Below, one piece after another: positions 1 to 64,000 of a DNA stretch of 64,000 nt (position 1 is its first letter; every line of letters starts with the position of its first letter). Both the position numbers and the translations under genes were made by a program. The stretch lies in NCBI RefSeq assembly GCF_900114495.1, contig NZ_FOZI01000001.1, positions 1,321,469 to 1,385,468 on the forward strand. Direction: 5' to 3'. The notes under the pieces are model-generated. The model made no database searches. It was given only the letters and a program-made list of their open reading frames with translations, and was not told the DNA's origin. The DNA is from Dyella sp. OK004 (lineage in GTDB: Bacteria; Pseudomonadota; Gammaproteobacteria; Xanthomonadales; Rhodanobacteraceae).

Positions 1-1
1 G

Positions 2-208
2 GGCTGCCGCCCGCGTCGCGCGTTGCAGCGACTGCGCGCGGTATCGCTCGGCGCGCAGCAGGCGCGCCTGCTGCATGTACCCACCGGCAGCGCCGGGCTC
101 AACATCGAGCGTCGCAGCTTCCTCGACGATGGCCGCGTGGTGGAGTTCACCACCTCCTGGTATCGCGGCGACATCTACGATTTCGTGGCGGAATTGCAGA
201 CCGACTAG
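2..208 (+). CDS. GntR-family transcriptional regulator, C-terminal fragment (UTRA domain)
   Basis: The reading frame is open from the window edge and ends at a TAG, so only about 68 residues of the C-terminus are present. The visible part has the end of a UTRA (HutC/FarR-type) effector-binding domain: a small-molecule pocket strand, then VVEFTTSWYRGDIYDF and a short acidic tail. Family members are DNA-binding repressors whose N-terminal winged helix (outside the window) is released by a metabolite. The TTG at 23 is internal and not the real start. The ligand cannot be told from this piece. The downstream TonB receptor on the same strand is over 550 bases away, so co-transcription is unlikely. 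Confidence 0.8.
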   Translation, partial: GCRPRRALQRLRAVSLGAQQARLLHVPTGSAGLNIERRSFLDDGRVVEFTTSWYRGDIYDFVAELQTD

Positions 209-224
209 GACTGCTTCATGGCAC

Positions 225-354
225 CTCGAATAAATCTTCTTTTGCTCGTCATTCCGGCGCAAGCCGGAATCCAGCGACTTTAGGTTCTTGAAGAGCAAAG
301 GCACTGGATCCCTGCTTTCGCCGGGATGACGAGCTAGATAGCAGGCTATTCGAG
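225..354. repeat. MITE-like palindromic intergenic element
   Basis: Two 31-base arms (244-274 and 304-334) are inverted copies of each other at 27 of 31 positions, each running between GCTCGTCAT and ATCCAG. They lie inside a perfect outer 8-base inverted repeat, CTCGAATA (225-232) and TATTCGAG (347-354). A half-copy of the same arm (CTGGATCCC...GGGATGACGA) recurs at about 14149-14176. This is the form of a non-coding palindromic repeat (REP/BIME or MITE) spread through the genome. No coding capacity is seen. Confidence 0.7.
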
Positions 355-764
355 ACGCCCTTCAGCCCGGCGCAAGCGTCGTGTTGATTTCTTGTTGATT
401 ATTTCAGGGCGTACCGTAGGTCACGTTCTGCCCGATTTGGCCACGCAATGACGAAAGAAATTGCGCACTCTTTTAACGCCGCGAATAAATAGATTTTCAG
501 CCGCTATTTTTTGCCGGATTAGATCCATCCAAATAATCGGGAGGATATGCGGAAGTTTCTTGCGCAGCTTGCCTAATTCTCCGAAACTTACGCGTAACTG
601 TCTGTTATAAATCAAGAAAATTTACAGGCCTGGCACTAGGAAATTTTCCTAGCCGGTGCTTACATCCCCGCTGCGGATAAATTCTTCCGCCACTCCGCAA
701 CCCACTGCGGAGACCTTTGAAAGCCGCTGGCTTCTGATTATTTCTTCTGGGGAGGGAAAGCATC
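355..764. other. Gap upstream of TonB receptor; holds leader and a palindrome
   Basis: This stretch is less GC-rich than its surroundings and carries no convincing gene; the short minus-strand frame at 421-615 has no recognisable domain. It should contain the promoter of the receptor at 765. A TATAAA-like hexamer lies near 606. A perfect 17-base palindrome CTAGGAAA-T-TTTCCTAG lies at 636-652, and the ribosome-binding site GGGGAGGG lies just before the ATG. Confidence 0.5.
636..652. promoter_or_regulatory. Perfect palindrome, candidate operator
   Basis: CTAGGAAA, a central T, then TTTCCTAG: both 8-base arms match exactly. It lies about 113 bases before the start of the TonB receptor gene. No U-tract follows, so it does not look like a terminator. 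The regulator is unknown; the GntR gene ending at 208 is only a neighbour. Confidence 0.4.
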
Positions 765-3548
765 ATGCGTTTCAAGACAAAGTTATTGCGCGATTCAATC
801 GTTTTCGCGCTTGTGGCAGGCAGCACGGTTTTCGCCAGCACGGCAGCGGCGCAACAAGGCCCCAAGGATGAAGACACCAAGACGCTCGAGCGCATCGTGG
901 TGACCGGCTCCAACATTCCGCGTATCGATACCGAAACCGCATCGCCGGTACAGGTGATTTCGCGGCAGGAAATCGAACGCACCGGCAAGGCGACCATCGC
1001 CGAATATCTGCAGACGCTGACCTCGGATGGCGCGGGCTCGATTCCCAAGACGTTCGGCAACGGCTTCGCCGGCGGTGGCGCGGGCGTCTCGCTGCGCGGC
1101 CTCGGCGCCGGCTCCACGCTGGTGCTGTTGAACGGCCGCCGCATGGCGCCGTTCGGCCTCGCCGACGACGGCCAGAAGGTGTTCACCGACCTCAGCACCA
1201 TCCCGATGGAAGCAGTGGATCGCATCGAAGTGCTGAAAGACGGCGCCTCGGCCATCTATGGTTCCGACGCCATCGCCGGCGTGGTGAACATCATCCTGCG
1301 CAAGGACTTCACCGGCGCGGTGGCGAAAGCCTCGTACGGCGTTTCCGACTACGGCGACGGTAACCAGTGGAAGGGCTCGCTCACCGCGGGCACCGGCACC
1401 CTGGCGAAGGATCGCTACAACGTGTTCTTCAACCTGGAAGCTTCGAAGACCGAAGAAATCTTCGTCAACGATCGCCGCGATCGCGAGTGGATCGGCAATG
1501 GCGACCTGCGCCCGTGGGGTTACAGCCTCACCGGCAGCACGAATCTGGGCGGTGGGATCACCGGCGGCGGCGCCGTAGGCGGCAATTCCCCCACTGGCAA
1601 CGTGCGCAATCCGGCGACGAGCCTCTATCAGTCGCTGCCTGGTTGCTCGACCTTCAGTCCCGTCATCTCCCCGGCTGATCCGGGTGGCGGCTGTCTGTGG
1701 CAGGTCGGCCGGTTCCGCACGCTGACTCCAAATGACGCCACCATCAACTTCTTTGCGCGCGGCACTTATGCACTGTCGGACCACGCTGAGCTGTACAGCG
1801 AGTTTGGCTATTCGAACAAAAAGACCAAGTTCCAGACCACGCCGTCGGGTGTGTCCGGTTCGTGGGGTTATCCCGGCGGCCCGGTGAATGCCAGCAGCGG
1901 CCCAGGCGCCGTGGTGCTTGGCGCCGGCCACCCGGACAACCCGTTTGGTGCGGCGGCCCGACTGCGCTATTCCGCCTGGGACGTGGGTCCGCGCAGGATC
2001 CTCACCGACAACGATTTCTACCGTTTCCTGGTCGGCGTGAAGGGCACGTTCGGCGAGTGGGATTACGACGTCGGCTATCTGCACTCCGAAACCAGCATGA
2101 CCAACAAGCGTCATGGTTTCTTGCGCTACAGCCACGTGCGCACTGCGTTGACCGACCCGAACAGTCCGGTCGGTTACTGGCGCATCGGACAGAACGCCTA
2201 CCTCAACAGCAGGGCGTTGTACGACTACATCTCGCCGGACATCCAGGCCGACGCCACTAGCAAGCTCGATTCGATCGACGCCAAGGTCTCGCGCTCGCTG
2301 ATGGATCTGCCGGGCGGCTCGCTGGGCCTGTCGATCGGCGGCGAATATCGCCGCCAGTCGGTCAACCTGTCGCCGCAGACCTATACCGATATCGGCGACA
2401 TCATTGGTCTGGGCTACTCCTCCTATAAGGGCGTGCAAGAGGTTGCGGCGGGTTATATCGAACTGGTAGCGCCGGTGACTAAGACCATCGAGCTATCCGC
2501 TGCGGCACGCGTCGACGCTTATCGCCACGGCGATACCTCGACCACGCCGAAGGTGGGCGTCAAGTGGACACCGGCGCCATGGATCGCGCTGCGCGCCACC
2601 TATGCGGAAGGTTTCCGCGCGCCGAACCCGGCCGAGTCGGGCAAGGGCGGCTTGGCGGCTTTCAGTACGGCCCGTGATCCGGTGCGCTGCCCAGGCGGCA
2701 CGCCGGTAGCCGGTGCGACGCAAGCGGATTGCGCGGTGCCGATCGCGATCATCACCTCGCCGAATCCGAACCTGAAGCCGGAGGAATCCAAGAGCTACAC
2801 CTTTGGCGTGGTGCTTGATCCGACCGACACCACTTCGTTGACCATCGACGCCTGGCGCATCAAGCGCACCAACGAGATCAACCAGGGCGATACGGCCGCC
2901 GCCATCGCGGCCGGCAACGTGATCCGCAGCGACAACAATCTGCCGGGCATTCCTAACAGCGGCAGCCTGCTGGCGACTCAGGTGGGCTACATCAACTCCG
3001 CCTCCACCACGGTGCGCGGTGTCGACCTGGATGTGCGCCAGCGTTTCGAGATGGGTGAATACGGCAGGCTGCGGCTGGACCTGCAGTGGAGCCGCACCAA
3101 CTCCTTCGAGCGCAAGGATGCCGGTGTCACCCGCCAGTACGCCGGCACCCACGGCAACTGCGACACCACCAACTGCATCGGCACACCGAAGAACCGCATC
3201 AACTTCGGCGCCAGCTGGGACATCAAGTCGTTCAACTTCGGCGCAGTGGTCAACTACATCGGCAGCTTCAAGAACGTGGCGTTCGAAGGCGACGCCTGCG
3301 CCAACACCTTCGCCGATGGCACGCCGGCACCGCGCGGTTGCAAGATCCCGTCGTTCTACACCATCGACCTCTCCGGTCGCTGGAAGCCGGCCGACAACTG
3401 GGAGATCTTCGGTTCGATCCAGAACGTGACCGACAAGACCGCCCCGCTGGATCCGCTCACCTACGGTGCGATGAACTTCAACCCGATGCATTCGAGCGGT
3501 GCGATCGGGCGGTATTACACGATTGGTGCCAAGTACAAGTTCCAGTAA
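765..3548 (+). CDS. TonB-dependent receptor
   Basis: A 927-residue outer-membrane receptor that would import a ligand across the outer membrane using TonB energy. It has a signal peptide ending near AAAQQ (about residue 29). The motif ERIVVTGSNIPR is followed by a plug domain (roughly 45-170) with LRGLGAGSTLVLLNGRRM, and VDRIEVLKDGASAIYGSDAI. The rest is a 22-strand barrel containing ATYAEGFRAPN. The ATG at 765 follows a strong GGGGAGGG site. The protein ends KYKFQ rather than the usual terminal phenylalanine. The substrate is unknown. The gene stands alone with its own terminator at 3591. An antisense frame through it (795-2438) is a codon-bias shadow. Confidence 0.95.
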   Translation: MRFKTKLLRDSIVFALVAGSTVFASTAAAQQGPKDEDTKTLERIVVTGSNIPRIDTETASPVQVISRQEIERTGKATIAEYLQTLTSDGAGSIPKTFGNGFAGGGAGVSLRGLGAGSTLVLLNGRRMAPFGLADDGQKVFTDLSTIPMEAVDRIEVLKDGASAIYGSDAIAGVVNIILRKDFTGAVAKASYGVSDYGDGNQWKGSLTAGTGTLAKDRYNVFFNLEASKTEEIFVNDRRDREWIGNGDLRPWGYSLTGSTNLGGGITGGGAVGGNSPTGNVRNPATSLYQSLPGCSTFSPVISPADPGGGCLWQVGRFRTLTPNDATINFFARGTYALSDHAELYSEFGYSNKKTKFQTTPSGVSGSWGYPGGPVNASSGPGAVVLGAGHPDNPFGAAARLRYSAWDVGPRRILTDNDFYRFLVGVKGTFGEWDYDVGYLHSETSMTNKRHGFLRYSHVRTALTDPNSPVGYWRIGQNAYLNSRALYDYISPDIQADATSKLDSIDAKVSRSLMDLPGGSLGLSIGGEYRRQSVNLSPQTYTDIGDIIGLGYSSYKGVQEVAAGYIELVAPVTKTIELSAAARVDAYRHGDTSTTPKVGVKWTPAPWIALRATYAEGFRAPNPAESGKGGLAAFSTARDPVRCPGGTPVAGATQADCAVPIAIITSPNPNLKPEESKSYTFGVVLDPTDTTSLTIDAWRIKRTNEINQGDTAAAIAAGNVIRSDNNLPGIPNSGSLLATQVGYINSASTTVRGVDLDVRQRFEMGEYGRLRLDLQWSRTNSFERKDAGVTRQYAGTHGNCDTTNCIGTPKNRINFGASWDIKSFNFGAVVNYIGSFKNVAFEGDACANTFADGTPAPRGCKIPSFYTIDLSGRWKPADNWEIFGSIQNVTDKTAPLDPLTYGAMNFNPMHSSGAIGRYYTIGAKYKFQ

Positions 3549-3590
3549 GCCATCGGTGCGACACGGATTGAAGCGCTTACATCGATAGAG

Positions 3591-3625
3591 CGGAAAGGCC
3601 TCCAGCAATGCTGGAGGCCTTTCCG
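3591..3625 (+). terminator. Hairpin terminator of the TonB receptor gene
   Basis: A perfect 16-base-pair stem (CGGAAAGGCCTCCAGC paired with its complement) closes an AAT loop, 43 bases after the stop codon. The 3' side of the stem itself ends in TTTCCG; no long U-tract follows. Confidence 0.75.
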
Positions 3626-3678
3626 TAGGACTCGATCGAACTTCGTTGCCGCGCTGAATGGAAGCCAGTATCACAGAG

Positions 3679-3707
3679 AAAAAAGCCGCCGATGCTTGAT
3701 CGGCGGC
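3679..3707 (-). terminator. Rho-independent terminator of the receptor/peptide operon
   Basis: On the minus strand GCCGCCGAT pairs with ATCGGCGGC around a five-base loop, followed by TTTTTT. It lies 60 bases after the stop of the cysteine-rich peptide gene and would end the transcript that starts upstream of 7163. Confidence 0.85.
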
Positions 3708-3766
3708 CGGGGAAGGAGCACGGGACATGATCCGATGCTTAAAGGCTACAACAAGTTTCAGAGCCT

Positions 3767-4075
3767 CTATCTTTGGCTCAAGAACTCCTCGGTCATGAAC
3801 ACCTTGGGACTCACGACATACCGATCTTTCTCTAGATGTAGCTTTGGTCTGTCGCCGACACCGGTATTTGGGTCATACCGACACCAAGTTCCAACACAGG
3901 TAGACATATCCATCTGGCACTTCTCTCGCTCGGCCCCGCTCTGAGCGTATGCCAGACATGCTTTGTACTCCATCAAGCAAACATCACATTGAAATGCTGC
4001 TTGCGCGCTGCCGCTAAAGGAAAAGCCCAAGCCAACGACTAACGCACTTGTTAGTGTGAATGTCCATTTACTCAT
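3767..4075 (-). CDS. Small exported six-cysteine protein of unknown function
   Basis: A 102-residue protein of no recognised family. The ribosome-binding site GGAGG lies 8 bases before the ATG. Residues 1-26 form a signal peptide ending SAQA, leaving a mature chain of about 76 residues. Cysteines are at 30, 33, 40, 53, 60 and 65, all in the first half of the mature chain (CDVC, then C-x6-C, C-x12-C, C-x6-C, C-x4-C), enough for three disulfides. The second half is charged and cysteine-free. The gene starts 76 bases after the Oar-like receptor stop with no terminator between them, and a strong terminator follows it, so the two are very likely co-transcribed. Base composition is visibly less GC-rich than the neighbours. 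A periplasmic or surface partner of the receptor is an inference only. Confidence 0.75.
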   Translation of the reverse strand: MSKWTFTLTSALVVGLGFSFSGSAQAAFQCDVCLMEYKACLAYAQSGAEREKCQMDMSTCVGTWCRYDPNTGVGDRPKLHLEKDRYVVSPKVFMTEEFLSQR

Positions 4076-4151
4076 TGCTTGCCTCCATTAACAGATAAAG
4101 AAAACAGCGGTATCTGCAGACATCGCTTCAGCGATATCGCCTCACCTCTTT

Positions 4152-7100
4152 TTACATCGAGAAGTCGTAGCGAACACCGAACTGGAAGTAGCGCGGCGTC
4201 TGATACGCCACGGCACGCCGATAGTCGTCGCTCTTGATCGGCTGCCCGTTGGAGCCAATCGAACCCGTTTCGGCGACTTCAATGATTGCCGTTTGCTTCT
4301 GGCTGCCGAACGCGTTGAACACGTTCGCAGTGAATGCCAGATTGTGGCCGGCCCAAGCCGGACGGTATTCGGCATTCAGATCCAGTCGCCACGTCCAGGG
4401 CAGGCGCCCCTTTGAACCACGCGGACTGGCCTTCAAGTCGCATTCGAAGTACGAGGCCCCGTACCCGATAGCGTCAACGGGATCGACACCAATGCAGTTC
4501 TTGGGACGACCCGATGCCACCGCGAGGTTGGCGCCGAAGAGCCACTCCGGATTCATCTGGAAGTAACCGTATGCCTTCAACTGATGCGTGCGGTCGTTTG
4601 GCAGCGGACCGTTGGTGTACTGCATGATTTCAGGGGCGTCCCAATCCTGCGTCACCGACGGATCGAGCTGGCCGATATCCGACTTCAACTGACCTTCCGA
4701 GTTGCCGTAGCTACGCGAGAAGGTGTAGTCGACGCGACCGTACCAGCGCTGATTGAACTGATGCTCCAGATACAGATCCAGCGAGTAATACTTGCGCTTG
4801 AGATCGGGGAAGCTCACGCCTTCCGGCGTGGTGAAGTCTTCCTTGGTCAGCTTGAACGGCACGAAGTTGCCTTGCCCGTTGACGTCAACCAGGAAGGTAT
4901 TGCTCTGACCCGGATTGAACAGATAGCAACCCGCAATGCTCGCGTTGCTGATATCGATATTGTTGCGGGCGGCATACTTTTCGAACGGACGCGAATCACA
5001 GAAGTCGTCGATCGAACTCTTCAACTTTCGGTAGGTCAGCTTGGCGCCGTAGGTCCAATCGCTGCCCAGCGTCTTATCGAAGCCGAGAATGTATTCGTCC
5101 TGGTAGTAGGCCTTGATGTTTTGCGCGGCCACCGAACGCGGATCTGGCGTAGTGCCATCCTCGCCATTGAGAATAAAGCGATTACCCAACTGGGTCAGGC
5201 CGGTGGGCTCGCCATTGGGCCCAACGCCGGTGTAGGCGTAGTACTCGCTGTAATAGGTGGAAGCCGAAGCACCGCGAACGGCTACGTTAGACGGAATGGC
5301 GAGATGGTAGCGGCCAGCGTTCGCATAAACCTTGAAGCTGGAATCGCCGAACACATCCCATGTCAGGCCCAGGCGCGGAGCCAACTGGTGGCGCTGCTTG
5401 ACGTAAACATCACCGGCGCCATTGAGATTTTTGAACTGCTCGTTGCGCAGACCGAGGTAAGCCATCCAGCGATCGCTGACCTGCCAGCGATCTTCGATGA
5501 ATTGCGCGTCCTGCACCACTTTGACCGAAGCACCGGTCTCAAACAGACGTTTTTCGGCGTAGTACAGCGTACCGGGAGGCGGGACGACATCTGGGCGACC
5601 CGGCACCGTTCCGGCATTCCGATATACCCAGCGATAACCGCCTTCGTAGACGTTGCCAGCGTAGGATTCCAGCGTCTGATTGTCCAAGCCTGCCCGCAGA
5701 TCATGTGACCCCAGGCGATACTCAAGATCAAGGCGCCAGCCGTGCGTTTTGTCCTTGGCGCCGGCATTGAGCACGGTACCGTTGACCAGACCACAACCAA
5801 TGATGGGATTGCTTATTCCTCTGCGGCTATCGGTAATCCATGGGCAGTTTGGATTAGCGGCGTAAGCGAGGTTACGCACGTGGTCCGTCTTGCTGGTGCC
5901 GTACAGCGCGTTGACCGTGAAGTCGTCGGTGATATAGCCGGTGTACTTACCGATATAAACGTCGCCTCCAGGCTCCGAACCGGCCAAGGATGCTGCGTTC
6001 TTGAGCTTGTCCGAACCCAGGTAGTTGGTAGCCTGCAACGTCTTGTAGTCGTAGGCATAGATGCTTCGGTCCGTGTTGGTCTTATCCGATAGCGCGGTCA
6101 GCTCGACGATGTGACTATCGGTGATGTTCCAGTCGATCTTGGCCAGATATTTGGTGGCCTTGGAGGTTTCTCTATTCAACTGTGGCGCTGTAAAAGGGCT
6201 GACAACCTTACCGGTGCTGCGAGTAAAATCCCCTGCCGCATATAAGAACAATTTGTCCTTGATGAGCGGACCGCTTACATAGCCGGTGTACTGCGTCGAG
6301 GAGCTCTTGTTGTCACCGCGGTATTGGTAAAGAACACCGTTCTCGCGATAGATACTGCGCGGCGATTGGCGGAAGTACTGCGGCGTCACATACATGCCGA
6401 CGCCGCCCTTCCAGGTGTTGCCGCCGCGCTTCGTCACAATGCTGATCACACCACCGGTGGAGCGACCGTATTCTGCGCCATAGCCGCCCGTGTAGATCTG
6501 CTGCTGGTCGATCGCATCGAAGGGCAGGCTGACGAAGCCGAGGCCGGTCAGCGCATTCGCTACCGAATAGCCGTTGATGTAGTACTGGTTTTCGGAGGCG
6601 GAAGAACCACCAAACGAAGCCACGTTGCCGTAGCGCGCGTCACCCGCGATCACGCCCGGCGCCAGCAGCGCAGCGGCGGTGACATTGCGCGCCAGCGGCA
6701 GCTTCTGCAGCTGCTCGGAGGTAAGCACCGTGCGAGAGTCCACCGACGAAACGTCGATGGCCGGCAATGCATTGCCGACTACCTGGATACCTTCCAGCGT
6801 CTGCGCGCCACCGGCGGCGGCACCGCCGGCAAACGACACGTCGATGCCGCTACCCAGTGCGACCTGCACGTTATCGCGCGTCTCCAGCGCCTTGCCGTCC
6901 TTCTGCAGCGTGACCTTGTAACGGCCCACCGGCAGCGAGCCGGCGCGGTAGCGGCCATCGGCATCGACCGCGATGTCGCGACTCAGGCCGGTATCGAGAT
7001 TCTGGATCTGGACGGTGCTGCCAGGCTCGGCCGAGCGGCCGAAGATAACGCCGGAGGCGTTGGACTGCGCCATCGCCGTTCCAGCGAAACTCATACCGAG

Positions 7101-7163
7101 CGCGATGGCCAATGCGGTTCGGCGGCAGACGGCCGCGTAACCGGGTTGTCGAAACGTGTGCAT
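4152..7163 (-). CDS. Oar-like TonB-dependent receptor with N-terminal carboxypeptidase-regulatory domain
   Basis: A 1003-residue receptor of the Oar/CarbopepD-type TonB class. A signal peptide ends at TAMAQ (about residue 33). An immunoglobulin-like carboxypeptidase-regulatory domain follows (about 35-110, with VDADGRYRAGSLPVGRYKVTL). The plug domain (about 125-250) contains IDVSSVDSRTVLTSEQL, YYINGYSV and YGAEYGRSTGGVISIVTKRG, and then comes the barrel. It ends RYDFSM. The start is supported by GGGGAG before the ATG. It is a clear paralogue of the receptor at 7984-11025: the N-terminal domains, plug and C-terminal strands match closely. It is followed by the small six-cysteine gene in the same transcript. 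Oar-type receptors have been linked to protein or peptide substrates and protease secretion; the ligand here is unknown. Confidence 0.95.
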   Translation of the reverse strand: MHTFRQPGYAAVCRRTALAIALGMSFAGTAMAQSNASGVIFGRSAEPGSTVQIQNLDTGLSRDIAVDADGRYRAGSLPVGRYKVTLQKDGKALETRDNVQVALGSGIDVSFAGGAAAGGAQTLEGIQVVGNALPAIDVSSVDSRTVLTSEQLQKLPLARNVTAAALLAPGVIAGDARYGNVASFGGSSASENQYYINGYSVANALTGLGFVSLPFDAIDQQQIYTGGYGAEYGRSTGGVISIVTKRGGNTWKGGVGMYVTPQYFRQSPRSIYRENGVLYQYRGDNKSSSTQYTGYVSGPLIKDKLFLYAAGDFTRSTGKVVSPFTAPQLNRETSKATKYLAKIDWNITDSHIVELTALSDKTNTDRSIYAYDYKTLQATNYLGSDKLKNAASLAGSEPGGDVYIGKYTGYITDDFTVNALYGTSKTDHVRNLAYAANPNCPWITDSRRGISNPIIGCGLVNGTVLNAGAKDKTHGWRLDLEYRLGSHDLRAGLDNQTLESYAGNVYEGGYRWVYRNAGTVPGRPDVVPPPGTLYYAEKRLFETGASVKVVQDAQFIEDRWQVSDRWMAYLGLRNEQFKNLNGAGDVYVKQRHQLAPRLGLTWDVFGDSSFKVYANAGRYHLAIPSNVAVRGASASTYYSEYYAYTGVGPNGEPTGLTQLGNRFILNGEDGTTPDPRSVAAQNIKAYYQDEYILGFDKTLGSDWTYGAKLTYRKLKSSIDDFCDSRPFEKYAARNNIDISNASIAGCYLFNPGQSNTFLVDVNGQGNFVPFKLTKEDFTTPEGVSFPDLKRKYYSLDLYLEHQFNQRWYGRVDYTFSRSYGNSEGQLKSDIGQLDPSVTQDWDAPEIMQYTNGPLPNDRTHQLKAYGYFQMNPEWLFGANLAVASGRPKNCIGVDPVDAIGYGASYFECDLKASPRGSKGRLPWTWRLDLNAEYRPAWAGHNLAFTANVFNAFGSQKQTAIIEVAETGSIGSNGQPIKSDDYRRAVAYQTPRYFQFGVRYDFSM

Positions 7164-7484
7164 GTGCTATCTCCCCAAAAACGATCCAAGAAGGACGGGC
7201 GTCGTGCGCCCAAAGCGGCGTGGGGACTTGCGGCGGCACTGCTTCGCGCAGGTGCTGCACAGACGGAGGGCAACCCCTTGCCCATCCGCCATCGCAAATT
7301 CTCGCGACTCGCTGGCCGACCTTAGGAGCCGCCTTGGCAGGGAGTCAACAAAAAATTAAGGGTTTTCAAGGCCGAACAACCCGGCCGCAGGTGCCTACCG
7401 GGAATGGCGTAACTGCATGAAGTTACGACGTATCTAGGAATAAGTCGTAGGCTCTTAATGAATGAACAAAAGCTTAACGCAGAC
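7164..7484. other. Upstream region of the first Oar-like receptor gene
   Basis: No gene is seen. On the minus strand a TTGACT-like -35 candidate lies at 7343-7348 within GTCAACAAAAA, a string also found upstream of the second Oar-like receptor (11259-11269). An inverted repeat CGTAAC-N8-GTTACG lies at 7408-7427. It includes TGCATGAAG followed by TTAC, which recurs at nearly the same distance upstream of the second receptor. Confidence 0.4.
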
Positions 7485-7504
7485 TTACGGGAAGGATTCT
7501 GCAT

Positions 7505-7531
7505 AAAAAAGCCGCCGGGGGAACCGGCGGC
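7505..7531 (-). terminator. Rho-independent terminator left behind the receptor remnant
   Basis: Minus-strand GCCGCCGG pairs with CCGGCGGC around a 5-base loop and is followed by six T residues. It sits just downstream of the decayed receptor C-terminus at 7590-7735, so it is probably the original terminator of that lost gene. Confidence 0.8.
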
Positions 7532-7589
7532 GTTCAAAGGGGAGATCACGCCAAGTTGCCCCGGCGATTGCTTTCTTGTTTACAGCGAT

Positions 7590-7735
7590 GAAGTCGCAGC
7601 AGGCACCCAGGCGGATGTAGCGCGGCGTCTGGAATGCCAGCGGACGCAGGTAGTTCACGCTGCGCACCGACAAACCCGTGTTCGAGACGATAGCGCTATA
7701 GCTCGCGACTGGTCGGCCTCCATCGTGTACCAGTT
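7590..7735 (-). pseudogene. C-terminal remnant of a third Oar-like TonB receptor
   Basis: Read on the minus strand this encodes SVRSVNYLRPLAFQTPRYIR and then LGACCDF, which matches the last barrel strands of the intact neighbours (AVAYQTPRYFQFGVRYDF and LYQTTPRYGRFAVTYDF). The DNA GTAGCGCGGCGTCTG is shared exactly with the 3' end of the receptor at 4152. The frame runs on past DF without a stop. The upstream side is joined in frame to a transposase fragment, and nothing of the plug or the rest of the barrel remains. Confidence 0.7.
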
Positions 7736-7823
7736 GCTGGCCGATCTGACGCGAGGTAAAGCCGCCTCGATGGAGCCATTGAATCAGGTGGCGTTCGTCT
7801 TAGTTCAGGTGCGTGTAGCTCAT
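7736..7823 (-). mobile_element. IS30-family transposase N-terminal fragment (decayed)
   Basis: From the ATG at 7823 the minus strand reads MSYTHLN, a TAA stop, then DERHLIQWLHRGGFTSRQIG and QQL. This is the typical start of IS30-type transposases (SYTHL-x-x-DER, then a helix-turn-helix). The in-frame TAA stands where a glutamine codon (CAA) would be expected, so a single change inactivated it. The DDE catalytic domain is absent and the frame passes straight into the receptor remnant. No terminal inverted repeats could be identified. Confidence 0.65.
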
Positions 7824-7927
7824 ACGCAGTTCCACTTGGCGGTGAAGCTGCCCAGGCTGCCGCGCCTGGGCCACCTCACCCCATCGGGTAATGCATTTCA
7901 GGATTGAATTCGCCCTGCTTAAAAACA

Positions 7928-7956
7928 CCACGCGGCGTCGAGGACAGACCGCGTGG
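7928..7956 (-). terminator. Terminator of the second Oar-like receptor gene
   Basis: Minus-strand CCACGCGG pairs with CCGCGTGG, followed by TGTTTTT. It lies about 30 bases after the stop of the gene at 7984. Confidence 0.75.
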
Positions 7957-7983
7957 CTTGGCCGACTAGACCCGAACGGCCAC

Positions 7984-10900
7984 TTAGAAGTCGTACGTGA
8001 CCGCGAAGCGACCGTAGCGCGGCGTGGTCTGGTACAGCGGCACGCCATACGAGTTGGACACGGTGTAACGGCCCGTCTCGTAAGTCGCATCCGTCGTCGT
8101 GGCCCTGCGCTGGTTGAGCAGGTTGAAGATGTTGAAGGTGAAGGCGAGCTTCTTGTCGGCGAACGCCGGACGGTAGGTCACGCCCACATCGACGATCTCC
8201 TGCCACGGCAGGCGGCCATTGCTGCCCATCGCGGTCGTTTGACCGGCACACCAGCGATAGCGCGAACCATAGCCAGACGGATCAGCCTCATTCGTGCCGA
8301 AGTAGCCAAGGCAGGCCTTTGGCGCGCCTGACATGACGCGAAGCGCACCCGACACCAGCCATTCCGGGCTGATCTGATAAGCACCATAAGCCTTCAACTG
8401 GTGCGTGCGATCGTTCGACAGCACGCCATTGCTGTTGGCCATCAGGGCCGCGGTATCCCAGTCCTGCGTCTTCGACACGTCGTCCTGGCCGATGGTCGAG
8501 AGCACCTGGCCTTCCGTATTGCCGTAGCTGCGTGACCAGGTGTAATCCACACGCCCCTGCCAGGTACCGTCGAACGGATGCTCCACAAACAGGTCCAGCG
8601 CGTAGTACTTGCGCTTGGCGCCCTGGGTGAAGCCCCAGTCCTTGGTCGTCATGGTCAGGTTGGTGTAGCCGTTGCCATTGGTGTTCTTCAACAGGAAGGT
8701 GTTGGTCTCGCCCGGATTGAAGATGCGGCAACCGGTCGGCGCCACGACCGACTTCGGGTCGATGCCGCTGGCAACGATCTTGGCCTGCATGGAACCTGGA
8801 TCGCACACGTCGTCGATGGCGGTCTGCAGCACACGCAGCGTGCCCTTGGCACCCACCACCCAGTTCGGACCCAGCATCTTGCTGAAGCCGAGGATGGCTT
8901 CGTCCTGGTACTGCGACTTGAGGTTGGAGGCCGCGAAAGTCTTGGGATCTGGTGCCTGGCCGTACTCGCCGTTAGCAGATACCGGGCCGGGGCCGATCGC
9001 CTTCAAGCCGGTCGGATTGCCCTTGGCGTCGATGCCTGTATAGGTGAAGTACTCGCTGGTGAACAAGGACGCCGAAGCACCACGAATCGCCACGCTGTTG
9101 GGCAGCGCGAGATAGTAGCGACCCAGATTGCCGAACACCTTGAAGGTCGAGTCACCCAACACGTCCCAGCTGAAGCCCAGGCGCGGCGCCCACTGGTTCT
9201 TATTGTCCACGTAGGACTTGCCGGCGCTGTTGTAGTTGGTGAACTGGTCGTCGCGCAGGCCCACGCTCAGCAGGACCTTGTCGTTGATTTGCCAGCGGTC
9301 CTCGATGTACTGCGCCTTCTGGTCCACCGACATGCTAGTGCTGGTGACCAGAATGTAGCGGCGAGCATAGTAGCCACGGCCACCTGGGGCTCCCACGCCA
9401 AGCGCAGGATTGATCGGCGTCGCGGGGCTGGACGACTTGGAGTAGTACCAGGCATAGCCCGGGCCATTCGGCTGCACGCCTTCGTTGTAGGCCGCGTAAT
9501 GCATGTTGTCGATACCCGCGGTGAGCGTGTGATCGCCAAGCTTGTATTCCACGTCCAGTCGCAGGCCGTGCGTCTTGTTGTGTGCGCCGGGGTTCTTCAC
9601 GTCGCGCACGGTCACACCGTTGCGGATCGGCGTGCCGTGGGTGATGAGCGGATCCTGCGCCGTGACGCCACTGAGGAACGGCAGCGTGGGATCGGAGCCG
9701 GGCACCGTGGAGTAGTCGATCGCACGGTTCTGGCCGTAGGTGGCCATCACCGTCAGGTTCTCGGTGAGGTAGCCGGTGTACTTGCCCACCCAGATGTCCG
9801 AACCTGTCTTGGTCGAGGTGTCGTGGCCGAACTGCGCGCCTTCGGTCTGCGTCGCGTAGTCGTACTTGTACAGCGTGCCCTCGTACGAAGTCTTGTTGGA
9901 GATGCCCGTCAACTCGACGATGTTGCTGTCGTTGATGTTCCAGTCCAGCTTCACGTAGTACTTGGGAATGTCATACGTGTAGTAGCTGTTGTTCGGCTGA
10001 CCGACGGCGGCGCTGGAGGTGGACTTGCCCTCCCTCTTCTCCGCCTCGGCGGCCGCGAACATGTACAGATGATCCTTCACCAGCGGACCACCGGCATAGG
10101 CGCTGACAATGCGGTCCCAGCTGGTGTTGTTCTTGCGGGTACGGTACGGGGTACCGGCCAGTGCCGGCGTGGTGTAGCCGTATTTGTTGGGTAGCTGCGC
10201 ATTGGGATAGTTGTAGCTATCGGGATCCTCCGCGAGGAACCTGGGCGCCCACACTACCTGTCCGCCAAAATGCCAGTCGTTGGTGCCGCGCTTGCCGACC
10301 TGGCTGATCACGCCGCCGTCCGAACGGCCGTACATCGCGCTGTAGCCGCCGGTATAGATTTCCTGCTGATCGATGGCGCCGTAGGGCAGGCCTATGCCGC
10401 CCAGGTTCTTCAGCGGGTCCGACGAGTTGTAGCCGTTGATGTAGTAGGCATTTTCGGTAACGCCCGAGCCACCGAACGACACCGTCGACGAACCCGCGCT
10501 CTGGCCCTGGAAGTAGCCGCTGCCCTGCACCACGCCAGGCGCCAGCAGCGCTATCGCTTCGGCGCTGCGGCCGAGCGGCAAACGCTCAAGCGCCTGCGAG
10601 GTAATGACGGTACGGGAATCCACCGACGACACGTCGATCGTCGGCAGCGCATTGGCGGTCACGGTCACTGCCGACAGCGACGACGCACTCGTCGCAGAGG
10701 CGAACGATACCTCGGTACCCGCATTCACCGTGATGGCCACGTTGTTGCGCGTGTCAACCGTCGCACCGTTCTTCTGCAGCGTCACCGCGTAGGTGCCCAG
10801 CGGCAGGTTGCTGATGCGGTAGCGGCCCGAGGCGTCCACCGTCGCCGAGCGGCTGATGCCGGTGGAACCGGAAGCGGTGATGGTCTCGCCAGCTTCTGCT

Positions 10901-11025
10901 TGGCCAAAGATCGTACCGGTAGTCGACTGGGCGAAAGCCACACCGGCTAGTCCCACGGTCAGAGCCGCAGCCAATGTCGAGCGACGCAGCACAAGGCTGC
11001 GGTTCAACGAACTCAGTTTCATCAA
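7984..11025 (-). CDS. Oar-like TonB-dependent receptor with N-terminal carboxypeptidase-regulatory domain
   Basis: A 1013-residue paralogue of the receptor at 4152-7163. A signal peptide ends at VAFAQ (about residue 33). A carboxypeptidase-regulatory domain (about 35-110, VDASGRYRISNLPLGTYAVTL) precedes a plug with IDVSSVDSRTVITSQAL, YYINGYNSSDPL and YSAMYGRSDGGVISQVGKRG. The barrel ends in the canonical VTYDF. The ATG follows GGGGAGGGACAATTG. A 12-base palindrome (CCCAAATTTGGG) lies about 20 bases upstream of the start. It has its own terminator and probably its own promoter, so the two Oar-like genes look separately transcribed. The ligand is unknown. Confidence 0.95.
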   Translation of the reverse strand: MMKLSSLNRSLVLRRSTLAAALTVGLAGVAFAQSTTGTIFGQAEAGETITASGSTGISRSATVDASGRYRISNLPLGTYAVTLQKNGATVDTRNNVAITVNAGTEVSFASATSASSLSAVTVTANALPTIDVSSVDSRTVITSQALERLPLGRSAEAIALLAPGVVQGSGYFQGQSAGSSTVSFGGSGVTENAYYINGYNSSDPLKNLGGIGLPYGAIDQQEIYTGGYSAMYGRSDGGVISQVGKRGTNDWHFGGQVVWAPRFLAEDPDSYNYPNAQLPNKYGYTTPALAGTPYRTRKNNTSWDRIVSAYAGGPLVKDHLYMFAAAEAEKREGKSTSSAAVGQPNNSYYTYDIPKYYVKLDWNINDSNIVELTGISNKTSYEGTLYKYDYATQTEGAQFGHDTSTKTGSDIWVGKYTGYLTENLTVMATYGQNRAIDYSTVPGSDPTLPFLSGVTAQDPLITHGTPIRNGVTVRDVKNPGAHNKTHGLRLDVEYKLGDHTLTAGIDNMHYAAYNEGVQPNGPGYAWYYSKSSSPATPINPALGVGAPGGRGYYARRYILVTSTSMSVDQKAQYIEDRWQINDKVLLSVGLRDDQFTNYNSAGKSYVDNKNQWAPRLGFSWDVLGDSTFKVFGNLGRYYLALPNSVAIRGASASLFTSEYFTYTGIDAKGNPTGLKAIGPGPVSANGEYGQAPDPKTFAASNLKSQYQDEAILGFSKMLGPNWVVGAKGTLRVLQTAIDDVCDPGSMQAKIVASGIDPKSVVAPTGCRIFNPGETNTFLLKNTNGNGYTNLTMTTKDWGFTQGAKRKYYALDLFVEHPFDGTWQGRVDYTWSRSYGNTEGQVLSTIGQDDVSKTQDWDTAALMANSNGVLSNDRTHQLKAYGAYQISPEWLVSGALRVMSGAPKACLGYFGTNEADPSGYGSRYRWCAGQTTAMGSNGRLPWQEIVDVGVTYRPAFADKKLAFTFNIFNLLNQRRATTTDATYETGRYTVSNSYGVPLYQTTPRYGRFAVTYDF

Positions 11026-11509
11026 TTGTCCCTCCCCGAATTACCCAAATTTGGGCAAAAAAACGACTGGCCTGCGCGGCAAAGCCGGTTGGCCAACAAA
11101 CTTTGGTCTGGAATCTGGAAGACTTCCCCCCTTCAAGATCCAACTGCACTCTGTATCTGCAAGGTGCACGTACGTAGACTCGTGCGACTCCTCGGCAGGC
11201 GAAATGTTTACGCCTAAAAACAGAAGTATTTACGAAGTTCAAATATTTCTTGCTATTTGTCAACAAAAATTTCACGCTTGCATGAAGCTTACATTTTGTT
11301 TTTAAACAAGAACTTATGAAGCCTTCTCTAAGCTTTCGCTTGGCTTGCTTGAGGCTTGCGATAAAGCGCAGGAACCCACGCTTCCGTGGCTCGTTATTTC
11401 ATGTGGATCGGACTGATAGACGTCCAAACGAAGACGAAGGAAATTTCGTCACCGCAGCCTCATGGCTGGGCTTTTCGTTGCCACACATGCTCTTGCCCGT
11501 TAAAGTTGC
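11026..11509. other. Divergent upstream region between Oar-like receptor and btuB riboswitch
   Basis: No convincing gene. On the minus strand a consensus -35 TTGACA lies at 11258-11263 in an AT-rich stretch (11215-11320) without a clear -10. A TGCATGAAG-C-TTAC motif shared with the 7414 site begins at 11279. The palindrome CCCAAATTTGGG lies at 11044-11055. Short frames here have no recognisable domains. Confidence 0.4.
11044..11055. promoter_or_regulatory. CCCAAATTTGGG palindrome in the receptor leader
   Basis: A perfect 12-base palindrome, preceded on the minus strand by a run of seven T residues and a G. It is 18 bases before the receptor start codon and just ahead of the GGGGAGGG ribosome-binding site. 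It could be an operator or an RNA hairpin controlling translation; the sequence does not decide. Confidence 0.35.
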
Positions 11510-11730
11510 GTTTGTTCGGGTGTCCCGCGGGCTTCGCGCCCAAGGGATGAAACGGGAAGCCGGTGCGCCTTGCCTTTTGGCGGCAATGCCGGCGCTGCCC
11601 CCGCAACGGTAAGCGAGAGATTTTTTCCGCGGCGACACGCCACTGTGCTTTTGCACGGGAAGGCCGCCGTGGAAGGCGATGCGCGATGCATTGCACTCGT
11701 GAGCCCGGAGACCGGCCTGAACGCATATCT
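11510..11730 (+). promoter_or_regulatory. Cobalamin (adenosylcobalamin-type) riboswitch
   Basis: The conserved blocks of the B12 riboswitch are present in order: GGGAAGCCGGTG at 11554-11565, the B12 box GCTGCCCCCGCAACGGTAAG from 11594, GCCACTGTGC at 11639, CGGGAAGGC near 11656, and GTGAGCCCGGAGACCGGCCT from 11699. It lies directly upstream of a btuB-type gene, where binding of the cofactor would switch off expression. The expression platform is probably within 11731-11862. Confidence 0.93.
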
Positions 11731-11862
11731 GGTGACTCGCGGCGGGCGATGTCGAACCACGTGTCGGCGCATGTCGCCTGCCGTCGTTCTGTTCTTCCCT
11801 CCTGCGTGGTCGCCAGCTCGTGAACTCATGAGCCGTGCGCGTGGCGCGGCGAGGAACGCAAG

Positions 11863-13740
11863 ATGAAGAAGACCCTGTTGGCGATGGCGCTGCTGTCGTG
11901 CATCGCGATGGCGCATGCTGCCGACCAGAACGGCACGCAGCAGCTCTCTCCCGTCGTGGTGACCGCTACGCGCTCGGCGATGCCGTTGGATGAAACGCTG
12001 GCACCGGTGACGGTGATTACCCGCGCGGATATCGAGCGTCTGCAGCCGCAGTCGGTGCAGGATCTGCTGAGTGGCCTACCGGGCGTGGCGTTCGGCAATG
12101 CGGGCGGTATCGGTCAGCAGACTTCGCTCTTCATGCGCGGCACCAATTCCTCGCACACGCTGGTGCTGGTGGACGGCGTGCGCATCGGTACCGTCGGCGC
12201 CGGCATTCCGGCCTTCGAGCAGTTGCCGGTGGAGCAGATCGAGCGCATCGAGATCGTGCGCGGTCCGCGCTCCAGCCTGTATGGCTCCGATGCGATCGGC
12301 GGCGTGATCCAGATCTTCACTCGCCACGGCCAGTCCGGGGAAAGCCCGACGCCATCGCTGAGCGTGACGGCCGGCAGCCATCGCCTGGTCAATGGCCAAT
12401 TCGGTCTTTCCGGCGGCACCGAGCACGCCTGGTACAACGCCAGCGTTGGCGGCCAGTACACGCGCGGCATCAATGCCTGCCGCGCCGCTGCGAAGAAGGT
12501 CGGTGGCTGCTTCACCGATGAGCCCGACATCGATGGCTATCGCACTTACAACGGCGCCCTCAGCGGCGGCTATCGCTGGGACAACGGCACCGAACTGAGC
12601 GCGAGCCTGCTCAAGAGCAAGGGCGATATCGAATACGACGGCGATTTCCAGAACTACACACGCCGCTCCCAGCAAGTGGCCGGCACCAAGCTGAGCTTCG
12701 CCGTGCTCGACGCCTGGAAGATGAGCCTCAGCGCCGGCCAGAATCTGGACCGCGCCGACAACTATCTCAACCGCGCCGACCTTGGCGCGAACATGGTGCG
12801 CCAGGGCTATCTGTATTCCCGCCGCAACCAGGCCACGTGGCAGAACGACGTCACGCTCGCACCGGGCCAGCTGCTCAGCACGGGCGTCGACTACCAGCAG
12901 GAACACCTGCGCAGCGACACCGACTACCTGCGCACCTCGCGCAACAACACCGGTGTGTTCGCCTTCTACCAGGGCCAGTTCGATGCGCATGAGCTGCAGC
13001 TGTCGGCCCGTCACGATCACAACCAGCAGTTCGGCAACCACAACACCGGTGCCGCCGCCTACGGCTACACCTTCGCTAACGGCATGAAGCTCACCGCTTC
13101 CTACGGCACCGCCTTCCACGCGCCGACCTTCAACGACCTGTACTTCCCGCCCTTCTTCGGCTTCCCCACTGCCAATCCAAACCTGAAGCCCGAGAAGTCG
13201 CGCACCGCCGAGATCGGCCTGTCCGGTCGCCCCGGCGTGTGGAACTGGGCAGTGAACGCCTACCAGACCAAGATCACCGACCTCATCGGCTACGACGCCA
13301 ACTTTGTGCCAACCAATGTCAGCAAGGCGCGCATCCGCGGCCTGGAAAGCCAGCTTGGCGCCGACGTGGACGGCTGGCACGTACGCGGCTACCTCACCTT
13401 CCAGAACCCCGAAAACCGCAGCACCGGCCCGCAGCAAGGCAACCTGCTCGCACGCCGCCCCGAACGCATCGCACGCATCGACCTCGACCGCGACCTCGGC
13501 GCCTTCAGCGTCGGCGGCACGGTGAACAGCGAAGGCTACCGCTACGACGATGCCGCCAACCTGCAACGCCTCGGCGGTTACGCCACCGTCGACCTCCGCG
13601 CCAGCTGGAACTTCCAGCCCGGTTGGAGCCTGCAGGGCCGCGTAGCCAACGTGTTCGACCATCGCTATGAAACGGTGCGCTTTTACAACCAGCTGGGGCG
13701 CACGGCGTATCTGACGTTGCGGTATAGCCCGGCGCGCTAG
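11863..13740 (+). CDS. btuB: BtuB-type vitamin B12 TonB-dependent transporter
   Basis: A 625-residue outer-membrane receptor, the usual size of BtuB. A signal peptide ends at AMAHA (about residue 20). The TonB box region LSPVVVTATR is followed by a plug (about 45-150) with LFMRGTNSSHTLVLVDGVRI and IERIEIVRGPRSSLYGSDAI. The barrel ends RTAYLTLRYSPAR. The ATG follows GAGGAACGCAAG. The cobalamin riboswitch immediately upstream strongly supports the substrate and the regulation. No other B12 uptake or synthesis genes are adjacent. The long antisense frame 12076-13785 is a shadow of the codon bias. Confidence 0.93.
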   Translation: MKKTLLAMALLSCIAMAHAADQNGTQQLSPVVVTATRSAMPLDETLAPVTVITRADIERLQPQSVQDLLSGLPGVAFGNAGGIGQQTSLFMRGTNSSHTLVLVDGVRIGTVGAGIPAFEQLPVEQIERIEIVRGPRSSLYGSDAIGGVIQIFTRHGQSGESPTPSLSVTAGSHRLVNGQFGLSGGTEHAWYNASVGGQYTRGINACRAAAKKVGGCFTDEPDIDGYRTYNGALSGGYRWDNGTELSASLLKSKGDIEYDGDFQNYTRRSQQVAGTKLSFAVLDAWKMSLSAGQNLDRADNYLNRADLGANMVRQGYLYSRRNQATWQNDVTLAPGQLLSTGVDYQQEHLRSDTDYLRTSRNNTGVFAFYQGQFDAHELQLSARHDHNQQFGNHNTGAAAYGYTFANGMKLTASYGTAFHAPTFNDLYFPPFFGFPTANPNLKPEKSRTAEIGLSGRPGVWNWAVNAYQTKITDLIGYDANFVPTNVSKARIRGLESQLGADVDGWHVRGYLTFQNPENRSTGPQQGNLLARRPERIARIDLDRDLGAFSVGGTVNSEGYRYDDAANLQRLGGYATVDLRASWNFQPGWSLQGRVANVFDHRYETVRFYNQLGRTAYLTLRYSPAR

Positions 13741-13750
13741 GTGATTGAGG

Positions 13751-13825
13751 CTTGGGACGCTACGTAGCAACGCGATCCCAAGCACCCACCCCTCACCCCA
13801 ACCCTCTCCCCGGAGGGGAGAGGGA
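13751..13825 (+). terminator. Paired hairpins after btuB
   Basis: CTTGGGA (13751) pairs with TCCCAAG (13776), and CCCTCTCCCC (13803) pairs with GGGGAGAGGG (13816) around a three-base loop. The second hairpin is followed by a T-rich tract (CTCTTTCTTTTCTTT) and could end the btuB transcript. The CCTCACCCCAACCCTCTCCCC motif is a type of intergenic repeat also seen at 17471, 29877 and, in shorter form, 44782. Confidence 0.55.
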
Positions 13826-14300
13826 GCTGCTCTTTCTTTTCTTTGCAGGGCGATGCGAAGCGAGCCCGTAACCGGGTCCCCTGTGGAGCGGTGAGGGTTG
13901 GACGATCAGGCCCCGAAGGGGGCGCAGGCATGGATGCCTGCGCCTTTTCGACACGACAGGGACGTCGTGTCGAAAAGCCCGGCCAAGCCTCACGGACCCG
14001 CAGGCGAAGCCGGAGGGCGCGTAAGAGGGGTGCGCTTCTCTTTGGTTACTTTCTCTTGGGCAAACAAGAGAAAGTGACTCGGCCTCCGGCAGGAGGACGA
14101 AAGCCCGCCGCAGGCGAGCCCGGTCGCGACAACCGAACGACAACACCACTGGATCCCAGCCTACGCAGGGATGACGAAGCAGCCCGGACTTCAGGCACAT
14201 TCGCCGCCCGCCCCACCAGCATAAAGTCCCCACGCTGCGCCAAGGAGACCGTCCACCCCCGTGAACGGAAGGCGCAAGACCCAAGTGGTCCGGGGAACGC
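13826..14300. repeat. Cluster of intergenic hairpin repeats upstream of the RND genes
   Basis: No gene is supported. The region is a row of inverted repeats. GGCGCAGGCAT at 13921 pairs with ATGCCTGCGCC at 13934 and is followed by TTTTCG. TTTTCGACACGAC at 13945 pairs with its complement at 13964-13976. ACTTTCTCTT at 14048 pairs with AAGAGAAAGT at 14066. A half-copy (14147-14180) of the MITE-like arm found at 244-334 follows. The apparent open frames across it are by-products of repeat composition. Confidence 0.65.
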
Positions 14301-17300
14301 GTGAACATCTTTGCACCACTGATACGTCGACCGATCGGCACCTCGCTGCTGGCCCTGGGCCTGGCCTTGGCCGGGTTCTGGACCTACCTGCTGCTCGGCG
14401 TCGCCGCGCTGCCCGCGCTGGAATTTCCCGGCATGTCGGTCTACGCCGAGGTACCCGGCGCCAGCGCGCAGACCATGGCATCCACCGTGGCGGCGCCGCT
14501 GGAGCGTCACCTCGGGCGCATCCCCGGCATCAAGGAGATGAGTTCGGAGAACAACGACGGCTCCACTTCGATCATCCTGTTGTTCGAACCGGGCAAGTCG
14601 ACCGACAAACTGGCGCGCGACGTACAGGCGGCGATCAACGCATCGGCGCCGGATCTGCCCCCGAGCCTCACCGTGCCACCGCAGTACTACAAGTTCAGTA
14701 CGGCGCAGATGCCGGTGCTGCTGCTGTCGATCACCTCGCAAACCCAGCCGCCGGACAAACTGTTCGATCTCGCCGACACGCTGATCAAGCCGACTTTGTC
14801 GCAGATTCCCGGCGTAGCCAGGGTGCGCGTCATGGGTGGCCGGCCCAAGGCGGTGCGAGTGGAGTTGAACAACGCCGCGCTGGCGGCGATGGGGCTGACC
14901 GCCAATGACGTGCGCAATGCCTTGCGCGCGGCCAACGTCACCTCACCGCAAGGCACGTTGACCGATGGCGTGACGCAGATGACGGTGACCGCCAACGATG
15001 CGCTGCACGAACCGGAGGAGTTCGCCTCACTGCTGATCGCGATGCACAACGGCACACCGGTGCGACTCTCCGACGTAGCGCACGTGGTCAGCGGCCAGCA
15101 GGATGAGTATCAGGCTGCCTGGTTCAACAGCACCCGCTCGGTCACCGTGCGCATCAGCAAGCGCCCCGAGGCCAACGCCGTGGCGACCGCCGACGCGATC
15201 CGCGCCAAGTTGCCGGAGATGCAGTCATGGCTGCCGGCCGACATACAAATCACTCCGATCTTCGACCTCACCCTGACTACCAAGTCGGCGCTGCATGAGG
15301 TGGAGATCGCCCTGCTGCTTAGCATTCTGATGGTGGCGGTGGTGATGCTGGTGTTCCTGCGCCGGCTGCGACCGACCCTGATCGCCATGCTCAGCGTGCC
15401 GCTGTCGCTCGCCGGCGCTTTCATCGTGATGTGGTCGCTGGGATACACACTCAACACGCTGTCGCTGGTGGCGCTGGTGCTGTGCATCGGCTTCGTCGTC
15501 GACGATGCCATCGTGGTGATCGAGAACATCGTGCGCCATATGGAGCACGGCGAGCAGGCGCTGCCGGCCTCGCTGGTGGGCGTGCGCGAGATCGGCTTCA
15601 CCGTGGTGTCGATCACCTTGTCGCTGGTGGCGGTGTTTGTGCCGCTGCTGTTTGGCAACAGCCAGTTCACCCTGATCATGCGCGAGTTTTCGGTGACGCT
15701 GACCGCCGCAGTGGTGATCTCGGCCATCATCTCGTTGACCCTGACGCCCGCCTTGTGTGGCCGCCTGCTTACGCAGGAGGCCGCCGGCGCACGCGAACCC
15801 GGGCGCATCGAACGCGCGGTCGAACGTTTCGATCAGCGTTTGCATAGTACCTATGAGCGTGGCCTGGACTGGGCCTTGCATCATCGCCGGCTGATGCGCT
15901 GGCAGCCGCTGATCCTATTGCTGCTTACCATCGGACTTGCCATGGCGGTGGTGAAAACTGCCGGCTTCAACTTCATGCCGAAGGAAGACATCGGCCTGAT
16001 CCGCGGCAGCATCCGCGCCGATGCCAACATCTCGCCCACGTTGATGGCCGAACGCGCGCAGCGCGCTGCGGCGATCGTGCAGGCCGACCCGGCCATTCGC
16101 GACGTCACCACTTATCTCGGCAGCGACAATGCCGGCGGTGCGGTGGGCAGCCAGGCCACCATGTATATCGACGTGAAGTCGCGCGGCAACGGACCGGACG
16201 AGCGCAAGGAACACATTGACGAAGTCATCGCCCGCCTGCGCAAACAGTTTGAAGTGCTACCCGAAATCCAGGTGTCGCTGAATTCGCTCAGCTTCTTCAA
16301 TGGCGGCGGCGGTGGTGGCGGTACCGGCAGCGAGAGTTTCCAGCTGATCAGCAGCAATAGCAGCGTCGAACTGCAGCCGTGGGTGTTCAAGATCACCAAG
16401 ATGATGCGGGCGATAAATACGTTCCGCGACGTCACCAGTGATTACGACGCCACCGACAAGCAGCAGATGCTGCGAGTCGACCGCTACGCCGCCAGCCGGC
16501 TGCAGATCAACATGGGCATGGTCGATACCGCGCTGTACAACGCTTTCGGTCAGAACCAGGTGTCGATCATCTATTCCGACATCAACCAGTACTGGGTGGT
16601 GCTCACTTCATCGGCCGAGCATTCGCTCAGTCCGGAGACCTTGCTCAACACCTACGTGCGCAACATGAAGGGCGGCATGGTGCCGCTGTCGGCGGTGGCG
16701 CATATCGAGCCCAATGTCTCGCCGTCGATCGTCAATCACTACAACCAGCTCGAGTCGGCCAACATTTATTACAACCTGCCGCCGGATTTTCCGCGCGACA
16801 AGGGCATGAAGCTGATCGAGGACGTGCTCGACCACGCGCAGCTCCCGGCCGGCGTGAAGCTGGCCTACACCGGCGAGAACCAGCAACTGGAAGAAAGCCA
16901 GAACAACACCTGGCTGCTGCTGACCGGCTCGATCCTGGCGATGTACATCGTGCTGGGCATGCTCTACGAGAGCCTCGGTCAGCCGCTGACGATTCTCTCC
17001 ACGCTGCCGGCGGCCGGCATGGGCGCATTCCTGGCCATGCTGGTCACGCAGACGCCGATGTCGCTGATCGGCGTGATCGCGATCCTGATGCTGATCGGCA
17101 TCGTGAAAAAGAACGCGATCCTGATGGTGGACTTCGCCCTGGTCGCCCAGCGCGAGCGCGGGCTGTCGCCGCCCGAGGCGATCCGCGAGGCTGCGCTGGT
17201 GCGCTTCCGCCCGATCACCATGACCACGCTGGTGGCAATCGGCGCCGCACTGCCGCTGGCGATCGGTTTCGGCATCGGCTCGGAAACGCGTCAGCCGCTG

Positions 17301-17462
17301 GGCGTGGCCATCGTTGGTGGCCTGCTGGTGTCGCAGCTGCTGACGCTGCTCAGCACGCCGGCGATCTATCTGTGGAATCACGACCACCAGCTGCGCAAGG
17401 CGGCGCGCAAAGCCCGGCGCGCGGAAAAGCGCGCACTGAAGGCGGCAGGACAGGCCGCCTGA
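14301..17462 (+). CDS. RND multidrug efflux permease, MdtB/MdtC-like
   Basis: A 1053-residue inner-membrane proton/drug antiporter of the HAE1 RND family, starting at GTG 14301 (MNIFAPLIRRPIGTSLLALG). The first transmembrane helix is at about 10-30. A large periplasmic loop follows, then helices 2-6 with the proton-relay pair in VVDDAIVVIEN (about residues 405-415). The second periplasmic loop contains a glycine run, and helices 8-12 contain GIVKKNAILMVDFAL. It is close in sequence to the next gene, giving an MdtBC/MuxBC-like pair expected to form a mixed trimer. Such pairs normally need a periplasmic adaptor and an outer-membrane channel; neither lies next to this pair. The drug range is unknown. 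Confidence 0.95.
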   Translation: MNIFAPLIRRPIGTSLLALGLALAGFWTYLLLGVAALPALEFPGMSVYAEVPGASAQTMASTVAAPLERHLGRIPGIKEMSSENNDGSTSIILLFEPGKSTDKLARDVQAAINASAPDLPPSLTVPPQYYKFSTAQMPVLLLSITSQTQPPDKLFDLADTLIKPTLSQIPGVARVRVMGGRPKAVRVELNNAALAAMGLTANDVRNALRAANVTSPQGTLTDGVTQMTVTANDALHEPEEFASLLIAMHNGTPVRLSDVAHVVSGQQDEYQAAWFNSTRSVTVRISKRPEANAVATADAIRAKLPEMQSWLPADIQITPIFDLTLTTKSALHEVEIALLLSILMVAVVMLVFLRRLRPTLIAMLSVPLSLAGAFIVMWSLGYTLNTLSLVALVLCIGFVVDDAIVVIENIVRHMEHGEQALPASLVGVREIGFTVVSITLSLVAVFVPLLFGNSQFTLIMREFSVTLTAAVVISAIISLTLTPALCGRLLTQEAAGAREPGRIERAVERFDQRLHSTYERGLDWALHHRRLMRWQPLILLLLTIGLAMAVVKTAGFNFMPKEDIGLIRGSIRADANISPTLMAERAQRAAAIVQADPAIRDVTTYLGSDNAGGAVGSQATMYIDVKSRGNGPDERKEHIDEVIARLRKQFEVLPEIQVSLNSLSFFNGGGGGGGTGSESFQLISSNSSVELQPWVFKITKMMRAINTFRDVTSDYDATDKQQMLRVDRYAASRLQINMGMVDTALYNAFGQNQVSIIYSDINQYWVVLTSSAEHSLSPETLLNTYVRNMKGGMVPLSAVAHIEPNVSPSIVNHYNQLESANIYYNLPPDFPRDKGMKLIEDVLDHAQLPAGVKLAYTGENQQLEESQNNTWLLLTGSILAMYIVLGMLYESLGQPLTILSTLPAAGMGAFLAMLVTQTPMSLIGVIAILMLIGIVKKNAILMVDFALVAQRERGLSPPEAIREAALVRFRPITMTTLVAIGAALPLAIGFGIGSETRQPLGVAIVGGLLVSQLLTLLSTPAIYLWNHDHQLRKAARKARRAEKRALKAAGQAA

Positions 17463-17722
17463 TCTCAGCCCTGACTCCTCCCCTTCTTGCTACGCGAAGC
17501 TAGTCCCGTGGGACAAGGGGAGGTTGGGAGGGGGTGAAAGGCCCCCGCCTTTTGGCAGGGTGCGGACTTGCGGCACATACGCGCGCCATGCCGGCACAGG
17601 CATATAGTCGATATGATTGCCCACGCCTCCGGTGCCGCGCGCGCTGACGCGCTTTTCCCCCTGTTGCCTTGCCGCGCTGGCTTGGCGCGGCCCGCACAAA
17701 GAAAGCCCGGTACGGAAACCTC
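17463..17722. repeat. Hairpin-repeat spacer between the two RND genes
   Basis: CTCCTCCCCTT near 17471 pairs with AAGGGGAGG ending near 17524, with TTGGGAGGGGGTG after it, matching the repeat type at 29877-29993. No gene is seen. Its presence makes a simple tight operon of the two pumps less certain, although no strong U-tract terminator is visible. Confidence 0.5.
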
Positions 17723-20700
17723 GTGAATATCTTTGCGCCACTGATCCGCCGCCCTGTCGGCACCTCGCTGTTGGCCCTCGGCCTGCTGCTGGCCGGCCTG
17801 TTCGCCTATCGGCTGCTCGGCGTGGCGGCGTTGCCGTCGCTGGAATTTCCGGGCGTGTTCGTGGTGTCCTCGATGCCGGGCGCCAGTGCGCAGACCATGG
17901 CCACCACGGTGCTTGCTCCGCTGGAACGCCATCTCGGCCGCATTCCCGGCGTGGAAGAGATGTACGGCAATGCCACCGAGGGCTCGGCCACGGTGCAGGT
18001 ACGTTTCACCTTCGGGCGCAGCGCCGACAAGGCGGCGCGCGATGTGCAGGCTGCGATCAATGCCGCCGCGGTGGACCTGCCCACGGGCATGCCCTCGCTG
18101 CCGCAATACTTCAAGTTCGACACCTCGCAGATTCCCATCCTGCTGGTCTCGCTGACCTCCACCAGCCTGCCGCCGGACAAGCTGTACGACCTTGCCGACA
18201 CTTTGCTCAAGCCTGCCGTGGCGCAGGTGCCGGGCGTGGCGCAGGTGCAGGTGTTCGGCGGCACACCACACGCGGTGCGCATCGAGCTGGACACCAATGC
18301 GCTGGCCGCCAAAAAGTTGAGCGCGGACGACGTGAGCAATGCCTTGCGCGCGGCCAACGTCACTTCGCCGCAGGGCATTCTCAGCGACGGTCACACGCAG
18401 ACCACCGTCACCGCGAACGACTCGCTGCATACGCCCGAGGAATTCGGCAAGCTGCTTATCTCGGTGAAGAACGGCACCCCAGTGCGGCTCTCCGACGTGG
18501 CCCGGGTCACCAGTGGCCAGCAGGATATCTACCAAGGCGCCTGGTTCAACGGCAAGACGACGGTGGGGATGCAGATCAGCAAGCGCGCCGAGGCCAACGC
18601 CGTGGCCACCGTGGACGAGATCCGCAAGCGCCTGCCGGAGTTCGGCCAGTGGATGCCGGCGGACGTGGTGATCACGCCGATCTTCGACCTTACCCAGACC
18701 ACCAAGTCGGCACTGCATGAAGTACAGGTGGCGCTGCTGATCAGTATCGTGATGGTGGTGCTGGTGATGCTGGTGTTCCTGCGCCGGCTGCGCCCGACCT
18801 TGATCGCGACGCTCAGCGTGCCGCTGTCGCTGGCCGGCGCCTTCGTGGTGATGTACTTCCTCGGCTACACCCTCAACACCTTGTCGCTGGTGGCGCTGGT
18901 GCTGTGCATCGGCTTCGTGGTGGACGACGCCATCGTGGTGATCGAAAACATCGTGCGCCATATGGAGCATGGCGAGCCGCCGCTGCAGGCAGCGCTGATC
19001 GGTGTACGCGAGATCGGCTTCACGGTGATATCGATCACTTTGTCGCTGGTGGCGGTGTTCGCGCCGCTGCTGTTCGGCAACAACATGCTGATCATGCTGC
19101 TGCGCGAGTTCTCGGTGACCCTGACGGTGGCGGTGGTGATTTCAGCGCTGGTGTCGCTAACACTGACGCCGGCACTGTGCGCTTACTTTCTCACCCACGA
19201 CGAACCGGGCACCCGCACGCCGGGCCGGATGGAACGGGCGCTGGAGCGTTTCGACCGCGGCCTGCACCGCGTCTACGAGCGATCGCTGGACTGGGCCATG
19301 CACCATCGCCGGATCATGCGCTGGCAGCCGCTGATCTTGCTGATCCTCACCGTCGTGCTGGCCATGGCCGTGGTGAAAACGGCTGGCGGCAATTTCATGC
19401 CGGAGGAAGATATCGGCATGATCCAGGGTGATATCCGCGCGGACGCCAACATTTCGCCCAATCTGATGGCCACGCGTGCCAAGCGCGCTGCCGAGATCAT
19501 GGAAGCCGATCCAGCTGTGCTCGATGTGCTGACCACGCTAGGCTCGAATGACGGCAATGGCGCGGTAGGCAATGCGGGAAGCATGTTTGTCGACCTCAAG
19601 CCGCTCGGCAACGGTCCCAACGATCGCCGCGACAGCGCTAAGAAGGTGATGGAACGGCTGAGCAAGCAGTACGACCTGCTGCCGGACATCAAAGTGTCTT
19701 TGAGCCTGGTGCAGTTCCTTGGCGGTGGCGGCAGCGGTGACGGCGGCGGCAAGTACGAGTTCCAGCTGATCGGCACCAGCGGTGATGACTTGCAGCCGTG
19801 GACGCTGAAGATGGTGCGCTATATGCGCACGCTGAAGGATCTGCGCGACGTCACCAGCAATTTCGATCTCACTGGCAAGCAGCAGTTGCTGAAAGTGGAT
19901 CGCGAAGCCGCCAGCCGCCTGCAGGTGGGCATGGGCATGATCGATACCGCGCTGTTCAACTCCTTCGGCCAGCGCCAGGTGTCGGTGATCTATTCCGACA
20001 TCAATCAATACTGGGTGGTGCTGACTTCCGCGGCGGCGCAGTCGCTGAGTCCGGAGTCACTGCTCAACATCCGCGTGCGCAACAACCAGGGCCTGATGAT
20101 TCCGCTGTCCGCGGTGGCAAGCATCAAGCCCAACATCAGCCCCACGCGCATCCGTCATCACAATCAGCTGGAAGCCTCCACCATCCGCTACAACCTGGCG
20201 GAGAACGTGCAGCAGGATCGCGGCGTGGCCCTGGTCCAGCAGGCGGCCATCGCGGTGAACTTGCCGGCGGGTGTGAAGGTGGAGTTCACCGGCGACAACC
20301 AGCGCCTGCAACAGGCCAAATCGAACGGCATGGTGTTGCTGCTGGCATCGATCCTGGCGATGTACATCGTTCTGGGCATTCTTTACGAAAGCCTGGGCCA
20401 TCCGCTCACCATTCTTTCCACCTTGCCGGCTGCAGGCATGGGTGCGTTCCTGGCGATGCTGGTGACGCAGACTCAGCTCACGCTGATGGCGATCATCGCG
20501 ATCCTGATGCTGATCGGCATCGTGAAAAAGAACGCCATCCTGATGGTGGACTTCGCCCTGGTGGCTCAGCGCGAACGCGGTCTGTCGCCGCCGGATGCGA
20601 TTCGCGAAGCCGCGCTGGTGCGCTTCCGTCCGATCACCATGACCACGCTGGTGGCGATGGGTGCGGCGCTGCCGCTGGCCATCGGCTTCGGTGTGGGTTC

Positions 20701-20881
20701 GGAGATGCGCCAGCCGCTGGGCGTCGCCATCGTCGGTGGCCTGCTGGTGTCGCAGCTGCTGACTTTGCTGAGCACGCCAGCGATCTACCTGTGGAATCAC
20801 GACCGCAAGGAACGCAAGGCCGCGCGTAAGGCACGCAAGGCCGCGAAGCGCGCGTTGAAGGCCGCCAGCCAGACGGCCTGA
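17723..20881 (+). CDS. RND multidrug efflux permease, MdtC/MdtB-like (second of pair)
   Basis: A 1052-residue RND pump paralogous to the preceding gene. The GTG at 17723 (VNIFAPLIRRPVGTSLLALG) is chosen because it aligns exactly with the start of the first pump; an upstream TTG at 17669 would add 18 unsupported residues. It has the same architecture: helix 1, periplasmic porter domain, GFVVDDAIVVIENIVRHME in helix 4, a glycine-rich stretch near 670-685, GIVKKNAILMVDFAL, and a basic tail (KAARKARKAAKRALKAA) shared with the first pump. The two tails are nearly identical, which points to duplication. It probably acts with the first gene as a hetero-oligomer. No adaptor protein gene is nearby. 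Confidence 0.95.
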   Translation: MNIFAPLIRRPVGTSLLALGLLLAGLFAYRLLGVAALPSLEFPGVFVVSSMPGASAQTMATTVLAPLERHLGRIPGVEEMYGNATEGSATVQVRFTFGRSADKAARDVQAAINAAAVDLPTGMPSLPQYFKFDTSQIPILLVSLTSTSLPPDKLYDLADTLLKPAVAQVPGVAQVQVFGGTPHAVRIELDTNALAAKKLSADDVSNALRAANVTSPQGILSDGHTQTTVTANDSLHTPEEFGKLLISVKNGTPVRLSDVARVTSGQQDIYQGAWFNGKTTVGMQISKRAEANAVATVDEIRKRLPEFGQWMPADVVITPIFDLTQTTKSALHEVQVALLISIVMVVLVMLVFLRRLRPTLIATLSVPLSLAGAFVVMYFLGYTLNTLSLVALVLCIGFVVDDAIVVIENIVRHMEHGEPPLQAALIGVREIGFTVISITLSLVAVFAPLLFGNNMLIMLLREFSVTLTVAVVISALVSLTLTPALCAYFLTHDEPGTRTPGRMERALERFDRGLHRVYERSLDWAMHHRRIMRWQPLILLILTVVLAMAVVKTAGGNFMPEEDIGMIQGDIRADANISPNLMATRAKRAAEIMEADPAVLDVLTTLGSNDGNGAVGNAGSMFVDLKPLGNGPNDRRDSAKKVMERLSKQYDLLPDIKVSLSLVQFLGGGGSGDGGGKYEFQLIGTSGDDLQPWTLKMVRYMRTLKDLRDVTSNFDLTGKQQLLKVDREAASRLQVGMGMIDTALFNSFGQRQVSVIYSDINQYWVVLTSAAAQSLSPESLLNIRVRNNQGLMIPLSAVASIKPNISPTRIRHHNQLEASTIRYNLAENVQQDRGVALVQQAAIAVNLPAGVKVEFTGDNQRLQQAKSNGMVLLLASILAMYIVLGILYESLGHPLTILSTLPAAGMGAFLAMLVTQTQLTLMAIIAILMLIGIVKKNAILMVDFALVAQRERGLSPPDAIREAALVRFRPITMTTLVAMGAALPLAIGFGVGSEMRQPLGVAIVGGLLVSQLLTLLSTPAIYLWNHDRKERKAARKARKAAKRALKAASQTA

Positions 20882-20884
20882 CGC

Positions 20885-21343
20885 TCAATCCTTGGGACTG
20901 GTGCAGGCCGCATAGCGGCGGCCTTCGACGCGCACCAGTTCAGCGCCGCTGTTGCTGGTGACGCTTCCGCTGTAGTGCTCTGCCGTATCGAAGTCGATCC
21001 TGCCGCGCGCTTTCGCCGATGCCGGTGCGGCACACCTCATGCTCCATACCAGCGACGTACGGCTGCGCTGTTCGTCGCCGCGCTCGCAATGGGCATCGCT
21101 GGATGGCGCGAGGCGAGCGAATTCCGCCCAGGGGTCCGCGTCTTCATCCACGCAGCGCCACTCCACGCCATCCGGACCCACGCGGCCATGCGTGACGGTG
21201 TGCGTGACGATCTTCCACAAGCCAGGCATGGCTTGGAAGTCACCGGAATCGGCGTGCGCCAACCAGGCAGCGCTGGCGAGTATTAAAGCGGCGATGCCAT
21301 GCAGGCGGCTGGGTCGGAGCCGTCTTGATTCACGAATCGTCAT
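20885..21343 (-). CDS. DUF3617-type exported protein
   Basis: A 152-residue protein of a family of unknown function that is common in Proteobacteria. I start it at the ATG at 21343 (MTIRESRRLRPSRLH), which has GGAG upstream and leads into a signal peptide ending AWLAHA. A longer frame from 21442 would put an unlikely extension before the signal. The mature part begins with GDFQAMPGLWKIVTHTV, the pattern typical of DUF3617, and contains four cysteines (in EWRCVDED, DAHCERGD, SMRCAAP, AACTSP) that could form two disulfides. It is convergent with the RND gene, with three bases between their stop codons. A role as a periplasmic protein is inferred. Confidence 0.75.
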   Translation of the reverse strand: MTIRESRRLRPSRLHGIAALILASAAWLAHADSGDFQAMPGLWKIVTHTVTHGRVGPDGVEWRCVDEDADPWAEFARLAPSSDAHCERGDEQRSRTSLVWSMRCAAPASAKARGRIDFDTAEHYSGSVTSNSGAELVRVEGRRYAACTSPKD

Positions 21344-21445
21344 ACCTGAACTCCACACTTGGATAAGCCCTGCCGGCGCCATATCCCTTGGCGCCGGCAC
21401 CGTGGCCTCGCATGCCCCTTGGCATGCGCGGGGACGCGTCATGCG

Positions 21446-23497
21446 TCAGTTCCGTGCATCGTTGTCGTCGTCATCCTCATGATCCGACGCGCGGGCATAG
21501 CCAAAGTCGAACATGCTCATCAGATTGCCGATGGCCGGGGCGTTCACCGGTACGTACGGGTTGCTGGCCAGCGCAATCGGGTTGGGCAAGTTGTCGCGAC
21601 TGCGCGACGAGATCCGTTCGTGCAGGCGCCAGTTGGCCTCGACGAATTTGTCGAAGGACACATGGTCGTAGTACGTGTGCACCACGCGACCGCCGGTGGA
21701 GTAGCGCGAGATCACCAGCAGCGGAATGCGCGTACCGTCGCCGAAGAAATCGACCGGCTGGATGTAGCCCGAATCCCAATAGCCGCCGCCTTCGTCGAAC
21801 GTCACCATGATCGCGGTGTCTTTCCACACGTCCGGATTAGCCTTGGCCATGTCGACGATCTTCTTCACGTAGCCTTCGAACACACCGAGCTTGGACGAGG
21901 CCGGATGGCCGTCCAGGATGCCGTCCGGCTTGGCGATGGATACCGCCGGCAAAGTGTTGTTCTGGATGTCCGTATAGAGATCGTTGAGATCCTGGTTGTT
22001 CTGGCGCAGCTTGGGATTGGTCATCACCTGCGTCGAATACAGGAACGGGTTGCAGATGTTGCAGTAGGTGCCGGCCTCGCCGTTTTCCTTGCCGTCGCCC
22101 CAGCCTTCGCCGTAGTACTTCCAGCTCACGTGATGGCGGCTCAGCAGCAGGGCGAGGTTTTCCTGCCGGGTCGGCGGGATGGTGAACTGATTGGCGCCCA
22201 GCGGTGCCGGCGTGCCATCGCCGAGATAGCCGGGGTTGTAGTTGTTCACCAGGTAGTACGCGCCGCGCTGGCAGTCGCCACCACGGAAGCTGCGATACGG
22301 CAGGCCGTGCAGATAGTCCTTGATCGAATCGACGCCGGGCTGGCTGTCATCGGCGCAGTTGACGTAGGAGCCGCCACCGTAGCCGTCCTGCACGTACCAG
22401 TTGTTGGTGCCCGGCTGGGCATCGGGATTCTCGATCTGGTTGGACGGCGGCACCGCGGGACGGCCGTTGGCGTCGGCGTAGTAAATCGGGCTGCCGAAGC
22501 CGAGCATGATGTGATTGGCGCCGGTACCGCCCATCACAGACTGGTGGAAGTTGTCGCTCAACGCGTAAGTGCGCGCCAGCTCTTCGAAGTAGGGCGCGTC
22601 GCCCTTGGCCATGTTGAGGAACTGCATGGCGGTGGAGCCTTCGCCGGTGGTCTGCTCATTGAAGCCGGCCGGCAGCGGCTTGCCGTTGGCGCCCGCGCCG
22701 ACGCTGGTTTCCACCCAGGGGAACAAGTCATTGCGACAACCGCTGGGATTGGCCGGCGTGGCGGCCATGTGGGAACAATCGAGCTGCTGCCACATCTGGA
22801 AGAAGCGATGCACCGGGCTGTTGGCGTAGTCGTTGTAGCTGAGCGAGGCGCTCATATCGACCGGCGCGTTCGGTAGATGGCTGGGAAAGCGCGTGTCGAG
22901 CACGTGGTTAGGCAGGCCCGTGCCGCCGCTGGCGAGTTGCTCGTAGTCGCCGGTGGGCAGGCCCGGTTCGATCGCCTGCGCCTGCGCGGCGGAAGCGAAG
23001 TAGGGCTGGGTCGGTGCGCCACCGGTATTCATCGCCGGCAGTGCCGCGTACGGTGCAGTGCGTGTGGGCGCGAGCGAGTAGGCCCCGGTGTTGGTGGCTT
23101 GCCATTGCTGCGCGAGTGCCACGTTCGGGCCGGGTGTACCGTCAGCCTTGACGATGCCCTCCGACAGCAGGTTGTGCACGCTCTGTCCCTTCGGCGGCGT
23201 GTAAGTGGCGTACACATGGTCGAAGGTGCGGTTCTCGCCGATGATCAGGATCACATGCTTGATCGGCGTGCGCGTGCGGTTGCTGCGATCCTGCGCATCA
23301 CCGGGCATATGCAGGGCCTGGATACCACCGGGCACGCCGCTGCGCGGTGTGACGCCGGCACGCGGCAGGTCGTGGCGGAACTGGGCGTCTTTTTCAGGTG
23401 GCGTGGTGTCCTGCGCGCTGACGACGCCGGCCAGGCCGGTGACGAGCGCGCCGAGAACGAGCGGAAGGAAACGCTTGCGGCCGAACGGAATGGGCAT
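21446..23497 (-). CDS. Secreted AcpA/phospholipase C-family phosphoesterase
   Basis: A 683-residue member of the phosphoesterase family that includes acid phosphatase AcpA and bacterial phospholipase C (alkaline-phosphatase fold). The start at 23497 (MPIPFGRKRFLP) has GGAG upstream and opens a signal peptide ending VVSAQ; the in-frame extension to 23650 has no support. Key motifs are HVILIIGENRTFDHVYATY (metal site and candidate threonine nucleophile, about residues 80-95), SDNFHQSVMGGTGANH, VTFDEGGGYWD (second metal site) and YDHVSFDKFVEANW. The C-terminus is an acidic run (HEDDDDND). It should hydrolyse phosphate monoesters or phospholipid head groups in the periplasm or outside the cell. 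The exact substrate is not readable. Confidence 0.9.
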   Translation of the reverse strand: MPIPFGRKRFLPLVLGALVTGLAGVVSAQDTTPPEKDAQFRHDLPRAGVTPRSGVPGGIQALHMPGDAQDRSNRTRTPIKHVILIIGENRTFDHVYATYTPPKGQSVHNLLSEGIVKADGTPGPNVALAQQWQATNTGAYSLAPTRTAPYAALPAMNTGGAPTQPYFASAAQAQAIEPGLPTGDYEQLASGGTGLPNHVLDTRFPSHLPNAPVDMSASLSYNDYANSPVHRFFQMWQQLDCSHMAATPANPSGCRNDLFPWVETSVGAGANGKPLPAGFNEQTTGEGSTAMQFLNMAKGDAPYFEELARTYALSDNFHQSVMGGTGANHIMLGFGSPIYYADANGRPAVPPSNQIENPDAQPGTNNWYVQDGYGGGSYVNCADDSQPGVDSIKDYLHGLPYRSFRGGDCQRGAYYLVNNYNPGYLGDGTPAPLGANQFTIPPTRQENLALLLSRHHVSWKYYGEGWGDGKENGEAGTYCNICNPFLYSTQVMTNPKLRQNNQDLNDLYTDIQNNTLPAVSIAKPDGILDGHPASSKLGVFEGYVKKIVDMAKANPDVWKDTAIMVTFDEGGGYWDSGYIQPVDFFGDGTRIPLLVISRYSTGGRVVHTYYDHVSFDKFVEANWRLHERISSRSRDNLPNPIALASNPYVPVNAPAIGNLMSMFDFGYARASDHEDDDDNDARN

Positions 23498-23704
23498 GAC
23501 TTGTACTCCTGCAGGCCTGCGGAAAGGCTGCCGTCGAGTGATCCCCCTGGTTCGGCCGGCGCTAGTGGATAGCGAGCCGGCCACGCGAAAGTCTGGTCCG
23601 CGTGGATGACGTTCCGTTGGCGATCGCGCGACAACGAAGACGCCTTGCATGACAGTGCTGCGACAAAGCGCAAGCCTTTGCGTAAACGCAGAAAAAAGCG
23701 TTGT

Positions 23705-25330
23705 TTACGTGCGAGGCAGCAGCATGAAGGGGCGCATCATTTCGTTGTCTTCATGCTCGAGCAGATGGCAGTGCCAGACGTAGCGTCCGGGCTCGCCCTC
23801 GAAGCGCATGACGATGCGCGTGACCATGCCGGGATCGGCGCGCACGGTGTCTTTCCATCCTGCTTCGTGCGGCGGTGGCGGTACACCGGGCCCGGTGTAT
23901 TTCAACGTGCGATGCGCATTCCATGCGAACAGATCGAACGGCCGCCGCTCGATCACCTGGAAGCGCACCAGATGCAGATGGATCGGATGCACGTCACCGG
24001 TGAGATTGACGAGGCTCCAGATTTCTACGCTGTCCTGGCGCGGCGTTTCGCTAATCGGCGCGGACCAATGCTGGCCGCCGAGCGTCATCATCATCGCGCC
24101 GCCGTTGGCGTCGTCCATCTCGCCGAGGGTCAGCACGCGATCGCGCACAGCGCTGGCTGGATCGATGCGCGGCACCGCGCGCAGAACGGTAGGCAATGCA
24201 GCGGCATCGCGACGGCCGCGATCGCGCACGCGGAATTGCAGGATCGCGTCCGACTGCTCGCGCAACTCGATGGTCTGGCCATCCATACCGGCGAAGTCCA
24301 CCACCACCTCGGCGCGCTCGGCTGGATAGAGCTCGATGCGTTCGCGCTCGACCGGCGCAGGCAACAGTCCTTGATCGCTGGCGATCTGCGTGAATGAGCG
24401 GCGGTGGGTCAACGAGAGATTGAAGTGCCGCGCATTGGCGGCGTTGATCAGGCGCAGGCGGTAGCGACGCGGTTCGACCTCGGCGTAGGGGAACAACTTG
24501 CCATTGCACAGCACGGCGTTGCCGTAGCACTCCGACACCCATGGCGCGTCCGGATCGTCGGAGACGGGGTAGTAGAGCGCGCCGTCCTGTGCGATCAGGC
24601 GGTCGCACAGGATCAGCGGCAGATCGCAGTCGCCGGAAGGCAGACCCAGCACCTGCTCTTCCGGATCGCGCACGATGAACGCGCCCAGCAAACCCGCGTA
24701 GATGTTGAGCCGGGTGATGCCCATGGCGTGATCGTGATACCAGAGCGTGGCAGCGTCCTGCGCGTTCGGGTAGTGGTACAGCGCCGAACGTCCGGGCGCG
24801 AGCCAGTCTTCTGGCCAGCCGTCGCTATCCGCGGGTACGCGCGCGCCATGCACATGAGTCACCGCGCGTACCTCCGGCTTCGTACGTTCAGCGCCGTGAA
24901 TGCGGTGGTCGACCGGCAGCAGATGCTGTTGCGGCAGCGCATTGACCCATTCCACCAACATGGGTTCGCCGCGCATCGCCTGCAGTGTCGGACCCGGCAT
25001 GCTTCCCTGATAACCCCACTGGGTCGTGGGCGGCAGATCACGATGCAGGCGCGACTGGAACGCACGCATCTCCATCCGGTAGTAGGGCAACTTGCGCTGG
25101 GGGTACGCCGGATGCACGCGCTGTTCGTACGGCGCCTGTATTAGTGGGATCGGTAGCGGATCGACGAAGCGCGCCAGCGTCGCCGGATTGATCAGCGGCT
25201 TCTTGGGTTCGGCAAGCTGCGCGGCCAGCATGCGGCCTTCATGCGCCCATGCCGGGCGCCATGATCCGAGCGCGGGAAGGCCGAGCAAGCCGCCAGTCGC
25301 GAGCAGGAACTGGCGGCGCGACACACTCAT
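23705..25330 (-). CDS. Tat-exported multicopper oxidase
   Basis: A 541-residue three-cupredoxin oxidase. The N-terminus MSVSRRQFLLATGGLLGLPA is a twin-arginine signal. Copper ligands are visible in order: VTHVHGARVP (about residue 157), LWYHDHAMGITR (about 195), HPIHLHLVRFQV (about 445) and WHCHLLEHEDNEMM (about 518). The last gives the type 1 copper Cys-His-Met set and the trinuclear-centre histidines. The overall pattern resembles CotA, bilirubin-oxidase and SufI/CueO-type enzymes, which oxidise metals or phenols with reduction of oxygen to water. The methionine-rich loop of CueO is not seen. It precedes the phosphoesterase gene on the same strand with a 207-base gap that includes an imperfect hairpin (23678-23713) at its stop codon. 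Confidence 0.92.
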   Translation of the reverse strand: MSVSRRQFLLATGGLLGLPALGSWRPAWAHEGRMLAAQLAEPKKPLINPATLARFVDPLPIPLIQAPYEQRVHPAYPQRKLPYYRMEMRAFQSRLHRDLPPTTQWGYQGSMPGPTLQAMRGEPMLVEWVNALPQQHLLPVDHRIHGAERTKPEVRAVTHVHGARVPADSDGWPEDWLAPGRSALYHYPNAQDAATLWYHDHAMGITRLNIYAGLLGAFIVRDPEEQVLGLPSGDCDLPLILCDRLIAQDGALYYPVSDDPDAPWVSECYGNAVLCNGKLFPYAEVEPRRYRLRLINAANARHFNLSLTHRRSFTQIASDQGLLPAPVERERIELYPAERAEVVVDFAGMDGQTIELREQSDAILQFRVRDRGRRDAAALPTVLRAVPRIDPASAVRDRVLTLGEMDDANGGAMMMTLGGQHWSAPISETPRQDSVEIWSLVNLTGDVHPIHLHLVRFQVIERRPFDLFAWNAHRTLKYTGPGVPPPPHEAGWKDTVRADPGMVTRIVMRFEGEPGRYVWHCHLLEHEDNEMMRPFMLLPRT

Positions 25331-25436
25331 GCGCGGAGCATGTCCTTGCCGAAGATGCAGGATGGCTTGCGGGGAGCACGTGCGCCGGTCATGCGACGCA
25401 CGTTAGGAAACGCAAATGACAGTGGCGTGGCAGTGC

Positions 25437-26867
25437 CTATTCCGCCCCGACCGGCAAGGGCTTGTCCATGGTCGCCGGCTTGCCCACTGGCGCCGACAAC
25501 ATACGCGCCTTGCGCCACCCGCCCCGGCGGTAATACGCCATGGCCATCAACATCGAAGCCAGCGAGCCCAGAGGGAAGCTCCACCAGATCGCATCCGCGC
25601 CGATGCTGGGCATCAGCGCATAGGCGAATGGCGGACGGATCAGCCACATCGAGATGGTGAGGATAATCAGTGGCGGCCATACCGCGCCGGTGGAGCGCAC
25701 CACGCCGAACAGCACGAAGGTGACGCCGAAGAACATGAAAGACCATACGGCGATCATGTTGAGGTGCTGCGCCAAGGTCAGCGCTTCACCATGGCCTGGC
25801 AGGAACAGGTTCAACGCAGCGCGATTGAACACGTAGATCACCGCAATCAGAGCGCCGCTGAGCAGGAAGTTGTAGGCCACGCCGACCTTGGCGATGCGGC
25901 TCACCCGATCCCACAGCTGTGCGCCCACGTTCTGCGCGGCCATCGATGACACTGCCGCGCCGATCGCCATGGCCGGCATCTGTACGTAGTTCCACAACTG
26001 GGAGGCCGCACCGTACGCCGCGGTGGTATGCGAACCGAAACCGTTGACCAGGCGCATCATGAGCATGGCCGAAGAGGAGATCACGATCATCTGCAGGCCC
26101 ATGGGCAGGCCTTTGAAGATCAGCGAGCGCAGGATGGTCGCATCCGGCCGCAGGTAAGCCAGCTCGGCACGTGTGAGGCGCAGGAAATGTTTGCGCGCGT
26201 AGAGCGTAGTGATCAGCGCGATCAACGCGATGCTCTGCGAAATCAGCGTGGCGGTGGATGAACCGACGATGCCCATGGCCGGTATGGGACCCCAGCCGAA
26301 CATCAGCAGCGGGTTGAGTGCGATGTCCAGCAACACCGACATAGCCATGAACGCGAGTGGCGTGCGTGCGTCACCCGCGCCGCGCAGGGTCATCATCAGG
26401 AAGTTGTAGAAATACATCGACGGCATGGCCACGAAGATCATGCGCAGGTACGGCGCCGCGTAGGAAAGCGCATCAGGCGGCGTGCCCAGCTGGCGAAGCA
26501 TCCATTCGGTATTGAAGTAACCGAACACGGATACGGCCACCGACAGCGCGACGAAGAAGCTTACGCCGGTGCCCACCACGCGCTTGGCTTCGACCATATT
26601 GCGCGCGCCCAGACTCTGGCCGACCAGGATGGTGCTGGCCATGCTTACGCCGAACACCGCAGTGAGCAACAGAAACACAATCAGACTGGCGTTGCTCACA
26701 CCACCCAGCGCGGATTCGCCCATGAAGTGACCGATCCACATGGCGTTGACGGATGCGTTGAGCGACTGCAGCACCGTGCTGCCAAGGATCGGCAAGGCGA
26801 ACATCAGCAGGGTGCGTGCAATCGGTCCTTCGGTAAGCAGCGGCTGACGCGCGGCAAGTGCAGACAT
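25437..26867 (-). CDS. MATE-family multidrug/cation exporter
   Basis: A 476-residue membrane protein with about twelve transmembrane helices in two related halves. The beginning, LTEGPIARTLLMFALPILGS with NASVNAMWIGHFMGESALGG, is typical of MATE antiporters (NorM/DinF class), which export cationic drugs in exchange for sodium or protons. The second half repeats the pattern (IFKGLPMGLQMIVISSSAML). The C-terminus is a short basic cytoplasmic tail. It is followed 106 bases downstream by the multicopper oxidase on the same strand and preceded by the DUF2239 gene 39 bases upstream, so co-transcription with the latter is possible. Confidence 0.92.
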   Translation of the reverse strand: MSALAARQPLLTEGPIARTLLMFALPILGSTVLQSLNASVNAMWIGHFMGESALGGVSNASLIVFLLLTAVFGVSMASTILVGQSLGARNMVEAKRVVGTGVSFFVALSVAVSVFGYFNTEWMLRQLGTPPDALSYAAPYLRMIFVAMPSMYFYNFLMMTLRGAGDARTPLAFMAMSVLLDIALNPLLMFGWGPIPAMGIVGSSTATLISQSIALIALITTLYARKHFLRLTRAELAYLRPDATILRSLIFKGLPMGLQMIVISSSAMLMMRLVNGFGSHTTAAYGAASQLWNYVQMPAMAIGAAVSSMAAQNVGAQLWDRVSRIAKVGVAYNFLLSGALIAVIYVFNRAALNLFLPGHGEALTLAQHLNMIAVWSFMFFGVTFVLFGVVRSTGAVWPPLIILTISMWLIRPPFAYALMPSIGADAIWWSFPLGSLASMLMAMAYYRRGGWRKARMLSAPVGKPATMDKPLPVGAE

Positions 26868-26906
26868 GCGGAGAATTCCAGGGAAGGGGTGCGTGGTTGG
26901 ACTGGA

Positions 26907-27509
26907 TCAGGTCGTGGCGACGGCGTCATCCCATGACGCCGCGGCGAGACGACGCGCATGGTCGCGCACATCCGCCGGCCAGTCGCGCAGGAGTTCGTCG
27001 AAACGTTCGCGCTCGCCGCGCCAGTAGGCGCGGGAAGCTTCTTCGTAATGCGGCAGGTTGCCGCCCATGGCTTGCATGAAACGGTCGAGCGCTTCGCTAG
27101 AGCGACGTGCGCGTTCATGGCCGTGGTGTCCGCGCCGCGCATCTTCTACCAGACGACGCAGCGTGGCGGAGGCACCGCCCGGCTGACTGGCGAGCCAGTC
27201 CCAATGCCGCGGCAGCAAGGTGATTTCGCGCGCGACCACGCCCAACTTGGGACGGCCCGGGCCGCGAGCGGTGGTGGGCTTGTCGGCTTCCGGCGCTGTG
27301 AGTGCCAGCCGCGACAACACCTCGTCGGGCGTGCCGCGGAAATCGATTTCCACCGGCAGGCTGCTCTGGTCGTCGAAGACCAGTACCGGACCGGCTGCAC
27401 CGGCGTCGATCGCACGCTTGGTGGCGAGCGCTACGTCGGTCAGCGGGCCGGAGGCGATCAGGCGGTGGCCATCGAAAGCAGTGCAGGTTTGGCTGTCATG
27501 GGGGCGCAT
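26907..27509 (-). CDS. DUF2239-family protein
   Basis: A 200-residue cytosolic protein of a family of unknown function. Signature stretches are CTAFDGHRLIASGPLTDVAL at the N-terminus, a central GRPKLGVVAREITLLPRHWD segment, and a C-terminal helical part with MGGNLPHYEEASRAYWRGER. The central RGPGRPKLG has the look of a basic DNA- or nucleotide-contacting loop, but this is only a resemblance. The gene has a well-formed promoter overlapped by an inverted repeat (see 27519-27551). No strong ribosome-binding site precedes the ATG. The MATE exporter gene follows on the same strand. Confidence 0.8.
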   Translation of the reverse strand: MRPHDSQTCTAFDGHRLIASGPLTDVALATKRAIDAGAAGPVLVFDDQSSLPVEIDFRGTPDEVLSRLALTAPEADKPTTARGPGRPKLGVVAREITLLPRHWDWLASQPGGASATLRRLVEDARRGHHGHERARRSSEALDRFMQAMGGNLPHYEEASRAYWRGERERFDELLRDWPADVRDHARRLAAASWDDAVATT

Positions 27510-27518
27510 GGTTTAGTC

Positions 27519-27551
27519 CGGGCAAAATGATGCGACGCGGATTTTGCCCGG
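27519..27551. promoter_or_regulatory. CCGGGCAAAAT inverted repeat, candidate operator of the DUF2239 gene
   Basis: CCGGGCAAAAT at 27519-27529 and its exact inverse ATTTTGCCCGG at 27541-27551 are separated by 11 bases. A related third box, AAAATCCGGGTAAAT, lies at 27571-27585. The right arm contains the predicted -10 box, and the left arm ends shortly before the start codon, so a bound protein would block transcription. Confidence 0.5.
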
Positions 27552-27569
27552 ATCAAAGCGGGCCGTCAA
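27541..27569 (-). promoter_or_regulatory. Predicted sigma-70 promoter of the DUF2239 gene
   Basis: On the minus strand TTGACG (27564-27569), a 17-base spacer, then CAAAAT (27541-27546). It is placed to start transcription about 25 bases before the ATG at 27509. Confidence 0.45.
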
Positions 27570-27681
27570 TAAAATCCGGGTAAATAATGGCAAACGGGCT
27601 TCCCGCCTTTGTTCTCCCTGGAAGAACACTGTGTCTGAGCTGCAGGGATTTACGGTTTCACCCGTCTTCGACGACACTTAT

Positions 27682-27716
27682 TGAACCATATAGTTCACAA
27701 AAAGAACCAGGTTCTT
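27682..27716. promoter_or_regulatory. Two GAAC/GTTC palindromes upstream of the PagL-like gene
   Basis: TGAAC-N6-GTTCA lies at 27682-27697 and the perfect odd palindrome AAGAACC-A-GGTTCTT at 27702-27716. They share the GAAC/GTTC half-site and their centres are about 19-20 bases apart, roughly two helical turns, as expected for a dimeric regulator binding twice on one face. The second ends 14 bases before the start codon. Confidence 0.45.
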
Positions 27717-27729
27717 AAAGGCAATCCCC

Positions 27730-28254
27730 ATGCTTTCTCGCAACCTCATCCGCAGCACCCTCGCCCTCGCGCTTATCGGCTTTGCCACCGCCGCCTCCGC
27801 TACCCATATCGAAGTGCAGGGCGGCCGCAGCTACATGGATACGTTTGGCACTAATACCGCGTTTGTCGAAGCCGTTTTCGCACCCCATACCATTGGCAAT
27901 ACCCGTTTCACCTGGTCGCCTGATGTTTCAGTCGGCTGGATCGGCGGTCGCGATCGCCGCCGCTATGAACACGCCCGCTACACCATGAAGGACGACGTCT
28001 GGCTGGTCGCCGGCGGCGCGCGCCTTCATTACGGCAGCGACAGCGACTGGTACCACGGCTTCTTCTACAGCCTGCAAGGCGCGGTGCAGACCGGCCGCAC
28101 CCAGGCACTGAGCAGCGTGGGCGAATTCGTCAACACGGTCGGCTGGCAGGGCAAGTACGTCAGCTTCCAGATCCGTCACATCTCCAACGGCGGTACGCAC
28201 GGCACCAACCGTGGCGAGACCATGGCGTTGGTAGGCGTGGGTCTGGATATCTAA
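27730..28254 (+). CDS. PagL-like lipid A 3-O-deacylase (acyloxyacyl hydrolase)
   Basis: A 174-residue outer-membrane beta-barrel enzyme. The signal peptide ends at ASATH (about residue 24). The C-terminal FQIRHISNGGTHGTNRGETM carries the PagL-type HxSN motif: His150, Ser152 and Glu163 fit the catalytic triad of this family, which removes an acyl chain from the 3-position of lipid A and alters recognition and permeability. The protein ends VGVGLDI instead of a terminal aromatic. Length fits the family (about 150-185). It is monocistronic, with paired palindromes upstream and a strong shared terminator downstream. Confidence 0.85.
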   Translation: MLSRNLIRSTLALALIGFATAASATHIEVQGGRSYMDTFGTNTAFVEAVFAPHTIGNTRFTWSPDVSVGWIGGRDRRRYEHARYTMKDDVWLVAGGARLHYGSDSDWYHGFFYSLQGAVQTGRTQALSSVGEFVNTVGWQGKYVSFQIRHISNGGTHGTNRGETMALVGVGLDI

Positions 28255-28272
28255 AGCCATCACCAGTACTGG

Positions 28273-28308
28273 AAATGACAACGGCCCCGAGCGGGGCCGT
28301 TGTCATTT
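28273..28308. terminator. Bidirectional terminator between pagL-like gene and emrB
   Basis: A perfect 16-base-pair stem (AAATGACAACGGCCCC and its complement) with a GAGC loop. It ends TTT on the plus strand and TTT on the minus strand, so it can serve both convergent genes. Confidence 0.85.
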
Positions 28309-28320
28309 GAGCGAGCGTTA

Positions 28321-29850
28321 TCAGTGCCCGCCACCCGCCGACGGTCCAGCCTTCGCGGTAAATGGTGGCTTGGTCATCCATACCACCAGGACCAGGCTCA
28401 CGAAGATCCAGCCGAGTACGTGGAACACTTCGTTGAAGGAGATCTGGTAACCCTGCTGCGTAATCATCTGGTTGATCATCGCACCTGCCGTTTGCTGATC
28501 GCCGCCGCCCAGCGTGCTCATCGCCTGCTGCGCAGTGGTGTCATAAGGCGTGATGTGCTCGGTCAATTGCGCGTGGTGCACGATCGCACGGTGATCCCAC
28601 ATGAAAGTGGTAAGCGACGCCGAGAAGCTCGCACCCAGCGTACGCAGGAAGGTGGCCAGGCCGCCGCCCGCGGCGATCTCGTGCGGTTGCAGATCGGATA
28701 GCAGGATCGTGGTCACCGGCATGAAGAACAGCGCCACGCCGAGACCCTGCAACAACTGCACACCGGCGATGTGCATGAAGTCGATGTCCAGGAAGAACTC
28801 TGAGCGCAGGAAACTCGTGGCGCCCATCACCAGGAACGAGACCGACGCGATCAGGCGCAGATCAAAACGCGTGGAGTACTTGCCCACGATAAAGGTGAGC
28901 AGCACCGGCAGGATGCCCAGCGGCGCACTGGCGAAGCCGGCCCAGGTCGAGGTGTAGCCGAGATTGCGCTGCATCCATTGCGGCACCAGCAGACCGATGG
29001 CGAAGAACGCGGCGTAGGCCAGCACCAGCGACAGCGTGCCCCAGCGGAAATTGCGATGCCGGAACAGGCGCAGGTCGACGATAGGCTCCTTGTCGGTGAG
29101 TTCCCAGATCAGGAATACGGCGATGCCGATCACCGCGACGATGGCGGTGACCACGATGAAGGTGGAGTTGAACCAGTCCTCGTCGTTGCCCTTGTCCAGC
29201 ACGATCTGCAGCGCACCGACGCCGATGATCAGGGTGATCAGGCCGACATAGTCGATCTTCGGCCGTTGGGTGACGTCGTTGCGTCCCTTCATCTGGTTGG
29301 CGATGACCATGCTGGCGAAGATGCCGATGGGCACGTTGATGAAGAAGATCCACGGCCAGGAATAGTTGTCGGTGATCCAGCCACCGAGGATCGGGCCTGC
29401 GATCGGCGCCACCACCGTCACCATTGCCAGCAGCGCAAGCGCCATGCCGCGTTTGGCAGGTGGATAGATCGAGATCAGCAGCGCCTGCGTTACCGGGTAC
29501 ATCGGACCGGCCACCGCACCCTGGATCGCGCGGAACAGGATCAGCATCGGCATGCTCTGCGCGATACCGCACAAGAACGAGGCCAGCGAGAACAGCAGGG
29601 TCGACCACATGAACATCTTCACCTCGCCGAAGCGGCGGGTGAGGAAGCCGGTGAGTGGCAGCGAAATCGCCATGCTCACCGCGAACGAGGTGATCACCCA
29701 GGTGCTCTGGTTCACGCTCACGCCGAGGTTGCCGGCGATGGTCGGCAGCGACACGTTGGCGATGGTGGTGTCCAGCACCTGCATGAAGGTCGCCAGCGAC
29801 AGACCGATGGTGGCCAGCACCATGTTGGGCGGACGGAATTGGGTGTTCAT
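28321..29850 (-). CDS. emrB: EmrB-type MFS (DHA2) drug efflux permease
   Basis: A 509-residue, 14-helix major facilitator transporter. The ATG at 29850 (MNTQFRPPNMVL) is preferred over an upstream start that would read the repeat spacer. Signature elements are FMQVLDTTIANVSLPTIAGN in helix 1, STWVITSFAVSMAISLPLTG in helix 2, LTRRFGEVKMF (motif A) and AGPILGGWITDNYSWPWIFF (motif C region). It would export hydrophobic compounds by proton antiport, with EmrA and the outer-membrane factor encoded upstream in the same direction (30003 and 31217). A large hairpin repeat lies in the 152-base gap to emrA. Confidence 0.93.
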   Translation of the reverse strand: MNTQFRPPNMVLATIGLSLATFMQVLDTTIANVSLPTIAGNLGVSVNQSTWVITSFAVSMAISLPLTGFLTRRFGEVKMFMWSTLLFSLASFLCGIAQSMPMLILFRAIQGAVAGPMYPVTQALLISIYPPAKRGMALALLAMVTVVAPIAGPILGGWITDNYSWPWIFFINVPIGIFASMVIANQMKGRNDVTQRPKIDYVGLITLIIGVGALQIVLDKGNDEDWFNSTFIVVTAIVAVIGIAVFLIWELTDKEPIVDLRLFRHRNFRWGTLSLVLAYAAFFAIGLLVPQWMQRNLGYTSTWAGFASAPLGILPVLLTFIVGKYSTRFDLRLIASVSFLVMGATSFLRSEFFLDIDFMHIAGVQLLQGLGVALFFMPVTTILLSDLQPHEIAAGGGLATFLRTLGASFSASLTTFMWDHRAIVHHAQLTEHITPYDTTAQQAMSTLGGGDQQTAGAMINQMITQQGYQISFNEVFHVLGWIFVSLVLVVWMTKPPFTAKAGPSAGGGH

Positions 29851-29876
29851 GGACTTAGAGACACTCCGGGAAAGTT

Positions 29877-29993
29877 GCCCCTCCCCCTGCAAGCAGAGGG
29901 AGGCTGGGAGGGGGTGAGCTCTTGTGACAACGCCACAAGGCGCGCGGGCTTCACCCCTCCCCAGCCCTCCCCTGCTTCACACAGGGGAGGGAG
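29877..29993. repeat. Large inverted repeat between emrA and emrB
   Basis: The left part (GGAGGCTGGGAGGGGGTGAG around 29899-29918) and the right part (TTCACCCCTCCCCAGCCCTCC around 29950-29970) are near-complements. Each side also has a smaller hairpin (CCCTCCCCCTGC/GCAGAGGGAGG; CCCTCCCCTG/CAGGGGAGGG). In the polycistronic mRNA this would fold into a long branched stem between two genes of one operon. It is the same repeat type as at 13785 and 17471. Confidence 0.65.
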
Positions 29994-30002
29994 TCAGTCG
30001 AA

Positions 30003-31205
30003 TTACTTCGTCGCATCACTGCCGGCCATGTTGGCGTGGATGATCTGTTCGATCACGCCGTCGGCCTTGGCCAGCTGCTTCTGATAGACGTCGGTGCTGA
30101 AGGCTGGCCGGGTCGGCGGCTGCGTCGCCAGCATCGGGCCGTTCTGGTCGTGCAGGCTCACTTCCACGTCGGTCGACAGACCGATGCGCAGCGGATGCTC
30201 ATCGAGCTGCTTGGCATCGCTGAAGAACACACGCACCGGGACACGCTGCACGATCTTGATCCAGTTGCCGGTGGCGTTCTGCGCCGGCAGCAGGGAGAAC
30301 GCGCTGCCGGTGCCGACGCCCAGGCTCTGCACCGTGCCCTTGTACTTCACCGAACTGCCGTACACGTCAGTGGTGATCTCCACCGGCTGGCCGATACGCA
30401 TATGGGTCAGCTGGGTTTCCTTGAAGTTGGCGTCGATCCACACCTGATGCAGCGGCACTACGGCCATCAGCGGCGCACCGGGAGCGATGCGCTGGCCGAG
30501 CTGCACTGAGCGCTTGGCGACGTAACCGTCGACCGGCGCCACGATGGTGGTGCGCTCGTTGTCCAGGTAAGCCTGACGCAGCTTGGCGGCCGCGGTTTGC
30601 ACGTCCGGATGGGAGGCGACCACGGTGTCGTCCACCAGCACCTTGCTGGTCTGGTACTGCTGCTGCGCGGCGGTGAGCGCGCTTTCGGCTGTGGTCAGCG
30701 TGTCCTGCGCATGTGACAGCTCTTCGGCGGAGATCGCACCGGACTTGGCGAGATCGCGGCGGCGATTGAAGTCCTGGCGGGCCTTGTCGACGGCGATCTT
30801 GCGCGCGGCCACATCGGCCTGCGCACCGGACACATTGCTGTACAGGCCGCGCACCTTGCGCACGGTGCTGGCGAGACTGGCCCTGGCTTCCGCCAGCGCT
30901 ACTTCGGTATTGCTGCCGTCGAGCTTCACCAGCACGTCGCCGGCATGGACGCGGTCGCCGTCATCGGCGCCGATGGTGACCACGGTGCCGGGCACCTGCG
31001 GGGTGATTTGCACCACGTTGCCATTGACGTAGGCGTCGTCGGTGCTCTCGTACCAGCGGCCGTCGAGGAAGTACCACGCGGTCCAACCGATGATGGCGAG
31101 CACCACCACGACGCCGAGCAGGCGCAGCAGGAAGCCGCGACGATTCTTCGGCGGCTGTTGGGTGGCGGCTGTGTTGTCGGCCGCGAGCGGAGTTTGGCTA
31201 GACAT
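30003..31205 (-). CDS. emrA: EmrA-type periplasmic adaptor (HlyD/MFP family)
   Basis: A 400-residue membrane-fusion protein. A short cytoplasmic N-terminus with a basic patch (KNRRGF) is followed by one transmembrane helix (about 27-47). Next come the adaptor signature STDDAYVNGNVVQITPQVPG, a lipoyl-like half, a long coiled-coil hairpin (about 100-210, alanine/glutamine rich), and the second lipoyl half APVDGYVAKRSVQLGQRIAP. The beta-barrel part contains VWIDANFKETQLTHMRIGQP. It would bridge EmrB in the inner membrane to the outer-membrane factor. It lies 11 bases after the outer-membrane factor gene, indicating tight co-transcription. Confidence 0.93.
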   Translation of the reverse strand: MSSQTPLAADNTAATQQPPKNRRGFLLRLLGVVVVLAIIGWTAWYFLDGRWYESTDDAYVNGNVVQITPQVPGTVVTIGADDGDRVHAGDVLVKLDGSNTEVALAEARASLASTVRKVRGLYSNVSGAQADVAARKIAVDKARQDFNRRRDLAKSGAISAEELSHAQDTLTTAESALTAAQQQYQTSKVLVDDTVVASHPDVQTAAAKLRQAYLDNERTTIVAPVDGYVAKRSVQLGQRIAPGAPLMAVVPLHQVWIDANFKETQLTHMRIGQPVEITTDVYGSSVKYKGTVQSLGVGTGSAFSLLPAQNATGNWIKIVQRVPVRVFFSDAKQLDEHPLRIGLSTDVEVSLHDQNGPMLATQPPTRPAFSTDVYQKQLAKADGVIEQIIHANMAGSDATK

Positions 31206-31216
31206 GGGGATAGCCT

Positions 31217-32689
31217 TCAGAGAGAACGTTCGGAAACGGGGGAAGTAGAAACGGCGGCGACTTCATGCGCTTCGGCTTGCGGGCGATAACCGCCGCCGAG
31301 CGCCTGGATCAGCTGCACCGAAAGATCGACCTGCTGCGATTGCAGCGCGGCCATGCGCTGCTGGGCCTGCAGCAACTGCTGGCGCACGATCAGCGCTTCC
31401 AGGTAGTTGCCGATGCCGGCCTTGTAACGCTGCTCGGACAACTGCCACGCCTCGGTGGCGGCATCCAGCGCGCGCTGCTGCGCCTCGATCTGCTGCTGCA
31501 CGGATTGCAGTGCGTTGTAGTCATCGGCCACCTGGTTGGTAGCGCCAACCAGGGTCTGGTTGTACTGCGCTACCGCCAGGTCGTACTGCGCATCCTTGCC
31601 GGCGAGGTTGGCGCGCAGGCGGCCGCTATCGAAGATCGGCAGGCTCAGCGACGGGCCAAGTTCATAGAAACGGTTCTTCAGGGTGAACAGGTTGCCGCCA
31701 CCCAAGTTCAACAGACCGGCCATGGCGCCGATGCTGACGTTGGGCATGAACTCGGTCTTGGCGACCTTGATGTCCTTGCTCGCTGCTTCGACGCGCCAGC
31801 GCGCGGCGACCAGATCGGCGCGATGGCCGATCAAATCCATCGACAAATTGCCCGGCACGGCCAGCGCGGCCGGCTTGAGTACCTGCGGGCGGGCGATGTC
31901 GAGGCCGCGATCCGGACCCTTGCCGAGCAACACCGAGAGTGACGAACGCGCGGCGTCGATGGCGCGGGTGGCCACCACGTGTTCCTGTTCGGCCGTCGCC
32001 ACTTCGCTGTCACTCTGCTTGAGCTGCAACTGGCTGTCGATGCCGGCGCTTACGCGCTGGCGGGTCAGGTCGCGCGCACGGTTGGCGCGCTCCAGTTCCG
32101 CCTTCGCCACATCCTGCTGCGCATAGGCGTAACCGAGCTGGGTGTAGGCGCGGGCGACGTTGGTGGACAGCTCGATGCGTGCGGCCTGGCGATCGATCTC
32201 CGCCGCACGGGCCTGGCCAAGTGCGGCCTCCCACGCGGCACGCTTGCCGCCCCACAGATCAAGGCCCCAGTTGAAGCTGGCGTAGCCGTACTTGGCCAGG
32301 GAGAAATGGCTATTACCGCCGGGAGACAGCGCGGGCGGCAGACGGGCGCCCGCCACGCTGGCGCCGCCGTTCACGGTCGGGCCGCGCTGCGCATCCGCTA
32401 CGCCGGCCGCAGCCTGCGCCTGCTGCGCGCGCGCATCGGCGGCGGCGAGGCCGGGGTTATCGTGCAGCACTTCAGTGATCAGGCCGTCGAGCTGGGAGTC
32501 GCCCAGCGCCGTCCACCAATCCTGCTGTGGCCACGCCGCGGGGGACACGGTGATGCCGTCGAGGCTGCGCTCGCTCTTGAGAGAGGATGCTTCCATCAGC
32601 GAACCGGACGGATGAATGCCGCCACTGCTGACGCAGCCGGCCAAGGCCAGGGTCAGTCCGATCGCCGCCGCCATAGTGTGCAGACGCAT
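31217..32689 (-). CDS. Outer-membrane efflux lipoprotein (NodT/OprM class)
   Basis: A 490-residue TolC-like channel protein. A lipoprotein signal with lipobox LALAGC (cysteine 19) anchors it in the outer membrane. Two related halves rich in coiled-coil repeats follow, with the paired motifs GLDLWGGKRAAWEAALGQAR and LSLPIFDSGRLRANLAGKDA typical of RND/MFS outer-membrane factors. The C-terminal part has ALGGGYRP. It is the first gene of the emr operon (factor, EmrA, EmrB) and would complete the tripartite pump. The MarR gene lies upstream on the same strand with a 156-base gap. Confidence 0.93.
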   Translation of the reverse strand: MRLHTMAAAIGLTLALAGCVSSGGIHPSGSLMEASSLKSERSLDGITVSPAAWPQQDWWTALGDSQLDGLITEVLHDNPGLAAADARAQQAQAAAGVADAQRGPTVNGGASVAGARLPPALSPGGNSHFSLAKYGYASFNWGLDLWGGKRAAWEAALGQARAAEIDRQAARIELSTNVARAYTQLGYAYAQQDVAKAELERANRARDLTRQRVSAGIDSQLQLKQSDSEVATAEQEHVVATRAIDAARSSLSVLLGKGPDRGLDIARPQVLKPAALAVPGNLSMDLIGHRADLVAARWRVEAASKDIKVAKTEFMPNVSIGAMAGLLNLGGGNLFTLKNRFYELGPSLSLPIFDSGRLRANLAGKDAQYDLAVAQYNQTLVGATNQVADDYNALQSVQQQIEAQQRALDAATEAWQLSEQRYKAGIGNYLEALIVRQQLLQAQQRMAALQSQQVDLSVQLIQALGGGYRPQAEAHEVAAVSTSPVSERSL

Positions 32690-32845
32690 GGTCGTATTCC
32701 GAGAAGAAAGTTTTGGACATCTCGAAGAGCCGCCATCCAGGCCGTTTTCGAGTTGGCGGATCCGGCACTTGTCCGGGTTCGCCGCTGTCGCCTAAACATT
32801 TGCGTGCCTAAGCGCGAGCGACACTTCCTGCGTCGCTTGGGAATA

Positions 32846-33301
32846 TCAGGTCTTGTCGCGGAGCATCTTCAGCACGCGTGACAGGTAGTCGTGCAGCTGT
32901 TCCCGTTCGGTCTCGCTCAGTGTGCGTTGCGCGGCCTCGAGCACCCGCTCATTGCAACTGGCCATGTCCTGTAGCAACGCCGAGCCTTCCGTCGTGAGTT
33001 CGATGCGCAGCGCGCGTCGATCCTGTTCGTGCGGGCGGCGGCGCAGATAGCCTTTGCGCTCCAGCTGGTCGAGCTGGCGGGTCATCGCACCACCATCCAG
33101 TTCCACCGCGCGAGCCAGCTCGGTGGCCGACATCGGCCCCATCAGGCCCAGGCGCTTCAATATCAGGTACTGGGTGAAACGCAGGTCCAGCCCCTTGGCA
33201 GCCAGCTCGGCCTCCATCGCGCGCACCACTTCGGTACGAACCAGCCACAGCAGCATGCCGAGGCTTTCCTGGGGGACGGACGGGGCGGAGTTCGTGTTCA
33301 T
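32846..33301 (-). CDS. MarR-family transcriptional regulator of the emr operon
   Basis: A 151-residue winged-helix regulator. The start is the ATG at 33301 (MNTNSAPSVPQESLG); the in-frame TTG at 33337 is part of a promoter -35 box and is not a start. The DNA-binding core includes TQYLILKRLGLMGPMSATEL, the recognition helix region DGGAMTRQLDQLERKGYLRR and the wing RPHEQDRRALRIELT. Proteins of this family (EmrR/MprA, MarR) repress neighbouring efflux genes until a drug-like ligand binds. Its own promoter is overlapped by a palindrome, suggesting autoregulation. The emr genes follow in the same direction. Confidence 0.92.
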   Translation of the reverse strand: MNTNSAPSVPQESLGMLLWLVRTEVVRAMEAELAAKGLDLRFTQYLILKRLGLMGPMSATELARAVELDGGAMTRQLDQLERKGYLRRRPHEQDRRALRIELTTEGSALLQDMASCNERVLEAAQRTLSETEREQLHDYLSRVLKMLRDKT

Positions 33302-33309
33302 GGCCGCGC

Positions 33310-33337
33310 ATTCTATTGCCGCGAGAATATTTGTCAA
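33310..33337 (-). promoter_or_regulatory. Strong sigma-70 promoter of the MarR gene, probably leaderless
   Basis: On the minus strand the consensus -35 TTGACA (33332-33337), a 16-base spacer and TAGAAT (33310-33315). Only eight bases separate the -10 from the ATG at 33301, so transcription should begin at or next to the start codon and leave no room for a ribosome-binding site. Confidence 0.7.
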
Positions 33338-33349
33338 GGCAAATATATT
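33326..33349. promoter_or_regulatory. Palindrome over the MarR-gene -35 box, candidate MarR operator
   Basis: AATATTTG at 33326-33333 and CAAATATATT at 33340-33349 form an AT-rich inverted repeat (7 of 8 positions) with a 6-base centre. It covers the TTGACA box. This form and position are usual for MarR-family operators. Confidence 0.6.
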
Positions 33350-33376
33350 ACAGACAGCCTCTGTTTTAGCAAATGT

Positions 33377-33643
33377 TCAGGCGGCAACCTCCTGCAGCAA
33401 CAGTTGCCTGCGCGTCGACAACTCGTCTTGCACCAGCGCCTGCAAGGCCGGGTGGCGGATGGCGAGCAGCTCGAACACACCAAGCGCCTGCAAGGTGGGC
33501 AAGGTTTCCAGCAACCGCGGCTCTACCTGGAGGCGCATAGCCTCTGGGGTCAGCGGGTCGAGCATCAATTGAGCACTGACGACGAAGCGGATAAGCGCCT
33601 CGGCGGCGTCCATCGGAATGGACGGCGAGTCTGGGAGTGACAT
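33377..33643 (-). CDS. Small acidic helical protein of unknown function
   Basis: An 88-residue protein that I do not recognise. The ribosome-binding site AGGAG lies 8 bases before the ATG (MSLPDSPSIPMDAAEALIRF), which supports a real gene. It has no signal peptide, transmembrane segment or cysteine. The sequence is rich in leucine, alanine and glutamate and predicted to be mostly helical. It lies 75 bases upstream of the MarR start on the same strand, but the marR promoter separates them. Confidence 0.6.
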   Translation of the reverse strand: MSLPDSPSIPMDAAEALIRFVVSAQLMLDPLTPEAMRLQVEPRLLETLPTLQALGVFELLAIRHPALQALVQDELSTRRQLLLQEVAA

Positions 33644-33809
33644 GCCGATCTCCTGCCTGTTGAGGGAAGGACGTCCGCAGTGGCTTCGGCGTGACTGCGC
33701 GCGGCTGGCGGACAGGGGGCGCCATGGGGATGGCGCAGGTTTACAAGATTAGGCGGCGCCTGCTTTGGCCTGATATCGTTAGTAAGACAATTTCTATCTA
33801 GAACACGCC

Positions 33810-34616
33810 ATGAAACGTCGCGAAATCTTCCAGCGCATCGAAAGCGCCGCTGGCCCGGCTCTGATCGCCTTCGTGTTCGACGAGGCGAGTGCCGAGGAGC
33901 CGATGCCTGCGGCCGAGTCGGACTGGCACCGCCATCTGCGCGGCCAGTTCTTCTACGTAGAGAAGGGCCTGCTCACCCTGCGCACCAGCGAAGGCGCCAT
34001 GATGCTGCCGCCTCATCGCGTGGGCTGGCTGCCGCCCGGCGTGCTGCATACCGTGCGCAAAATCGAGGCTACCAATGGCTGGGGCGTGTTCGTGGCGCCA
34101 GAAGCGGCATGCGGCCTGCCGAGTCATACCTGCGTGCTGGGCGCCAACGACCTGATGCGTGCCCTGGTGCATCGCGCCAGTACCTGGGTGATGCAGGACG
34201 ATCTGGACGAAGAACAGGAACGCGTGCTCAGTGTGCTGATGGACGAAATGCGCCGCGCGCCGCAGGAACCGCTGCATCTCAACATGCCCACTGATCGCCG
34301 ACTGCAACGCATCGCCTTGGCGGTGCTGGAACACCCTGACGACGTGCGCACGCTGGAAGATTGGGCCGATTGGGCCGGCCTGTCGCCGCGCACCGTCACG
34401 CGGCTGTTCCGCAGCGAAACCGGCAACAGTTTTGCGCAATGGCGCCAGCAGGCACGGCTGACCCGTGCGCTGGAGCGCCTGGCCGGCGGCGAAGCGGTAG
34501 CCAGTGTGGCGGATGCGTTGGGCTATGCCAGCGTGAGCGCGTTTGTGGCGATGTTCCGACGCAGCTTCGGACAGTCGCCGGGACGGTATTTCGCGAGACA
34601 GACGGTGGCTGTGTAG
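33810..34616 (+). CDS. AraC-family transcriptional regulator with N-terminal cupin
   Basis: A 268-residue regulator. The N-terminal half is a cupin-like sensing domain with SDWHRHLRGQFFYVEKG and PPHRVGWLPPGVLHTVR. The C-terminal half (about 165-262) has two helix-turn-helix units, DWADWAGLSPRTVTRLFRSE and ASVADALGYASVSAFVAMFR, ending with the family signature RRSFGQSPGRYF. This arrangement is the NimR/YdeO-like subgroup that often activates drug-resistance or metabolic genes. It is divergent from the small 88-residue protein gene at 33643. The target is not evident. Confidence 0.9.
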   Translation: MKRREIFQRIESAAGPALIAFVFDEASAEEPMPAAESDWHRHLRGQFFYVEKGLLTLRTSEGAMMLPPHRVGWLPPGVLHTVRKIEATNGWGVFVAPEAACGLPSHTCVLGANDLMRALVHRASTWVMQDDLDEEQERVLSVLMDEMRRAPQEPLHLNMPTDRRLQRIALAVLEHPDDVRTLEDWADWAGLSPRTVTRLFRSETGNSFAQWRQQARLTRALERLAGGEAVASVADALGYASVSAFVAMFRRSFGQSPGRYFARQTVAV

Positions 34617-34633
34617 CTAAACCTTAGCGAGGC

Positions 34634-34900
34634 TCAGGGTGCCTTGGGCTTCCTGCCGCGCTTGGGCTTGGTTTCATTGGCAACGATGAGCTGCTGCAGG
34701 TAGGCGATGCCTTCCTCTTCCGGGAAGAACGCCACGACATCGGCCACGCTCAGGCCATAACGCCTCTTCAGCGCCATGAAATCCTCTTTCGCGCGCTCCA
34801 GACGGGCGCTGCCGGTGAGTTTTTCGGGCGGCAGTTCCTTGCGGTCCAGGGCGGCAAGCTCTTCCTGAAAGCGCCGGAATGCGTCTTTGGGCATATTCAT
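34634..34900 (-). CDS. Small basic-tailed protein with AT-hook-like C-terminus
   Basis: An 88-residue protein of no family I can name. Residues 1-75 look helical and charged (RRFQEELAALDR, ERAKEDFMALKRRYGLS). The C-terminus is a basic tail with KRGRKPK at 80-86, resembling the AT-hook core that grips AT-rich minor grooves. The start may be the first or the third codon (both ATG); neither has a strong ribosome-binding site. It is convergent with the AraC gene. A nucleoid-associated or regulatory role is a guess from the tail only. Confidence 0.6.
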   Translation of the reverse strand: MNMPKDAFRRFQEELAALDRKELPPEKLTGSARLERAKEDFMALKRRYGLSVADVVAFFPEEEGIAYLQQLIVANETKPKRGRKPKAP

Positions 34901-35084
34901 GGATGTAGAGCATATCGTTGGAAGCCTACGTTTCGCACGACTTGGTTTGATGGCGACAACGCCCCATGGAATGTTTGCTTTCGCGCCGAGGGTCGGCTAA
35001 GTAAAGCCGGATTACGCCCCCCCGATCCGCGCCGAACGGTTCCACAGGGATGGGAGCGCGTTCCACTGGATTCGGGAGTGTTCC

Positions 35085-36281
35085 ATGCAACGACGCGACT
35101 TTCTGCGCCAAGCCGGCGCAACGCTGGCCGTAGCCTCTACCGCGGGTCTGGCCGCCTGTGCGACGCAGCCGACGACCGCAACCAGGACCGCTTCTACGCC
35201 GCCGCCGATCCGCATGCTCCCGGACGGCGTCGAGCTCGCGCCGGTCAAGGCGAGCGTGGACCGGATCACCGGCGTATATGTCTGCACTCGCCCATTCCGC
35301 GCGGCCGGGCCGCGCATCGAGATGGAGCGCCTTGGCAACAAGGCCGTCGTGCACAACTACGGGCATGGTGGCAGCGGTTGGTCGCTGTCGTGGGGTTCGA
35401 GCACGCTCGCGTTGCGTCTCGCGCAGAGCACCGGCGTGCGCGAGCTAGGCGTGATCGGCTGCGGGGCGCTGGGACTCACCTCGGCCTTGCTGGCGCAGCG
35501 CGCGGGATTGTCGGTGCGCATTTATGCGAAGGAACTGCCGCCGGATGTGTACTCCATGCGCGCGTCCGGACTGTGGACGCCCGACTCGCGCATCTGCGAC
35601 GCCGCGCATGCCGACGCGCTCGGCGCGCGCTGGGAAGAAATGACGCGCATCTCCTTTGCGAAATACCAGAGCCTACTGGGACTGCCGGGCAAGCCGATCG
35701 AATGGATAGAAGGCTATTACCTGTCCGACACGCCGCCCGGCCAATCGAGCAGCGAACCAGCCGACGAACCGGAATACGGTGAGCTCTACGACCGCGTGCG
35801 TGACCTGACCCCGCGCTCGGTCACCTTGCCGGCCGGCAGTCATCCTTTCCCACAGGCCTATACGCGCCGCTACACCACATTGATGTTCAACATCAGCAGC
35901 TACGCACGCATGCTGATGAGCGACTTCCTCGCAGCCGGCGGCAAGATCGAAGTGCGCGAGTTCGAGCATCCGCGCGAACTGCAGAAATTACCCGAACACA
36001 CACTGATCAACGCTACCGGTTATGGCGCCAGGGCCTTGTTCAATGACGACTCGATCATCCCGGTGCGCGGTCAGACCGCACGACTGATCCCGCAGCCGGA
36101 AGTGACCTACGGCCTGAGCATGCACGGCCTCAGCATGGTGCCGCGCAGCGACGGCCTGCTGGTGCAAGTTATCGGCGATACCGGCAATTTCAACAATAGC
36201 GACGTCACGCCCAACCGCACAGCATCGGAAGCGGCGGTAAAGCAGCTGGCCGACCTGGTGGCGCACATGCGGCGCGGGTGA
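35085..36281 (+). CDS. Tat-exported D-amino-acid-oxidase-like FAD protein with permuted domain order
   Basis: A 398-residue flavoprotein. MQRRDFLRQAGATL is a twin-arginine signal and LAAC (residue 25) looks like a lipobox. Residues 63-104 contain TRPFR, PRIEMER and VVHNYGHGGSGWSLSWG. In D-amino-acid oxidases that block is the C-terminal signature, after the active-site arginine strand. Here it comes before the FAD-binding Rossmann motif LGVIGCGALGLTSALLAQRA (121-140). The chain then runs through the usual middle part to LINATGYGARALF (308-319), PVRGQTARL (326-334) and PRSDGLLVQVIGDTG (353-367), and stops where the moved block would normally follow. This looks like a circular permutation. It probably oxidises a D-amino acid or another amine in the periplasm. 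It has no partner gene in an operon. Confidence 0.85.
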   Translation: MQRRDFLRQAGATLAVASTAGLAACATQPTTATRTASTPPPIRMLPDGVELAPVKASVDRITGVYVCTRPFRAAGPRIEMERLGNKAVVHNYGHGGSGWSLSWGSSTLALRLAQSTGVRELGVIGCGALGLTSALLAQRAGLSVRIYAKELPPDVYSMRASGLWTPDSRICDAAHADALGARWEEMTRISFAKYQSLLGLPGKPIEWIEGYYLSDTPPGQSSSEPADEPEYGELYDRVRDLTPRSVTLPAGSHPFPQAYTRRYTTLMFNISSYARMLMSDFLAAGGKIEVREFEHPRELQKLPEHTLINATGYGARALFNDDSIIPVRGQTARLIPQPEVTYGLSMHGLSMVPRSDGLLVQVIGDTGNFNNSDVTPNRTASEAAVKQLADLVAHMRRG

Positions 36282-36290
36282 ACTACCGTA

Positions 36291-36797
36291 TCAAGCCGAC
36301 GCGTACTCGCGCAGGAACACCGGAAGATCCGTGGTCGGCGGCATCACCGGAATCTGATACATAAGCCCCGCCGTGTGGCCGCGGTGATAAGTGGTGTGAT
36401 TGACCACATGCAGCAGGATGTCCTCGCGCGACATCGCGCCTTCGCCACCACCGATGAAGGTGAAGTCGACGATCTTGGCCAGCTCGGCATCATCGAGGCC
36501 ATCCGCATACGCGATATACCAGGCATCCAGCGCGGCCTGCGCTTCACGCAACTCGCCGAACGACGGTGCCGTAGGCGGGTTACGTGTGGTGAGCCCGTGC
36601 GGCACGCCTTCGAGATGGCAGCGCCACACCCAGTTCATCGCATAGACATGGTTGAGCGTGCGCAGGATGCTGCCGAACACGATCGGCCGTTTTTCGACGA
36701 GCGCCTCCTCCGGCAATTTGGCCAGCGACTGGAACAGCAGATCGTTGGCCCACGCGGTGTAGCGCATCAACATCGGCAGGCGGTTTGGACGCGGCAT
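36291..36797 (-). CDS. DinB-family (DUF664-like) metal-binding protein
   Basis: A 168-residue four-helix-bundle protein. The three metal-ligand histidines expected in DinB/YfiT-like proteins are seen in LRTLNHVYAMNWVWRCHL and in HVVNHTTYHRGHTAGLMYQI. Members act as thiol-dependent transferases or have unknown roles; some are damage-inducible. The ATG at 36797 opens MPRPNRLPMLMRYTAWANDL, the usual N-terminal helix. It is convergent with the flavoprotein gene, nine bases apart. Confidence 0.85.
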   Translation of the reverse strand: MPRPNRLPMLMRYTAWANDLLFQSLAKLPEEALVEKRPIVFGSILRTLNHVYAMNWVWRCHLEGVPHGLTTRNPPTAPSFGELREAQAALDAWYIAYADGLDDAELAKIVDFTFIGGGEGAMSREDILLHVVNHTTYHRGHTAGLMYQIPVMPPTTDLPVFLREYASA

Positions 36798-36894
36798 AAA
36801 CAGACCCGTTTGCTAGTGGTGGCCATCCTTGCCCGATGGCGGGACAGGATCGGACCGGTCGGCAGATAGGCCTGACCGGTCCGGCCTTCCTGCA

Positions 36895-38880
36895 TTATTT
36901 CACTTCGTCATACACATACTCATGTTGGCCATCGCGCATCACTAGCTGGCGCTTGGCCGGCGTGCCGGCGACCACGAATTCGAAGCCATCCACACCCGGC
37001 GAGATAGTCACGAATGAGATCGAGCCGTCGTCGTTCTTGCGCGAAGCCACATCGCTGCCCCAGGCGCCGAAGTTGAACAGGGTCGTCGCGCCGTTCTTAT
37101 CGATCTGGATCGTGCCCAGCGCCGTGTTCTGATAACGCCCGGCCAATCTGGACGCTTCACCGGCATCGGCCGGCACGACCAGGCGCTTGCGCTCGGCCAC
37201 GATCTGCTGCTTGAGCCGCTTCATGCCCGCATCGATATCACCCTGAGCCAGCGGCTTGCCGTCGAACAGCACCTCCAGCAGACGCCGCTGGAACGGACCG
37301 CGAATGAAAACGCCGGAGTCCGCGTTGGTGAGGATCACCGCGCCCACGCCCTGCTCGGGTAGCCACAACATGTCGGAGTGGAAGCCGGTGAGGTCGCCGC
37401 CGTGATGTACCACCGGCACACCCCAGGTGTGATCCACCATCAAGCCCATGCCATAGCTGGCGGTGGTGCCCAGCGCGACATTCGGTTTGCGCCGCTCCAG
37501 CAAGGCGCCCTTCGATACATAGCGCTTGCCGTCGGGCAAGGAGCCTTCGTCGAGTTCCATCTGCACGTAGCGCAGCATGTCGCTGATCGCGCTCCATGCT
37601 GCGCCGGCCGGACGCGCGGCGCGAATGGAATCGTTGATGCCCATGCCCGCGACCGCGGTATGGCCATCTACATCCAGGCCATGCGGCGTGGCGTGATCGC
37701 CGGCCAGGGCCTTCGCATAGTCGAAGGTGGTCAGATGCATGCCGAGCGGGTCGAACACCTGCTTCTGCATCGCCAGGTCGTAGCCGGCACCTGGCTCCAT
37801 TTTCGGATACAGCGAGTAGGCGCCCACATAACCCGCAGCGGCGGCCATCAGATTGGAATACTGGAACAGCTGGCCGAACTTGCTGGTGGGTTGCATGCCG
37901 GCCAGCGCCGTGAGCACCGATGCCGGTGTCGCATCCTTGCTGTTGAGCAACCACTCCATATCCTGGCGCGGCATGCCGGTGCAGGCGCAGATCAGATGAC
38001 GTATCTCAACCTGGCGGGTCGTCGCGGCATCGCCCAGGCGGAAGCCGGGCATCACCTTGCTGACCGGCGTGCTCCAGTCGAACCGGTGCTGGTCCACCAG
38101 ACGCGCCAGCATCAGCGTGGTCAGTGCCTTGGTATTGGAGGCGATCATGAAAAGCGTGTCGGCGTCGACCGGCTCGGGCTTGCCCAGCTCGCGCACGCCG
38201 AAACCGCCGGCGAACACTACCTTGCCGTGATCGATCAAGCCGATGGCTACGCCCGGTACGTCATAGGCTTTGCGTGCGTTGTCGACGAAGGTCTGGAGCG
38301 TTTCGACGCGCGCGGCGTCCAGCGAGTGCGCTTTCTTGCCGGCAAAGGTTTCGCGCTGATAGCCCTTGGGTAACAGACGGTCGGAGATCGCGCGCAATTG
38401 AGAAGCGCGTTTTTCGCCCACCGCGTTATCGACGTCGTAGATCAGCACGGTGTACTGGCCTTCGTGCCGTAGAGCGATGGCGGTAACGCCGCGCTTGTCG
38501 TTGGCCGAAGTCTCGTAGCTGTACACCCGGATCTGGTCCCAGTTGTCGCGTGGCGAACTGTCGGTGGCGACATGCAGTGGCCATGTCTTGGGCGATGCAT
38601 AGGCCTTCCATGCTTCGGCCACGGCAGCATCCGCGTCGGTAGCTTTCACATCCACTAGTACGACATGCGAACCGGACTCCGGTGGATCGAGCAACACCGC
38701 GGCGCCCTGGGTGCGTACCGACCACTCGGCGGGGACCGTGAACTGCGTGCCTGCGGGCGTCGTTCGCGGCGCGTCCGCTTTGACGACGATGGGCGGTGGG
38801 CTAGTCGATTGATCCTTGGCCCACACCGGTGCGGACAAGGGGAGAAGAAGAACCACAACAGCAACGCATCGCCTCAGCAT
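36895..38880 (-). CDS. Exported serine hydrolase, class C beta-lactamase/penicillin-binding fold
   Basis: A 661-residue protein. A signal peptide ends at PVWAK (about residue 22). An N-terminal domain of about 170 residues (30-190) without a named family precedes the beta-lactamase fold (about 195-540). The fold has the catalytic SxxK in FMIASNTKALTTL (about residue 247), the YSN motif in LFQYSNLMAAAAG (about 340) and HHGG in VVHHGGDLTGFHS (about 490) in place of KTG. These are the marks of esterase or D-aminopeptidase-type members rather than true AmpC. A C-terminal beta domain (about 570-661, with LAGRYQNTALGTIQI) resembles that of related peptidases. It would act in the periplasm on an ester or peptide. 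The gene stands alone. Confidence 0.88.
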   Translation of the reverse strand: MLRRCVAVVVLLLPLSAPVWAKDQSTSPPPIVVKADAPRTTPAGTQFTVPAEWSVRTQGAAVLLDPPESGSHVVLVDVKATDADAAVAEAWKAYASPKTWPLHVATDSSPRDNWDQIRVYSYETSANDKRGVTAIALRHEGQYTVLIYDVDNAVGEKRASQLRAISDRLLPKGYQRETFAGKKAHSLDAARVETLQTFVDNARKAYDVPGVAIGLIDHGKVVFAGGFGVRELGKPEPVDADTLFMIASNTKALTTLMLARLVDQHRFDWSTPVSKVMPGFRLGDAATTRQVEIRHLICACTGMPRQDMEWLLNSKDATPASVLTALAGMQPTSKFGQLFQYSNLMAAAAGYVGAYSLYPKMEPGAGYDLAMQKQVFDPLGMHLTTFDYAKALAGDHATPHGLDVDGHTAVAGMGINDSIRAARPAGAAWSAISDMLRYVQMELDEGSLPDGKRYVSKGALLERRKPNVALGTTASYGMGLMVDHTWGVPVVHHGGDLTGFHSDMLWLPEQGVGAVILTNADSGVFIRGPFQRRLLEVLFDGKPLAQGDIDAGMKRLKQQIVAERKRLVVPADAGEASRLAGRYQNTALGTIQIDKNGATTLFNFGAWGSDVASRKNDDGSISFVTISPGVDGFEFVVAGTPAKRQLVMRDGQHEYVYDEVK

Positions 38881-38996
38881 GGAGGTACCTCATCGTTGGT
38901 TGGATGGTCTTGCGACGAGCCGTGCGCGGCGTTGCATGGCGCCACGCCGGCGGCATTCCGGGCGGAGTCTACTCGCGGTATGGCGCCTTCCGCCCG

Positions 38997-39428
38997 TTAC
39001 GAAAGTTGGGTACGGAAGTGAAAGCACTCGATGCCGAAACCTTCCCGGAAATAGAAGCGATGGGCCTGCTCGCGGGTGACGCGAGAGATCAGTTGCACCT
39101 CGCTACAACCCAGCGCCCCCGCCTCATCCTTGATCCGTGCGATCAATTGCGCGCCATAGCCGCGCGAGCGCACGCGCTCGTCGGCCACTAGATCGTCGAT
39201 ATAAATGAGGCGGCCGCAATACAACATGTTCATCACTCGGTAGGTGGCTACGGCGCGCACGACGCCGTCGTCCTCCAGCGCCAGCACGCGCAGCCCGTCG
39301 CTGCCCATCAAGGCGCGGATCGTCGGCACGTAACGGTCGCGCTCCAGCTGCGGGCGCAGCTGTTGCAGGACATCGAAGGTTGCGGCGATCTGCTCGTCGG
39401 TTTCGGCGTGAAAAATCGATGCGGCCAT
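38997..39428 (-). CDS. GNAT-family N-acetyltransferase
   Basis: A 143-residue acetyltransferase starting at 39428 (MAASIFHAETDEQIAATFDV), with GGGAG upstream; an extension to 39506 would overlap the preceding gene's end region. The acetyl-CoA-binding motif A is YIDDLVADERVRSRGYGAQL with the RxxGxG/A core, followed by motif B (HRFYFREGFG). It would acetylate a small amine or protein; the substrate is unknown. It lies 78 bases after the S9 peptidase stop on the same strand and may share its transcript. Confidence 0.88.
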   Translation of the reverse strand: MAASIFHAETDEQIAATFDVLQQLRPQLERDRYVPTIRALMGSDGLRVLALEDDGVVRAVATYRVMNMLYCGRLIYIDDLVADERVRSRGYGAQLIARIKDEAGALGCSEVQLISRVTREQAHRFYFREGFGIECFHFRTQLS

Positions 39429-39506
39429 GTTTAGCGAACTCCCTCGGGCGTTGAAACGACACAGGCCACCCGAAGGTGGCCTGTGCATTGGACGAAGCAG
39501 CGTCAA

Positions 39507-41960
39507 TCACTGCGTGGCGGCCGGCGCGGCCTGCCTTGCTGGTTTCACATAGGTTTCGAACAACTCATCGATGCGACGGTATTCGTCGTACCACGAGTCC
39601 GGATGGACAAAGCCATGGCGCTCCATTGGATACAGCGACATCCAGAAGTTCTTCTTGTGCAGCTCGATGAAGCGCTGGTACAGGCGGATGGAATCGCTGG
39701 CAAGCACGTTGTCGTCGATCAGGCCGTGCTGGATCAGCAGGGCATCCTGCAGCTTGTCGGCGTACTCGATCGGCGAGCTGGTGGTGAAGGCCTCCGGATC
39801 GAGCTGCGGATCGTTGAGGATGTTCGAGGTGTATTCGTGGTTGTAGGTGGCCCAGTCGGTAACCGGACGCAGCGCGGAGCCGGCGGCGAATTCGCCGGGC
39901 GCGCGCAGCAGGGCCATGATGGTCATGAAGCCGCCGTAACTGCCGCCGTACATGCCTACGCGCTTCGGATCGACGCCATGGTTCTTCACCAGCCACGCCT
40001 TGCCGTCGAGCAGGTCTTCCAGCTCGGGGTGGCCCATGCGGCGGTAGATGGCCGTGCGCCAGTCGCGGCCGTAGCCTTCGGAGGCGCGGTAGTCCATGTC
40101 CAGCACCACGTAGCCTTGCTGCACCAGCAGGTTGTGGAACATCTGCTCGCGGAAGTAGTTGGACCAGCCCAAGGTGACGTTCTGCAGATAGCCGGCGCCA
40201 TGCACGAAGATCACCGCGGGACGCGAGGCGGCCGCTGCCGGGTCGGCCGGGCCGTAGTACTTGGCCCAGATGGTGCCGGCGCCGTGCGCTGAAGGCACGC
40301 CGACGATCTGCGGCGCGATCCACGCGCGCGAACTGAAAGCGCTCTTCGTGGTGTTGGTGAGCTCGCGCGGTGTGCCACCGGCGGCATCCTGTACTGCCAG
40401 CTGCGACAGCACATAGGGCGCGGAATGCAACACGCCAAGCTGTTTGCCGTCGGGCGAGAGCACGAAATCGTCCATGCCCTGGTACTGGGTGACGCGGCTC
40501 AGTTCGCCACCGGTCGCGGGCAGGCGATACACGTCATAGCTATAGGGTGCGGTCTGGTTGCCGCGCAGATAGAACCACTGGCCGTCTTCGCTCAGTGCCG
40601 GATGGCTGACTTCGAACTTGCCGCTGGTCAGTGCCTTGGCCTTGCTGCCGGGCGCCTTGCTGTAGAGCTGCGACCAGCCGGTTTCCTCGCTCAGGTACCA
40701 CAGCGTGCGGTTGTCCTTGAGCCAGCCGAAATCGTTGAAGTTCCAGTTGATCCAGGCGTTGTCGGTGAGGCGGTGCTGGTTGAGCAGCGCGTGCTTGTCG
40801 AAATCGACGCTGGCGATCCAACGGTCCTTGTTGTCGATCGCACGCAGCTGGATGGCGACGTTCTGGCCGTCCTCACTCCATGCGATGCCGCCGCCACCGC
40901 CGTCGTCGGCATTGGAGATGATGCGCACCGCGCGCTGCTCCGGTGCCTTCAGTGCCTTGGCATCGTCGCCCTTGCCAGCCTTTTGCAGCGCGGCGATAGC
41001 CTTGGCGCGCAGGTCTTTGAGCGGATCGTCCTTGATGCCGGGCAAGCTATCGGTCTTCAGCGGCCACGACTTGCGGCTTTGCAGATCGACCAACAGCAGC
41101 GACTGCGGTGCCGGATCCTTGCGGCCGACGTAGGTGCGCGTGGCCTGCTGCTCCGAATAACCGGAATCGGTGACGTAGTGGGTGACTTCAGGCGCCTTGC
41201 CCGCCTTGTAGCCCTTGGGCTGGGTGACCACCAGCATCCAGCGGCCATCGGGCGAGAGCTCGGTGTCGACCAGCTCACCGATATCGCCCAGGTACAACGT
41301 CTTGGGCGCGCGGCCGGGATCGACGGCGGCGAGCGCATCGTCGTTGGTGCGTTGGGCGTCTTTGTCGGCCTTGATCTTGCGCAGGGTGGAGAACAGGCGC
41401 AGCTGATCCTCGCCGAGCGCATCCGGCTGCTTCGCCTGTGGGTCGTCCGCCAGTTGCAGGAGGGCCGCCGGCGCAGCGACGCCGCTTGCAATGTCATAGA
41501 CGAACCACTGGTTGCCCGCGCGGTACTGCAAGCCGCGACCATCGGCGGAGAAGCGCGGCGCGGATTCGGTTTCCGGTGTGCGCGTGACCTGCACGCGGCG
41601 GCCCGTCGCCAGCTCCATCAGGAATACATCGCCGTGGCGGATATAGGCCGCCTGACGGTGGTTGCGATCGAATACCGCCGGACCATCCGCCTGCGCCACA
41701 GCTTCCGGCGTCAGCTTGACGCTCTGGCCACTGGCGACATCCACCCGATACAGGTCGCGCACCTTGCTGCCGTCGCGCTTGAGCGAGTAGTACAGGCTGT
41801 GCCCGTCCACGCTCCAGTAAGGTGACTCCACCGCCGCGCCGATCCACTCGGGATTGGCCATGATGGTTTCCAGGTCGAGGCTGGCGGTCGCCGGCGCCTG
41901 GGCCATCGCGGCCGGCGTAGTGGCGAGGGCGACGAGCCCGGCGAGAAGCATTCGGCGCAT
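39507..41960 (-). CDS. Exported S9 (prolyl oligopeptidase/DPP-IV-like) peptidase
   Basis: An 817-residue peptidase. The signal peptide ends AAMAQ (about residue 21). The N-terminal two thirds is a beta-propeller (WSVDGHSLYYSL, SPDGRWMLVVTQ, SEDGQNVAIQL and SPDGKQLGVL blade motifs). The C-terminal alpha/beta-hydrolase has the nucleophile in GMYGGSYGGFMTIM (about residue 670), the acid in LIQHGLIDDNV (about 748) and the histidine in PMERHGF (about 790). It would cleave short peptides, perhaps after proline, in the periplasm. Such enzymes accompany TonB-driven peptide uptake in Xanthomonadales, but no receptor is adjacent here. Confidence 0.93.
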   Translation of the reverse strand: MRRMLLAGLVALATTPAAMAQAPATASLDLETIMANPEWIGAAVESPYWSVDGHSLYYSLKRDGSKVRDLYRVDVASGQSVKLTPEAVAQADGPAVFDRNHRQAAYIRHGDVFLMELATGRRVQVTRTPETESAPRFSADGRGLQYRAGNQWFVYDIASGVAAPAALLQLADDPQAKQPDALGEDQLRLFSTLRKIKADKDAQRTNDDALAAVDPGRAPKTLYLGDIGELVDTELSPDGRWMLVVTQPKGYKAGKAPEVTHYVTDSGYSEQQATRTYVGRKDPAPQSLLLVDLQSRKSWPLKTDSLPGIKDDPLKDLRAKAIAALQKAGKGDDAKALKAPEQRAVRIISNADDGGGGGIAWSEDGQNVAIQLRAIDNKDRWIASVDFDKHALLNQHRLTDNAWINWNFNDFGWLKDNRTLWYLSEETGWSQLYSKAPGSKAKALTSGKFEVSHPALSEDGQWFYLRGNQTAPYSYDVYRLPATGGELSRVTQYQGMDDFVLSPDGKQLGVLHSAPYVLSQLAVQDAAGGTPRELTNTTKSAFSSRAWIAPQIVGVPSAHGAGTIWAKYYGPADPAAAASRPAVIFVHGAGYLQNVTLGWSNYFREQMFHNLLVQQGYVVLDMDYRASEGYGRDWRTAIYRRMGHPELEDLLDGKAWLVKNHGVDPKRVGMYGGSYGGFMTIMALLRAPGEFAAGSALRPVTDWATYNHEYTSNILNDPQLDPEAFTTSSPIEYADKLQDALLIQHGLIDDNVLASDSIRLYQRFIELHKKNFWMSLYPMERHGFVHPDSWYDEYRRIDELFETYVKPARQAAPAATQ

Positions 41961-42097
41961 GGGGTGCTCCGTTAATCAAAACGGGGGAGCATAACCAAGC
42001 CGGCCTCGCTGGCAAGCGCCATGGGTCCTGTATCCCGTGGGCTGAGCGGCGACTAGGCTGGACGATCATCAGCCGTACCGCATCGCCAGGAGGCACC
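41961..42097. other. Spacer between S9 peptidase and the esterase region
   Basis: No gene. It should hold the divergent promoters of the peptidase gene (minus strand) and of the short reading frame and esterase (plus strand); I see no near-consensus boxes. Confidence 0.3.
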
Positions 42098-42217
42098 ATG
42101 CGCCCGTTCGCCTGCCCGCCCGCCAGCCTCCCGGCGCCCGGCTGCTTTCCCAGCCCTTTCCCGTTCCGCAACGGTGACCTGCCAGCCGTAGTGTCGCCGG
42201 CTGTCCGCTTCGCGTAA
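42098..42217 (+). CDS. Possible 39-residue proline-rich small protein or leader peptide
   Basis: The ribosome-binding site AGGAGG ends 4 bases before an ATG that opens a 39-codon frame (MRPFACPPASLPAPGCFPSP and on, ending AVRFA). It has eleven prolines and two cysteines. The stop codon falls inside a small hairpin, CCGCTT-CGCGT-AAGCGG (42205-42221). The frame ends 96 bases before the esterase start on the same strand, so it could be an independent small gene or a translated leader affecting the esterase. There is no homology I can name, and it could be chance. Confidence 0.35.
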   Translation: MRPFACPPASLPAPGCFPSPFPFRNGDLPAVVSPAVRFA

Positions 42218-42313
42218 GCGGAATGCGCGATGGTGCGTTCTCGGGTTATTGCGACCGGGCATGTCCGCCACCATGCATGCCGCTCCCCATTCCCCCCAGC
42301 AGTCAGTTCCCGC

Positions 42314-42979
42314 ATGCCCCTGCCTACCGTCGAACACGAAACCGCCACCCGCCTGACCCATAGCGTGATCTGGCTGCATGGCCTGGGCGCGGATGGCCAT
42401 GATTTCGCGCCGATCGTGCCTGAGCTGGTGGCGCCCGAATGGCCCGGGCTGCGCTTCGTGTTTCCGCATGCGCCGGTGCGACCGGTGACCTTGAACGGCG
42501 GCATGCCGATGCGCGCCTGGTACGACATCGTCGGCGTGGATCTCACCTCGCGCCAGGACGAAACCGGCATGCGTGCCTCGATCAGTGCGGTGGAAGGATT
42601 GATCGCGCGCGAGAACGAGCGCGGCGTGCCGGACGAGCGCATCGTGCTGGCCGGTTTTTCGCAAGGCGGCGCCATCGCGCTGGCCGGTGGCCTGCGCCAC
42701 AAGCGGCGATTGGCAGGCGTGATCGCGCTGTCCACCTACCTGCCAATGCAGGAGAGCTTTGCCCACGAGCACAGCGAGGCCAATGCCGGCACGCCGATCT
42801 TCTGGGGCCACGGCACCGGCGATCCGATCGTGCCGCTGACGCGCGGCGTGCAGTCGCGCGACGTGCTTCAAAGTCTGGGCTATCGCGTGGACTGGCATAC
42901 CTACCCGATGCCGCACTCGGTCTGCGCCGAGGAAATCGCCGATATGCGCCAGTGGCTGGGGCGCGTGCTGGCTGGTTGA
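42314..42979 (+). CDS. Carboxylesterase/phospholipase-type alpha/beta hydrolase
   Basis: A 221-residue cytosolic hydrolase of the bacterial carboxylesterase (EstB/YpfH, acyl-protein-thioesterase-like) family. Start MPLPTVEHETATRLTHSVIW at 42314 matches the family length. Catalytic serine is in LAGFSQGGAIAL, with the aspartate in WGHGTGDPIVPL and the histidine in YPMPHSVCAEEI. The oxyanion region is VIWLHGLGADGHDFAP. It should hydrolyse short- to medium-chain esters. It is followed 57 bases later by the sensor kinase gene in the same direction. Confidence 0.92.
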   Translation: MPLPTVEHETATRLTHSVIWLHGLGADGHDFAPIVPELVAPEWPGLRFVFPHAPVRPVTLNGGMPMRAWYDIVGVDLTSRQDETGMRASISAVEGLIARENERGVPDERIVLAGFSQGGAIALAGGLRHKRRLAGVIALSTYLPMQESFAHEHSEANAGTPIFWGHGTGDPIVPLTRGVQSRDVLQSLGYRVDWHTYPMPHSVCAEEIADMRQWLGRVLAG

Positions 42980-43036
42980 TCGCAACAGGCCTTGAATCAC
43001 GGCTAGCGCCAGCGCGCTTGGGCATACTGTGCGCCC

Positions 43037-44089
43037 ATGCGCGACACCACACCCCGCCGCCTCGAACAGAGCCCGCTGCCGGATTTCTGCAGCCTGCCGG
43101 TGTTGTTCGCTTTGCTGGTGATGGCTGCGCTTACGGTCACGGTGATGCTGCTGGCTCCCGATAGCGGCCGCGGTTGGCGTGGCTACAGCGTGGGTATGCT
43201 GTTTGCCGAATGGATGGCGATGGTGATCGGCGTCGCGCTGTGCAAGCTGCGCCCCGCGCTGCAGCGCCTGCCCGGGCGCCTGCCCTATGCTGCGGTGTGG
43301 TTGCTGATGCTGCTGATCGTGGCGATCAGCAGCATGATCGCGGCCTGGATGGACAACGCATTGCAGATGCAGATGCTGCGCGACGGCGCTTTCGTATTCG
43401 TGCGCGACAACGCCACCATCGCCGCGCTGCTGAGCGCGGCGATGCTGCGCTACTTCTATGTGCTGGCGCAGTGGCAGGCACGACTGGCCGCGGTGGCGCA
43501 TGCGCAGGTGGAAGCCTTGCAGGCGCGCATCCGTCCGCACTTTTTGTTCAACAGCATGAATACCGTGGCGGCGCTGGTACGGGTCGATCCCGATGCAGCC
43601 GAACGCACGGTGGAAGATCTGTCCGAACTGTTTCGCGCGGCGCTCGGCCAGTCCATTTCGCGCGACGGCACGTTGGGCGAGGAGTTGAGTCTGGTCGAGC
43701 GTTACCTGGCGATCGAGCAACTGCGCCTGGGCGAGCGGCTGCGCGTACGGCGCGAGTTGGATGCGCTGCCGCTGGACTTCCCGCTGCCACGCCTGCTGCT
43801 GCAACCGCTGGTGGAGAACGCGGTGCGGCACGGCGTCCAGCCGCTGCGCGAAGGTGGCGAGGTGATCCTGCGCGGTGAACGGCTGGATCAGGCTATCGCC
43901 ATCGAAATCGATAATCCGCTGCCCGATATGCCGGCTCCCGGTGGCAACGGTCATGGCCTGGACAATGTGCGCCAGCGCGTCGCCTATCGCTACGGGCCGC
44001 GCGCGCAGGTGCAGGCCGGACCGCGTGACGGGCGTTTCGTAGTGCGATTGCTTTTACCGGAACCTACTGATGCGCGTCCTGATCGCTGA
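43037..44089 (+). CDS. algZ: LytS/AlgZ-type sensor histidine kinase
   Basis: A 350-residue membrane kinase. Four transmembrane helices lie in the first 140 residues. The dimerisation/phosphoacceptor segment LQARIRPHFLFNSMNTVAAL places the conserved histidine at about residue 167. The ATPase part carries LLLQPLVENAVRHGVQP (N box) and GGNGHGLDNVRQRV (G box). It should phosphorylate the LytTR regulator encoded next, whose ATG lies 20 bases inside this gene. The order kinase, LytTR regulator, hemC matches algZ-algR-hemC of Pseudomonas and Xanthomonas, so the symbol is given on context; a role in alginate is not implied. Confidence 0.9.
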   Translation: MRDTTPRRLEQSPLPDFCSLPVLFALLVMAALTVTVMLLAPDSGRGWRGYSVGMLFAEWMAMVIGVALCKLRPALQRLPGRLPYAAVWLLMLLIVAISSMIAAWMDNALQMQMLRDGAFVFVRDNATIAALLSAAMLRYFYVLAQWQARLAAVAHAQVEALQARIRPHFLFNSMNTVAALVRVDPDAAERTVEDLSELFRAALGQSISRDGTLGEELSLVERYLAIEQLRLGERLRVRRELDALPLDFPLPRLLLQPLVENAVRHGVQPLREGGEVILRGERLDQAIAIEIDNPLPDMPAPGGNGHGLDNVRQRVAYRYGPRAQVQAGPRDGRFVVRLLLPEPTDARPDR

Positions 44090-44774
44090 CGACGAACCAC
44101 TGGCCCGGGCGCGCCTGGCAGCCTTATTGGGCGAATGCGAAGACGTTGAAGTCACCGGCAGCGTGGGCGACGGTGAAGCCGCGCTCGAAGCCATCGGCAA
44201 CCTGCAACCGGACGTGTTGCTGCTCGACATCAATATGCCGGGACTCAGCGGTACGGCGCTGGCACAGCGCCTGGTCGGCAGAGCAACGCCACAAGTGGTG
44301 TTCTGCACCGCTTACGAAAATCATGCGGTGCAGGCTTTTGAACTGGGCGCGGTGGACTATCTGCTCAAGCCGGTGCGGCTCGACCGACTGCGCGATGCGT
44401 TGTCGCGCGCACGGCAACGCCTTGCGGCAACACCGCGCGAAGCCACCAGCTATCTGCGTGGCCGCCTGCGCGGCGAACAGGTGCGCATCGCACTGGACGA
44501 AGTGATCTGCCTGCTGGCCGAGGAAAAATACGTGGTGGTGCAGCACCGCGGCGGCCAGCTACTACTGGAAGAATCATTGCGCCAGCTGGAAGAAACCTAC
44601 CCGGACCAGCTGATCCGCCTGCACCGCAATTGCCTGGTGCCGCCACAGCGGCTGCTTGGCCTGAAGACGCTGAGCGATGGCCGGGTGCTGGCGCGGCTCG
44701 GTGGTACTCAGCTCACACCCGAGGTCAGTCGACGCAATTTGCCGGGGCTGAGGAAGCTGTTGCGGATGACTTAG
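44070..44774 (+). CDS. algR: LytTR response regulator (AlgR-like)
   Basis: A 234-residue regulator. The receiver domain (1-115) has MRVLIADDEPLARARL with the acidic pocket, the phosphorylated aspartate in VLLLDINMPG (about residue 53), a threonine/alanine switch (VVFCTAYENHA) and lysine in DYLLKPVRL. A LytTR DNA-binding domain follows (about 130-234, YVVVQHRGGQLLLEESLRQL, then IRLHRNCLVPPQRL). The start overlaps the kinase gene by 20 bases, so they are translationally coupled. Targets are unknown. Confidence 0.92.
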   Translation: MRVLIADDEPLARARLAALLGECEDVEVTGSVGDGEAALEAIGNLQPDVLLLDINMPGLSGTALAQRLVGRATPQVVFCTAYENHAVQAFELGAVDYLLKPVRLDRLRDALSRARQRLAATPREATSYLRGRLRGEQVRIALDEVICLLAEEKYVVVQHRGGQLLLEESLRQLEETYPDQLIRLHRNCLVPPQRLLGLKTLSDGRVLARLGGTQLTPEVSRRNLPGLRKLLRMT

Positions 44775-44781
44775 CGGCGTC

Positions 44782-44803
44782 CTCTCTCCCGAAGGAGAGA
44801 GGG
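44782..44803. terminator. Hairpin between convergent algR-like and TPR genes
   Basis: A perfect 9-base stem, CCTCTCTCC and GGAGAGAGG, with a CGAA tetraloop. No U-tract follows, so it may be a compact member of the CCTCTCCC repeat family rather than a classical terminator. Confidence 0.5.
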
Positions 44804-44819
44804 CAAGACGTTGTGTGGA

Positions 44820-45485
44820 TCAGCGCTCGGCCAAGCGGGCGAAAGATGCCGGTTCGGCGCGATCGCCCTGTGCGGCGTATTCGAGCAATTGGCTGACCAG
44901 GGCGCGCTCTTGCGGCGTCCATTCCAGTGTGGTGCGCAAGACTTGATGGTCGCTGCCCCATTGCATCGGGTCGCTGAGCGCCGCGGTGCGGTACCAGGCC
45001 GCAGCGGCATCGCGTTCGCCGGCAGCGGTGTAGGTCAGGGCCAGCGCCATCGGCAACCAGCGCGGGCGATCGTTCGGACGCAACGCGAGATTGCGCTGGA
45101 ACGCGGCCATCGCCATGGCCGGCTCGCCCATGTTGAGTTGCGCCCAGCCATAGCTCCACAGCAGACGACGGTCGTTGGGAGTAATGCGCAGTGCGCGGGC
45201 GAAATTCAGCCGTGCCGCACTCGGCCGGTTGGTTACCGCGGCCCACCAGCCTTCGTAGCTCAGCCGGCGCACCGGCGATAGTTGCGGCCACTGGATCGGT
45301 GCGCGCGTACCGGGATAGGGCGCTTCCGGCAAACCGCGTGCGGAGAGATCGGGATCGGCATACGGCTTGCCATCGGGGAGAACAATCGGCAGCCGGCCCG
45401 AAGCAGGTGGCGATGTCTGCGCCAACAGCGGCGCGGCCGTGGCCAGAGACAGCAAGACAGTAAGGGCACGCACAATAGTCTTCAT
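44820..45485 (-). CDS. Exported tetratricopeptide-repeat protein
   Basis: A 221-residue protein with a signal peptide ending PLLAQ (about residue 23). The middle and C-terminal parts carry two to three TPR-like helix pairs (PSAARLNFARALRITPNDRR, then EPAMAMAAFQRNLALRPNDR, then ERDAAAAWYRTAALSD). The N-terminal mature part is proline-rich (LPIVLPDGKPYADPDL). It probably scaffolds a periplasmic interaction; there is no enzymatic motif. It is divergent from hemC. Confidence 0.75.
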   Translation of the reverse strand: MKTIVRALTVLLSLATAAPLLAQTSPPASGRLPIVLPDGKPYADPDLSARGLPEAPYPGTRAPIQWPQLSPVRRLSYEGWWAAVTNRPSAARLNFARALRITPNDRRLLWSYGWAQLNMGEPAMAMAAFQRNLALRPNDRPRWLPMALALTYTAAGERDAAAAWYRTAALSDPMQWGSDHQVLRTTLEWTPQERALVSQLLEYAAQGDRAEPASFARLAER

Positions 45486-45623
45486 GACAATGCTTCCTTG
45501 GTCGGCAACCCCACCCCGGCGATGAGCATAGCGCGGCCTGCGACGATGCGTAACGCATGGATGCCTGCGGCCTGGCGCGGTTTACGCGACAATAGTCGCC
45601 TCTTCTGAGCTGCTGCGTTCTCC

Positions 45624-46541
45624 ATGACTCCTTCGATCCTGCGCATCGCCACCCGCAAGAGCGCCCTCGCGCTGTGGCAGGCCGAGCACGTGGCGGCCGG
45701 GCTGCGCGCCGCACATCCGGGCCTGACGGTAGAGCTGGTGCCGATGACCACGCGCGGTGACGAAATCCTGGACAAACCGCTGGCCACCATTGGCGGCAAG
45801 GGGCTGTTCCTGAAGGAACTGGAGGTGGCCATGCTGGAAGGCCGCGCCGACCTTGCCGTGCATTCGCTCAAGGATGTGCCGTCCGAGCTGGAACCCGGTT
45901 TCGCGCTGCCGGCGATCCTGCCGCGCGCGGATGCGGCCGATGCCTTCATCAGCAACGACTACGCCGATCTGAAAGCGTTGCCGCTGGGCGCGCGGGTGGG
46001 CACCTCCTCGCTGCGCCGCCAGGCGCAGTTGCGCGCCGTGCGACCGGATCTGACGCTGCTCGACCTGCGCGGGAATGTCGGCACGCGCCTGAGCAAGCTG
46101 GATGCCGGGCACTACGACGCGATTCTGCTGGCCTGCGCGGGGCTGGAACGCCTCGGTCTTTCCGAACGCATCCGCGGCCGGCTGGCAGCACCAGACTGGC
46201 TGCCCGCGCCGGGCCAGGCCGCTATCGCCATTGAAGCACGCAGCGATCAGCCGGCCGTGCTCAAACTGCTATCGGCACTGGACGATGCCGAAACCCGCCT
46301 CGCCGTCACCGCGGAGCGGGCGATGAATCAGGCCCTGGGCGGCAGCTGCACGGTACCGGTGGGTGCATGGTGCGTGGTCACCGAGCGCGGCCTGCATCTG
46401 CGCGGCATGGTGGGCGATGCTGCCAGCGGTCGTCTTTTGCACGCCGAGGCCGGCAGCGACAGCGATCAGGCCGAAGCGCTCGGCCGGCAGGTAGCGGATG
46501 CCTTGTTTGCGCAGGGCGCAGCGTCTTTCCTGCAAGATTAA
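45624..46541 (+). CDS. hemC: Porphobilinogen deaminase (hydroxymethylbilane synthase)
   Basis: A 305-residue enzyme that polymerises four porphobilinogens to hydroxymethylbilane in haem and sirohaem synthesis. Family motifs are [59 protein letters not shown] and [20 protein letters not shown]. The dipyrromethane-cofactor cysteine is in [12 protein letters not shown] (about residue 242). Full length. In related bacteria it sits downstream of algZ-algR, as here, though an inserted minus-strand TPR gene separates them. hemD does not follow; a repeat and a DUF481 gene lie downstream. Confidence 0.97.
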
Positions 46542-46550
46542 GAGCGCGCT

Positions 46551-46626
46551 TTTGTAGGAGCGCACCCCGTGCGCGAAAGACGCCGCGCTCCGTAGAAGTC
46601 ATCGCCCACAAGATGGGCTCCTACAG
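46551..46626. repeat. TGTAGGAGC-type intergenic palindromic repeat
   Basis: TGTAGGAGC at 46553-46561 and GCTCCTACA at 46617-46625 are exact inverses, enclosing two smaller hairpins (GCGCAC...GTGCGC and GCCCA...TGGGC). This is the TGTAGGAGCG type of short repeat common between genes of Pseudomonas and Xanthomonas relatives. Confidence 0.75.
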
Positions 46627-46660
46627 AAAAACGGCCCCGTGCATGGAGCGACGGGGCCGT
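46626..46660 (-). terminator. Terminator of the DUF481 gene
   Basis: On the minus strand a perfect 10-base stem (ACGGCCCCGT and ACGGGGCCGT) with a 10-base loop, followed by TTTTT. It ends 24 bases after the stop of the gene at 46684. Confidence 0.85.
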
Positions 46661-46683
46661 AGGTGTACAGCGCTTGCCGATGC

Positions 46684-47508
46684 TTAGAAGTTGTAGACCA
46701 GGTTGGTGGTCATCAGCGTATCGGTGTTCTTGGTGCCCGGTAGCACGTCGCTGTTGTAGCGGATCTGATAGCCGACCTTCAGCGCCATCTTCTTGGTCAT
46801 GCTGACCGAGAGGCCGACGTCGTTCTGGTAGTACTTGTTCTTGGAGCCTGCTTCGAGCAGCAGCGTGTCTTCCACCGCGGTGTTGGCGGTGAGGCGGTAC
46901 TTATAGTTGACCAGGCCACGGCCCACCACTTCGCCCTGGGTGTCCTGGTGCTGCTCTACGTTCACACCGTTGATATTTACAGTGCGGTCGGCCGGGCGAT
47001 AGCGCTTGTAACCCGGGCCGGCTTCGAACGACAGCTCGGTGCTTTCGGTCTTTAGTGCGATGTAGCCGTAGCCGATCGAGACGATGCCCTGCCACAGGTT
47101 GGCGCCGAAATCGTCATGCTCATAACGGGCCGCACCCACGATATAGCTGCGCGGATCAAGCTTGTAGCCGACCGAGGCGCCGGTGTCATAGCGGTTGGCC
47201 GTGGTGCTGAATCTGTCGATCTCGGCGCCGGTGGAGTCGACCACCTTCACCTCACCCTTGGAACGCATGCCGTTGAGGAAGAAGTTGTTCTTCCACAGCT
47301 CGTTTTCCTGGTTCAGGCCGAGCTTGGCGTTGACGTTCTCGGTGCGGGAATTACCGCGGGCAGAGGCAAAACCGAATTCGCCAGAACCACTCCAGCCGCC
47401 GTTAGTGGCCGGGTTACCAGCCGGATCGGTGCCGGTCGCGTCGTCAGCCTGGGCGGCAAAACTGGCAAAGCCTGCAAGCAGCAGGCAGGCGATCAGGGGT
47501 TTTCTCAT
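46684..47508 (-). CDS. DUF481-family outer-membrane beta-barrel protein
   Basis: A 274-residue protein of the YdiY/DUF481 salt-induced outer-membrane family. The start at 47508 (MRKPLIACLLLAGFASFAAQ) gives a clean signal peptide; the frame extends further upstream without support. The mature part starts with GWSGSGEFGFASARGNSRTE, typical of the family, continues as alternating beta strands (YDTGASVGYKLDPRSYIVGA), and ends NLVYNF with the terminal phenylalanine expected of an outer-membrane barrel. Function is unknown. Its own terminator follows. Confidence 0.88.
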   Translation of the reverse strand: MRKPLIACLLLAGFASFAAQADDATGTDPAGNPATNGGWSGSGEFGFASARGNSRTENVNAKLGLNQENELWKNNFFLNGMRSKGEVKVVDSTGAEIDRFSTTANRYDTGASVGYKLDPRSYIVGAARYEHDDFGANLWQGIVSIGYGYIALKTESTELSFEAGPGYKRYRPADRTVNINGVNVEQHQDTQGEVVGRGLVNYKYRLTANTAVEDTLLLEAGSKNKYYQNDVGLSVSMTKKMALKVGYQIRYNSDVLPGTKNTDTLMTTNLVYNF

Positions 47509-47622
47509 GGGAACAATCCACATTTTGTTAAACAAACGTAAGCGAGGCACCTTAAAGGAAGGGCTTGAACTTGCAGTGAACAAACCCGCCTCAAGGGGGC
47601 GGAAATGGCCTGGCAGCGCCAT

Positions 47623-48543
47623 TCAGGCGCTATGGCCGGCATCGCGTCGGAAGGCAAGCGCCGCATCGTACAGATGTTGCTCAACGCTCTTGCCCACCAC
47701 GCAGCTGACAGCGGCCAGCGCGACCAACAACACGCGCTGCTCAAGCACCTGGGCCAGCAGCAGCACCACGCACGGGATGACATAGATCAGCGTCGCGGCA
47801 ATAAAACGCCCCGCCCACAGCTCGGGTGGGCGCGGCGGAGACACTGGCTCCGGCCCGTCTTCCGCACGCTGCAAGGCCTGCCAGCGCATGCCTTCCGCCC
47901 AGCCCAGCAACAGAGCCAATAGCTGCAAGCCAAGAATCCAGGGCGTGGAAGTGATCGGCGTCGGCTCGCCCTCCTGACCCACCAGGCATAACCACAGCCA
48001 CAGACCACCGGCGTAACACGCCGAAACCACCCGGCCCAGCGGCCATTGCCGCCACAGCGGCGCCAGCGCCGGCGCGCGCTGCCGGTAAGCGCCGCGCGAG
48101 GTATAGACCAGGCAAGCCAGGCTGCAGAAGGCCAGAGCCGCGCCGGACAGACGGGTGGCCCAGAACGCGTTGTCGCCGCGTACCAGGCCGGCCATCGCCA
48201 GCATCGGCAGGTAGGTGACCAGCGCCAACAGACCTTCGCGGGTGGGGCGGCTACCACGACCGAAGCGCCAGCCGAGCCAGTCCGGCATCCACGGAAGGCC
48301 AGGCAAGGCCAGGAGCGGGCCGATGCTGACCAGCACCGTGCCCAGTGTCAGTGGTACCAAAGCATCGCCCCGGCCAGCGGGATAAACGCCCAAACCGAGC
48401 GCCAGTCCCAACAACAGCCATAGGCCGTAGCCGCTGATCGCCAGCACCTGCAGGGTCATGACCACCAGACCGGGGCGCGGCGGCATGCGGCTGTCGTCAC
48501 GGGTGGGTGGAGTATCGCCCGGCATCTCGGCTTGCTCTTGCAT
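47623..48543 (-). CDS. Polytopic membrane protein of unknown function
   Basis: A 306-residue protein with about seven or eight hydrophobic segments (VVMTLQVLAISGYGLWLLLG near the start, LVPLTLGTVLVSIGPLLALP, LIYVIPCVVLLLAQVLEQRV near the end). I start it at the ATG at 48543 (MQEQAEMPGD), since upstream sequence has no membrane or coding character; a second ATG six codons later is possible. The ribosome-binding site is weak. The layout loosely recalls DMSO-reductase anchor subunits, but there is no partner gene and I do not claim this. It is divergent from the WYL regulator. Confidence 0.7.
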   Translation of the reverse strand: MQEQAEMPGDTPPTRDDSRMPPRPGLVVMTLQVLAISGYGLWLLLGLALGLGVYPAGRGDALVPLTLGTVLVSIGPLLALPGLPWMPDWLGWRFGRGSRPTREGLLALVTYLPMLAMAGLVRGDNAFWATRLSGAALAFCSLACLVYTSRGAYRQRAPALAPLWRQWPLGRVVSACYAGGLWLWLCLVGQEGEPTPITSTPWILGLQLLALLLGWAEGMRWQALQRAEDGPEPVSPPRPPELWAGRFIAATLIYVIPCVVLLLAQVLEQRVLLVALAAVSCVVGKSVEQHLYDAALAFRRDAGHSA

Positions 48544-48717
48544 CTGTTTCCAGTGAGAGAGCCTTCGGAGTCTAGGGGATTTCACACCGGCATGGACACC
48601 GGACGTGCCAGACTTTACGTACTTGCGGCCGCCACCGGCGATGCGCCACGCTCCGCCTTCTGACCGCGCACAACCCATCACACGGGCCCAGCGGGATCTT
48701 GAACAGGCTCTTATGTC

Positions 48718-49701
48718 ATGGACCGTTACGAGCGCATTCTGACTCTGCACCGGCTGTTGAAGTCGGCGCACTATCCCGTGCCGTTGCCGCGACTGATGGA
48801 CGAGCTGGAGTGCTCGCGCGCCACCCTCTATCGCGACGTGGCGTTTCTGCGCGATGCACTCGGCGCGCCGATCGAAAGCGCCGGTGGCGACCATGCCGCC
48901 TTCCGCTACGAAGCCGCCGAAGGCGAACGTTTCGAGCTGCCGGGGTTATGGCTCACCTCCGACGAACTGGCCGCCCTGCTGGCCTTGAACGAACTGATCG
49001 GCCGCAGCGGTCCCGGCGTGCTGGCCGGCGCGCTGGCGCCGTTCAAGGCGCGCATCGAACATCTGCTGTCCGACCAGGGTAGCGGCAAGGCACTGCCGAT
49101 CGAGCGTATCCGGGTGATCGCCTGGGGCGAGCGCAAGCTCGATCAGCAGGTGTTCCGCATCGTGGCCGGCTCGGTGTTGGAGCGGAAGCAGTTGCGCTTC
49201 CGCTATCGCGCGCGCACCACCAATGCCGACAGCAAGCGCACCGTGTCGCCGCAGCGCCTTACCCACTATCGCGACAACTGGTACCTGGACGTGTGGGACC
49301 ACGACCGCGAGGCGCTGCGCAGCTTCGCCGTGGATCGCATCGCCGAACCGCTGACCCTGGATGCGCCCGCACGCGACGTGGCCGACAACGAGCTCAACGA
49401 CATGCTCGCCTCCAGCTACGGCATTTTCGCCGGCAAGCCGAAGGCCTGGGCCACGATTCGTTTCTCCCAACATGCCGCGCGCTGGGTCGCCGACGAACAC
49501 TGGCATTCGCAGCAGAAAGGCGAATGGCTGCCGGATGGCCGCTACGAATTGCAGGTGCCGTATTCCAACTCCAAGGAACTGCTGATGGACGTGCTCAAGT
49601 ACGGTCCAGATGCGGAAGTGGTGGCGCCGCTGTCCTTGCGCGAGGAAATGAAGATCCAGCTGCAACTGGCCCTGGGCGGTTATCAGCAAGCCCCGCGCTG
49701 A
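48718..49701 (+). CDS. WYL-domain transcriptional regulator (YafY type)
   Basis: A 327-residue regulator. An N-terminal winged helix (about 1-60) has MDRYERILTLHRLLKSAHYP and LMDELECSRATLYRDVAFLR. The WYL ligand-sensing domain (about 140-215) contains RFRYRARTTNADSKRTVSPQ and LTHYRDNWYLDVWDHDREAL, and a C-terminal WCX domain follows (about 240-320, with WHSQQKGEWLPDGRYELQVP). Proteins of this type bind nucleotides or nucleic acids and often control defence or damage responses. No defence genes are adjacent here. It precedes the patatin gene on the same strand with a 69-base gap. Confidence 0.92.
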   Translation: MDRYERILTLHRLLKSAHYPVPLPRLMDELECSRATLYRDVAFLRDALGAPIESAGGDHAAFRYEAAEGERFELPGLWLTSDELAALLALNELIGRSGPGVLAGALAPFKARIEHLLSDQGSGKALPIERIRVIAWGERKLDQQVFRIVAGSVLERKQLRFRYRARTTNADSKRTVSPQRLTHYRDNWYLDVWDHDREALRSFAVDRIAEPLTLDAPARDVADNELNDMLASSYGIFAGKPKAWATIRFSQHAARWVADEHWHSQQKGEWLPDGRYELQVPYSNSKELLMDVLKYGPDAEVVAPLSLREEMKIQLQLALGGYQQAPR

Positions 49702-49770
49702 GCACGGAGAGCGCCGCGTCTTGCAAAGGCACGCGGCTGCGCGGAGGCTAGTTCAAACCATCTCCGCGAT

Positions 49771-50742
49771 GTGTCCGTTATGAGTCCTACCGATCTTGCC
49801 ACCTCACCCGTCCCGTCATCGCGCAAGCCGACGGTGGCGCTCGCTTTGGGCGCCGGTGGTGCGAAAGGACTGGCGCATATCGGCGCTATTGAAGAGATCG
49901 AGAGGCAGGGTTATCAGATCGTTGCCATCGCCGGCACCTCGATGGGCGCGCTGATCGGCGGCATCTACGCCGCGGGCAAACTGGATGCGTATCGCGACTG
50001 GGTTTCCGCCCTGGCCAAGATGGACGTGCTCAAGCTGGTCGACTGGACCTTCTCCGGCGGCGGCCTGATCAAGGGCGAGCGCATCATCGAGACACTGCGC
50101 GGGCTGATTGGCGATGCGCAGATCGAACATCTGCCGCTGTCCTACACCGCCGTGGCCACCGACCTCGACCGCGAGCGCGAAGTGTGGCTCACGCGCGGCT
50201 CCTTGTTCGACGCGATCCGCGCCTCGATCGCCATCCCGACGGTGTTTCGCCCGCAGGTGATCGATGGGCGGCGATTGGTCGACGGCGGCTTGCTCAATCC
50301 GGTGCCGGTCACGCCACTGGTGCGCGAGCCGGCCGATTATGTGTTTGCGGTGAGCGTGGACGGCGCCATCCAGGAAACCAGGCCCGACGTGCTGGGCGAG
50401 CGCGCGGCGGAAGCGCACAGCAGCCATCGCGGACGCATCGGTGAATTCATCGGCCGCCTGATACCCCACGGCGAACCCAAGGACGTCGAGCCCAAACCGC
50501 GCGACCCTGGCGTGCTGGATCTGCTGACGCAATCGATGGATCTGATGCAGGCCAATCTGGCGCGTCTGCGTCTGGCGGCCTACGCGCCCGATCTACTGAT
50601 CCAGCTGCCGCGCAATATCTCGATGGCTTATGAGTTCTACCGTGCGCGCGAGCTGATCGAACTCGGCCGCACCCAGGCGCGAGAGGTGCTCACCGCCTGG
50701 AAACCGCCACGACCGTTCAATGTTGCGGGCCATGGCCCTTGA
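49771..50742 (+). CDS. Patatin-like phospholipase (RssA/NTE type)
   Basis: A 323-residue lipid acyl hydrolase. The oxyanion-hole motif is LGAGGAKGLAHIGAIEEIER, the catalytic serine lies in AGTSMGALIGGIYAAG, and the catalytic aspartate in RRLVDGGLLNPVPVTPL. Start may be the GTG at 49771 or the ATG at 49780 (three codons later); neither has a clear ribosome-binding site. It would deacylate phospholipids or lysophospholipids at the membrane. Its last 26 bases overlap the 3' end of the DUF488 gene on the opposite strand. Confidence 0.93.
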   Translation: MSVMSPTDLATSPVPSSRKPTVALALGAGGAKGLAHIGAIEEIERQGYQIVAIAGTSMGALIGGIYAAGKLDAYRDWVSALAKMDVLKLVDWTFSGGGLIKGERIIETLRGLIGDAQIEHLPLSYTAVATDLDREREVWLTRGSLFDAIRASIAIPTVFRPQVIDGRRLVDGGLLNPVPVTPLVREPADYVFAVSVDGAIQETRPDVLGERAAEAHSSHRGRIGEFIGRLIPHGEPKDVEPKPRDPGVLDLLTQSMDLMQANLARLRLAAYAPDLLIQLPRNISMAYEFYRARELIELGRTQAREVLTAWKPPRPFNVAGHGP

Positions 50743-51088
50743 GCCAGGCATCCAGGTAAGCCTTCAGCGCTACCGCGTTGTTGTGTTCCTCGTCGCGCGC
50801 GCCGAATAGCAGGGTCAGGCGATGGCGTGTGGCTTGTTCCGCCAACGCGCGCCAGTACTCGCCCTTGGTGTCGAGTTCGCTGGCATAGCGATGCCGGAAC
50901 GCATCCCAACGCGACGGGTCATGCCCGAACCAGCGCCGCAGCGCGACCGATGGCGCGAGCTCCTTGGCCCAGGCATCCAGCGCGGCGTCTTCCTTCTTCA
51001 GTCCGCGTGGCCACAACCGGTCCACCAGCACGCGATAGCCATCGGTCTTGGCGGCGGGTTCGTAAATGCGTTTGACGGCGATGCCCAT
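50717..51088 (-). CDS. DUF488-family protein
   Basis: A 123-residue protein of the DUF488/YeaO family, of unknown function. The signature is the N-terminal VKRIYEPAAKTDGYRVLVDR followed by LWPRGLKKEDAALDAWAKEL, then RRWFGHDP and FGARDEEHNNAVALKAYL. Full length for the family. Its 3' end overlaps the patatin gene by 26 bases tail to tail. Confidence 0.9.
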   Translation of the reverse strand: MGIAVKRIYEPAAKTDGYRVLVDRLWPRGLKKEDAALDAWAKELAPSVALRRWFGHDPSRWDAFRHRYASELDTKGEYWRALAEQATRHRLTLLFGARDEEHNNAVALKAYLDAWLKGHGPQH

Positions 51089-51170
51089 GGGAGCGGCCCC
51101 ATCAGCTGGCGACGATTTTCCAGCATACGCCCGGAGCGTGATGGGCGCGACAAGGCCGCACCCGGCAGCG

Positions 51171-51887
51171 TCAGAGTTCTTCGACGCGCGTCACCTTGCC
51201 ACGGCGCATCAGCCAGGCCACGCCGCGCAGATCGGCAATGCCCACCCACAGGCGATCGAGCATGCCGTACTTGGAGGTGCCCGCCGTGCGCGGACGATGC
51301 CCCACCGGTACGCTCTGGCTCTGGAAACCCGCACGCTTGACCAGCGCCGGCAAGTAACGGTGCATGTGGTCGAAATAGGGGAGGCGCAGGAACACGTCAC
51401 GCTCAAACAGCTTGAGGCCACAGCCGGTGTCCGGCGTGGCGTCCCTGAGCATGCGCGAACGTACCGCGTTGGCAATCTTGGAGGAGATGCGCTTGTTGAA
51501 ACTGTCACGGCGCGTGGTGCGCCAGCCGGCGAACAGGCGCACGTCTTCCGCGGCAGTCGCGCGCGCGGCGAGCAGCTTGGGAATATCGGCCGGGTCGTTC
51601 TGGCCGTCGCCGTCGAGCGTGGCGATCCACGGTGACTTGGCGGCGCGCACGCCGTTCCACACGGCGGTGCTCTGACCACTGCGGGTCAGATGGCGCACGA
51701 TGCGCAGTTCCGGATAGCTGGCCTTCTCGGACGCGAGCACCGCCACGCTGTCGTCGCTGGAATCGTCATCCACATAGACGATCTCGAACTCGATCTTGCC
51801 ACGCAGTACGGCGGCGATCTCGGCGAGCAGCGGGGGAATGTTGTCGCGCTCGTTGAACACCGGCACGACGACGGACAATTGCGGCAT
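51171..51887 (-). CDS. Family 2 glycosyltransferase (polyprenyl-phosphate sugar transferase type)
   Basis: A 238-residue GT2 enzyme with the fold start LSVVVPVFNERDNIPPLLAE, the first metal/nucleotide site YVDDDSSDD, and ATLDGDGQNDPADIPKLL, as in dolichol-phosphate mannosyltransferase-like and ArnC/DPM1-like proteins. DTGCGLKLFERDVFLRLP and VGHRPRTAGTSKYG are also typical of that group. It lacks C-terminal membrane helices, so it would act at the cytoplasmic face and pass a sugar to a lipid carrier. Donor and acceptor are unknown. It lies downstream of parB on the same strand, 115 bases away. Confidence 0.9.
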   Translation of the reverse strand: MPQLSVVVPVFNERDNIPPLLAEIAAVLRGKIEFEIVYVDDDSSDDSVAVLASEKASYPELRIVRHLTRSGQSTAVWNGVRAAKSPWIATLDGDGQNDPADIPKLLAARATAAEDVRLFAGWRTTRRDSFNKRISSKIANAVRSRMLRDATPDTGCGLKLFERDVFLRLPYFDHMHRYLPALVKRAGFQSQSVPVGHRPRTAGTSKYGMLDRLWVGIADLRGVAWLMRRGKVTRVEEL

Positions 51888-52002
51888 GGGAGCAGCCCTG
51901 GCTTACGGAAACAGGTGCGCCTTGCGGCGCGAGGCGACGCATTCTAGTGCCTACGGCTGAATCGCGTCAGGCAAGCGGCGCTGTTCCGGCGCCGCTTGCG
52001 CA

Positions 52003-52872
52003 TCAACGGATCTTGCCGAGAATGCCTTCCAACTCGTCGTTGCTGTGGTAATGGATCACCAGCTTGCCGCGCCCGCCACGTCCCTGCGCCAGCTCGACGC
52101 GGGTGGCGAAACGCTCGGCCAGCTCGCGCTCCAGGTCGGCAACATTGGGATCGCGCGCAGGTGTGCTCTTGGCCTTGCCCTTGGGCGCGGTCTGCGCGCG
52201 GCGCGCGGCTTCTTCCAGCTCGCGCACGCTCCAGCCGTTACGCGCCGCTTCCAGCGCCAGCCCTTCGGCATCGCGCTCGGGCAGAGTAAGCAGGCAGCGG
52301 GCGTGGCCCATTTCCAGCTTGCCTTCGTCCAGCAGCTTCTTGATGGAGTTGGGCAGTTCGGTCAGGCGCAGCAGGTTGGAGACGGCGGCGCGCGAGCGGC
52401 CGACCGCGTCCGCGGCCTGCTGATGGGTAAGGTCGAAATCGTCGATCAGGCGCTTGATCGCGTCAGCTTCTTCCAGCGGCGTGAGGTCCTGACGCTGGAT
52501 GTTCTCGATCAGCGCCATTGCCGGCACGGCGACCTCGGGCACTTCCTTCACCAGGGCCGGCAGTTCACTCAGCTGGGCACGCTGCGCGGCGCGCCAGCGG
52601 CGCTCGCCGGCGATCAGCTCATAGCTGTTCTTGCCGATCGAGCGCACCACTATCGGCTGGATCAGACCCTGAGCCTTGATCGATGCGGCCAGCTCGTCGA
52701 GCGCCTCGTCGTTCCAGTGCCGGCGCGGCTGATACTTGCCAGGCTGGATGTACTGGATCGGCAGCATGCGCAGCTCGCCTTCCTGTTCGATCACCGAGGG
52801 AGTGCCCTCGCCGTCGCCACCCAGCAGGGCGTCGAGCCCGCGCCCGAGGCCTCGTTTCTTCGCTGCGGCCAT
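52003..52872 (-). CDS. parB: Chromosome-partitioning protein ParB
   Basis: A 289-residue CTP-dependent DNA clamp. The opening KRGLGRGLDALLGG is typical. The CTPase/N-terminal domain has IQYIQPGKYQPRRHWNDEAL and SYELIAGERRWRAAQRA (box II), followed by the helix-turn-helix LTHQQAADAVGRSRAAVSNL (about 155-175). The C-terminal dimerisation domain ends DELEGILGKIR. It should load at parS sites and work with ParA, encoded 2 bases upstream. No TTTCACGTGAAA-type parS site was found in this window. Confidence 0.97.
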   Translation of the reverse strand: MAAAKKRGLGRGLDALLGGDGEGTPSVIEQEGELRMLPIQYIQPGKYQPRRHWNDEALDELAASIKAQGLIQPIVVRSIGKNSYELIAGERRWRAAQRAQLSELPALVKEVPEVAVPAMALIENIQRQDLTPLEEADAIKRLIDDFDLTHQQAADAVGRSRAAVSNLLRLTELPNSIKKLLDEGKLEMGHARCLLTLPERDAEGLALEAARNGWSVRELEEAARRAQTAPKGKAKSTPARDPNVADLERELAERFATRVELAQGRGGRGKLVIHYHSNDELEGILGKIR

Positions 52873-52874
52873 GC

Positions 52875-53732
52875 TTACTCCTGGTGAATGTCGACAGCGG
52901 TGTCGAGCGTCGCTTCGGGTTCGTCGCGCAGTGGCACCGTCACTACCTCGCTTGCGCTGGCAGCAGCCTGGCCGCGTTCGCGGCGGATGATTTCGCCCGC
53001 AAGTCCGATATAGGCAATGGCGCCCCGCGAGCTGCGGTCATACAGATGAATCGGCTGACCGTGGCTGGGCGCCTCGGCTAGGCGCACATTGCGCGGGATG
53101 ATCGAGCGCAGCACTTTGTCGCCAAAGTGCTGGGTGAGCTGGGCGGAGACTTCGTTGCCGAGGTTGTTGCGCACGTCGTACATGGTGCGCAGCATGCCTT
53201 CGATCTCCAGCTTCGGGTTCAGGCGCTGACGTACCGCCTTGACGGTGTCGAGCAGGCTAGAGAGACCTTCCAGCGCGAAGTATTCGCACTGCACCGGAAT
53301 CAGCAGGCCGTCCGCCGCAGTCAGCGCGTTGAGCGTGAGCAGGTGCAGCGTGGGCGGGCAGTCGATCAGGATGATGTGGTACTTGTCCCGGACCTTCGCC
53401 AGCTGTTCCTTGAGCCGCATTTCGCGCGCGATGGCATCCATCAGCTTGAGCTCGGCGGCGGTCAGGTCGCCGTTGCCAGGCAGCAGGTCGTAATGCGCCT
53501 CGGTGGTGACGATGGCCTTTTCGATCGGCGCCTCTTCCAGCAACACTTCGCAGCCGTTGGGCTTGGCCTCGCGCTTGTCCACGCCAGACGCCATCGTTGC
53601 ATTGCCCTGCGGGTCGAGATCGACCAGCAGCACCTTGCGCTTCGCCGCGGCGAGTGCCGCAGCAAGGTTGACGGCGGTGGTGGTCTTGCCGACGCCGCCC
53701 TTCTGGTTGGCGACAGCGATGATGCGGGCCAT
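52875..53732 (-). CDS. parA: Chromosome-partitioning ATPase ParA (Soj type)
   Basis: A 285-residue deviant-Walker ATPase. Walker A is ANQKGGVGKTTTAVNLAAAL at the N-terminus, A' is VDLDPQGNATMASG, and Walker B is IILIDCPPTLHLLTLNAL. It drives segregation of ParB-bound origins over the nucleoid. A C-terminal extension (about 255-285, QAAASASEVVTVPLRDEPEA) goes beyond the usual end. The stop is 2 bases before the parB start, so the two form one operon. rsmG lies upstream, the order usual near replication origins. Confidence 0.97.
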   Translation of the reverse strand: MARIIAVANQKGGVGKTTTAVNLAAALAAAKRKVLLVDLDPQGNATMASGVDKREAKPNGCEVLLEEAPIEKAIVTTEAHYDLLPGNGDLTAAELKLMDAIAREMRLKEQLAKVRDKYHIILIDCPPTLHLLTLNALTAADGLLIPVQCEYFALEGLSSLLDTVKAVRQRLNPKLEIEGMLRTMYDVRNNLGNEVSAQLTQHFGDKVLRSIIPRNVRLAEAPSHGQPIHLYDRSSRGAIAYIGLAGEIIRRERGQAAASASEVVTVPLRDEPEATLDTAVDIHQE

Positions 53733-53801
53733 GGTGTCGTCGATGCCGTGAAGGTGGAAAAAGAGGGCTAGATTACCATTGGTTCCCGGGGCGGACAGGC
53801 T

Positions 53802-54431
53802 TCATGCCCGGCCGAGTACCACCAGATGCCGCTCCGCCTCCAATCCCGGCACAGCAAGCGCATGCACGCCGCGCACCGCGAAGCCGTCGGGCACGCCCGG
53901 CAACTCGTCATCAGGCTGCCTGCCCTTCATCGCCAGCCAGATGCCATGTGGCGCCAGCAGGTGACCGCCCCAGCCCAACATATCTTCCAGGCTGGCGAAA
54001 GCGCGGGCTGTGATGCAGTCGAACTGGCCTTCCACTTCTTCCACGCGCGACTGCACCGCACGCACGCCCTCCAGCTTGAGGGCTCGGATCGCTTCGCGCA
54101 GGAAGCGCACCTTTTTGCCGTTGGAATCGACCAGCAGGATCTGGCGGCCCGGCGCGGCGATAGCCAGCGGAATACCGGGTAGGCCGGGACCGGTGCCGAG
54201 ATCCGCCAACGTGTCGCCCTGCACGTAAGGCAGGATCGCCAGCGAATCGAGCAAGTGACGCGTAACCATCTCTGCCGGGTCGCGGACAGCGGTCAGGTTG
54301 TAGGCGGCGTTCCAGCGTTCGAGCAGCGCCTGGTAATCCAGCAGGCGCGGCACGACATCTTCGGGAAGCGTCAGACCGAGCGCGGCGATGCCCCGTTCCA
54401 GCTGGGTCTGCAATGCGGCACGGGCAGTCAT
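53802..54431 (-). CDS. rsmG: 16S rRNA (guanine527-N7)-methyltransferase RsmG
   Basis: A 209-residue SAM-dependent methyltransferase that modifies G527 of 16S rRNA. The start at 54431 (MTARAALQTQLERGIAALGL) gives the usual family length. Motifs are YNLTAVRDPAEMVTRHLLDS and the SAM-binding ADLGTGPGLPGIPLAIA, then VDSNGKKVRFLREAIRALKL. ITARAFASLEDMLGW is the conserved catalytic-region motif. It lies upstream of parA-parB on the same strand. Confidence 0.95.
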   Translation of the reverse strand: MTARAALQTQLERGIAALGLTLPEDVVPRLLDYQALLERWNAAYNLTAVRDPAEMVTRHLLDSLAILPYVQGDTLADLGTGPGLPGIPLAIAAPGRQILLVDSNGKKVRFLREAIRALKLEGVRAVQSRVEEVEGQFDCITARAFASLEDMLGWGGHLLAPHGIWLAMKGRQPDDELPGVPDGFAVRGVHALAVPGLEAERHLVVLGRA

Positions 54432-54507
54432 GACGATTCCTGTTGATGAGGCGAAAGGGCGGCAGTATCCCGGCGCGAGAGGTTTGATGCCAGCACGACA
54501 CACGAAG

Positions 54508-54529
54508 AAAAACCCGCCGAAGCGGGTTT
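54508..54529 (-). terminator. Terminator of the SPFH-like gene
   Basis: Minus-strand AACCCGC-TTCG-GCGGGTT, followed by TTTC. The UUCG tetraloop makes this a very stable hairpin, 62 bases after the stop of the gene at 54591. Confidence 0.85.
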
Positions 54530-54590
54530 CAAGACTCTCAAGTTCCCCTTTGTCGTGGGCGCTCTAAGGCGGCCTCACGAATGCTTTGGC

Positions 54591-55049
54591 TCAGGCGAAA
54601 TCCAGTTCCACCCGCGTCACCATCATGCCGCGCTCGCGGAGCGCTTTGTTCATAGCCTGCTTCAGACGAGTGCCGAGGTCGCGGCGGTCAACGTTGAGCG
54701 CTTCGGGCTCTTCGCGCAGCGCGTCGATAGCGCCGCCACGAATCAGCTGGTCCGCCTGCTCGATCACCGCGTCAGCACGTTCCGGTTCCAGCACCTGCCA
54801 ATACACCGTGCCGCGCACATCATGCGCATCGGCCAACGGCTCCTGGAAACGCAGCACCTGGCCACCAAGATCAATGCGATGCCCTACGCGATCCAGCCCG
54901 GGCCACACCAGATGCGTGCCCGGCTGCAACAGCCGGCGCGGCTTGCCATGGCGGTACACGCTGAAAACCTGATTTACCGGTACGCGTTTGATCGCACTGG
55001 CGAACAGAGCGAGCAAAAACAAGGCAATGATCAGGATTAGGGCGGTCAT
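54591..55049 (-). CDS. Short SPFH/band-7-like membrane protein
   Basis: A 152-residue protein. One N-terminal transmembrane segment (TALILIIALFLLALFASAIK) is followed by a band-7/SPFH-like core with VPVNQVFSVYRHGKPRRLLQ, PGTHLVWPGLDRVGHRIDLG and TVYWQVLEPERADAVIEQAD. It stops after LRERGMMVTRVELDFA, where longer family members continue into a coiled coil. Stomatin/prohibitin-type proteins form membrane microdomain cages; whether this short form oligomerises is unknown. It has its own terminator and no evident operon partner. Confidence 0.75.
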   Translation of the reverse strand: MTALILIIALFLLALFASAIKRVPVNQVFSVYRHGKPRRLLQPGTHLVWPGLDRVGHRIDLGGQVLRFQEPLADAHDVRGTVYWQVLEPERADAVIEQADQLIRGGAIDALREEPEALNVDRRDLGTRLKQAMNKALRERGMMVTRVELDFA

Positions 55050-55351
55050 GGCAAATGAAAACAGTGAGTTACAGGTTATTGTTTAATTTCTGCGGAGGTT
55101 AATCTTACATCCGCCGGCTACCGCTTGGATTAACCGTGATTTAACCGCGAACTTATGGATTTTTACAATCCCCCTGAAGGCCTAGACGTCTGGCCGGCAA
55201 GGCTTTTTGATTGCTGCGGCGCAGGAGACAGCTTTCTAGCTCCCATGCCGGTTTTCTAAGCGGTTGAGGCCATCCCGGCCTCACCGCATTTGCCGGAATA
55301 TTTTGCGCTGCAGCAAAGTCCTTGATTTGCAAAAGCTTTACAAGCTCGGAT
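55050..55351. other. Divergent spacer between SPFH-like and LacI genes
   Basis: No gene. It contains an AT-rich part near 55075-55165 that probably includes the SPFH-gene promoter, and an imperfect hairpin near 55190. The LacI-type operator begins just after it at 55352. Confidence 0.35.
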
Positions 55352-55363
55352 GAAAACGTTTAC
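55352..55363. promoter_or_regulatory. LacI-type operator upstream of the lacI-like gene
   Basis: GAAAACGTTTAC, one mismatch from the perfect palindrome GTAAACGTTTAC found at 59498. It is 58 bases before the repressor start codon, consistent with autoregulation. Confidence 0.65.
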
Positions 55364-55409
55364 GTTCGGCTCATAGCGGACTTCCGAACGCTTCTGGGAG
55401 CGGGCCGAC

Positions 55410-56426
55410 GTGGGAGTGACGATCAAAGACGTAGCGCGTGAAGCCAAGGTCTCCGTGGCCTCCGTCTCCCGTGCGCTCAACGGCGGCAGTGGTGTCACCG
55501 CTGAAACCATGGAACGCGTTCGTGAAGTTGCCGCCCGTCTCCGCTACATCCCCCACGGCGCCGCACGTAGCCTGATCACCCGCCGTACTCACACTATCGG
55601 CGCGTTGCTGCCAGATCTTTATGGCGAATTCTTCTCCGAGTTGATCCGCGGCATCGACCTGGCCGCCCGTACCCATGGCCTGCAGCTGCTGGTATCCAGT
55701 TCGCACGATGGCGCCGCTGAGGCGGCCACTGCGATGCACGCCATGCAGGGCCGCGTAGACGGCCTGCTGGTGATGTCGCCGCATGCGGATGCCGCCTTTC
55801 TGCGCCAGAACCTGCCGGTGGGCTTGCCCACGGTGCTGATGAATACCGTGCTCGACCGCGACGACTATCCCGCGCTGTCGGTGGACAACGGCGGCGGCGC
55901 GCGCCTGGTGGTGGAACATCTGATCGATGCCGGTTACCGCCGCATCGCCTTCATCCAGGGGCCTGCCAAGAACCACGACGTGGCCGAGCGCGAACAGGCC
56001 TATCGCGACACGCTGGCCAAACGCGCACCCGGCAGCGAAGCCATCGTGCTCCCCGGCGATTTCAACGAAGAATCCGGTTACCGCGCCGGCCGCCAGCTGG
56101 TGGCGATGCACCCGCGCCCCGACGCGGTGTTTGCCGCCAACGACATGATGGCGATCGGCTGCATGGCGGCGATCCGCGAAGCGGGCCTGCGCATTCCGGA
56201 AGACATCGCCGTGGCCGGCTTCGACGACGTGCCGATGGCGCGTTACGTAAGCCCCGCGCTGACCACGGTGGGCGTGCGCATCGCCGAACTCGGCAAGGCC
56301 GCGCTGGAACAGCTCATGACACAGATCGAGGGCCGCCATGACGGCACGCCGCCTGCGCATATCCGCATGCCGGCAGACCTGATGATCCGGGCATCGAGCA
56401 CGAACGAACGTAGCCGCAAGACCTAA
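55410..56426 (+). CDS. LacI-family transcriptional repressor of the sugar locus
   Basis: A 338-residue repressor starting at GTG 55410. The DNA-binding N-terminus is VTIKDVAREAKVSVASVSRA with the recognition helix SVASVSRALNG and hinge helix PHGAARSLITRR. The periplasmic-binding-protein-like effector domain (60-330) includes TIGALLPDLYGEFFSELIRG, AVFAANDMMAIG and VAGFDDVPMARYVSPALTTV. The effector is probably a sugar released by the locus. A cognate-looking operator precedes it, and two more lie in the receptor gene and before the glucanase gene. The TonB receptor gene begins 161 bases downstream. Confidence 0.94.
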   Translation: MGVTIKDVAREAKVSVASVSRALNGGSGVTAETMERVREVAARLRYIPHGAARSLITRRTHTIGALLPDLYGEFFSELIRGIDLAARTHGLQLLVSSSHDGAAEAATAMHAMQGRVDGLLVMSPHADAAFLRQNLPVGLPTVLMNTVLDRDDYPALSVDNGGGARLVVEHLIDAGYRRIAFIQGPAKNHDVAEREQAYRDTLAKRAPGSEAIVLPGDFNEESGYRAGRQLVAMHPRPDAVFAANDMMAIGCMAAIREAGLRIPEDIAVAGFDDVPMARYVSPALTTVGVRIAELGKAALEQLMTQIEGRHDGTPPAHIRMPADLMIRASSTNERSRKT

Positions 56427-56587
56427 CAAGAAAGCTGACGGCCACGGATTGAGCCAACAACCTAGGGGGCCGACTCGCTTGCGGGCCGGTTCACCGTGAG
56501 TGGCACAGCAACGCGCTCACTCGCCGCAATACCGCTAACCACAACATGACAATAGCAGTTCGTACCCTTGAGGGAGGGTGATACGCC

Positions 56588-59407
56588 ATGGCAAGCAAAC
56601 ACGCATTATCCCGTCAGATCTCGCTGGCCCTGGCAGGCCTGCTCACCACGGCGGCGCTACTGCCAGCAGCCAGCTTCGCGCAGAACAGTACGGCGACCGT
56701 GCGCGGCCACGTCAACGCGCCGCAAGGGCAGGCCGCAACCGAAGTGGTCGCCACCAATCTCAAGAATGGATTTACGGTGCGCGCACCGGTGAATGCAGGC
56801 GGCAACTACACGCTGCCCAGCCTCGCTCCAGGCAGTTATCGCGTTGAGGCCAAGGGCACCGGCGCCAGCCAGGACGTCACCGTGCAGGTCGGCCAATCGC
56901 TGGTGCTGAATCTGGATGCCGCCGCTGCGGCTACCGCCACCGCGAACGCACAGAACCTGCAGGGCGTGACGGTCTCCGCCAACACTCTGTTCGAAACACG
57001 CACCTCTGAAGTCGGCACCAATATCAGCCAGGCGCAGATCAATACGCTGCCGCAGAACGAACGTAACTTCCTCGATTTCGCCAAGCTCGTTCCCGGCATA
57101 ACGGTGTCGCGCGACCCCAATAGCAAAAGCTTCTCGGCCGGCGGTCAATCCGCTGAGAATGTAAACGTTTTCATCGATGGCGCCAGCCTGAAGAACAACG
57201 TGCTCAAGGGCGGCATCGCAGGCCAGGACTCAACGCGTGGCAACCCGTTCTCGCAGGAAGCGGTGCAGGAATTCCGCGTGCTCACGCAGAACTACAAGGC
57301 AGAGTACGAGCAGGCGGGCACAGCGATCATCACCGCCGTCACCAAGTCGGGCACCAATGAATTCCATGGCTCGGTGTACGACTACTTCCAGAACAGAGCG
57401 ATGATTTCGCAAGACTCGTTCGACCGGAAAAACAAGGTCGAAAAGCCGAACTACCAGCGCCAGCAACGCGGCTTCTCGCTGGGCGGCCCCGTCCTCAAGG
57501 ACACGCTGACCTTCTTCGTTAACTACGACGAGCGCAAGGACACCGGCAATACTTCGGTGAGCATCGCCGACCCGCGCTTCAAGCAATACAACGGCACGTT
57601 CTCTGCGCCGTTCCACGAAAAGACCTTCTTCGGCAAGCTGAGCTGGCAGGTCAATCAGGACAACAACGTCGACCTGAGCCTTACGACTCGCCGCGATAAC
57701 GAAGTGATCGGTTTCGGCCAAACCACCGCCTACAGCGCGCGCAGCAACCGCAAGAATCGTGTGGATGACTTGCTGCTCAAGTGGCAGTCGCGCGGCAACA
57801 ACTGGACCAACGACCTGATGCTCGATGCGGGTACCGCCAAGTGGAACCCCGCTGCGGCGCAACCGGATCTGGTGCAACAGGTCTACGAGAACAACGTCGC
57901 CATCATCGGCGGCGGCGTCAACGCACAGAACAAGGGTCAGACCCAGCGCACGCTGCGCGACGACCTGACGCTAACCGGCCTGTCTTGGCACGGCGACCAC
58001 ACCGTGAAGATGGGTATCAAATACGCCGCCTACGGCATCACTATTGAGCAGAACAATAATGCGGTGCCTGCCTTCTTCTACCAGGAAGGTGCCAACTACC
58101 CCGGTGGCTTCGATTCCCCTTATCGCGCGGTGTATTCCCCATTCGGTGCCAACGCCAATCTGCACACCAATCAGTTCGGGACCTATATCCAGGACGACTG
58201 GGATGTCACACAGCGCTTGCAGTTAAACCTCGGCCTGCGTTGGGACTACGAGACCAACGCGCTGAATAACACCTACGTCACCCCATTGCAGCAGTATCCG
58301 ACCCTGCAATATCTGGGTTTGCAGAACTACATCAGCACGGGCAAGGAACGTTCGGGATACAAGGGCGCCATCCAGCCGCGCGTGGGCTTCTCGCTGGACG
58401 TGAGCAAAGATGGCGACCAGAGCACGACCATCTTTGGCGGTGCAGGGCGTTACTTTGATCGCACACCGTTCGACTGGATCTCACAGGAAGCACTGCATTC
58501 GGCTGTGCCCAACTACACGTTCCGCTTCGCCGCCCCTGGTCAGACACCGAAGGCAGGCGAGATACCGTGGAACCCGGCCTATCTGTCCAAGGCTGGGCTC
58601 GACGGGTTGCTGGCTAGTGGCGTACCCGGCCTCGGTACCGAGATCGACGTGCTCAACAATAAAACGCGCCCGCCGCACACCGACCAGTTCAGTCTCGGCG
58701 TGCGCCAGGTATTCGGCGACTGGACCGGCTCTCTGACGCTGGCCCGCGTGCTCGGCTACGACCAGTTCACCTGGGTGTGGAATCGCAAGGTCGTGCCCAA
58801 TGGTTTCGTCCTCGACGTGCCCGCAGGCAGTCCTTACGCGGCCGTGCTGCACAACGCTTATAAGAAAACCCAATCAAGCAGCGTGCTGATCGGCCTGGAC
58901 AAGCCCTATACCAAAGCCTCCGGCTGGGGCATGGGTGTGGCCTACACGTACCAGAACGCGCGCACTCAGGGTAACGACAACTACTCGCTCGATTACGTCA
59001 GTCCCGCGGGTTATCCGGCAGGCCATGTCGGCGAGAAGCATCACCTTGTCGTCAACGGCATCGTCACAGGCCCCTGGGATACGCGTCTGACGGGTATCTT
59101 CACCTACGGCTCGGGCCAGCCGTTTGAAGTGTTCAAGTCAACCAGCACTTGCGACTACAACTGCTCGTTCTATCACTGGGGCGCGTACGGTCAGAAGTAT
59201 GTGAACCTGGATCTGTCGATCGCCAAGGAATTCCGCTGGGGCGACAGCCAAGCCCTGGAGCTGCGCTTCGACGTGATGAATGTGTTCAACCGCGACGTTC
59301 AGAATGCCTTCGAAGGGAATTTTTATAGTCCCAACTTCGGCAAGGCCACCGGTGCGGATCCGAACCAGAGCCGTCGCTTCCAGATCGGCGCACGGTACAG
59401 TTTCTGA
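56588..59407 (+). CDS. TonB-dependent receptor with carboxypeptidase-regulatory N-terminus (sugar locus)
   Basis: A 939-residue outer-membrane receptor. The signal peptide ends at ASFAQ (about residue 32). A carboxypeptidase-regulatory-like domain (about 33-115, VNAGGNYTLPSLAPGSYRVE) is followed by a plug with LPQNERNFLDFAKLVPGITV, VFIDGASLKNNVLKG and TAIITAVTKSGTNEFHGS, then the barrel. It ends IGARYSF. The ATG at 56588 follows GAGGGAGGGTGATACGCC. Placed between the LacI gene and the GH144-like glucanase, it is likely to take up an oligosaccharide, although Oar-like receptors are better known for other ligands. A LacI-type operator sequence lies inside the coding region at 57161. Confidence 0.95.
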   Translation: MASKHALSRQISLALAGLLTTAALLPAASFAQNSTATVRGHVNAPQGQAATEVVATNLKNGFTVRAPVNAGGNYTLPSLAPGSYRVEAKGTGASQDVTVQVGQSLVLNLDAAAAATATANAQNLQGVTVSANTLFETRTSEVGTNISQAQINTLPQNERNFLDFAKLVPGITVSRDPNSKSFSAGGQSAENVNVFIDGASLKNNVLKGGIAGQDSTRGNPFSQEAVQEFRVLTQNYKAEYEQAGTAIITAVTKSGTNEFHGSVYDYFQNRAMISQDSFDRKNKVEKPNYQRQQRGFSLGGPVLKDTLTFFVNYDERKDTGNTSVSIADPRFKQYNGTFSAPFHEKTFFGKLSWQVNQDNNVDLSLTTRRDNEVIGFGQTTAYSARSNRKNRVDDLLLKWQSRGNNWTNDLMLDAGTAKWNPAAAQPDLVQQVYENNVAIIGGGVNAQNKGQTQRTLRDDLTLTGLSWHGDHTVKMGIKYAAYGITIEQNNNAVPAFFYQEGANYPGGFDSPYRAVYSPFGANANLHTNQFGTYIQDDWDVTQRLQLNLGLRWDYETNALNNTYVTPLQQYPTLQYLGLQNYISTGKERSGYKGAIQPRVGFSLDVSKDGDQSTTIFGGAGRYFDRTPFDWISQEALHSAVPNYTFRFAAPGQTPKAGEIPWNPAYLSKAGLDGLLASGVPGLGTEIDVLNNKTRPPHTDQFSLGVRQVFGDWTGSLTLARVLGYDQFTWVWNRKVVPNGFVLDVPAGSPYAAVLHNAYKKTQSSSVLIGLDKPYTKASGWGMGVAYTYQNARTQGNDNYSLDYVSPAGYPAGHVGEKHHLVVNGIVTGPWDTRLTGIFTYGSGQPFEVFKSTSTCDYNCSFYHWGAYGQKYVNLDLSIAKEFRWGDSQALELRFDVMNVFNRDVQNAFEGNFYSPNFGKATGADPNQSRRFQIGARYSF
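57161..57172. promoter_or_regulatory. Intragenic LacI-type operator sequence
   Basis: GTAAACGTTTTC inside the receptor gene, the exact reverse complement of the site at 55352. It lies 574 bases into the coding sequence (codons for NVNVFI). It could support looping or roadblock repression, or be a chance result of codon choice. Confidence 0.4.
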
Positions 59408-59421
59408 TGCACCATGCACGA

Positions 59422-59484
59422 CACGCTCCTCCTTCACCGGGGGAGCGTGGCTTCACCGAAAAGCCCGTTCATCGCGGGCTTTTT
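59422..59484 (+). terminator. Double hairpin terminator after the sugar-locus receptor
   Basis: CACGCTCC (59422) pairs with GGAGCGTG (59442). A second stem, AAAGCCCG (59460) with CGGGCTTT (59475), is followed by more T residues. The second fits a rho-independent terminator, so receptor and downstream genes are likely separate transcripts. Confidence 0.8.
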
Positions 59485-59496
59485 AAAAGGCAAACA

Positions 59497-59510
59497 TGTA
59501 AACGTTTACA
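59497..59510. promoter_or_regulatory. Perfect LacI-type operator before the glucanase-ABC operon
   Basis: TGTAAACGTTTACA, a 14-base perfect palindrome. It lies right after the receptor terminator and just before a TATATC -10-like box at 59515-59520, placing it in the core promoter about 90 bases before the glucanase ATG. It is the best match in the window to the consensus of CcpA/PurR/LacI-type operators. Confidence 0.75.
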
Positions 59511-59600
59511 CGTCTATATCAACGCTTTGCTTACCCTCAAAGGAGTTTCGTGGCGCTCTCCCCCAGCCACGCTCCGCTTCACACCAGAAAGGCTGCACTC

Positions 59601-61076
59601 ATGCCCGCGAACAAACGAACCGGACTTTCCCTTGCCCTCGCCGCGCTGCTCTTGTGCGTGACGCCGCTCGGCGCTCAGGCAAAGCACACAGCAAAGCACA
59701 CCAAGCCGGTCGCTGCTGCTACTGCGGCGCGCGAGAAAGTGCCGCCGATGATCGACGATCTGGAAAAACGCACCTTCGACTGGTTCTGGGACAGTGCCAA
59801 CAAACAGAACGGTCTGGTCCCCGATCACTACCCCACGCAGTCCTTTGCCAGCATCGCCTCGGTGGGTTTCGGCCTTACCGCGTATGGCGTGGGTGCGGAG
59901 CGCGGCTACATCACGCGCGAGCAGGCGATCGAGCGCACGCTCGCCACGCTGCGCTTTTTCCACGATGCGCCGCAGAACGATAGCGAGGATGACGCCACCG
60001 GCTATCACGGTTTCTTCTATCACTTCCTCAACATGGAAACCGGCAAGCGCGAGGCACGCTGGGTCGAGCTGTCCACGGTCGACACCACACTGTTGCTCGG
60101 CGGCGTGCTGTTCGCACAGTCGTACTACGACCGCGATACACCGCAGGAAAAGGAAATCCGCCAGCTTGCCGACGATATCTATCGCCGCGTCGACTGGACC
60201 TGGCCACAGGTGCGCAAGCCGCTGATCAGCATGGGCTGGACGCCGGGCGGCCAGTTCATTCCGCACGACTGGCAGGGTTACGACGAAGCCATGCTGGTTT
60301 ACATCCTGGCACTGGGCTCGCCCACGCATCCCGTTGGCGACGATGCCTGGGCTGCCTGGTCAGCGAAATACAACCGCACCTGGGGCGAGTTCTACGGTCA
60401 GACCTTCCTCAACTTCGCGCCGTTGTTCGGTCACCAGTACAGCCATGTGTGGGTGGATTTCCGCGGCATCCGCGATGCGTGGAATCGCGAAAAGGATCTG
60501 GATTATTTCGAGAACAGCCGCCGCGCCACCTACGCCCAGCGCGCCTACGCCATCGCCAATCCCGGCGGCTGGACCGGCTACGGCGAGAACGTGTGGGGCC
60601 TCACCGCCAGCAACGGCCCGGGCGGCCTGGTGGTGAAGAGCGGCGGCAAGGAACTCACCTTCCACGGCTATACCGCGCGTGGCGCGGGACGCGACTACAT
60701 CAGCGACGACGGCACCATCGTGCCCACCGCGGCCGGCGGCTCGATCGCTTTCGCGCCGGAAATCGTGGTGCCGGCGCTGGAAGAAATGAAGCGCCGCTAC
60801 GGCAAGCACATCTACACCAAGTACGGTTTTGTCGATGCCTTCAATCCCAGCTTCCACACCCAGACCGATCTACGCACCGGCAAGCTGGTGCCCGAGCTGG
60901 GTTGGGTCGACACGGTGCACCTCGGCATCGACCAGGGCCCGATCCTGCTGATGGCTGAGAACTGGCGCAGCGAGTTCGTATGGAACGTGATGAAGAAGAA
61001 CCCGTATATCCGCAAAGGCCTTGAACGCGCCGGCTTCACCGGCGGCTGGCTGGAACAGGCCGCCAAGACCCCATGA
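59601..61076 (+). CDS. Exported GH144-like (glycoamylase-domain) glucanase
   Basis: A 491-residue secreted enzyme. I choose the ATG at 59601 (MPANKRTGLSLALAALLLCV) because it opens a signal peptide ending GAQAK; an upstream in-frame start at 59550 would bury it. The mature domain (about 55-480) is the (alpha/alpha)6 'glycoamylase' family, with LEKRTFDWFWDSANKQNGLV, HDWQGYDEAMLVYILALGSP, HQYSHVWVDFRGIRDAW and DTVHLGIDQGPILLMAENWR. This family includes endo-beta-1,2-glucanases of GH144. Acidic residues in YDEAM and in WVDFRG are candidate active-site residues; I infer this. The TGA overlaps the next gene's ATG by 4 bases. Confidence 0.87.
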   Translation: MPANKRTGLSLALAALLLCVTPLGAQAKHTAKHTKPVAAATAAREKVPPMIDDLEKRTFDWFWDSANKQNGLVPDHYPTQSFASIASVGFGLTAYGVGAERGYITREQAIERTLATLRFFHDAPQNDSEDDATGYHGFFYHFLNMETGKREARWVELSTVDTTLLLGGVLFAQSYYDRDTPQEKEIRQLADDIYRRVDWTWPQVRKPLISMGWTPGGQFIPHDWQGYDEAMLVYILALGSPTHPVGDDAWAAWSAKYNRTWGEFYGQTFLNFAPLFGHQYSHVWVDFRGIRDAWNREKDLDYFENSRRATYAQRAYAIANPGGWTGYGENVWGLTASNGPGGLVVKSGGKELTFHGYTARGAGRDYISDDGTIVPTAAGGSIAFAPEIVVPALEEMKRRYGKHIYTKYGFVDAFNPSFHTQTDLRTGKLVPELGWVDTVHLGIDQGPILLMAENWRSEFVWNVMKKNPYIRKGLERAGFTGGWLEQAAKTP

Positions 61077-62449
61077 CCCGCAAGCTACGGCGCCACACGT
61101 TCCTGCGCGCGCGCCGCCACGCACTGCACGCGCTCGCCTGGGCTTGTGTCGGGATGACGATCGCGCTCGCCTCCGGCTGTGCGGATTCCAGTGCGTCGTC
61201 GCGTGAGCTGACGTTCTGGACCGTTGGCCGCGAAGGCGAGGCCGTCGCCAAGCTGCTGCCGGATTTTGAGCGCGAACATCCCGGCGTCCACGTCAAGCTG
61301 CAGCAGCTGCCGCTATCCGCTGCGCACCAGAAGTTGCTGACGGCCATCGCCGGCAGCTCCACACCGGATATCACCCAACTGGGCAATACCTGGATCCCGG
61401 AGCTGGCGGCGCTGGATGCATTGGAACCGCTGCAGGCACGCGTCGCCGCATCGAAAGTCATCCAGCCATCCGATTACTTCGCCAACATCTGGGCCACCAA
61501 CCAGATCGACGGCACGCTGTACGGCGTACCCTGGTATGTGGACGCACGCCTGCTGTTCTATCGCGGCGACCTGCTCAAGCAGGCTGGCTTCAATGCGCCC
61601 CCGCGCGACTGGGCCGAATGGCGACGTATGCTCGCCGCGCTGAGTCATCCCGAACGTGGCACCTATGGCGCCCTGCTGCCCACCAACGAGTTCGAGCAGT
61701 TGCTGGTGCTGGCGCTGCAACAGCCTGAACCCGTGTTGCGCGACGACAATCGCTACGGCAATTTCCGCAGCGAGGGCTTCAAGCGCGCGCTGGCCTTTTA
61801 CGTGGATACGTTCAAGCAACGCCAGGCGCCGGCTATCACCAATGTCGAAGCCGGCAACCCGTGGACCGAATTCGGCCGCGGCGTGTACGCCTTCTATTTC
61901 TCCGGGCCGTGGAATATCGGTGAGTTCCGCAAGCGCCTGCCCGCCTCGCAGCAGGGCGACTGGAACACGGCACCGATGCCCGGTCCAGATGGCCCCGGCG
62001 CCTCCAACGCGGGCGGTTCCAGCCTGGTGATTTTCCGGCGCTCGCCGCACAAGGACGAGGCCTGGCAGTTGATCGAATTTCTGTCGCGCCCCGAGATCCA
62101 GCAGCGCTTCTACGACCTGCTCGGCGACATGCCGCCGCGCCGTGCCTCCTGGGAAAGCGGCGCACTACGCGACGATCCCAAGGCGCGCGCCTTCCGTGAG
62201 CAGTTCGAGCGGGTCAAGCCGACACCGCCGATTCCCGAGTGGGAGCGCATCGTGACCGAAATGCAGCTGGTCGCGGCACAAGCTGTGCATGGCGAACTGA
62301 GCATCGACCAGGCCGCGGCGGAGATCGACCGAAGAGCCGACTTGATCCTGGAAAAGCGCCGCTGGATGCTGGAATCAGCTGCGGCCATCCATGGCCGCAC
62401 CTCTCAACAAGACCGCGCGCACCCGAGCGACCGGAGTCGCCAGCCATGA
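61073..62449 (+). CDS. Sugar ABC transporter solute-binding lipoprotein
   Basis: A 458-residue extracellular sugar-binding protein (cluster MalE/UgpB-like). Translation is coupled to the glucanase (ATGA overlap). The N-terminal stretch is basic and the lipobox is LASGC (about residue 36). The binding fold shows ELTFWTVGREGEAVAKLLPD, TPDITQLGNTWIPELAALDA, VPWYVDARLLFYR and FYFSGPWNIGEFRKR. It would capture oligosaccharides produced by the glucanase and hand them to the permeases encoded next. The stop TGA overlaps the next ATG by 4 bases. Confidence 0.93.
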   Translation: MTRKLRRHTFLRARRHALHALAWACVGMTIALASGCADSSASSRELTFWTVGREGEAVAKLLPDFEREHPGVHVKLQQLPLSAAHQKLLTAIAGSSTPDITQLGNTWIPELAALDALEPLQARVAASKVIQPSDYFANIWATNQIDGTLYGVPWYVDARLLFYRGDLLKQAGFNAPPRDWAEWRRMLAALSHPERGTYGALLPTNEFEQLLVLALQQPEPVLRDDNRYGNFRSEGFKRALAFYVDTFKQRQAPAITNVEAGNPWTEFGRGVYAFYFSGPWNIGEFRKRLPASQQGDWNTAPMPGPDGPGASNAGGSSLVIFRRSPHKDEAWQLIEFLSRPEIQQRFYDLLGDMPPRRASWESGALRDDPKARAFREQFERVKPTPPIPEWERIVTEMQLVAAQAVHGELSIDQAAAEIDRRADLILEKRRWMLESAAAIHGRTSQQDRAHPSDRSRQP

Positions 62450-63324
62450 ACCCGCAACGCGCCGCCTGGCTCTTTCTCACCCCGGCTTTGCTGGTGCTTG
62501 GCCTGTTCTTTCTGTTGCCGGTGATTGCGGCTTTCGTACTTAGCCTCACCGATTACGACCTTTACGCGCTGGCTGATATCCGCAACCTGCGTTTCGTGGC
62601 ACTGGGCAATTATTGGGAGCTACTGCACCGGCCCCTGTTCTGGTCGGCGCTGGGACACACGCTGTGCTTCGTCGCCATCGGCGTGCCGCTGTCCATCGTC
62701 ACCTCGCTGGGCGCAGCAATGCTGCTCAACTCGCCGCTGGCGCGCATGAAGCCGCTGTTTCGCACCGCGCTGTTCGCACCGGTGGTGACTACGGTAGTCG
62801 CGGTGGCGGTGATCTGGCGCTATCTGTTCAACACGAAATACGGCCTCGCCAACTACGTGCTCGGCGGCATCGGCATCCATCCGGTGGACTGGCTGGGCGA
62901 CCCGCACTGGGCGATGCCCACCATCATCCTGTTCGCGGTGTGGAAGAACTTTGGCTACAACATGATCATCTTCCTCGCCGGCCTGCAGGCGATTCCCGCC
63001 GATCTCTACGAAGCGGCGCGCATCGACGGCGCTTCCGCGCTACGGCAGTTCCGCCACATCACCTTGCCGATGCTCGGGCCCACCTTGCTGATGGTCAGCA
63101 TCCTCACCGTGTCGGGTTACTTCCAGCTGTTCGCCGAGCCTTATGTGATGACCGAGGGCGGCCCGCTGCAAAGCACAGTGAGCGTGCTCTACCTGATGTA
63201 CGAAGAAGGCTTCAAATGGTGGAATCTCGGCTCCGCATCGGCCGTGGCCTTCCTGCTGTTCATGATCATGTTCGCGGTGACCGCGGCAATGCTGCGTGTA
63301 TCGAAGCGCGGAGGTGAGGCATGA
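62446..63324 (+). CDS. Sugar ABC transporter permease (MalF/UgpA-like)
   Basis: A 292-residue inner-membrane permease with six helices. The start ATG at 62446 (MNPQRAAWLFLTPALLVLGL) overlaps the preceding stop; the frame is open farther upstream but only inside the previous gene. The cytoplasmic EAA loop that docks the ATPase is YEAARIDGASALRQFRHITL, with PMLGPTLLM after it. It forms a heterodimer with the next gene's product. No ATPase gene is visible before the window end; it may be encoded elsewhere or farther on. Confidence 0.93.
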   Translation: MNPQRAAWLFLTPALLVLGLFFLLPVIAAFVLSLTDYDLYALADIRNLRFVALGNYWELLHRPLFWSALGHTLCFVAIGVPLSIVTSLGAAMLLNSPLARMKPLFRTALFAPVVTTVVAVAVIWRYLFNTKYGLANYVLGGIGIHPVDWLGDPHWAMPTIILFAVWKNFGYNMIIFLAGLQAIPADLYEAARIDGASALRQFRHITLPMLGPTLLMVSILTVSGYFQLFAEPYVMTEGGPLQSTVSVLYLMYEEGFKWWNLGSASAVAFLLFMIMFAVTAAMLRVSKRGGEA

Positions 63325-64000
63325 GCCCGCGGCTTGCCAAGGCCACCATCAACGGTCTGCTGATCGGCGGCTCGGCGATTGCGCTGTTTCCGCTGCTGTG
63401 GATGCTGTCGGTATCGTTCATGCAGCCGGGCGAAGCCAGCTCGCTGCCACCGCCGCTGCTGCCCGCGCATCCCACCTGGAACAACTATCACGAGCTGTTC
63501 GCGCGGGCTGGCATGGGTCGCTATCTGCTCAACAGTCTGCTGGTGTCCACCGCGATCACCTTGCTGTCGCTGGCCTTCAACCTGATGGCTGGCTATGCCT
63601 TCGCCAAGCTGCGTTTCGCCGGGCGCGAGCGTCTGTTCCAGGCGTTGCTTGGCGGCCTGGTGATTCCGGCACAGGTGGCGATGCTGCCGCTGTTCCTGCT
63701 GTTGAAGTATCTCGGCCTGGTGAACAGCTACGCGGCCGTAGTGGTGCCGGCGATGGCGACCATCTTCGGCATCTTCCTGGTGCGACAGTACGCGCGCGGC
63801 ATTCCCGATGATTTGATGGAAGCGGCGCGCATCGACGGTGCCGGCGAGCTGCGCATTTTTGTGCAGATCGTGTTGCCGCTGCTGAAGCCGATCATGGTGA
63901 CGCTAGCGATCTTCACCTTTCTCGCCGCATGGAACGATTTCATGTGGCCGCTGATTGCGCTGACTGGGCAGGAGCATTACACGCTGCCCATCGCACTGGC
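63321..64000 (+). CDS. Sugar ABC transporter permease (MalG/UgpE-like), truncated by window end
   Basis: The first 226 codons of an inner-membrane permease of the CUT1 family. It starts at ATG 63321 (MSPRLAKATINGLLIGGSAI), overlapping the previous stop by 4 bases. It carries NSLLVSTAITLLSLAFNLMA and the EAA loop DDLMEAARIDGAGELRIFVQ, with LPLLKPIMVTLAIFTFLAAW following. It pairs with the preceding permease. The C-terminus lies outside the window. Confidence 0.92.
   Translation, partial: MSPRLAKATINGLLIGGSAIALFPLLWMLSVSFMQPGEASSLPPPLLPAHPTWNNYHELFARAGMGRYLLNSLLVSTAITLLSLAFNLMAGYAFAKLRFAGRERLFQALLGGLVIPAQVAMLPLFLLLKYLGLVNSYAAVVVPAMATIFGIFLVRQYARGIPDDLMEAARIDGAGELRIFVQIVLPLLKPIMVTLAIFTFLAAWNDFMWPLIALTGQEHYTLPIAL

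Follow-up and report, generated by a model that had tools for sequence, protein, structure and literature searches.

D-amino-acid oxidase (DAAO) is among the best studied flavoenzymes and is in industrial use. Its N- and C-termini lie close together in the structure, and it has relatives in glycine oxidase ThiO and D-amino-acid dehydrogenase DadA, which belong to the same superfamily of FAD amine oxidoreductases as the protein described here. DAAO and D-aspartate oxidase (which we take to be EC 1.4.3.3 and 1.4.3.1, respectively) are the best matches, both by sequence and by Foldseek, to P0001, a protein of 398 amino acids encoded at 35085..36281 (+ strand) of the window, the 64,000-nucleotide stretch of Dyella sp. 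OK004 DNA that was analysed. The DAAO and D-aspartate oxidase family (PF01266) has the FAD Rossmann motif, the RPxR arginine and HNYGHGG in common with P0001. However, P0001 differs from this family in that its segments are swapped, it carries a twin-arginine/lipobox leader, the active-site Tyr is lost and an insert bearing Gln is gained. Because the protein has neither the canonical segment order nor the active-site Tyr, we do not class it with the D-amino-acid oxidases. One published account gives GxRPxR and YGHGGxG as the signatures of bacterial DAAOs (PMC9844085); P0001 has YGHGGSG, and CxRPxR in place of GxRPxR.

The nearest canonical-order relatives that we found (L018, L020, L075-L079, L137 and L138) have these motifs in common with P0001. 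Canonical-order relatives come from Tsukamurella, Streptomyces, Streptantibioticus, Nocardia, Mycobacterium, Vibrio and Burkholderia, and are annotated, where an annotation is given, as FAD-dependent oxidoreductases. Such bacterial DAAO-like proteins place the Rossmann motif first and the block of RPxR and HNYGHGG last, and have no lipobox pattern (0/10), whereas the order in P0001 is reversed. P0001 is a member of neither ThiO (TIGR02352, 18.3 bits against a cut-off of 250.8) nor DadA (NF001933, 10.9 bits against 383), and four permuted proteins scanned reached no NCBIfam cut-off among the matches listed. Eight proteins that we take to be ThiO-like, read from ten loci among 32 genomes without the permuted gene, have the canonical order and no HNYGHGG. 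Against Pfam DAO (PF01266), P0001 scored 77.2 bits (cut-off 27.9), its best stretch placing residues 123-392 on positions 4-297 of 353; a second stretch, whose position was not displayed, passed E<=1. As the canonical-order relative L018 covers positions 2-353 in one stretch, linear family profiles evidently fit permuted genes poorly.

The original prediction put an RPxR...HNYGHGG block ahead of the Rossmann motif at residues 121-140, and this order is true, with the block taking in residues of about 52-117. The open reading frame holds all motifs at the places noted: TRPFR at residues 68-72, PRIEMER at 76-82, VVHNYGHGGSGWSLSWG at 88-104, the FAD Rossmann motif LGVIGCGALGLTSALLAQRA at 121-140, PVRGQ at 326-330 and PRSDGLLVQVIGDTG at 353-367. 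Six bases 5' of its ATG the sequence reads GGGAG (35074..35078, + strand), which we take to be Shine-Dalgarno-like, and the gene, read in its exact reverse-strand frame, runs into stops. Matches to a canonical profile delimit a relocated C-terminal segment with RPxR, HNYGHGG and the C-terminal helix (residues 52-117; 35238..35435, + strand), followed by a segment running from the FAD Rossmann domain to the new C-terminal helix (residues 118-398; 36278 being its last base and 35436 its first, + strand).

This profile, of 318 positions, was built from eight DAAO-like canonical-order proteins (L018, L020, L021 and L075-L079). P0001 matched it in two swapped pieces, positions 5-258 on residues 121-396 (89.9 bits) and positions 253-315 on residues 51-115 (50.9 bits), which jointly span nearly the whole profile with each segment matched once. 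The C-terminal stretch at residues 321-398 matched only positions 182-258, and the new chain ends fall at position ~255. Swapped two-piece matches were obtained for 28/28 permuted proteins tested, namely P0001, three of its 12 orthologues (L001, L004 and L009), five named relatives and 19 phylum-sample loci.

Additionally, every rotation of each protein was scored against the canonical profile with the leader removed. A cut just before the Rossmann motif was best and gave a single near-full-length match in 26 of the 28 permuted proteins; for P0001, 90.5 bits became 150.2, and the scores form a plateau over cuts at residues 113-122. The two proteins that did not merge into one match on rotation, L016 and L052, each carry additional residues at the C-terminus. 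When the signal peptide was kept, 11/12 permuted proteins showed no gain because the leader splits the match; the one that gained was L051, which had been read without a leader. When the eight canonical proteins were rotated in steps of three, the best score came at rotation zero for seven and at rotation three for L078.

PDB sequences of DAAO and D-aspartate oxidase gave a similar picture. Unrotated P0001 matched them in two stretches of swapped order (for 7ct4, query 66-114 on chain 325-373 and query 118-338 on chain 23-246), and after rotation 11 of 17 distinct chains, such as 7ct4, 6rkf and 1an9, were matched in one stretch that included the block. Among the other six, four still gave two stretches, 1c0i stopped short of the block and 9vpf matched in the block region only. 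Whole-protein scores barely changed on rotation (7ct4 from 54.1 to 59.3 bits, 1an9 from 48.8 to 49.4), rising for 7ct4 and 1c0i and falling for 8hy5 and 9vpf; the score of the unrotated protein is already a sum over the two pieces, which accounts for this. Among the best stretches listed, no PDB chain at E<=0.001 matched the permuted profile A2 full-length in one stretch.

Counting distinct proteins that have the block, we arrived at 53 permuted and 10 canonical ones, none undecided and none with two blocks. The original prediction had read the gene as permuted, had proposed a search for homologues keeping the block-first order and had named a second GHGG-type block at the C-terminus as evidence against permutation. 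Such homologues exist (the 53 distinct permuted proteins), a second block was looked for and is absent, with one block each in 28/28 permuted proteins, and the two-piece matches and rotations uphold the permuted reading. P0001 is almost certainly a genuine, clean circular permutant of the DAAO fold. In its sequence, what were the final ~65 residues in the canonical chain now come first, with the old C-terminal helix running straight into the old first Rossmann strand.

Structure prediction was of limited confidence. An AlphaFold model of the full protein with 13 similar sequences had a pLDDT of 42.8 and was set aside, and one of the mature part (347 residues), with 15 sequences including two more distant permuted proteins, had a pLDDT of 57.5 and a pTM of 0.61. 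Most of the substrate half of the latter model is of low confidence; it is confident at native residues of about 72-151, where blocks of ten score 65-97, and again at about 272-321 (76-94), and the first of these parts, leading from the block to the Rossmann domain, is modelled as hairpin, helix, strand and helix in unbroken order. Foldseek with this low-confidence model returned 32 matches at E<=0.001; 28 bear the name DAAO or D-aspartate oxidase, and the remaining four (4qfd, 4qfc) are presumably human DAAO. Their TM scores of 0.32-0.47 are modest, as would be expected when a permuted and partly unresolved model is aligned sequentially. The matches support the predicted DAAO fold, not the place where the block packs.

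The fusion junction, where the old C-terminal helix meets the old N-terminal Rossmann strand, lies at residues 113-122 (35421..35450, + strand), as placed by the rotation plateau and by the spacing from the His of HNYGHGG to the Rossmann motif. Of the 28 permuted proteins, 22 have a spacing of 33 residues, five have 37 and the last has 32. In the ten canonical proteins, where the start of L020 and L021 was set by rule and not by annotation, the tail after the His and the head before the Rossmann motif sum to 30-63 residues (30-37 in six). Judged by these spacings, the old ends appear to be joined with little or no linker, as an in-frame head-to-tail fusion would give. The same order could have had another history, in which a mobile segment brought the block to its present place, by relocation or acquisition, and no tandem duplication, fusion and trimming took place, and the lack of any two-block intermediate among the 53 permuted and 10 canonical distinct proteins is in keeping with that. 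However, the junction carries no clear extra sequence, and its 32-37 residues, set against the canonical sums, fit a whole-gene head-to-tail fusion; we consider a mobile segment unlikely.

For a tree, sequences were rotated to canonical order (27 permuted, 10 canonical and 3 ThiO-like); a narrow motif pattern removed L051 and L074 from both the tree and the residue counts, and L081 was brought in. The maximum-likelihood tree divides the permuted proteins into clade I (L016, L017, L052, L061 and L081), clade II (L053-L060) and clade III, which contains P0001. Support is 98/93 for the 10 canonical proteins and 100/100 for the 3 ThiO-like, in a tree where the branch of L021 is very long and several rows are of odd composition. 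The branch that holds all 27 permuted proteins on one side has weak support of 75/58, and these proteins stayed together in 74% of 200 bootstrap trees, which lends some weight to the idea of two origins of the permuted order, one for clade I, which is mostly non-exported, and another for the remaining clades. That idea is nevertheless improbable, given that the maximum-likelihood tree does gather all permuted proteins on one side of a branch and that the first profile piece ends near position 250-258 in most proteins of all clades (the match stops at 194-203 in six of the 28). A single origin of the permuted order is favoured.

Residues 1-25 of P0001 (35085..35159, + strand) comprise a twin-arginine signal, RRDFLR, and a lipobox, LAAC, ending in Cys25, and are followed by a variable linker (residues 26-51; 35160..35237, + strand) that is gapped and little conserved in the alignment. 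Across 13 aligned Rhodanobacteraceae sequences R3, R4, F6, L7, R8, L22 and C25 are invariant, and the leader reads RR.FLR, then L, A/T/V, A or G, and Cys. A looser twin-arginine and lipobox pattern matched 45/53 distinct permuted proteins, with at least one match (L049) spurious on reading. The Kozakia protein (L015) and L061 have the RR and lack the lipobox, the clade I-type proteins L016, L017, L052, L074 and L081 have neither (L074 being put with clade I by similarity), and the N-terminus of L051 is cut by an upstream stop. P0001 is very likely a Tat-exported lipoprotein, as judged from this leader. The twin-arginine/lipoprotein-like signal of the original prediction is thereby borne out, since an RR motif followed by a lipobox was found by pattern match in all 12 Rhodanobacteraceae orthologues. 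The same prediction had joined permutation and export signal in a single scenario, and here the two components stand separately: the permuted order predates P0001 and is more widespread, and 5/6 clade I-type proteins show no export signal, so rearrangement and export need not have been one event.

The residues expected to hold the cofactor and substrate are largely retained. The GxGxxG glycines G125, G127 and G130 are present in 37/37 aligned proteins and HNYGHGG is nearly invariant. Arg69 (35289..35291, + strand), which we take to be the equivalent of R283 in pig DAAO, is likewise Arg in 37/37 canonical and permuted proteins, and the neighbouring Pro70 is found in 27/27 permuted and 8/10 canonical. 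The pocket has changed in two respects. At the place of the active-site Tyr, presumably Tyr228 of the pig enzyme and Tyr238 of the yeast enzyme, P0001 has Ser350 (36132..36134, + strand), an assignment made in the alignment and also when aligned with the yeast chain 1c0i. Tyr occupies this position in 0/14 clade III proteins (one, L045, has Phe) and in 13/13 of clades I and II, and the canonical proteins have Tyr or Phe in 10/10; a GG pair that commonly follows the Tyr in the other aligned proteins is absent from 14/14 clade III proteins as aligned. Additionally, clade III has an invariant residue of its own in a short insert, Gln361 (36165..36167, + strand), which is Gln in 14/14 members and a gap in 23/23 other proteins.

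The loss of both the Tyr and the GG pair throughout clade III would suit proteins that are catalytically dead and serve as periplasmic binding or scaffold lipoproteins. Against this, the FAD-motif glycines are invariant, as is the Arg, which at the equivalent place is reported to bind the substrate carboxylate (PMC9844085). The same paper describes enzymes classed as DAAOs in which the active-site Tyr is replaced by Met, Phe, Ala or Cys (PMC9844085), and because the residue varies among DAAOs, its loss in clade III hints at a different substrate and not at inactivity. We regard lost catalysis as quite unlikely, and P0001 as likely to be an active oxidoreductase, probably working like an FAD-dependent amine oxidoreductase. 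Since the pocket appears re-tooled, with Tyr lost and Gln361 gained, ordinary free D-amino acids are probably not what the enzyme acts on. A carboxylate-bearing amine is slightly more likely than not as the substrate, and an electron acceptor other than O2 has a little less than an even chance.

Our homologue search was centred on one phylum, with other phyla reached through a plasmid collection only. Dyella, Frateuria and Rhodanobacter have twelve orthologues, which are 72-78% identical in the best segment. Matches were found in 28/147 genomes of the window's own family, own genome included (20 of the 28 matches were fetched, and all 20 are permuted), and in 20/398 genomes of the Pseudomonadota phylum sample, where the match was to the permuted alignment, the own genome is again included and all 20 are permuted. 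The class sample gave 2/274, the own genome and one other (G175), whose gene, L021, has the canonical order. The plasmid collection contributed the named relatives, from Niveispirillum, Kozakia, Nonomuraea, Rhizobium, Mesorhizobium and Bradyrhizobium. On Mesorhizobium onobrychidis pOM4 (L019, 1735-2798) the permuted gene is spread over two frames that overlap, with the shift inside GxGxxG, and is a frameshift or a natural split; being in two frames, it was left out of the protein set. Chance or an artefact of assembly or annotation was rejected as an explanation of the block-first order, and is vanishingly improbable, because the same order recurs in conserved orthologues and altogether in 53 distinct proteins from many assemblies, and because residues 27-118 of P0001 score 55.4 bits against the canonical-order profile where the best of 1000 shuffles (725 of them reported) reached 5.7 bits.

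Three viral-contig loci also carry the permuted gene, two of them encoding an identical protein. On these IMG/VR contigs the gene lies at 1414-2454 of L080 and 2914-4011 of L081 and L082, and the adjoining open reading frames are, as we read their translations, presumably terminase-like, with a portal-like one too in L080. Given such neighbours, prophages or gene-transfer-agent-like clusters may be vehicles for the permuted gene. Among the titles and abstract openings listed in searches of open-access literature, a scope outside which most subscription journals lie, none describes a permuted DAAO. The permuted form looks like a real, bacterial, widely conserved and apparently undescribed branch of a known enzyme family.

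The neighbourhoods of permuted genes are not conserved, and thus no pathway can be assigned from them. In Kozakia the gene lies between a prolyl-oligopeptidase-like hydrolase and, directly downstream, a cytochrome c, in a cluster that also holds serine hydrolases, a canonical-order DAO and a TonB receptor. In L016, L017, L074 and the split L019 the permuted gene precedes a thiamine-diphosphate enzyme, which L052 and L061 did not show. On rhizobial plasmids an FAD-binding oxidoreductase, of the berberine-bridge type by Pfam in L017, also precedes the permuted gene. The regions concerned, 2470-6696 in L017, 2414-6741 in L074 and 3929-6682 in L016, could possibly encode a small pathway. Four genomes (L097, L101, L103 and L104) have the permuted gene 37-80 bases before one gene, which to us reads like hslU, and downstream genes in other loci read, as we take them, like hslU and a helicase; these look like housekeeping neighbours.

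A PF00144 hydrolase lies near the permuted gene in 6/37 loci (the window, L001, L003, L007, L012 and Kozakia), its identity coming from a Pfam scan in the window, L007 and L012. Three Dyella loci have such a hydrolase within 50 bases after the permuted gene. In the window itself a PF00144 serine hydrolase with a long N-terminal extension occupies 36895-38880 on the - strand, opposite to the permuted gene and behind another open reading frame. An association of this kind, with the D-peptidase idea attached to it, was tried and rejected: the own genome holds 17 PF00144 copies, and L001, L003 and L012 are all Dyella with the same layout. The serine hydrolase link is a weak lead. One more protein of the own genome matches the canonical profile nearly full-length, the DAO paralogue L140 (G000:C2:125857-126891), whose segments stand in normal order. 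Its neighbours, which we take to be a 4-hydroxyproline-epimerase-like and a pyridine-nucleotide-oxidoreductase-like open reading frame, suggest a D-hydroxyproline catabolic cluster.

The best explanation overall, and one that we hold to be probable, is that P0001 is a putative periplasmic, lipid-anchored, FAD-dependent amine or imino-acid oxidoreductase built on a permuted DAAO fold. The chain would fold in the cytoplasm around FAD, which would be the reason for the Tat pathway, and then be exported, lipid-modified on Cys25 and seated in the periplasm. There Arg69 would hold an amino- or imino-acid-like substrate by its carboxylate, a hydride would pass from C-alpha to N5 of FAD and the imine would then hydrolyse. 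Electrons would go on to O2 or to a respiratory carrier, for example the cytochrome c encoded beside the Kozakia relative.

More tentatively, one ancient permutation may have founded a separate bacterial lineage of the DAAO fold, whose exported branches would be lipid-anchored periplasmic dehydrogenases feeding the respiratory chain. They would draw electrons from unusual amino- or imino-acid substrates in a pocket that lost the DAAO tyrosine and gained a new glutamine. If this is true, it would be, to our knowledge and from our searches, the first natural circular permutant known in the DAAO flavoenzyme superfamily. A naturally rotated DAAO means that the fold tolerates chain ends away from the usual termini, and a permuted DAAO is a ready scaffold for fusions and sensors. 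The export signal and altered pocket of clade III point to an oxidation in the periplasm that is as yet uncharacterised.
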